IMG/VR virus record: IMGVR_UViG_3300011252_000671
Coordinates: 1 to 24,689 of that record
DNA length: 24,689 bases
Strand: one strand, 5' to 3'
Source: a virus
The notes below the pieces were generated by a model. The model saw nothing but the letters and a program-made list of their open reading frames with translations. It was not told where the DNA came from and did not search any database. This document shows, one piece after another, positions 1 through 24,689 of this stretch (the first letter of the stretch is position 1; each line of letters begins with the position of its first letter). The position numbers and the translations under genes were made by a program.

Positions 1-149
1 TAGATGAAGACGCTGATGTTAGCGTGAATGGTCGTAGATATGGTTCCGCGAGTCGCGAGTTTGCTTCTGCTGCGACCTCACACTCAATCACCATTACGGA
101 CAGCCCTTCCAGCGATCGCCTTGGCGCTCACGCAATAGCTTTAAGGTAG
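1..149 (+). CDS. C-terminal end of a truncated phage protein (partial)
   Basis: An open frame enters the window at base 3 and runs 48 codons to a TAG at 147-149; its start lies outside the window. The visible residues are rich in Ser, Ala and Thr and have no motif I recognise. It ends 9 bases before the next gene on the same strand, so it probably belongs to the same late structural operon. Position upstream of tail genes suggests a virion protein, but that is inference only. Confidence 0.6.
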   Translation, partial: DEDADVSVNGRRYGSASREFASAATSHSITITDSPSSDRLGAHAIALR

Positions 150-158
150 GACACAGAC

Positions 159-614
159 ATGCTTGCACACATTCGAAACGGCAAACTCATTCGCCGTTAC
201 CTTGAACATAAAGGCTGGGTAGACCTTGCTGATGGTCAGCGCGTTTCGCCGCCCGTCGCAGGGTACATTAACGGGGTAGATTCCGTGGTAGAAATGATTG
301 ACGAAACCATAGACATCAGCACCTATCCGCTAACCGTAATTACAAATGAAATAATCGTTGAAGCAAATCGTGTTGTTAATCGAAAAACGATCAGCAACCT
401 ACCAGAAGCAGAGGCAAAAGCCCGTGTACGCAATCAACGCGACGACTTGCTAGACGCTACGGATTGGGCCACGGCAAAAGCGATCGATCAAAACGCTCGC
501 GATGGCTTGGGTGTGCAAATTCCCTTGGTCTGGTTGGATTATCGCCAAGCACTGCGCGACATTACGAATCAAGATGGCTTTCCCTACAATGTGATCTGGC
601 CGCAGGAGCCCTAA
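159..614 (+). CDS. Tail-assembly-chaperone-like phage protein
   Basis: A 151-residue protein starting at ATG 159. The C-terminal third carries the pattern typical of the Phage_tail_APC family: RNQRDDLLDATDW (91-103), YRQALRDI (128-135) and GFPYNVIWP (140-148). Family members are small proteins encoded next to tail or fibre genes and thought to assist tail assembly. The N-terminal 85 residues are not recognisable to me. It lies between a truncated gene and a repeat-rich structural gene in a tightly spaced plus-strand operon (3 bases to the next start). Assignment rests on motif recall; the exact role is unproven. Confidence 0.72.
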   Translation: MLAHIRNGKLIRRYLEHKGWVDLADGQRVSPPVAGYINGVDSVVEMIDETIDISTYPLTVITNEIIVEANRVVNRKTISNLPEAEAKARVRNQRDDLLDATDWATAKAIDQNARDGLGVQIPLVWLDYRQALRDITNQDGFPYNVIWPQEP

Positions 615-617
615 AGA

Positions 618-1055
618 ATGCTCGGCTTCAGCCCTCTCGCGAGCGAACCCCTAGCCGCCCTCGCCGACGCAGATGCGCTGGTCGCTCTAACGGGCGTATC
701 GGCCACGGGCGCTGTTGGCACTGTCGCAGTATCGGCGGACGCTACCCTCACGCTCACGGGCGTATCGGCCACTGGTGAAGTCGGCTCTGTCACCGTCGCA
801 ACGGGAACGGGCGTAAGCCTCACGCTCACGGGCGTATCGGCCGCTGGCGCTGTCGGCCGCGTACTGGTATGGGGGTCGATCCTCCCAGACCAAGACCCCA
901 ACTGGTCTGGCATTGGTCCGGCGCAGGCCGCGAACTGGGCCGAAGTGCAAACGGGCGCCTCGGATGGGTGGTCCGGCGTCACCCCCTCTACAACCGGCGG
1001 CTGGTCTGATATAAGTCCTGCACCGGGAAGTACGTGGACACAGAAGGTTGCCTAA
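618..1055 (+). CDS. Repeat-containing structural protein, function unknown
   Basis: A 145-residue protein with an AGGAG ribosome binding site at 603-607. The first half consists of three copies of a beta-type repeat built on LTGVSATG-VG-V-V, spaced 22 and 24 residues apart. The second half is rich in Trp, Gly and Ser, with recurrent W-x(2,3)-I or V turns (NWSGIGP, GWSGVTP, GWSDISP) that look like short propeller or fibre modules. No enzyme motif is visible. Similar low-complexity beta-repeat proteins occur beside the lysis genes of marine phages, so a virion surface or tail role is plausible but not shown. Confidence 0.7.
   Translation: MLGFSPLASEPLAALADADALVALTGVSATGAVGTVAVSADATLTLTGVSATGEVGSVTVATGTGVSLTLTGVSAAGAVGRVLVWGSILPDQDPNWSGIGPAQAANWAEVQTGASDGWSGVTPSTTGGWSDISPAPGSTWTQKVA
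746..842 (+). repeat. Direct repeat encoding LTGVSATG units
   Basis: A 25-base sequence occurs identically at 746-770 and 818-842 (period 72 bases, 24 codons). Its last 15 bases occur a third time at 690-704. The copies are in frame and encode the beta repeat of the surrounding 145-residue protein. Confidence 0.9.
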
Positions 1056-1056
1056 C

Positions 1057-1746
1057 ATGAGACCGATCAACAAAGAGGGGCTAGACCTCATCAAACATTT
1101 CGAGGGCCTGCGCCTGACCGCGTACAAGTGCCCTGCCGATGTCTGGACGATCGGATACGGAACGACTACCCGCGCGGGAGTTGGGATCGTCGTCGAAGAG
1201 AACATGAACATCAGCGAAGAAGATGCGGAGATGTACCTGCGCAGGACTCTTGATAAATTCAGTGATCTTATTCTTCCCCTGATGACGCGTTTACCAACGG
1301 ATAACCAATACGCAGCGATGCTTTCTCTGGCCTACAACATCGGACCTAGCGCCTTCGGAAAATCCACATGTCTGAAGCGGTTCAATGCGGGCGACATGGA
1401 GGGCGCTGCCGAGGCGCTGACGTGGTTCAACAAGGCGGGCGGAAAAGTCCTGCAAGGCTTGGTGCGCCGGCGCGCGGCAGAGCATGACCTGTTCCTAAAA
1501 ACTGACGCGAGCGACCCGCCCGTGCGCATCGAGGCCGACGAAGAGCGCACCAATCCGGCGCAGTCAACCACCCTCCAAGCCTCTGCGGCAGCGGCGGTCT
1601 CTGGTGCAACGGGCGTTGCGACGGCTGTCTCTGCACTGGATGGCACTGCCCAGATCGTGATCATCGTGGCGGCTTGTGTGGGCGCGTTTGCGTTGATCTG
1701 GATCATGCAAGAGCGCATTAAAAAATGGGCAGCGGGCGATAGATGA
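1057..1746 (+). CDS. Endolysin, GH24 (T4-type) lysozyme with C-terminal membrane helix
   Basis: A 229-residue muramidase that cleaves the peptidoglycan glycan backbone. I chose ATG 1057, 9 bases after AGAAGG (1042-1047); a TTG at 1048 would add three residues. The catalytic region reads HFEGLRLTAYKCPADVWTIGYG (shown here as 14-25 and 26-35), with Glu16, Cys25 and Thr31 at the spacing E-8-C-5-T, a known variant of the T4 E-8-D-5-T triad. The lysozyme fold ends near residue 150 with VRRRAAEHDLFL. An Ala/Thr-rich linker follows, then a hydrophobic helix at about 197-217 and a basic tail, so the enzyme is probably membrane-tethered. No separate holin is seen. Its stop overlaps the next start as ATGA. 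Confidence 0.93.
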   Translation: MRPINKEGLDLIKHFEGLRLTAYKCPADVWTIGYGTTTRAGVGIVVEENMNISEEDAEMYLRRTLDKFSDLILPLMTRLPTDNQYAAMLSLAYNIGPSAFGKSTCLKRFNAGDMEGAAEALTWFNKAGGKVLQGLVRRRAAEHDLFLKTDASDPPVRIEADEERTNPAQSTTLQASAAAAVSGATGVATAVSALDGTAQIVIIVAACVGAFALIWIMQERIKKWAAGDR

Positions 1747-1982
1747 CGTGGCTGATTGGCTCTCGGCTTGGGCGTTACGCTCTGCTGGCAATGGTGCTGG
1801 CCGCGGCCGTCGGCTCGGGCATCCTATACATCCGAAACGCCGAGAAACGCCGTGCCGTGATGAAATCGTTGCAAGCCGCCCTCAAAGCGGCGCAGGCGAG
1901 AAAGGAAGTGGACGATGAGATTCTCGGTATGTCTGACGATCAGCGGACTGATGCTTTGTCTCGCTGGATGCGTGAGCCCTAA
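1743..1982 (+). CDS. Candidate inner-membrane spanin (Rz-like)
   Basis: A 79-residue protein whose ATG overlaps the endolysin stop (ATGA at 1743-1746). It has one N-terminal membrane segment at about residues 12-30 and then a charged helical stretch with Lys/Arg/Glu/Ala heptads to residue 60. That is the topology of an i-spanin, which bridges the periplasm to an outer-membrane lipoprotein and fuses the membranes at lysis. It is short for the family, so the periplasmic coil is only about 45 residues. The best support is position: it follows the endolysin and contains the start of a small lipoprotein gene in another frame. Confidence 0.68.
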   Translation: MTWLIGSRLGRYALLAMVLAAAVGSGILYIRNAEKRRAVMKSLQAALKAAQARKEVDDEILGMSDDQRTDALSRWMREP

Positions 1983-2103
1983 ATCGTGTGATTGGGCGAC
2001 TCCGATTCGCCCATCCACGCAAGACGTGTTGACCCAAGACACGGTAAAACAGATACTGTCACACAACACGCTCGGCGAGCAGCTGTGCGGTTGGAGCCCG
2101 TAG
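1915..2103 (+). CDS. Small lipoprotein, candidate outer-membrane spanin (Rz1-like)
   Basis: A 62-residue protein starting at ATG 1915 inside the previous gene (68-base overlap, different frame), with AAGGA at 1902-1906. Residues 1-18 form a signal peptide ending in the lipobox LAGC, so lipid would attach to Cys19; residue 20 is Val, which does not signal inner-membrane retention. The mature part is about 44 residues with two further Cys (25 and 58), ending in CGWSP. Nested or overlapping arrangement with a membrane-anchored coil protein right after an endolysin is the classic Rz/Rz1 layout. It lacks the Pro-rich stretch of lambda Rz1, so the role stays inferred. Confidence 0.72.
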   Translation: MRFSVCLTISGLMLCLAGCVSPKSCDWATPIRPSTQDVLTQDTVKQILSHNTLGEQLCGWSP

Positions 2104-2112
2104 GAGAGGCGC

Positions 2113-3264
2113 ATGCCCAGTTCATACACAACCAACGTCGCAATCGAAAAGCCCGCGGACGGCGAACAGGTCGGCAACTGGGGTGACACCGTAAACGACA
2201 ACATGGATATCGTCGATCGATTGACGAGTCAGGTGGGGGCTATTGCCTTGACCGGGTCCACGCACACGTTGACAACGTCGACATCCGGCGCCTTGTCCGA
2301 GGGCCACTATTCGGTGATTAAGTTCACCGGGACTCCGGGGTCCACCTGTGTGGTGACGATCAACCCGAATACTATCGAACGCTTATACACGATTTACAAC
2401 ACATCGAACCAAACGGTGACGATGACGCAAGGGTCGGGCGGGAACGTCGACATCCCTGCTGGCAAAACAAAGGTCGTTTACTCCGACGGAGCGGGTAGCG
2501 GCGCCGAGGTCGTGGATGTCAGTGCAGGTCTCGTGGGCTCAACGCTTAACGCAATCGGGGACTTGGCCGTCACGGACGGCAACTTCATCGTGGGCAACGG
2601 CTCTACATGGGTCGTTGAAAGCGGGAACACTGTGCTCGGTTCGTTGGGTGTCACATCCACTGCGGCAGAACTCAATATTCTGGACGGCGTGACTTGGTCG
2701 CTGACCAGCTACAACACGCTCACATCCACTGCGGCGGAGCTCAATATTCTGGACGGCGTGACTTGGTCGCTGACCAGCTACAACACATTGACGGCCACCG
2801 CGGCAGAACTCAACACGCTGGATGGCATCACGGCCACCGTGACGGAGTTGAACTACACGGACGGCGTCACAAGTGCGATTCAGACGCAGCTGGATGCGAA
2901 AGAAGCCGCAGACGCGGAAATCCTCAAGGCAGACACCGACGACAATCTGACTGCCGGATACACCGCGACCGCCGACAACGACGGCACGAAGTCCAGCGGC
3001 ACATACACCCCGGCCCCTGCTGGCGGGAATCTGAAGCGGATCGTGAACGGCGGGGCGTTCACGCTCGCCGCGCCGACCGCGTCAGGCGACTACACCATAA
3101 TCGTCCAAGTGACCAACAATGCCTCTGCGGGGGCGATCTCTACCTCGGGCTTCTCCAAGACGACGGGGACCGGTAATCTGACCACCACAAACGGGGATGA
3201 TTTCTTCGCCTACATCACCAAGATCAACGGCTTCACGTCTCTGTTGATCGAGGCTCTTCAGTGA
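2113..3264 (+). CDS. Tail fibre or tail-associated structural protein with 23-residue repeats
   Basis: A 383-residue protein with a GGAGAGG ribosome binding site just upstream of ATG 2113. The N-terminus (about 13-36) has the phage-fibre pattern P-x-D/G-E-x-VGNWG-x-TVN-x-N-x-x-x-VD. Residues 180-250 hold STAAELNILDGVTWSL units with a 23-residue period, degenerating into TATAAELNTLDGI and TVTELNYTDGV, a repeat common in marine phage fibres. After a short helical segment (QTQLDAKEAADAEIL), the C-terminal 100 residues are Thr/Gly/Ala-rich beta sequence. It probably forms a trimeric fibre or appendage, but receptor binding cannot be claimed. Its stop overlaps the next GTG start. Confidence 0.78.
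   Translation: MPSSYTTNVAIEKPADGEQVGNWGDTVNDNMDIVDRLTSQVGAIALTGSTHTLTTSTSGALSEGHYSVIKFTGTPGSTCVVTINPNTIERLYTIYNTSNQTVTMTQGSGGNVDIPAGKTKVVYSDGAGSGAEVVDVSAGLVGSTLNAIGDLAVTDGNFIVGNGSTWVVESGNTVLGSLGVTSTAAELNILDGVTWSLTSYNTLTSTAAELNILDGVTWSLTSYNTLTATAAELNTLDGITATVTELNYTDGVTSAIQTQLDAKEAADAEILKADTDDNLTAGYTATADNDGTKSSGTYTPAPAGGNLKRIVNGGAFTLAAPTASGDYTIIVQVTNNASAGAISTSGFSKTTGTGNLTTTNGDDFFAYITKINGFTSLLIEALQ
2651..2857 (+). repeat. 69-base tandem repeats in the fibre gene
   Basis: Two near-identical 69-base copies at 2651-2719 and 2720-2788 differ at only a few positions. A more diverged third copy begins at 2789. The period is 23 codons, so copy number change keeps the frame. The high identity of the first two suggests recent duplication or repair by slippage or recombination. 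Confidence 0.9.
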
Positions 3265-4088
3265 CGTTTCCGTTCCCGATCTTCTCGGCGGCGTCACGCG
3301 TCTCTGCTGGCGACATCTTCACCGCAATGGCGGCGAACGCTGGGTCGTATGCGTCGTCGCACCCCAGCAACTATTCCGGCGGCATGTACACTTTTAGTGC
3401 CACGCAGACCTTCGGTAATTCGCCGGAACAACCCACCCGCACCGACGTGTTCCGAAACGGGGATACGAGCGACAGCACATTCACTGCGGGTTCTCAGGCG
3501 GATAGCCTTGGTTTGTCCACCACGACTGCTCTGGCGTGGCAGTCATCGAACACAGACGATGTTGCGCAAGACCCTAAGATCAATGGTGCCGCCGCCACGG
3601 CGGTCAACGCCTTCATGTATCAAACGTCGTCCACGTCGGATAACGGAAAGACCTACCGATCCTCGTATCGGGTGTTTAAGGCTACGACACCACTGACGGC
3701 GAGCACGACGACTGCGAGCGTGGACTTTCAGGGCGGAAGCTCCGCCACGCAACTCAACAACAAAGGCGGAATAATCCTCTTGCCGGGGAGTTGGGAGGCC
3801 GATTCGAGAAGCTCCGTGTTCGGCGCGACGGGAACCCTAACTATCCCCGGAGGGATGTTTGCGCTGGTCCTTATACAAGGCAACCCAGACACCTACTCAG
3901 ACCTGCTCAATTTTGGAACGAACGCCAGCCTTACCTTTCTTCTGCACTACAACACTTGGTGGTATGACAATGTCCAAGTAGCGGTCATTGGGAACCTGAC
4001 GGGAACCGACCAAGACATAACGTACTCTCTGGGCGCGGACAGGATTATCCTACCAAAAGCAGCCTTCTTTAAGCTCGCGGGGACTTAA
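3261..4088 (+). CDS. Phage structural protein of unknown function
   Basis: A 275-residue protein starting at GTG 3261, overlapping the fibre stop as GTGA and therefore likely translationally coupled. It is rich in Ser, Thr, Gly, Asn and aromatic residues with alternating beta-strand character, as in many appendage or tail-tip proteins. I see no catalytic motif, signal peptide or membrane segment. It sits between the fibre gene and a large beta-rich tail protein, so a virion location is the best inference. It could be a receptor-binding component, a baseplate-like part or a fibre accessory; nothing in the sequence decides this. Confidence 0.65.
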   Translation: MTFPFPIFSAASRVSAGDIFTAMAANAGSYASSHPSNYSGGMYTFSATQTFGNSPEQPTRTDVFRNGDTSDSTFTAGSQADSLGLSTTTALAWQSSNTDDVAQDPKINGAAATAVNAFMYQTSSTSDNGKTYRSSYRVFKATTPLTASTTTASVDFQGGSSATQLNNKGGIILLPGSWEADSRSSVFGATGTLTIPGGMFALVLIQGNPDTYSDLLNFGTNASLTFLLHYNTWWYDNVQVAVIGNLTGTDQDITYSLGADRIILPKAAFFKLAGT

Positions 4089-4089
4089 C

Positions 4090-6003
4090 ATGCCGCTGAC
4101 CAAGCTCCAGTTTAGACCCGGCTTCGTGAAAGACACGACCGCGTACGCCAACGAGGGCGGTTGGCGCGATGGCGACAAGGTTCGATTTACACTCGGCTTC
4201 CCAGAGAAGATCGGGGGCTGGCAAAAACTGTCGAACAACAGTTTCCTCGGGACGTGCCGAGCGCTGTTGCCATGGTTCGATCTTGCTGGATCGAAGCGCA
4301 CGGGTGTCGGCACGAACATAAAGTATTACGTCGAAGAGGGCGGATCATACTTTGATATCACCCCTCTGCGCTTGACGACAGCGGCAGGGGACGTGACGTT
4401 CAGCGCCTCTAATGGGTCAGCCACGATCACCGTCACCGAAACAGGGCATGGCGCGGCGGAGGGCGACTATGTGACGTTCAGCGGCGCGGCTTCTCTTGGC
4501 GGGGTTATTACAGCGGCCGTGTTGAACCAAGAGTACCGCATCGACACCGTTGTCAGCGGGAACGCCTTCACAATCACGGCTCGCGCAGCGGGGACCTCGA
4601 TTGCAAGCATCACGGTTGACGGGGCGTTGTCTTACACTGCACTGCCTGCGAACGCATCGGACACCGGAAACGGCGGGTCAAGCGTCGTGGGCGCCTATCA
4701 GGTCAACACGGTGTCTGACACCACCTCGGTGGGCACCGGGTGGGGCGCGGGCGGATGGTCCCGGCAGGGCTGGAATGACGCCGCGCTGTCCGGCGGCATC
4801 AGCACGTCTCAAATCCAAACGTGGTCCCACGATACTTTCGGCGAAGACATTCTGATCAATCGGCGGGGCGGTCCTATTTTTGTCTGGGATACTTCCGCAG
4901 GAACCGCAAGCCGCGCGGTCGACATCTCGACACTTTCCGGCACGGACATTCCGACCAAGGCCAACCAAGTCATGGTTTCGGATCGAGACCGTCACGTCAT
5001 TGCTTTTGGTGTCAACGATGTTGGGAGCTCGGACCTTGATCCGATGCTTATCCGGTTCTCCGACCAAGAGGACTACACCGACTGGCAGATCACAGCCACC
5101 ACGACAGCAGGATCACTTCGCTTGGGCAACGGCTCTGAGATCGTTCTGGGTGTTGAGACACGTCAGCAGACATTGGTGTTCACGGACACGTCGCTGTACG
5201 CGATGCAATACTTGGGGCCTCCGTTCACCTTCGGCATCAACATGGTGTCACGTAACACGTCAGTCGTTTCCCCGAAGGCGGCGACGGCTGTTGATGACGC
5301 GGTCTACTGGATGGGTGACCGGGTGTTCTACGTCTTTGACGGCGCGGTGCAAGAGATTCCTTGCCCCGTATTGAACTACGTCTTTGACACGATGGATCAG
5401 GAAGGCGCGTATAAAGTGGTGTGCGGGTCGAACGTCGAGTTCAGCGAGATTTGGTGGTTCTACCCATGCAGCTTGTCCGGTGAATGCGACCGGTATGTGG
5501 TCTATAATTACAAGCAACAGATTTGGTACACCGGAACCCTGTCTCGCTCGGCATGGGTTGACCGCGCCGCGGGCGCTGTCCCGCTGGCGGCGGATGAGAA
5601 CTACCTGTACTACCACGAAACGGGACTCAACGACGGTTCCACCGACCCGTTCTCCCCCATCACTTCTTACGTTGAGTCTAGCCCGCTCACTGTCGGGGAG
5701 GGGGATCAGTTTGCGTTTTTGTCCAGACTTCTGCCTGACGTAACTTTCGGCCAGTCGACCGCGACGAGCCCGCAGGTGACCCTGACCGTCTCGGCGTCGG
5801 ACGGCCCGGGAGATTCGTACGGCCAGATTGACTCTGACGCTACGACGCGCACCGCCTCCACTCCGATCGAGTTGTTCACGGAGCAGGTATACTTGAGGCT
5901 GCGCGGCAGGCAGATGAAGTTCCGGGTCGACTCGGTCGATCTCAACACCACATGGCGCCTCGGCACCCCGCGGGCCGATCTTCGTACAGACGGGAGACGC
6001 TGA
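4090..6003 (+). CDS. Large beta-rich tail/connector protein (packaged-DNA-stabilisation or tail-hub-like)
   Basis: A 637-residue protein with GGGGAC upstream of ATG 4090. Its N-terminus (GFVKDTTAYANEGGWRDGDKV) is split here as residues 11-20 and 21-31 and is typical of conserved marine phage proteins. Residues about 101-175 contain TGHGAAEGDYVTFSG and YRIDTVVSGNAFTIT, the pattern of FCCH-like small beta barrels found in phage tail proteins. The rest (about 205-540) shows repeated beta blades such as HDTFGEDILINRRGGPIFVWD and TSLYAMQYLGPPFTF, suggesting a propeller like the hub or stabilisation proteins of P22 and T7 tails. The family is known as virion protein; the propeller and the exact analogue are inference. 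Confidence 0.7.
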   Translation: MPLTKLQFRPGFVKDTTAYANEGGWRDGDKVRFTLGFPEKIGGWQKLSNNSFLGTCRALLPWFDLAGSKRTGVGTNIKYYVEEGGSYFDITPLRLTTAAGDVTFSASNGSATITVTETGHGAAEGDYVTFSGAASLGGVITAAVLNQEYRIDTVVSGNAFTITARAAGTSIASITVDGALSYTALPANASDTGNGGSSVVGAYQVNTVSDTTSVGTGWGAGGWSRQGWNDAALSGGISTSQIQTWSHDTFGEDILINRRGGPIFVWDTSAGTASRAVDISTLSGTDIPTKANQVMVSDRDRHVIAFGVNDVGSSDLDPMLIRFSDQEDYTDWQITATTTAGSLRLGNGSEIVLGVETRQQTLVFTDTSLYAMQYLGPPFTFGINMVSRNTSVVSPKAATAVDDAVYWMGDRVFYVFDGAVQEIPCPVLNYVFDTMDQEGAYKVVCGSNVEFSEIWWFYPCSLSGECDRYVVYNYKQQIWYTGTLSRSAWVDRAAGAVPLAADENYLYYHETGLNDGSTDPFSPITSYVESSPLTVGEGDQFAFLSRLLPDVTFGQSTATSPQVTLTVSASDGPGDSYGQIDSDATTRTASTPIELFTEQVYLRLRGRQMKFRVDSVDLNTTWRLGTPRADLRTDGRR

Positions 6004-6230
6004 TGTCCAGAAACCTCGCACGCCCGTTCTTCCCCGTACCTCCGCCGGAGTATAATCGCCGGTATATGAACGAGCTCGTTCGAGCTTTCTCGGTGTTTCT
6101 CGATCAGCAGGCCAACCCCGGACTCGGTCGTTTCACGAACGTGACGTTGACGGAACTGCCTACGTCAGCCTCGGGCCTCGAACCGGGGACCTTGTACAAC
6201 GACGCGGGGACGGTGAAGGTAGCCACATAA
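6003..6230 (+). CDS. Conserved small phage protein of unknown function
   Basis: A 75-residue protein whose ATG at 6003 overlaps the upstream stop as TGATG. The N-terminus MSRNLARPFFPVPPPEYN followed by an amphipathic helix with RAFSVFLDQQANPG is a pattern I recognise as recurrent in podovirus-like marine phages, always next to the beta-rich tail protein and internal virion genes. The last 25 residues are beta-type (TLTELPTSASGLEPGTLY). The function is unknown. Strict linkage and probable translational coupling suggest a virion or tail-assembly part made in step with its neighbour. It is the last gene before a probable promoter. Confidence 0.8.
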   Translation: MSRNLARPFFPVPPPEYNRRYMNELVRAFSVFLDQQANPGLGRFTNVTLTELPTSASGLEPGTLYNDAGTVKVAT

Positions 6231-6232
6231 GA

Positions 6233-6261
6233 TTGCCTTGCGGCCGCTTATTCTGTAGTAT
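6233..6261 (+). promoter_or_regulatory. Candidate sigma70-type promoter for the internal virion operon
   Basis: TTGCCT at 6233-6238 and TAGTAT at 6256-6261 are separated by the ideal 17 bases, each matching 4 of 6 consensus positions. It lies in the only sizeable gap (6231-6324) in the plus-strand late genes and 64 bases before the next start. No phage RNA polymerase is seen in the window, so host-type promoters are expected. Confidence 0.4.
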
Positions 6262-6269
6262 CCATCCAA

Positions 6270-6286
6270 CGCCAATTTGTTTGGCG
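6270..6286 (+). other. Hairpin in the leader before the internal virion genes
   Basis: CGCCAA at 6270-6275 and TTGGCG at 6281-6286 form a perfect 6-pair stem with the loop TTTGT. No U-run follows, so it is not a good intrinsic terminator. If the candidate promoter at 6233-6261 is used, the hairpin would lie at or near the extreme 5' end of the transcript, where it could protect the mRNA or be an RNase site. Confidence 0.4.
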
Positions 6287-6324
6287 CAGTTCGAAAGTTG
6301 TAACTAAGCTAAGGACTCGTCACT

Positions 6325-7239
6325 GTGGCATTCCCCGCTTTCCTCGCTCCTCTCGCTGCCTTCTTCGGTGGCGGTGCCGCTGCCGCCGCTGCGCCGATCG
6401 CTGCTGCAGGTACTGCGGCTGCACTTGCTCCGGCCGCTGCTGCAGGTACTGCGGCTGCACTTGCTCCGGCCGCTGCCGGAGGTCTTACGGCGCTCGCCCC
6501 CGCCGCCGCTGCGACCCTGAAAGGCGGAGCCGCGTTGAAAGCGGTTGCTGCTCCGGCCGCTGCCGCTGCCGCCGCTCCTGCTGCCACCGCCGGGGGAGGC
6601 ATAATGGGCATGCTGGGTCTCGGCGCACCCGTCAAAGCCGCCCCTGCGGGTGTAGGACTTGCGGGGAATCTTGCTGGCGCGGACGTGCTGGCAAAGAAAG
6701 CGGGCATGGACGCGGCCATACAAGCGAAGGCCGCTGCTGCGCAATCGAGCTTGTTCACTCCGAAGAACATGATGCGCATAGGCAAAGCTGCCATGAATCA
6801 AGGTTCGGCCCCCGCCGCCCCGGCTCCAATGAACACCGAAGTTCAGCGCGGAAACCGCCAACAATCGGGGGGCATAATGGGCACGCTTCCACAACAGAGC
6901 GCAGAATCTCCGGGTATGAAGCTGTTCAGCGGCTCGCCGCAAATGAGTCCGATGACTCCTCAGATGAACCCGATGATGCCCATGCCGATGAGCCAAGTAA
7001 ACTTCCGCGAAGGCGGATACATCGAAGGTCCGGGGACCGGGCGCAGTGATTCCATCCCCGCCACAATCTATCAGGACGGTCGCCCTGTCCAAGAAGCTCG
7101 GCTCTCGGACGGAGAGTTCGTGATGACTGAAAATGCCGTGCGCGGTGCTGGTAACGGTGACCGAGCCGAGGGCGCCGCGCGCCTCTACCGCATGATGCGT
7201 GAGTTTGAAAAAGGAGGTCGGGTCCATGGGCGCGCCTAA
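6325..7239 (+). CDS. Putative internal virion protein, Ala-rich (304 aa)
   Basis: Starts at GTG 6325, 9 bases after AAGGA (6311-6315). The first 100 residues are extraordinarily Ala-rich and hydrophobic with a duplicated 12-residue unit (AAGTAAALAPAA). The middle is Met/Pro/Gln-rich. The last 75 residues carry a conserved phage signature: FREGGYIEGPGTGRSDSIPA (split: about 227-236 and 237-246), then ARLSDGEFVMTENAVRGAG and ARLYRMMREFEKGG. That module recurs in internal virion or ejection-type proteins of marine phages. It overlaps the next gene by 14 bases. The hydrophobic Ala-rich head could insert into membranes during DNA ejection, but this is inference. Confidence 0.7.
   Translation: MAFPAFLAPLAAFFGGGAAAAAAPIAAAGTAAALAPAAAAGTAAALAPAAAGGLTALAPAAAATLKGGAALKAVAAPAAAAAAAPAATAGGGIMGMLGLGAPVKAAPAGVGLAGNLAGADVLAKKAGMDAAIQAKAAAAQSSLFTPKNMMRIGKAAMNQGSAPAAPAPMNTEVQRGNRQQSGGIMGTLPQQSAESPGMKLFSGSPQMSPMTPQMNPMMPMPMSQVNFREGGYIEGPGTGRSDSIPATIYQDGRPVQEARLSDGEFVMTENAVRGAGNGDRAEGAARLYRMMREFEKGGRVHGRA
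6400..6471 (+). repeat. 36-base tandem duplication in the Ala-rich virion gene
   Basis: Two exact adjoining copies of a 36-base unit (6400-6435 and 6436-6471) encode a 12-residue Ala-rich unit twice. A truncated third copy begins at 6472. Identity at the DNA level, in an easily drifting low-complexity region, points to a recent slippage event. Confidence 0.92.
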
Positions 7240-8473
7240 ATCCCAGACGATCAACCAAACCACGAAGACCGAACTCGACCCGGTTCTTCAGGCTCACCTT
7301 TACGGCGGCTCACTCCCGGCGGAGGCGATGACAGGAATACTCCCGGCGTACTTCCAACCCGGCGGCAGTCTTGAGGGCGCTGCGGGAACGGTGCGTGACC
7401 TGTACGCTGACGGTGGCCCCGTTCAAGGTTATGCCGAGGGCGGCGATGTTCTCAGCCTCGCCGAGCAGGCCTACCAGCTGACGACAGGGACGGACCTTGG
7501 CGCGCAGCTACCAGAATACCAAGTCGCGGGCCAAGACCCGGCGATGCGCAACGCCTACGACATCGGCGCCTCAGGGGTCGGATCGTATTTACCGTATCTC
7601 CAGAAGGGCGCGCAGACAACGGCGGGCGGCGTCGGAGCACTGCAAGGCGCTCTTGGAACGGTCGGCGGAGCAATGCAGGGAGCAACCCCGTATCAAACCG
7701 CGGCCGCGGACATGATGGGCCTTGGCGCCCAGACCGCGATGGGCGCAACTCAAGGCTACGACCCCTCGTCCTACCAGTCATACATGAACCCCTACACTGA
7801 CGAGGTCATCCGGGCCACCGAACAGGACGCCGCGCGGCAAGCCGCAATAATGGGTCAACAGGTCGGCGCCTCAGCTGTCGGGTCTGGTGCCTATGGCGGA
7901 GGGCGCGAAGCCGTTGCTCGTTCTGAGGCGGCACGGAACATTTCGGACCAGCTAGCTCGGACCACGTCGCAGTTGCGGCAGCAAGGCTACACGGGCGCGC
8001 AGCAGCAGGCACAGACTGCTTTTGAACAGCAGCAGGCACGGCAGATGTCCGGGGCGGGTCTTACCAGCCAGATCGGTCAGGGGCTCGGGACCCTCGGTAC
8101 TTCGTACGGTCAGCTGGGCTTGCAAGGTGCAGGGCAGGTTGGACAACTCGGGCTCGGCCTTGGCAACCTTGGCCAGCAGCAGGCTGCGTTCGGTCAGCAG
8201 GCGCAGCAGGGCGTTGGCTCTGACGTGTCGCTGATGCAGGGCATTGGCCAACAGCAGATGCAGTACAACCAAGCCATTCTGGATGCACAGCGCATGAACG
8301 AATACCAGCGCACGATGGCACCGTACCAGCAGACGGCGTTCCGCGCCGATATCCTGTCGGGCTCTCCGACGGGAGTATCTGGAGCAATGACGCAAACGCA
8401 ACCGGGTCCAAGCCCGATCACTCAAATCGGCGGGCTTCTTGCCGGTATCGGCGGCTTGCGTGCTGCGCAATAA
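7226..8473 (+). CDS. Putative internal virion protein, Gln/Gly/Ala-rich (415 aa)
   Basis: I chose ATG 7226 because AAGGAGG lies at 7211-7217, 8 bases upstream; a GTG at 7199 lacks such a site. Early residues include LYADGGPVQGYAEGGDV. The middle contains YMNPYTDEVI and VGSGAYGGGREAVARSEAARN, the Gly/Arg signature of a protein family common beside internal virion genes in marine podovirus-like phages. The C-terminal half is a long Gln/Gly/Leu helical region (repeated LGLGNLGQQQ, FGQQAQQG-type words), consistent with coiled or tape-like packing. No peptidoglycan hydrolase motif is seen. It overlaps the upstream gene by 14 bases and precedes the next by 15. Confidence 0.72.
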   Translation: MGAPKSQTINQTTKTELDPVLQAHLYGGSLPAEAMTGILPAYFQPGGSLEGAAGTVRDLYADGGPVQGYAEGGDVLSLAEQAYQLTTGTDLGAQLPEYQVAGQDPAMRNAYDIGASGVGSYLPYLQKGAQTTAGGVGALQGALGTVGGAMQGATPYQTAAADMMGLGAQTAMGATQGYDPSSYQSYMNPYTDEVIRATEQDAARQAAIMGQQVGASAVGSGAYGGGREAVARSEAARNISDQLARTTSQLRQQGYTGAQQQAQTAFEQQQARQMSGAGLTSQIGQGLGTLGTSYGQLGLQGAGQVGQLGLGLGNLGQQQAAFGQQAQQGVGSDVSLMQGIGQQQMQYNQAILDAQRMNEYQRTMAPYQQTAFRADILSGSPTGVSGAMTQTQPGPSPITQIGGLLAGIGGLRAAQ

Positions 8474-8488
8474 CAAGGAGACCACTCG

Positions 8489-9649
8489 ATGTCCGTGACG
8501 CAACGCAAGCTCTTCTCCAGCAAAGATGCCCGGTCCAAGCTCCGTGATATGGGCGGGATCATGTCCTCGTTTCCCGAACTGTCCAGCGAAGTGCAAAACT
8601 TCGCCGACGGCACAGAAGTGGTCGCGCCTAGCGGTTCGGCGGGACGCAGAGAAACTCGTGTTCGACCTTCTCCGCTGGCCGCGCCTCCTGTCACCTACCA
8701 GCAGTGGCTGAGTATGTCCTCCGGCGAGCGTCAGCGTATGGGACTCCCGACCAGCGATCTCGGAGGTGAGATGTACTTTAATAGGTTCGGTGTTGGGATG
8801 GGCTTTAACGATTCTGAGACGGGTCTTCCTGTTCTACCACCCGGTTCGGCGGGACGCAGAGAAACTCGTATGCCTATCCAAACAGATGAACCTGCTCCAA
8901 CCCCGAGATCGGGCGGTCGCGGACCAATGAGACTGGCCCCGGTGCAGGGGCCTCCGATGGAGGATGCTCCCGCCACGGATGCTCCCGGCACGGACACAGG
9001 TGTTCCGATCTACGAGCAGCGGATCGCGGAACTTCTGCCCCCCTCTGCGGAAGAAGGTGCGGGTGAGGGTGAAGGTGAAGGCGCAGGCGCAGGCGCAGGA
9101 GCAGGCGCAGACAAGCCCACACTCCGCTCTCTCGCAGAAGATCGAATCAAGCTTTTCCAAGACTTGTTCGGCGCAGATGAGCCCTCGGCTCGCGATCGTG
9201 CCATGCAGTTCGCCATGATTGGCCTTGCCGTTGCGGCAGGGCAAAGCCCGAATGCTTTGACCAACTTGGCTTCAGGTTTGCTAGCCGGAACGCAGGCGAT
9301 GTCGGAGCAAGAAGCTGGGCGCCGTGATCGCGCCCAAGACCTCCGCAAATCGGCCCTTGAGAGCGTCCTAGCAGAAGCTTCTACTGCGCGTGAACTTTCC
9401 AGCACTCGCAGGGAGGAAATAAGAACGGGGTGGCAAGAAGTTTATTTGGCCGCGCTTAACGACGCAGCCAGCGTCGGTGAAACAACTTCGCAGGGAGCGG
9501 CCAAATATGCCACCGAGACCGCAAATGAGTGGCTGTTGAGTACCTATCCGGGCGTGCCGACGTTCCCGGTTCCGGGGGCGAACGAGGCAGCGACAGCGGC
9601 CGAGAGTTTTCCTGAGGACATGCTTCCTTCCGAACAGGCGCTTATGTAG
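8489..9649 (+). CDS. Putative internal virion protein (386 aa)
   Basis: ATG 8489 is preceded by AAGGAG at 8475-8480. The N-terminus includes FPELSSEVQNFADGTEV; the motif GSAGRRETR occurs twice (about residues 49-57 and 119-127). A disordered Pro-rich then Glu/Gly/Ala low-complexity stretch (about 186-207) leads into LFQDLFGADEPSARDRAMQF and GLAVAAGQSPNALTNLASG, a segment I associate with conserved phage internal virion proteins. A charged helix (about 270-320) follows. No enzyme motif is seen. It probably works with the flanking genes in the DNA ejection apparatus; that role is inferred from order and family resemblance. Confidence 0.7.
   Translation: MSVTQRKLFSSKDARSKLRDMGGIMSSFPELSSEVQNFADGTEVVAPSGSAGRRETRVRPSPLAAPPVTYQQWLSMSSGERQRMGLPTSDLGGEMYFNRFGVGMGFNDSETGLPVLPPGSAGRRETRMPIQTDEPAPTPRSGGRGPMRLAPVQGPPMEDAPATDAPGTDTGVPIYEQRIAELLPPSAEEGAGEGEGEGAGAGAGAGADKPTLRSLAEDRIKLFQDLFGADEPSARDRAMQFAMIGLAVAAGQSPNALTNLASGLLAGTQAMSEQEAGRRDRAQDLRKSALESVLAEASTARELSSTRREEIRTGWQEVYLAALNDAASVGETTSQGAAKYATETANEWLLSTYPGVPTFPVPGANEAATAAESFPEDMLPSEQALM
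8633..8869 (+). repeat. 27-base exact dispersed direct repeat
   Basis: A 27-base sequence is identical at 8633-8659 and 8843-8869, spaced 210 bases apart and in the same frame, each encoding GSAGRRETR. Recombination between the copies would delete exactly 70 codons without a frameshift. Confidence 0.93.
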
Positions 9650-9658
9650 GGGTCAAAA

Positions 9659-12600
9659 GTGGCTACATACGAAGAAATTATGGCTGCGGCGCAAAACGCG
9701 AAAGAAGAAGACCGGGACGGAGCGGCGCGCGCGCTTGCGCTTCGAGCCTACGAATTGCGCACGGGCAACACGTCAGAGCCATCTGAGGACGACAGCGCTG
9801 AACGACCCTCGCAAACCCCTACATACGAAGAGGTTATGGCTGCGGCGCAAAACGCGAAAGAAGAAGGCCGTGACGGAGCGGCGCGCGCGCTTGCGCTTCG
9901 AGCCTACGAATTGCGCACGGGCGAAGAAGAGAACCGATCCTTTCTTAGTCCGCTAGCCGATGTGGGTCGCGGGGTTGTTGCCGCGGTGCCGAGCACGGTT
10001 GAGGGCCTTGTTGGTCTTGGCGCCATGGGCGTCGACGTGGTGTTTGACACTAAGACGGAGCGTTGGGTGACCGATCGCGGGCAGGATGTTCGAGACGCAC
10101 TGGGTCTTAACGTTGACGACAGCGGCGCCGGACGTGTAGCAGAAGAGATCGCGTCTTTTGCACTGGGCTTTATCCCCTTGGTCGGGTGGCTTGGTCGGGC
10201 CGGAACTGTGGCACGCACGGGACGCGCGGTCCAAGGTTCGGGGGCCTTTCTTCGTTCGGCCGAGCGTGTAGGGCAGGGCGCGTTTACCGCGGCTCAAGCC
10301 GGACGAACCTTGCCGCAAGCACTTCTCACAACACGCGCGGGCCTGATCGGCACGACCGCGCTCGCTTCTGGCGGGATAGAGACTATTATCTCTCGAGACG
10401 GCCGCGCATCTATGGCCGATACGTTTGAGTTCCTGCCGAGCTTGATGCAGACAGAAGAATACGAAGCGGGTATGTCCGGCCGCGAGAATGCTTTCCGCAC
10501 GCTACGCAACCGTCTTCGTCGGGGGTCCGAAGGTTTTCTTTTAAGTGGTGCGTTTGACACAGCACTGACGGGTGTCGCGGCGGGGACGAGAGCGGCCATG
10601 GCGACCCCTGTCATTGGTCCCGGGATTGCCCGCTCCGTTGGCGCGGTAAATCGTTTTATCTCAACAGGTGCCGCGCGCGCTGCAACGCTCCCCGGGATTC
10701 GCGGCGCTACACAAGTGTTTAACCGGTACTTCAGCCCATCAAAAGGCGCCACTCAATCAATCTTTGAAGACGCAGACGACGCGGTCACTTTCGGAGATGC
10801 CGCGCTTCGTGAGGCCGTTCGACAGTACGAGCCCTTAGAAAAAGCTATCATCGAGGTAACGCAGCAAGCCCGTCGCGCGGGCGGCGGGCAATTGAACATG
10901 GATCGTGTTGCCGACGACACATTCTCCTTTCTTCTTGGAAACAGAGCCGCACTGGACAACTATGCTATTGGTGGGGCTAACCCGATCAAATCGGCCGCAG
11001 AGAATATGTCCAAACTAAGGCGAGGCTATCAAGCGAATTTGATCCGAGAAATCCGGAAAGAGGAGACTAGGTTGCGCCGCGCTGGAGACACGGGGCGCGC
11101 GAGTCAGGTCGCCAATCTTTCTCGGTCGATAACTCGAAACAACGCTGCGGGTCTGGGATATCTAAACCGCGTGTTCAAGATGCACGAACCTAACGAAGCG
11201 CGGAAGTTTTACGACAAGCTTGAATTTACGGGCGCTGAATACGATCGAGCTCTGGATGAAGTGATACGATTTACGAGCGGCAGGCAGCACACTCGAGCGA
11301 CCGCTCCGCCGAATGTCGTAGATGAAGCGCAGCGGTTGATATATGAGATCATGGGCTTAAAGGCTGTCTCATCTGTCGGCCCTGACGCGGCTCTTTCTCA
11401 GCTGCGGGCATCCTTGAAAGCGGGGGGAGGCAAGAAGGCCGGTATGGTCGCTACGGACAGGCCTCTTCTAAACATCGACGAGTCCATGTTTGTGTCCCGC
11501 AAAGACATCATAGACGCCTCTCCGGGTCTGCGCGCATTCATGGGCGAGATCACGGAACCGAAACAATTGTACGTCACGACGGTCAACCGTATGGCAACGA
11601 CGGCAGCGGCGGCTCGGTTTTACCGTGAGACGGCCGAGGCGGGTTTGTCCGTCAGCATTTCTCCGCAGGTTCTGCAACGCGTTGCCGCGGGCGAACGCCC
11701 GGCAATAATTCGCAGCACGGGCAGCGCGGGAACCTCCCCGGAACAAGTTTTGGCGCTTCAGCAAGCGTTTCCGAGACCTCCGACACCTCCGGGTCAAGCG
11801 CTACCGGTATCACCCGGAATGGATCAGGTCGCCGAAGCGGAGACTTTTCTCCGTCAAAACGGGTACGTTCAGCTAGGGGAAGACACGGTCGGTAGAGGGG
11901 TCTTTGGCGGAGAGTACGGGGCGATGTCCGGAATGTTCGTGCCGCGCGAACTGTACGACGCCATCACCGCTCCTCTTTCATTGAACCAACACCCTCTAAG
12001 CGAGGTTGCCGCGATTCTCAGCCAAATGCGTGGTTTGTCACAAAAGAACCTGATCATCCCGAACCCCGCCTCTCGGGTCCGGGACATCATGGGCTCGTTT
12101 GGATTCCTCGTCGGCAACGCCAACGTGCCTCGGAACATGGACCCCGGCGCTTTGTTCCAAACATTGTTCGGTGATCTCGCGGACCTCACCCCGCAGGGTC
12201 AACGCCGTTTGCTTCGAAAACTTGAGCTCTCTGGCACGCAAAACAGCAACTTGCTGGTGTCTGCCATTAAGGACTACATCTCCGAGGGCAAGAACCTAGG
12301 TTTTTCAGGGAAAGCAGCCAAAGTAATCGAGGCCGTTGAAGACCCGAAAGCCCTGAAGGGTATGAACATCTACGGGCGGATCATAAAGGCCTTCGAAAAA
12401 CTGACAGAGAACACGGACAATGTGTTCAAGGCCGCGGCGGTCATGGCGGAGGAGGCCAAGCTTGTCGAGGCACTGGCTAAGTCGGGCGTACCCAACACGA
12501 CTCGGCCCTCCCCTCAACTCGACGAAATTATGCAGTTGTTCATGGACTCCGGAATGGTGTCCCGCACAAGCTCGCGCGTGATCGAGGAGTTGACACCTGT

Positions 12601-14239
12601 CGAAGTGATGGCCTCTGAGATCGTCAAAAACACTATGCCAAACTATCGGCGCATCGGCACCTTTGTCCGGTCGTTGGACCGGATACCCCTGTTCGGTAAC
12701 TTCACATCTTTTGCCTCGGAAAACATTCGTAACTCGATCAACACCGTCGGGCATGCGCTCCGTGAGATGTCGTTTACCGTACCGCAATCCTCGGCACTAC
12801 GTTCCGACGTAGCCAGTGGGGGTCTCGGAGAAACGGGCGTCCGCGCTCTGGAGCAAAACATCCGGACCCTCGGAGCGCAGCGCCTGACAGGGTTCATCGC
12901 CATGGCGAGCACGGTTCCAGAAGCCATGGTTACCGCGGGGATGCGCTCGACGGGGCTGTCCGAAGACGACATGGACTCGCTGAAGATGCTGTCGCAAGAT
13001 TACTTACGCGGCCACCAGCTGGTGCCCATCAGTAATGATGAAAAGGGCCGTGTCCAAGTAATCGATTTAAGTTACGTTGCCCCCTACGGTTTCGTTCTCG
13101 ACCCCGCTCGAGCGGCGCTGGAAGAGTATACTCGACAGGGTTCCTTGGGTGCGGACTCTGTGGCGCAGTACACCAACGCTGTCTGGGCTGCGTTTTCAGG
13201 TTACTCTGACCCGTTCGCATCAGAAGCGATTATTTTTGAGCGTATTCGAGATGTCCTTCCCGAGTCCGGACCTATGAGTTTGGGTATTGGTCGCGGTGGT
13301 CAAACCGCTACAGGGGCCACGTTGTACAGCGAAGTTGACCCTCTTGGTGATCAAGTCTCCGCCGGATTTAACCACATCGTGGATGGGCTGATGCCGGCCT
13401 ATTTAAGTTTATTCCTCGATGAATCGGGGGGAGACATCCGCCCCGGCCGTCTGAGCCGCGCGCTGTTTAATACTCCCGGTAGCCGAGGCCAAGAGTTTGA
13501 CACCTACGAAGAACTTGCCCGCCAGTTTACAGGATTTACGCCTCTGGAGATCAACCTAGCTAGGGACTTCACGTTCAACGGAGAAGAGTACACCGATCTG
13601 CGCAGTCAGGCGCGAGGCGCCGCCAACCGCCTGATGACAGCGGCGGATCGCGCTCCAGAGGAAATGGTGTCCGGTTTTGGCGATTATCTCGACAATCTTT
13701 ACCGCATCCAGTCTAACTTGCACGCTGAAGCACGGTCCGCGATGCGGCTGGGTACGTCTCGTAAGGTTATCTTTAGGCAACTTACTAAAGGTGCGGGCAT
13801 GGGTGCCGCGGAGGCAAACAACATCATCAACGGGACGTTCTACCCCCGCCCTGCATCCAAAGAAACCATTCTTACGGTGGTTCGGCAGCTAAACGAGGAA
13901 GGCCGCACACGACTGACCTCCCGTCTTCCTATTCAGCAGATCAATGCTCTCGTCAGGTCTCGGATGGGACAGCAACTTCGCTCATCTGTGGACCGCGGGG
14001 AGACTAAGCCGTTGGCTAACCTTGTTCGCATGGGAGCAACCGAACGGCCCCGTGCTTTGATCGCTGATTTCTTGGCTGCTCCTGTCGCCCCGGCTATCGG
14101 TCCAGCGCCAGCTGATCCGGGCCCACGACCCGCGTCACAGCCAGCTGGTTCCGCACCTCCTCCGCTTGAGTTGCTCGGGAGCAACCCGTCCTCAGCACTT
14201 CGAAACCTCGGGATCGCACAGCGGCTCTCGGGTCAGTAA
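9659..14239 (+). CDS. Giant internal virion / DNA ejection protein (1526 aa)
   Basis: The longest gene of the window, starting at GTG 9659 (GGGG at 9649-9652 may serve as ribosome binding site). Residues 4-36 (YEEIMAAAQNAKEE...ALRAYELRTG) are duplicated at 56-88; this A-x-x-A-x-E-x-GD/RD-x-A-A-x-x-L-A type motif is found near the start of many phage internal proteins. Hydrophobic Gly/Ala segments follow at about 105-130 and 165-190. The bulk is charged helix, and the last 55 residues are Pro/Ala-rich. Size, position as last gene of the operon and composition fit the large ejection proteins of podoviruses (T7 gp16-like role). I see no transglycosylase or protease motif. Confidence 0.75.
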   Translation: MATYEEIMAAAQNAKEEDRDGAARALALRAYELRTGNTSEPSEDDSAERPSQTPTYEEVMAAAQNAKEEGRDGAARALALRAYELRTGEEENRSFLSPLADVGRGVVAAVPSTVEGLVGLGAMGVDVVFDTKTERWVTDRGQDVRDALGLNVDDSGAGRVAEEIASFALGFIPLVGWLGRAGTVARTGRAVQGSGAFLRSAERVGQGAFTAAQAGRTLPQALLTTRAGLIGTTALASGGIETIISRDGRASMADTFEFLPSLMQTEEYEAGMSGRENAFRTLRNRLRRGSEGFLLSGAFDTALTGVAAGTRAAMATPVIGPGIARSVGAVNRFISTGAARAATLPGIRGATQVFNRYFSPSKGATQSIFEDADDAVTFGDAALREAVRQYEPLEKAIIEVTQQARRAGGGQLNMDRVADDTFSFLLGNRAALDNYAIGGANPIKSAAENMSKLRRGYQANLIREIRKEETRLRRAGDTGRASQVANLSRSITRNNAAGLGYLNRVFKMHEPNEARKFYDKLEFTGAEYDRALDEVIRFTSGRQHTRATAPPNVVDEAQRLIYEIMGLKAVSSVGPDAALSQLRASLKAGGGKKAGMVATDRPLLNIDESMFVSRKDIIDASPGLRAFMGEITEPKQLYVTTVNRMATTAAAARFYRETAEAGLSVSISPQVLQRVAAGERPAIIRSTGSAGTSPEQVLALQQAFPRPPTPPGQALPVSPGMDQVAEAETFLRQNGYVQLGEDTVGRGVFGGEYGAMSGMFVPRELYDAITAPLSLNQHPLSEVAAILSQMRGLSQKNLIIPNPASRVRDIMGSFGFLVGNANVPRNMDPGALFQTLFGDLADLTPQGQRRLLRKLELSGTQNSNLLVSAIKDYISEGKNLGFSGKAAKVIEAVEDPKALKGMNIYGRIIKAFEKLTENTDNVFKAAAVMAEEAKLVEALAKSGVPNTTRPSPQLDEIMQLFMDSGMVSRTSSRVIEELTPVEVMASEIVKNTMPNYRRIGTFVRSLDRIPLFGNFTSFASENIRNSINTVGHALREMSFTVPQSSALRSDVASGGLGETGVRALEQNIRTLGAQRLTGFIAMASTVPEAMVTAGMRSTGLSEDDMDSLKMLSQDYLRGHQLVPISNDEKGRVQVIDLSYVAPYGFVLDPARAALEEYTRQGSLGADSVAQYTNAVWAAFSGYSDPFASEAIIFERIRDVLPESGPMSLGIGRGGQTATGATLYSEVDPLGDQVSAGFNHIVDGLMPAYLSLFLDESGGDIRPGRLSRALFNTPGSRGQEFDTYEELARQFTGFTPLEINLARDFTFNGEEYTDLRSQARGAANRLMTAADRAPEEMVSGFGDYLDNLYRIQSNLHAEARSAMRLGTSRKVIFRQLTKGAGMGAAEANNIINGTFYPRPASKETILTVVRQLNEEGRTRLTSRLPIQQINALVRSRMGQQLRSSVDRGETKPLANLVRMGATERPRALIADFLAAPVAPAIGPAPADPGPRPASQPAGSAPPPLELLGSNPSSALRNLGIAQRLSGQ
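9665..9922 (+). repeat. 102-base duplicated segment at the start of the giant virion gene
   Basis: 9665-9766 and 9821-9922 are 102-base copies differing at about four positions and offset by 156 bases (52 codons). They encode the two N-terminal 33-residue helical motifs. The high DNA identity, beyond what protein conservation requires, indicates a recent in-frame duplication. Confidence 0.93.
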
Positions 14240-14445
14240 CTGGTTTCGTTAATAACCTCGATGCCCATCCCTCCGAAAAGAACGACAGCATCGTCCGCTG
14301 TCTGGAGTGCGTGTTCAAAAACGCGTTCGTCTTCAAACTGCTCGGCAAGGCGCAACAGGACGTCGGTGAGAGCGACGAACGAAGCCACTTGATCGGGGTG
14401 CATGTCCTTGAACCCAACCGTCTTGATGTCTTTCTTAAAGTTCAT
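14233..14445 (-). CDS. Small conserved-looking protein downstream of DNA polymerase, unknown function
   Basis: A 70-residue protein (MNFKKDIKTVGFKDMHPDQV at the N-terminus). The start at 14445 overlaps the polymerase stop as ATGA, with GGGGAGAAG 5-13 bases upstream, so it is very likely coupled. The sequence is acidic and helical (ASFVALTDVLLRLAEQFEDERVF) with no recognised motif, and ends in VLFGGMGIEVINETSY. It is the last gene of the minus-strand replication operon. Its 3' end overlaps the end of the convergent giant virion gene by 7 bases. It might be a small replication accessory, but there is no direct evidence. Confidence 0.68.
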   Translation of the reverse strand: MNFKKDIKTVGFKDMHPDQVASFVALTDVLLRLAEQFEDERVFEHALQTADDAVVLFGGMGIEVINETSY

Positions 14446-16352
14446 CCAACTTCTCCCCAATTGCTGCCAAGTTCGGCGTCCACCTTAGAGGGCACTTTTA
14501 AAGTCACCCCAGTCTCCATGATCTCTTTGATCCGGTCAGCTTGCTCGGGGCTCTCTACCGAGAAGCATAGCTCGTCATGCACAGTGAGAGAAGGAATAAG
14601 TCCCTCCGCGTAGCAATCGGCCATCGCTTTTTTGGTCTGGTCCGCGGCGGAGCCTTGGATCAATTTGTTCAGGGCCTTGTAGGTGAAAGCCCGCTTGACG
14701 AACGGTCCATACTCCTTCCGGGCATCTTCCAGAGGGAGGGGCTTCTTGTACTCCGTGCTCCAGTGAGACGGCTCGTACAGATGGAATCGTCCCTTCCGGC
14801 CCAGCAGCGTGCGCACCTGTCCGTGCTTCTCCGCCTGCTTGGAAGCAAGTGTTGCTAGCTGACGAACGAAAGGAACCTTATCCTCGTGCTCGGACATAAT
14901 CCGTTTAGCCTCTTCGACGGAAATACCAAGCTCGTTGGCCAGCTTGGCGAAGCCCATGCCGTACATGATGCCGAGGTTCACGGCCTTCGCTTCCTTGCGG
15001 CTGATCCCCGCGATGTCAGCGGTCATCTGGTGCAGGTCAACGTCCGCTCGGTTGTACTCGTCAACAATTCGATTGAGCACCGGACCACGCATCGAGTCCG
15101 GAAGGCTGGCTGCGAAATGGACGAGGAGGCGCGGCTCCTGCGAGGAGTAGTCAAAGGAACCCCACTGCGCTCCGGGCTCCGGGACGAACAGACCGCGGAT
15201 CAGGGCCTTGAGCTCCGGGACGCGAGCCGGAATCTGCTGGAGGTTGGGGTTCGAGGACGAGAACCGCCCCGTCACTGTGCCCCCATCTTCGCCTCGCAGC
15301 TGATGAAACTCGCAGTGAATGCGGCCCTTGTGCTCATGCTGCAGGATCGTCTCGATGAACGTGCCGTCAGCCTTATCGAACTCTCTCAATTTCACGATGG
15401 CTCCAGCGACTTCGTGCGGGTGAGCGTTGAGGAACTGCTTCGTGAAGGACGGCGCTCCGGCCTCGGTCTCGGGATACTGAAGATTGAGAGAGTCAAACAC
15501 CTGCCGGACGGAATCCGCGGCCCAAGGTTCGATGGCCACGCCTGTCCTGTGTTTGATGAAGGCCTTCAGTTCTTGGACCTTGGACCTCAGACCCTTGCGC
15601 GCCATGTCTGCCTTGTCCAAATCAACAGCAACGCCACGGCTTTTCATGTCGAGCATGAGCGGAATCAAGCCTGTCTCCAAGGTGAAGATGCTCCCGAGCT
15701 CTTCCCTTGTGATGTGGGTCTGCAGGTTGCGCCACAGCTTCAACGTCATTGCCGCGTCTTGTTCCGCGTAGCCTCCGACGAACTGGGCGGGGAGTTGCCA
15801 CATGTCTTTCTTTGCATCGAGACCCCAGTCCCTCGCTGCTGCGCGCAGCATCCGCTCGTCCTTGCGCATGTCGATGTAATCGCGGCCGAGGTTGTTCAGG
15901 CTGTACGAGAAGCGGTTCTCGTCAACGAGAGGCGCCGCGATCATTGTGTCAACAATGCGGCCCTTAACCTCTACACCCTCAGACCGGAGCCACCCTGCAT
16001 CGTAGGTGGCATTGTGCATGACGACGGTCAAATCTTCGCGTGACAGCTGCTTCTTCAACCAGCGCATGGTCATCTTGGGATCGAGGTTGTGACCGTTCTT
16101 GTGCCGGATCGGGAAGTACCACTCTTGGTCCCCCGTCGCGATGGCGATGCCCACAATGTACCCGTCGTTGCGTGTCCAACCCGGGCCGAGCGTCGTCAGG
16201 TTCGGGTCTTTGGTTTCTAGGTCAAGGCCAATCTCAGCGCATCCAGATAGGTCGGGGTACTCTGCCGGGATGTTCCAATCGTCTTCCTGCTGGCCGAACT
16301 CCAGCCTCGTCAGGAAACCAGCGGTTTTTGTATCCAGCTGCTTTTTGGCCAT
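14442..16352 (-). CDS. polA: Family A DNA polymerase (PolI-type) with 3'-5' exonuclease
   Basis: A 636-residue replicative polymerase. ATG 16352 is preceded by GAGGA at an 8-base spacing. The 3'-5' exonuclease domain shows Exo I LDLE (Asp44, Glu46), Exo II HNATYD (Asn114, Asp118) and Exo III YAEQD (Tyr195, Asp199). The polymerase domain shows motif A FDYSSQEPR (Asp401), motif B RKEAKAVNLGIMYG (Lys456, Tyr464) and motif C VHDE (Asp593). There is no N-terminal 5'-nuclease domain, as usual for phage PolA. The residue matching E. coli Phe762 is Leu460. It is the penultimate gene of the replication operon, with its start 119 bases inside the HTH gene upstream. Confidence 0.97.
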   Translation of the reverse strand: MAKKQLDTKTAGFLTRLEFGQQEDDWNIPAEYPDLSGCAEIGLDLETKDPNLTTLGPGWTRNDGYIVGIAIATGDQEWYFPIRHKNGHNLDPKMTMRWLKKQLSREDLTVVMHNATYDAGWLRSEGVEVKGRIVDTMIAAPLVDENRFSYSLNNLGRDYIDMRKDERMLRAAARDWGLDAKKDMWQLPAQFVGGYAEQDAAMTLKLWRNLQTHITREELGSIFTLETGLIPLMLDMKSRGVAVDLDKADMARKGLRSKVQELKAFIKHRTGVAIEPWAADSVRQVFDSLNLQYPETEAGAPSFTKQFLNAHPHEVAGAIVKLREFDKADGTFIETILQHEHKGRIHCEFHQLRGEDGGTVTGRFSSSNPNLQQIPARVPELKALIRGLFVPEPGAQWGSFDYSSQEPRLLVHFAASLPDSMRGPVLNRIVDEYNRADVDLHQMTADIAGISRKEAKAVNLGIMYGMGFAKLANELGISVEEAKRIMSEHEDKVPFVRQLATLASKQAEKHGQVRTLLGRKGRFHLYEPSHWSTEYKKPLPLEDARKEYGPFVKRAFTYKALNKLIQGSAADQTKKAMADCYAEGLIPSLTVHDELCFSVESPEQADRIKEIMETGVTLKVPSKVDAELGSNWGEVG

Positions 16353-16698
16353 AGTCTTTGTCCTCGAGTAAGTTTTGCGCGCGCGCGTGGTTTCTGTGAA
16401 CGTACACCGTGCTGACGGCGATGCCGAGCTCCAGCGCAATCTCTCTCGCGAAGAGGCCCCTTTTCGTCATCTCAACAACCCGATTCATGTTGCCGCGGGC
16501 GCAGGTTCGAACAATCGTGTTTTCCGGATTCCGCAGGTGGCTGAGATGATAGTAGACACCCCCTCGAGACAGGCCCAACTCGGCGGCGATCTCCTCCGCC
16601 CGCAAGCCCTGCCTTCGAAGCTCGCGGACCTCTGGTCCCCTGCCCTCACTTGCGACAACCTTTTTCCGGCTTTTTCTCAGCCTCTTTTTCCGGATCAT
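16234..16698 (-). CDS. Small basic protein with two helix-turn-helix repeats
   Basis: A 154-residue protein whose ATG at 16698 overlaps the helicase stop as ATGA. The first 13 residues are strongly basic. Two similar HTH units follow: LRRQGLRAEEIAAELGLSRG-VYYHLSHL (about 27-55) and MTKRGLFAREIALELGIAVST-VYVHRNH (about 77-104). This resembles tandem resolvase/LuxR-type HTH helices used to bind DNA. Residues 116-154 are encoded in a frame that overlaps the start of the polymerase gene by 119 bases and look unstructured (Arg/Pro/Gly). It may be a transcription regulator or an origin-binding helper of the replication operon; the partner site is unknown. The functional part probably ends near residue 115. 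Confidence 0.75.
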   Translation of the reverse strand: MIRKKRLRKSRKKVVASEGRGPEVRELRRQGLRAEEIAAELGLSRGGVYYHLSHLRNPENTIVRTCARGNMNRVVEMTKRGLFAREIALELGIAVSTVYVHRNHARAQNLLEDKDYGQKAAGYKNRWFPDEAGVRPAGRRLEHPGRVPRPIWMR

Positions 16699-18236
16699 AT
16701 CTCGTACCTGTAGTTGCGCCGACCACCCTCGTACATCGGAGGTTCCACGATGTGGAGGACCCGCTTGGCTCGAGTCACCCCCACGTAGAACACCCGGTGC
16801 TCGGCCTCCATCGTCGCGGTCTCTTCGATCATTTTCGTGACGCCCGTGAACAGGACACAGATGTCGTCCTCGCCGCCCTTCATCGCATGGATGGTGGAGA
16901 CCTTAATGCGAGGGGGCTTGGTCAGGTCCTCCCCGGTACGCTCAATGCGGCGTAGATACTGAGACAGCTGGTCGCCAAGACCCAGAACGTCGAAGACGTC
17001 CCGCTCGATCGCGCCCTCATGCATGCCATACTTCTCCACCAAATCCGAAGCAGACATCCGCTCCTCCTCGAAAATAGTACCGAGGAGCGAGGAGGCTCCA
17101 CGTTTGAGCACGGCCCTCGGACCTTGCTTCGGGAGGCTCTTGTAGAGCACGGCCACCTCCGCGGCGGAGATCGATCCTCCGTCGGCCAACGTCCGCCACA
17201 AAGACAGCGCCGTGATCTTCTCCTCTGAGATCGGCGGCTTTCCCCGCAGGGAGTAATAGTAGCCCATGTCGTGGATGGCCCCGGCCAACCTCGTGGCGAT
17301 GGCGTTGGTGCGGGCCATGACAGTTATCGATCCCTCGGCGAGAGGGACATCAGACAAGCGGTTGTGCCAGCGTACCTCGCCTTTCTCCGGCTTGGGGTGG
17401 TACTCTTTCGGAACCCTGTTCCGAATCCGGTGAACGATACGGTCAGCCAAATTGAACACAGCCTCAGGTAGGCGGTACGACTGCGTTAGAATCCGACGCT
17501 CGTCGCCGTATGAGACAAAGCTTTTTGCCTCCGACCCGCTCCATTCGTGGATGGCTTGGTCATCATCCCCAGCGGTGAAGGTACGCTCGGCGTTGGCCGC
17601 GATCTTCTTTGCCATCTCCCACTGCAGCGGGGTCAAGTCCTGTGCCTCGTCAAGGATAAAAAGCTTGAGTTGAGGTGCCTCGCCCGAATCGACGTATTGC
17701 TGGATCATGTCGACAAAATCGAGCTTGAACATGCGTGTCTTATACAGGGCCATCTGATCTTGTATCTGCCGGCACTTCGCCTGTGACATTTCGAAGGTTT
17801 GGTGAAAGCGCCACTCCTCTTCAATGTCGACCATACGATACCGAGCCCGATCTATGATCGCCATGTATCGACCGCCTTTGTCATGCCCCCATGGCAGCAG
17901 AGTACCCTCGTCAGGTCGGTTGCGGTCGAAGGTGAAAACCTCTCCCAGCATCCGGCCGAGGGCCTCGTAATCGTCGCGCTTCATGACGTCGTCTTTGTTC
18001 AAGCCCAGAGCGCGGAACGCGGTGGAGTGCAGCGTACGCATGTGGTCGAAGTTCTTGCTGTCGACATTCAAACGAACCGTCACTCGGTCCTTGAACTCGT
18101 TGATCGCCTTGCGGGAGAAAGAGCACACCGCGACCTGAGAGGGGTGGGTACCCGCGCTTAGTTCATCCTCCAGTACGTCCATCAGCGCCGTTGTCTTGCC
18201 GCAACCCGGAGGGCCAAAGATTTGTGTCACCGTCAT
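16695..18236 (-). CDS. UvrD/Rep-like superfamily 1 DNA helicase
   Basis: A 513-residue ATP-dependent helicase. Seen motifs in order: Walker A GPPGCGKTT (8-16), Walker B LFILDEAQD (192-200), motif III TFTAGDDDQAIHEWSGS (219-235), motif IV QSYRLP (252-257), motif V VSTIHAMKGGE (446-456) and motif VI RVFYVGVTRAK (481-491). These define the UvrD/PcrA/Rep family, which translocates 3'-5' on single-stranded DNA. It is shorter than cellular UvrD (about 720), with reduced accessory domains. AGGAGA lies 8 bases before ATG 18236, and the gene follows the primase by 11 bases. With no DnaB-type helicase visible, it may serve as replication helicase or in recombination. The HTH gene downstream is coupled by ATGA. 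Confidence 0.95.
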   Translation of the reverse strand: MTVTQIFGPPGCGKTTALMDVLEDELSAGTHPSQVAVCSFSRKAINEFKDRVTVRLNVDSKNFDHMRTLHSTAFRALGLNKDDVMKRDDYEALGRMLGEVFTFDRNRPDEGTLLPWGHDKGGRYMAIIDRARYRMVDIEEEWRFHQTFEMSQAKCRQIQDQMALYKTRMFKLDFVDMIQQYVDSGEAPQLKLFILDEAQDLTPLQWEMAKKIAANAERTFTAGDDDQAIHEWSGSEAKSFVSYGDERRILTQSYRLPEAVFNLADRIVHRIRNRVPKEYHPKPEKGEVRWHNRLSDVPLAEGSITVMARTNAIATRLAGAIHDMGYYYSLRGKPPISEEKITALSLWRTLADGGSISAAEVAVLYKSLPKQGPRAVLKRGASSLLGTIFEEERMSASDLVEKYGMHEGAIERDVFDVLGLGDQLSQYLRRIERTGEDLTKPPRIKVSTIHAMKGGEDDICVLFTGVTKMIEETATMEAEHRVFYVGVTRAKRVLHIVEPPMYEGGRRNYRYEI

Positions 18237-18247
18237 CGTTTTGTCTC

Positions 18248-19780
18248 CTAGAATGGGATGTCATTCTTGACATCTTGGATGGCGTATTCAGCGGGCTCGT
18301 CGTCATATTCCTTGACCCACCAAACCCGGACCTGTGCCCGAGAGCCATCCGACCTGTAGTAATTGATCTTGCCGTGGCACTCCTCGACCCCGGTGACCCG
18401 CTTGAGCTCCTGCTGAATCTTGCCTGACGTGTATTCAGTGAACGCTCTACTGCGCAGGAAGTTCTCAAGGGCGTCCATCTTGAAGTGAATCTTGCCGTCA
18501 CTGAACCACGGCTTCCCGTTGAACACTTCAGCGGACTCCATGGCTTGCACCGATCCGGTGCAGAACTGCTTGAGCAAATCCTCGAATTTACCCTCAAGGG
18601 TCAGTTCGCGCGGCACCTCGATGAAGACCGCTTCCTTCAGCATGCCATTGACGAGGCCCGTCCAATCCTGCTGCTTGATGGTGCTGGGCATAAAGTGAAT
18701 CTGCTCTGTCACCTTTTTCTGCCACTTGGTCTGGTTCACCAGTGACTCCGAGTCTAGCTCGACGCGCTTTCCATTCACATCCATGAAGTAATATGGCGGC
18801 TGGGTCAGGATCACCGTTAGCCCACCGACCGTGGCCTTGCTCTCAGCGTCACCGTTCACACCGAACGGGCAGTTCTTGCAGGCCAGCTTGTCGCAATGAG
18901 ATTTGAATGGCTCGGTGTCGCACGTCGGCCCGTACTCTTTTTTCTCGAGAGACTTCTGCAGATTGACCACCTCCGTGGCCGCGAGAGGTGTGGTAAATAC
19001 CTGCCCGTTGAAGCTCTCCATCTGCATCTTCCAATCGTCCGGCCACTTCCGCTTGCAGTATAGTCCGATCATGAACATGATTAGATTGCGGTTGTCGGAC
19101 ACCGGACCATCTTTCAGGATGTACCGAAGACAGGCGTAACCATCACTGAACCACTCGCGGCTCCCCGAAACCTTCGACATGTCGATCACTGCGGGGCTGC
19201 ATCGTATCGCCTCCACCGCATCGAGAAACTCATCGAGGCTCATGGCCTCTCCGTTCTCGTCGAAGCAGTAGCGTGTTGTGGTGTCCGCGTTGTGGTACGG
19301 CATGTTGATGAAGCTGCCGAGATCACCCCGCTCGGAGAGAATCTCGTCCTGCTTGGGAAATATCTCGCAACCGGAGAAGCCAAGAGAGATAGATATCTCG
19401 GCCAGATACTCACGGATCAACGACGCCGGGTACCAGTCGTCGAGAAACAGATAGACGTGTGCCCCTCCCGACTTTGATCTGCACATCAGCATAGGGAGCT
19501 TGGTCTCCCTGATCTTCTTGTTCAATGCTTTGAGGTCGAGATTGTATGTGTCGATGTCGAGCGCCCCAAACCGAACCATGTTCTGGTCTGTGATCGGCAC
19601 GGCGCCGTAGCCTTGCCCGCCCTGAATGTGCTCTGACACCATGTCCACGGTCATCTGACCACGGATCATCATGCTTTTCGCTTCTGCCTTGCCGCCTCGT
19701 CCTATGCGGCCAACCGTTGTTTTCCCGTGCGCATGCGTCGATCCGTCAAACGCGCGCAGCAGTCGTTCCGCCTGCGTCAT
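18248..19780 (-). CDS. Archaeo-eukaryotic-type primase (AEP, TOTE-like)
   Basis: A 510-residue protein with CGGAGATAAC before ATG 19780. The AEP catalytic core is visible as FGALDIDTY (Asp75, Asp77), SKSGGAHVYLF (Ser104, His108) and CEIFPKQ (138-144), matching the DxD, sxH and third acidic/strand motifs of phage and TOTE-type AEP primases. A later Cys set (C287, C296, C301, C304, with His295) likely binds Zn or an Fe-S cluster. The remaining 200 residues are a helical/beta C-terminal domain of unknown role ending in DVKNDIPF, like the C-terminal tip of SSB. It would synthesise primers for the linked PolA. Primase-polymerase activity is possible but untested. It lies between the SSB-like gene and the helicase gene. 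Confidence 0.88.
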   Translation of the reverse strand: MTQAERLLRAFDGSTHAHGKTTVGRIGRGGKAEAKSMMIRGQMTVDMVSEHIQGGQGYGAVPITDQNMVRFGALDIDTYNLDLKALNKKIRETKLPMLMCRSKSGGAHVYLFLDDWYPASLIREYLAEISISLGFSGCEIFPKQDEILSERGDLGSFINMPYHNADTTTRYCFDENGEAMSLDEFLDAVEAIRCSPAVIDMSKVSGSREWFSDGYACLRYILKDGPVSDNRNLIMFMIGLYCKRKWPDDWKMQMESFNGQVFTTPLAATEVVNLQKSLEKKEYGPTCDTEPFKSHCDKLACKNCPFGVNGDAESKATVGGLTVILTQPPYYFMDVNGKRVELDSESLVNQTKWQKKVTEQIHFMPSTIKQQDWTGLVNGMLKEAVFIEVPRELTLEGKFEDLLKQFCTGSVQAMESAEVFNGKPWFSDGKIHFKMDALENFLRSRAFTEYTSGKIQQELKRVTGVEECHGKINYYRSDGSRAQVRVWWVKEYDDEPAEYAIQDVKNDIPF

Positions 19781-19797
19781 GTTATCTCCGTTCTGGT

Positions 19798-19844
19798 GTG
19801 AGAAAGAACGGCCCGTGTATCATTGCGTGACACACGGGCCGTTC
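19798..19844 (-). terminator. Intrinsic terminator or attenuator between SSB-like and primase genes
   Basis: GAACGGCCCGTGT at 19806-19818 and its perfect complement at 19832-19844 form a 13-pair GC-rich stem with a 13-base loop. Read on the minus strand the stem is followed by TTCTTTCTC, a moderately U-rich tail. It starts 7 bases after the SSB-like stop. As the primase follows in the same direction, partial termination would make upstream proteins more abundant than replication enzymes; it could also act as a 3' mRNA stabiliser. Confidence 0.75.
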
Positions 19845-19851
19845 AAGGTTC

Positions 19852-20646
19852 TTAGAACGGGATGTCGTCCGGAGACATGTCATTGGAGCTACCGCTCGGC
19901 GTGCTCTCTTCCGACGCGGCCTTCACTTCCCCTGCCTCAATCGACTGGCGGAAGGTCTTGGCTTCTTGGTACAGTTCGCGATCCTCGATGAGACCCTCAC
20001 GCTCCACCACCCAGTTGGCCCAGTCACCTTGGTCGTTGCTCTCTTCGACCGAGCGCAACGTCCAGATCGTGGCGTACAAAGGCGGGGTCACCTTTCGACC
20101 ATCCGGAGCGGTCACTTTCTGCATTGCGATCTGGGTCTTCCAACGGCGGCTGACCTTCAGCTGAGTAGACTTCATATCGATCACAGCAGGCTGAGACGAC
20201 CCGTCTTCGTCCACGATCAGGCAGAAATGCTGATCGCTCTTTACGAGTTCGTTGCCGTTGGGCAAGATTTCCTTGGACCCAGACCGGGTGGTCTGCTGAA
20301 GCAGCGGGCTGCTTGCAGGGATTTCTCCACGGAAACCGCCCCCGGCATCTCGAGGTGTGAATTCAAGATACTTCGTGGTCTGGAAGCAAGGGACGACCTT
20401 GATCCCTGTCTCTCCGTTCCAGTATTGACCCGTCACATTGTTGAACGCATCGCCAGACGAAGCGCCATCAATGTACTCCGGCTTCTTCTTGTTAAGCTGC
20501 GGGCTCAGTGCCTGCAGCAGACGAACGAAGGGGATTTGCATCTCGTCAGCGGAGAAGGCAGCACCCTCCCCGGCGTCGAGCATCATATCGTCCATCAGGT
20601 CGGTGGACACGGCGGTGTTCTTTGCTTTTGCAACTGCGGTTGTCAT
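19852..20646 (-). CDS. Putative single-stranded DNA-binding protein
   Basis: A 264-residue protein; I chose ATG 20646, preceded by GGAGAAAATAATC, because residues further upstream in this frame are Arg-rich shadow of the previous gene. It contains FVRLLQALSPQ (40-50), QYWNGETGIKVVPCF (74-88), PNGNELVKS (129-137), STQLKVSRRW (160-169) and WTLRSVEESNDQGDWANW (195-212), which I recognise as a widespread phage family next to replication genes. The last 20 residues are acidic and disordered and end in SPDDIPF, the hallmark tip of bacterial SSB, absent a classical OB-fold signature I can confirm. SSB function is therefore inferred from tail, aromatic content and operon position. Confidence 0.72.
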   Translation of the reverse strand: MTTAVAKAKNTAVSTDLMDDMMLDAGEGAAFSADEMQIPFVRLLQALSPQLNKKKPEYIDGASSGDAFNNVTGQYWNGETGIKVVPCFQTTKYLEFTPRDAGGGFRGEIPASSPLLQQTTRSGSKEILPNGNELVKSDQHFCLIVDEDGSSQPAVIDMKSTQLKVSRRWKTQIAMQKVTAPDGRKVTPPLYATIWTLRSVEESNDQGDWANWVVEREGLIEDRELYQEAKTFRQSIEAGEVKAASEESTPSGSSNDMSPDDIPF

Positions 20647-20648
20647 GA

Positions 20649-21206
20649 TTATTTTCTCCGAATTTCTGCAGCGTTGACGATGTATGCCCCGAACATGTCG
20701 AGGTCGATTGCTTTCCCGTTCTCGAAACGCTCTTTCACGAACGCCTTGAGGGTCATCGGGTGGATCGCAGTCTTGGTCTGCGGGTTGAAACCATCTGCTT
20801 CCAGACGGGCAACGAGATCGCCTGCCTTGTTGTCTTCGCCTCGGCCGAAACTCAGCGACACATCGTTCTTGATGATGTCGTCGAGACCCTCTTGACGAAG
20901 CCATCCATAGGCCTCCTCTTTCCGGTCCCCCGGAATCGAAGCATGCACGATCAGCTTCCTGCTGACGGTCACGCCGTCAACGTCGAGGCGCTCAACGCCC
21001 ATCTCGTCCATCAGTGCAGGGATTTGCTCAGTCGACAGCTTGTGCTTCTGCTGCTTCAGAGCCTTGATGTGCTCCTCCGCGTCCTTGATCTCCCGCTCTA
21101 CGCCGCGGAGATTGCGGACGAGGTGGGACAGTGTCCGCCCCTTGTCCGCATCGACATCGCCCAAGGCTGCGGCGTCGTCGAAAATGTCTTCAAAGATATC
21201 TGTCAC
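20649..21206 (-). CDS. Conserved phage protein of unknown function, coiled-coil N-terminus
   Basis: A 185-residue protein starting at GTG 21206, with GAGGA 8 bases upstream; it is the first gene of the minus-strand replication operon and ends 2 bases before the SSB-like start. Residues about 28-60 form a charged coiled coil (VEREIKDAEEHIKALKQQKH). The following region, IPALMDEMGVERLDVDGVTV, EAYGWLRQEGLDDIIKNDVS, SFGRGED and IHPMTLKAFVKER, is a pattern I recognise as a widespread phage family that sits beside SSB-like genes. The role is not known to me. Its constant partnership with the SSB-like protein suggests work in early replication or recombination, as inference. Confidence 0.8.
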   Translation of the reverse strand: MTDIFEDIFDDAAALGDVDADKGRTLSHLVRNLRGVEREIKDAEEHIKALKQQKHKLSTEQIPALMDEMGVERLDVDGVTVSRKLIVHASIPGDRKEEAYGWLRQEGLDDIIKNDVSLSFGRGEDNKAGDLVARLEADGFNPQTKTAIHPMTLKAFVKERFENGKAIDLDMFGAYIVNAAEIRRK

Positions 21207-21234
21207 AAGTTTTTCCTCTTCAGGTTGGGGGTTG

Positions 21235-21264
21235 ATAACAGGCTGCTTGTTTGCTACCTGTGAC
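21235..21264 (-). promoter_or_regulatory. Possible promoter for the replication operon
   Basis: On the minus strand GTCACA (21264-21259) and TGTTAT (21240-21235) lie 18 bases apart, each matching 4 of 6 sigma70 consensus positions. Transcription would begin about 20 bases before the GTG at 21206 and still include its ribosome binding site. The match is weak, and position in a divergent gap is the main support. Confidence 0.3.
21238..21261. promoter_or_regulatory. Operator-like dyad in the divergent intergenic region
   Basis: Half-sites ACAGGCTGC (21238-21246) and GCTACCTGT (21253-21261) are inverted copies matching at 7 of 9 positions, separated by TTGTTT. The dyad sits between the -10 and -35 of the possible minus-strand promoter and upstream of the SNF2-like gene, where a repressor could control both directions. 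Small phage-encoded DNA-binding proteins are encoded nearby. Confidence 0.4.
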
Positions 21265-21290
21265 CCATCATGTAATTGGAGTGAGTAGAC

Positions 21291-22760
21291 ATGTCAACAG
21301 CAATCGACCCGAAAACATTCAAGACCACGCCCTACCAGCATCAGACGGATGCATTGGTGGAGGGAGCGGATGAAGAGTCTTTCGGTTTTCTCATGGAGAT
21401 GGGGACCGGTAAATCAAAATGCCTGATAGACAACATGGCACATCTTTACTTGAAGGGAAAGGTCGACTTTGCACTCGTGATTGCGCCCAAGGGTGTGTAC
21501 CGAAACTGGGTTTCCAAAGAGATACCCGACCACCTGACCGACAACATCCCGCACCGGGTCATCCGCTGGGTCGCCAATCCGAACAAGGCACAACGCGCCG
21601 AACTCCAGTCCGTCGGCCAGAACTTCGAAGGCCTCACCATCTTCGTGATGAACGTCGAAGCGTTCTCCACACTGAAGGGTAAGAAGGCGGGTGATTGGAT
21701 GTCCGATCGTCTCGGACGAACAGGCATGATCGCCATCGACGAGTCAACCACCATCAAGAATCCCAAGGCAAAGCGGACCAAGTCATTGATGAAGATCGCG
21801 GCAGGGTTCTCTTATCGCCGCATCCTGACCGGATCGCCCGTGACCAAGTCGCCCATGGATATCTACGCGCAGTTCGAGTTCCTCGGACCTCGGCTCTTGG
21901 GCCACGATTCTTTCTACAGTTTTCAGAGCCGCTACGCTGTCATGGTCAAGAGGAGCATGGGTCGACACAGTTTCAACCAGCTGGTCGGCTATCGAAACTT
22001 GGACGAGCTCACCGAACAAGTCGATCGACACAGCTTCCGCGTCCTGAAAAAGGACTGCCTCGATCTGCCGGAGAAAATTTACACCGCGCGATATGTGTCG
22101 ATGACGGACGAGCAACGACGCATGTACGCGCAGATCAAAGAGTACGCCATGACGCTGCTTGAGGATGGGGAACTGGTGTCGGCCCCGCAGGTCATCACGC
22201 AGCTACTTCGCCTGCAGCAGGTGCTGTCTGGGCATCTCAAGACGGACGACGGTGAGATGGTGTACTTCCCCTCCAAGCGCATGGACGCACTGATCGAGGC
22301 GCTCGACGAGCACGACGGCAAGGCGATCATCTGGTCACGCTTCCGGTATGACATCCAGCAGATCGTGCGCGAACTGGAAGCGAAGTTCGGCGAGGGTTGT
22401 GCCGCATCATACTACGGGGACACCCCCGATGACGAGCGCAACGACATTGTCCAGAACTTCCAGAATCCCGATCACCCGCTCCGCTTCTTTGTGGGCAACC
22501 CAGCGACCGCCGGGTACGGACTGACGCTGACCGAAGCAAACCTCTGCGTCTACTACGCGAACGACTTCAACCTCGAAACCCGCATCCAAAGCGAAGACCG
22601 AGCGCACCGCATTGGACAGAAGAACAACGTCACGTATATCGACCTGATCACAGAAGACACAATCGACGAGAAGATCGTGCAGGCGCTCCGTGCTAAGATC
22701 GAGATCGGCGCCAAGGTTTTAGGAGAGGAGGTGCGAGAATGGCTAAACGTCGGGAAGTAA
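21291..22760 (+). CDS. SNF2-like superfamily 2 helicase/translocase
   Basis: A 489-residue ATPase preceded by TTGGAG before ATG 21291. Motifs in order: Q-like YQHQ (15-18), Walker A MEMGTGKS (35-42), Ia VIAPKGVYRNW (63-73), Walker B AIDEST (148-153), motif III LTGSPVT (179-185), motif V GNPATAGYGLTLTEA (402-416) and motif VI SEDRAHRIGQ (435-444). This is the SNF2/SWI2-type core of a double-stranded DNA translocase, in the compact form common in phages. Two RecA-like lobes fill nearly the whole protein, with no nuclease or chromatin-binding domain. It is transcribed away from the replication operon and probably helps fork remodelling or recombination. Its end overlaps the next gene by 22 bases. 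Confidence 0.95.
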   Translation: MSTAIDPKTFKTTPYQHQTDALVEGADEESFGFLMEMGTGKSKCLIDNMAHLYLKGKVDFALVIAPKGVYRNWVSKEIPDHLTDNIPHRVIRWVANPNKAQRAELQSVGQNFEGLTIFVMNVEAFSTLKGKKAGDWMSDRLGRTGMIAIDESTTIKNPKAKRTKSLMKIAAGFSYRRILTGSPVTKSPMDIYAQFEFLGPRLLGHDSFYSFQSRYAVMVKRSMGRHSFNQLVGYRNLDELTEQVDRHSFRVLKKDCLDLPEKIYTARYVSMTDEQRRMYAQIKEYAMTLLEDGELVSAPQVITQLLRLQQVLSGHLKTDDGEMVYFPSKRMDALIEALDEHDGKAIIWSRFRYDIQQIVRELEAKFGEGCAASYYGDTPDDERNDIVQNFQNPDHPLRFFVGNPATAGYGLTLTEANLCVYYANDFNLETRIQSEDRAHRIGQKNNVTYIDLITEDTIDEKIVQALRAKIEIGAKVLGEEVREWLNVGK

Positions 22761-22972
22761 AACCAGTGTACACGGACAAGGTTCAAGAGATCATGCTGCG
22801 TGGAATGCGCGGGCGGGACCGCGCGGCGGCGACCCGCGACCAGTTGGTCTCCGAGGCGGGACTCACACCAGAGGTCGCAGCGGCCTTGGGCCGGGAGCTT
22901 CGGGCCAGCAAAGGGCTTGTTGCGCCCAGCAAGCAAGTAGGGTACAAAAAGCCAACAAGGAAAGAGAGATAA
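22739..22972 (+). CDS. Small basic protein, possibly winged-helix, unknown function
   Basis: A 77-residue protein at ATG 22739 with a strong GGAGG (22727-22731) placed inside the end of the SNF2-like gene. It is very basic at both ends. The centre, RDQLVSEAGLTPEVAAALGREL followed by ASKGLVAPS (split here into residues 34-55 and 56-64), looks like a compact HTH or winged helix, which would suit DNA binding; this is pattern-based inference. It is followed after a single base by the 57-residue ribbon-helix-helix gene, so the three plus-strand genes form one operon. No enzyme motif is present. Confidence 0.72.
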   Translation: MAKRREVKPVYTDKVQEIMLRGMRGRDRAAATRDQLVSEAGLTPEVAAALGRELRASKGLVAPSKQVGYKKPTRKER

Positions 22973-22973
22973 A

Positions 22974-23147
22974 ATGCCTAAGGAACAACTGAAATTTCGA
23001 AACGTCGCTGTTCTTCACGACGACCACGAGCGTCTCCGTCGTCTCGCCAGCCACGATCAACGGTCCATGGCCCGTGAACTCACGGTCTTGATCCGCAATG
23101 CATACCTCGAGACGTTCGATACTGAGGACGTTGAATCAACTGCGTAG
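22974..23147 (+). CDS. 57-residue ribbon-helix-helix (Arc/MetJ-type) DNA-binding protein
   Basis: A short gene from ATG 22974 to TAG 23145-23147, one base after the previous stop, with GGAAAGAGAG upstream. The beginning, LKFRNVAVLHDDHERLRRLA (6-25), fits a beta-strand plus first helix, and DQRSMARELTVLIRNAYLETF (split: 29-38 and 39-49) fits the turn and second helix of the RHH fold, with the usual RS-M-REL pattern. RHH proteins bind operators as dimers through the N-terminal strand. The acidic tail (DTEDVESTA) is extra. It is a good candidate for the repressor acting at a nearby dyad, and could also be an orphan antitoxin-like protein, though no toxin gene is adjacent. Confidence 0.8.
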   Translation: MPKEQLKFRNVAVLHDDHERLRRLASHDQRSMARELTVLIRNAYLETFDTEDVESTA

Positions 23148-23166
23148 GGGCGGGGGATACCCGCCC
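23148..23166 (+). terminator. GC-rich hairpin right after the RHH gene
   Basis: GGGCGGG (23148-23154) and CCCGCCC (23160-23166) form a perfect 7-pair stem with the loop GGATA, beginning immediately after the stop codon. The following bases (AACCCCACC) are not T-rich, so it is weak as an intrinsic terminator but may pause polymerase or protect the 3' end of the SNF2 operon mRNA. Confidence 0.5.
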
Positions 23167-23175
23167 AACCCCACC

Positions 23176-23200
23176 AAAAAAAGCCCCGCCGGAGCGGAGC
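23176..23200 (-). terminator. Intrinsic terminator of the small-gene operon
   Basis: On the minus strand GCTCCGC, loop TCCG and GCGGGGC (23200-23183) form a 7-pair stem with one G-U pair, directly followed by seven T (23182-23176). This is a textbook Rho-independent terminator, about 40 bases after the stop at 23242, and closes the leftward operon that starts near 24601. Confidence 0.9.
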
Positions 23201-23241
23201 CAGTTAGGCTTTGGAGTTAGAGGTTGAACAATCTGGGTAGA

Positions 23242-23781
23242 TTAGCCCAGTTCTTGCTCGACTTCAAACTCTTCTACACTCAAAGCCCACAAAGTCATGG
23301 AGGCTCGGCCTTGACCCGGAGTCCGGTAAACCAAGGCTCGGGCGATCTCCCCATCCGAATGCAGTTGCGAGCATGCCCGATGTACTTCGTTAGTCCCGGC
23401 TCGAGGGTCGTTCAGCGCTGAGACAAGCGAACTGGTGCTCGTGGGGCCCACCTTTTTCAGGTACTCGTAGAGGATTTCTTGTACCGGGGGCTTCGTTTCT
23501 GGCTTCTCCAGAACATCTGGCTCTGGCTGAGCTTCGGGGGCGCCGGCACGGATGGCACGGTACGGAATCTCATCTCGTTTATCCTCGTAGTTTGGCAGCA
23601 CATGACACCGGGTCAAGTCACCCTCCTGCAGCCCCACCGCTTCGATGAGGCGCGTGTTCAGGAACACTCGATCTCCCTCTGATGTGGTGCCGAAGGCGCT
23701 ATTGTATCGGGTGATCGTCTCGATGAAGACCGTGGTTTCTTTGGCCTGAGGAAACTTAGTGTACACGTCGGCTCGGTTCAT
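23242..23781 (-). CDS. Putative DNA-binding protein with C-terminal winged helix, unknown role
   Basis: A 179-residue protein; ATG 23781 has AAAGGA 8 bases upstream and is preferred over a GTG at 23820. Residues about 13-75 are beta-rich (TTVFIETITRYNSAFGTTSE, DRVFLNTRLIEAVGLQEGDL) and resemble a small cold-shock or OB-like barrel. A Pro/Glu linker follows (about 80-100). The C-terminal 75 residues, VQEILYEYLKKVGPTSTSSL, then HRACSQLHSDGEIARALVYR and SMTLWAL, look like a winged helix. It is the last gene of the leftward small-gene operon and overlaps its upstream neighbour by 26 bases. A regulator role is plausible; the family is not known to me. Confidence 0.72.
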   Translation of the reverse strand: MNRADVYTKFPQAKETTVFIETITRYNSAFGTTSEGDRVFLNTRLIEAVGLQEGDLTRCHVLPNYEDKRDEIPYRAIRAGAPEAQPEPDVLEKPETKPPVQEILYEYLKKVGPTSTSSLVSALNDPRAGTNEVHRACSQLHSDGEIARALVYRTPGQGRASMTLWALSVEEFEVEQELG

Positions 23782-24028
23782 TCTCTTGTCCTTTGTCTGA
23801 GATTTGTTTTTCTTCCACACGGGCGAGCACCATCCTCACCGTGTCGTCGTATAGTTCTTTGCCTACGCAAGTCCTGAGCGCACTCAAGGCCGATGTCAGT
23901 AGGATGGGCAGGAGGATCATAAGGTTGGCGTTTCTCCCCCTCCAATGGCTCAAGAGGCGGAGGGTCTCTTCGCCCGCTATCTTGGCTTCTTGCTCTAGTA
24001 GGTTTTCCAACTCATCCTCTGTCATCAT
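23756..24028 (-). CDS. Small protein of unknown function with a hydrophobic segment
   Basis: A 90-residue protein. Starts are possible at ATG 24028 or 24025 (or TTG 24031); I chose 24028, 9 bases after AGGGA. The N-terminus is acidic and helical (MMTEDELENLLEQEAKIAGE), the middle holds a hydrophobic stretch NLMILLPILLTSALSAL (about 34-50) after basic residues, and the C-terminal part is charged. The segment could be a membrane helix or the core of a helical bundle. It overlaps both neighbours (17 and 26 bases), consistent with coupled translation. There is no recognisable family. Confidence 0.62.
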   Translation of the reverse strand: MMTEDELENLLEQEAKIAGEETLRLLSHWRGRNANLMILLPILLTSALSALRTCVGKELYDDTVRMVLARVEEKQISDKGQENEPSRRVH

Positions 24029-24224
24029 CAACCAGTCCCTTCAATGATCCCAACGTCCACACGGCCCAATTGTAAGCGTCGTCGTCTTTGCGAACGATCC
24101 GCTTCAGTGTGTCTGTGCATTGAGCAAGCAACAGCGCGGCTGCTTTGCACTCGTCGGGTGTCGGTGGATCGTAAACATCTGGCGCGCTTGAGTATGCGAC
24201 GAGACGGTTCACGGGATTTTTCAT
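24012..24224 (-). CDS. Small protein of unknown function (70 aa)
   Basis: Starts at ATG 24224, overlapping the upstream stop as ATGA, with AAAGGAG 7 bases upstream. The sequence has a Pro-rich start (YDPPTPDECKAAALLLAQ) and then a helical part with KRIVRKDDDAYNWAVWTLGS, ending in an acidic DDDRG. No motif is recognised. The strong ribosome binding site, clean coupling and place in a run of four same-strand genes support it being real. Such small early-type phage genes often encode host-takeover factors, but nothing here shows what it does. Confidence 0.62.
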   Translation of the reverse strand: MKNPVNRLVAYSSAPDVYDPPTPDECKAAALLLAQCTDTLKRIVRKDDDAYNWAVWTLGSLKGLVDDDRG

Positions 24225-24601
24225 GTCTGTTCTCCTTTGAGGGCAGCGCGGGCAAAGAGGTCAGCAAACAAGGATAACCGTGCCATATGCTCAATCACAC
24301 CAGCGATCAGGTCGCTTTCCTCGCGGGACATTCCTCCGCTACGGCACGTTCTAAGGTAGCCTTTGGCCGCGTCTAAAACTTCCTTATCTATGGCATCATG
24401 GGCCAGTTTTCGGCGGTCAAACCATGCGTTTAGCGTAGACCTTTCTTCTGCCACCTCCTCTTCCAACTCAGCAATGCGGGCGTCTTTAGCTTTTATCGCT
24501 TTATCAGCCTTGGTTAGCTTTACTTCTAAATCAAAGAGCGCGCTTTCATATTTGAAGACCGCTTCCTCCCCCTTGCGCGGACCTAGAGTTTTCTCAGTCA
24601 T
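24221..24601 (-). CDS. Coiled-coil protein of unknown function (126 aa)
   Basis: The first visible gene of the leftward small-gene operon, at ATG 24601 with GAGGAGA 8-9 bases upstream. Residues about 14-60 form a continuous charged coiled coil (LFDLEVKLTKADKAIKAKDA, then RIAELEEEVAEERSTLN), followed by a second helical part with WFDRRKLAHDAIDKEV and a Cys/Gly turn (CRSGGMSREESDLI). No enzymatic or DNA-binding motif is seen. It may oligomerise or bind a host protein; this is a guess. Its stop overlaps the next start by four bases. Confidence 0.68.
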   Translation of the reverse strand: MTEKTLGPRKGEEAVFKYESALFDLEVKLTKADKAIKAKDARIAELEEEVAEERSTLNAWFDRRKLAHDAIDKEVLDAAKGYLRTCRSGGMSREESDLIAGVIEHMARLSLFADLFARAALKGEQT

Positions 24602-24689
24602 CGTTCTGTTCTCCTCTTTGGTTGCCCCGACGCGGGCTATGCGCCGGGGCGATTGTGTTGGTAGCGCATCTATTCATTCATAGACGCAG
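24602..24689 (-). promoter_or_regulatory. Leader region of the small-gene operon with alternative hairpins
   Basis: These 88 bases hold no gene. GCCCCG (24624-24629) pairs with CGGGGC (24645-24650) in a GC-rich hairpin 23 bases from the start codon. ATGCGC (24639-24644) can instead pair with GCGCAT (24664-24669), so the two structures exclude each other. Neither is followed by a U-run. The promoter is probably further right, outside the window. Confidence 0.35.

Follow-up and report, generated by a model that had tools for sequence, protein, structure and literature searches.

Matching C-terminal tips on an SSB-like protein and a primase suggest a common docking site in the replication machinery of tailed phages

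Why should a viral primase end in the same residues as the single-stranded DNA-binding (SSB)-like protein encoded just upstream of it? In bacterial replication, SSB tails provide the main docking peptides, and the question arises from a 24.7 kb virus record (IMG/VR record IMGVR_UViG_3300011252_000671, positions 1-24,689), the whole of which is referred to here as the window. Its minus-strand replication operon runs in the order gp33-like protein (Pam3 gp33-like by Pfam, PF23984; 20649-21206), SSB-like protein (264 aa; 19852-20646), AEP primase (510 aa; 18248-19780), UvrD-like helicase, HTH protein and family A DNA polymerase. The SNF2-type helicase of the same replication module (21291-22760; Pfam PF00176, E 7.3e-21) lies, unlike the operon, on the plus strand. 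The preliminary description of this DNA, which concerned the span between the stop codon of the primase and the tip of the SSB-like protein (18248-19869), had read the two protein ends as SPDDIPF and DVKNDIPF, and both are confirmed by the gene calls and the sequence: the SSB-like protein ends in NDMSPDDIPF (SPDDIPF at 19855-19875, minus strand) and the primase in IQDVKNDIPF (DVKNDIPF at 18251-18274, minus strand).

The two carriers of this tip belong to unrelated families. Profile and fold together place the primase in the AEP-TOTE / PrimPol superfamily, with a match to PF22548 of 56.9 bits against a cut-off of 27 (Pfam E 3.1e-15) over residues 42-173 (19262-19657, minus strand), a match to phrog_21866 (PHROG E 3.9e-83), and structural similarity of its model to the CRISPR-associated PrimPol (CAPP) of Marinitoga (7nqf; Z 20.1 over 189 residues, 21% identity). 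The two enzymes have the AEP catalytic fold in common, but the match covers the N-terminal part of the phage primase, which unlike CAPP carries a further C-terminal region and the tip and is encoded in a window without CRISPR context. Assignment to CRISPR-associated PrimPol itself (NF040561) was rejected at 39.6 bits against a curated cut-off of 200. The SSB-like protein is a member of the Pam3_Gp34 family (PF23977; 233.7 bits against a gathering cut-off of 27, Pfam E 3.4e-69; phrog_2402) and was rejected as a canonical bacterial SSB (PF00436), as a Pfam scan to E 0.1 returned PF23977 alone. A Foldseek search of its AlphaFold model (pLDDT 89) gave no match below 1e-3, and a sequence search of the PDB found no relative. 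The best structural matches by VIA-align were a phiC31 integrase-RDF fusion (Z 8.7) and RB69 gp32 (Z 6.8); gp32 cores scored Z 6.6-6.8, and below them came many OB-fold SSBs with Z 3-4. A predicted OB-fold core with an unfolded tail, at these modest Z scores, is suggestive, though not proof, of an OB-fold ssDNA-binding protein. In the open-licence literature we found no paper treating Pam3 gp34 as a replication protein, an absence that carries little weight.

The tips are conserved, and a chance origin is excluded. An end of the form [DE][IV]PF is kept in 14/14 IMG/VR relatives of the primase at 50-86% identity, with a variable linker preceding it. A PF end is absent from all 1366 helicase, PolA, gp33-like and SNF2 proteins encoded in the collected loci, and an acidic-PF end occurs in three of the 8522 remaining stop-terminated open reading frames. 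Over 191 non-redundant primases, the final position has an entropy of 1.67 bits, and this climbs to ~3.7 bits by position -6 and further inward. In the AlphaFold2 model of the primase, the last strand (residues 481-490) is followed by a coil tail with a pLDDT of ~60, so that the last 20 residues (491-510; 18251-18310, minus strand) are predicted to be unfolded, as are the last 26 (239-264) of the SSB-like protein. The preliminary description had named two observations that would speak against its reading, last residues held in a folded core and the loss of DIPF among homologous primases. The first is not the case, with both tails modelled as coil. The second has a divided outcome: close relatives keep the end, and distant relatives swap in another tip that again matches between the two proteins, with Nanhaivirus, the loci L106/L107 and HTVC023P as exceptions.

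This joint replacement was seen first in Acinetobacter phage Bhz9 (SSB-like GEF, primase SEF), Providencia phage Kokobel2 (SEF and AEF) and Pelagibacter phage HTVC027P (QDIV and ENIV), and in the latter, among 124 open reading frames of 60 or more amino acids, an [DNE]I[VIL] end is found in the SSB-like protein and the primase alone. It was then quantified in 402 loci from IMG/VR, GTDB genomes and INPHARED with complete ends of both proteins. Similarity of the last four residues within a phage exceeded that of shuffled pairs with a z of 10.9 across 129 clusters at 70% identity, and with z values of 7.2 and 5.5 in coarser clusters (59 at 50% and 22 at 40%), each at p<=0.0005. Position by position from -1 to -5, z was 9.4, 10.2, 5.3, 2.7 and 2.4, falling to 0.5 at -6; the signal is thus confined to the last five residues, and the association disappeared when the compared segment was shifted four residues inward. 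Shuffling the SSB-like proteins inside clades gave z values from 2.65 (clades at 60% identity) to ~10 (40%), and the drop to 2.65 means that clade structure accounts for part of the global signal. In a distance regression that included both protein bodies, the SSB-like tip still predicted the primase tip (beta 0.43, p 0.001). A tree-based test of independent pairs leaned the same way (4.2 same, 0.4 opposite), on too few informative pairs to carry weight. Matched ends, given as SSB-like/primase, include DIPF/DIPF, APF/APF, KSII/TDII, EDII/EEIV, QDIV/ENIV, ESNF/ESNF, SNY/SNY, PY/PY (KQPY/EAPY, EAPY/ETPY), TSF/GSF, VEM/VEM and the extended IPFA/PPFV. The tips of the helicase, polymerase, gp33-like and SNF2 proteins matched neither the SSB-like nor the primase tips (z -1.1 to 1.5). 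Co-variation within each phage is the pattern expected if the docking peptide of one protein is mimicked by another, and the earlier suggestion of peptide mimicry within one operon is therefore supported, by tips that are conserved, predicted to be unfolded, alike in unrelated proteins and co-varying from phage to phage.

Two simpler origins of this pattern fit the data poorly. The tails could be of a generic acidic-hydrophobic kind, each protein keeping an acidic end and a terminal hydrophobic residue independently, so that the likeness would be loose convergence. In both families F is indeed the residue that most often comes last (135 and 139 of 191), and PB1-like helicases match by their F end alone; shuffled pairs retain these same preferences, yet fall far short of the observed identity (94, 77 and 34 exact matches at -1, -2 and -3 against 62.9, 40.8 and 14.6 expected), which leaves such convergence a most improbable account. 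Nor is it much more credible that the likeness reflects shared ancestry or linkage with no common receptor, the end of the SSB-like gene recombining with the primase gene that it adjoins. The SSB-like gene does lie just upstream of the primase gene in 184/191 non-redundant loci, but the SSB-like segments nearest the primase gene correlate less with the primase (r 0.27-0.45) than the middle does (r 0.55), gene pairs that are not adjacent still have similar tips (GEF/SEF, SEF/AEF), the YuA genes are ~16 kb apart, and linkage leaves the same residues in two unrelated proteins unexplained. Where a tip position has the same residue in both proteins, the codon was the same in 155/363 cases, compared to 168 expected. 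The likeness therefore exists at the protein level, and gene conversion or other copying of DNA is disfavoured.

Several groups do not follow the rule. In the 023Pt group, an SSB-like STPY faces a primase end of EEHF or similar, Nanhaivirus has SSB-like ends of EVPF/EIPF and a primase without a tip, and L106/L107 and the VP2 group are likewise unmatched. Within the 023Pt clade (L017, L109-L156), a K-x-P/A/E-Y motif inside the primase (e.g. SKTPYQIENF) resembles the SSB-like STPY, and a short acidic extension that terminates in F comes after it. In Dinoroseobacter phage R26L (L599-L602), whose primase lacks a tip, an open reading frame of ~400 residues ends in DDEVPF, as does the phage's SSB-like protein; an exodeoxyribonuclease V identity for a Nanhaivirus R26L open reading frame finds no support in the sequence. 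R5C and Pan1 have a small protein in common that ends in SIPF/SLPF. In ct3Et533, the SSB-like gene (L016:7206-7955) appears to have been assigned to the wrong strand; its frame on the plus strand ends in NKDIPFA and the primase in PPPFV, so that both tips are one residue longer.

The preliminary description had also proposed that the primase competes with SSB for host pockets (DnaE-chi, PriA, RecO), and in its full form this reading has both tips copying the host SSB tail and docking on host chi, PriA, RecO or RecG. The DIPF of the window is the usual tip of bacterial SSBs, and host SSBs that were checked end in DDDIPF, DDEIPF or DDLPF. In addition, alphaproteobacterial genomes encode related AEP-helicase proteins that end in DEDIPF/DEDLPF and could be true host mimics, and in their loci no SSB-like gene was found; the proteins include AEP and helicase-like fusions at L259:6914-9262, L273:2201-4954 and L275:6902-9685 with the ends DDEDIPF, DEDIPF and DEDLPF. 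Across the family, the tips do not track the host. In related phages they shift in step to SEF, II, IV, PY and SNF, whereas IPF or LPF is the end of the standard SSBs in eight genomes with loci of this kind (SAR11, Sneathiella, Desulfosporosinus and Mycoplasmatota), several of which have differing phage tips (KQPY/EAPY, EAPY/ETPY, AMPY/NEPY and NNQF/EERF). In Vibrio phages VP2 and 69E27.1 and in Stenotrophomonas phage BUCT555 (L544:3917-5268, L537:3923-5631, L545:3851-5137), the gene for a standard SSB immediately follows the SSB-like gene, and there the standard SSB ends in DDDIPF beside an SSB-like protein ending in DEM, AEM or AKV. As the phage tips leave DIPF together while host SSBs stay IPF/LPF, competition for host pockets finds no support as a rule for the whole family. 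From these sequences, a host SSB-type pocket is unlikely as the family-wide target, and host mimicry by both tips is an improbable explanation of the pair. For the window itself, host docking is conceivable, and its own DIPF would fit a host SSB-type pocket.

The pairing is not confined to AEP primases. The SSB-like family was found in 503 INPHARED records, and none of 14 family representatives searched for an AEP primase had one, using a search that detected six of six positives; the SSB-like proteins of these 14 are still tipped. The window type of primase is thus not the sole receptor of these tips. At least one other primase family carries the match: phages of the YuA group encode a primase-helicase of a different type (RepB_primase and DUF5906) whose end matches that of the SSB-like protein, with SSB-like KPVF and primase-helicase KPPF in YuA, MW2 and Bhz59, KAPF/KDPF in PAKlein3 and KAPF/DSPF in Simon. 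A weaker and looser resemblance appears in the PB1 group, where the VapE-like helicase ends in F in 6/6 cases beside an SSB-like EEF, EQF or EGF (e.g. AEEF/GEDF). No matching tip on a priming enzyme was found in VP2, 69E27.1 and BUCT555.

Taking the co-variation in sequence and the predicted structures together, we consider it probable that the two tips act as interchangeable ligands for a single site encoded by the phage. We infer that the SSB-like protein on ssDNA and the priming enzyme would bind the same site of the phage replication machine in alternation, each by its C-terminal docking peptide, and such alternation would place the primase on the SSB-coated template or hand it over to it. 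Several proteins could carry this site. The distance between SSB-like tips correlated with the distance between primase bodies (r 0.505, in loci gathered by primase similarity, which may favour this correlation) more than with that of the SSB-like body itself (0.243), the helicase (0.271) or gp33 (0.197), and joint regressions gave a clearly significant coefficient for the primase body alone. A natural swap is found in L348 and L261, where the SSB-like bodies are 79% identical and the primases 44%, and the tips differ jointly (ESNF/ESNF versus KSII/TDII). Tips that follow the primase body, together with this swap, suggest that the receptor lies on the primase or is inherited along with it. A pocket of this kind on the priming enzyme, bound by SSB tails in trans and by its own tail in cis or between subunits, is a reasonable candidate, if somewhat short of an even chance. 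A column-level coevolution scan singled out no receptor protein or pocket, and its best partial correlations were spread over the primase, SSB-like protein, helicase and gp33, the last of which has a homologue in 361 loci, usually placed just upstream of the SSB-like gene.

The family A DNA polymerase (14442-16439, minus strand; Pfam PF00476, E 1.6e-58) is a candidate receptor by analogy with T7 gp5. In a smaller set, the SSB-like tips did not follow PolA distance (r 0.258), and a polymerase site of the T7 kind is possible but rather doubtful. The SF1 UvrD-like helicase (16695-18236, minus strand; Pfam), which ends in NYRYEI with no matching tip, is a further candidate, and a site anywhere other than the priming enzyme, polymerase or SSB-like core seems unlikely. 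The core of the SSB-like protein is a doubtful location, a little less so than these remaining places. In a more specific version of this idea, judged improbable, the SSB-like protein, when free of DNA, has its DNA-binding groove covered by its own tail, and the primase docks on the SSB by means of a copied tail, as human PrimPol docks on RPA, which recruits it through short motifs (PMC5457501). Of all partners, the SSB-like protein alone accompanies the tips in every case, other primase families included; against this, tip distance follows the SSB-like body (r 0.24) less than the primase body (r 0.5), and the predicted model of the SSB-like protein has no docked tail.

For the preferred reading, a common phage-encoded site, phage T7 is the known precedent, and the present case would work like it. 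As in the window, the SSB (gp2.5) and the priming enzyme (gp4) of one phage end in acidic tails with a matching hydrophobic end; in our control gp2.5 ended in DGDF and gp4A in DTDF, and of 26 T7-like loci, all except one had an acidic F/Y end on each of the two proteins. The gp4 tails dock on basic patches of T7 polymerase (PMC12593628, PMC5997990, PMC8835902), and the gp2.5 tail also vies with ssDNA for the groove of gp2.5 itself (PMC2965674). The pair described here has the same features, an acidic tail, predicted to be unfolded, with a matching hydrophobic end on both the SSB-like protein and the primase, but unlike T7 it involves the PF23977 and AEP-TOTE families and F, Y, I, V and M ends that co-vary over a very diverse set. 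The bacterial SSB C-terminus has the DIPF letters and an acidic unfolded tail in common with it (PMC10164576, PMC10018359) and differs in that here the carrier is not PF00436, a second enzyme is also tipped and relatives leave DIPF. Human PrimPol is likewise an AEP-type primase recruited by short motifs, but these bind RPA directly and RPA has no shared tip, unlike the phage pair (PMC5457501). An SSB-type tip on a phage primase is described in no paper that we found in the open-licence literature, which is weak evidence of absence.

A peptide that co-evolves on an SSB-like protein and a priming enzyme suggests that a rule described up to now chiefly in T7 is general. It is rather doubtful, if conceivable, that many tailed phages rely on a private tail code of this kind, an evolving one common to the SSB-like protein and whichever priming enzyme accompanies it and distinct from that of the host, with the receptor on the priming enzyme and the enzyme's own tail acting as a built-in pseudo-ligand displaced by SSB on DNA. 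Such a code, if true, would govern the timing and place of primer synthesis and would insulate the phage replisome from host SSB partners. The matched tips support an SSB role for the SSB-like family, which is mostly annotated as hypothetical in INPHARED, and tip matching offers a sequence-only route to predicting phage proteins with a common docking site, whose receptor becomes directly testable using short peptides. Finally, a small-protein gene at 23242-23820 of the window adjoins the AEP-TOTE and SNF2 genes, and its product has a weak match (E 0.058) to the S1/CSD domain 2 of TOTE systems.
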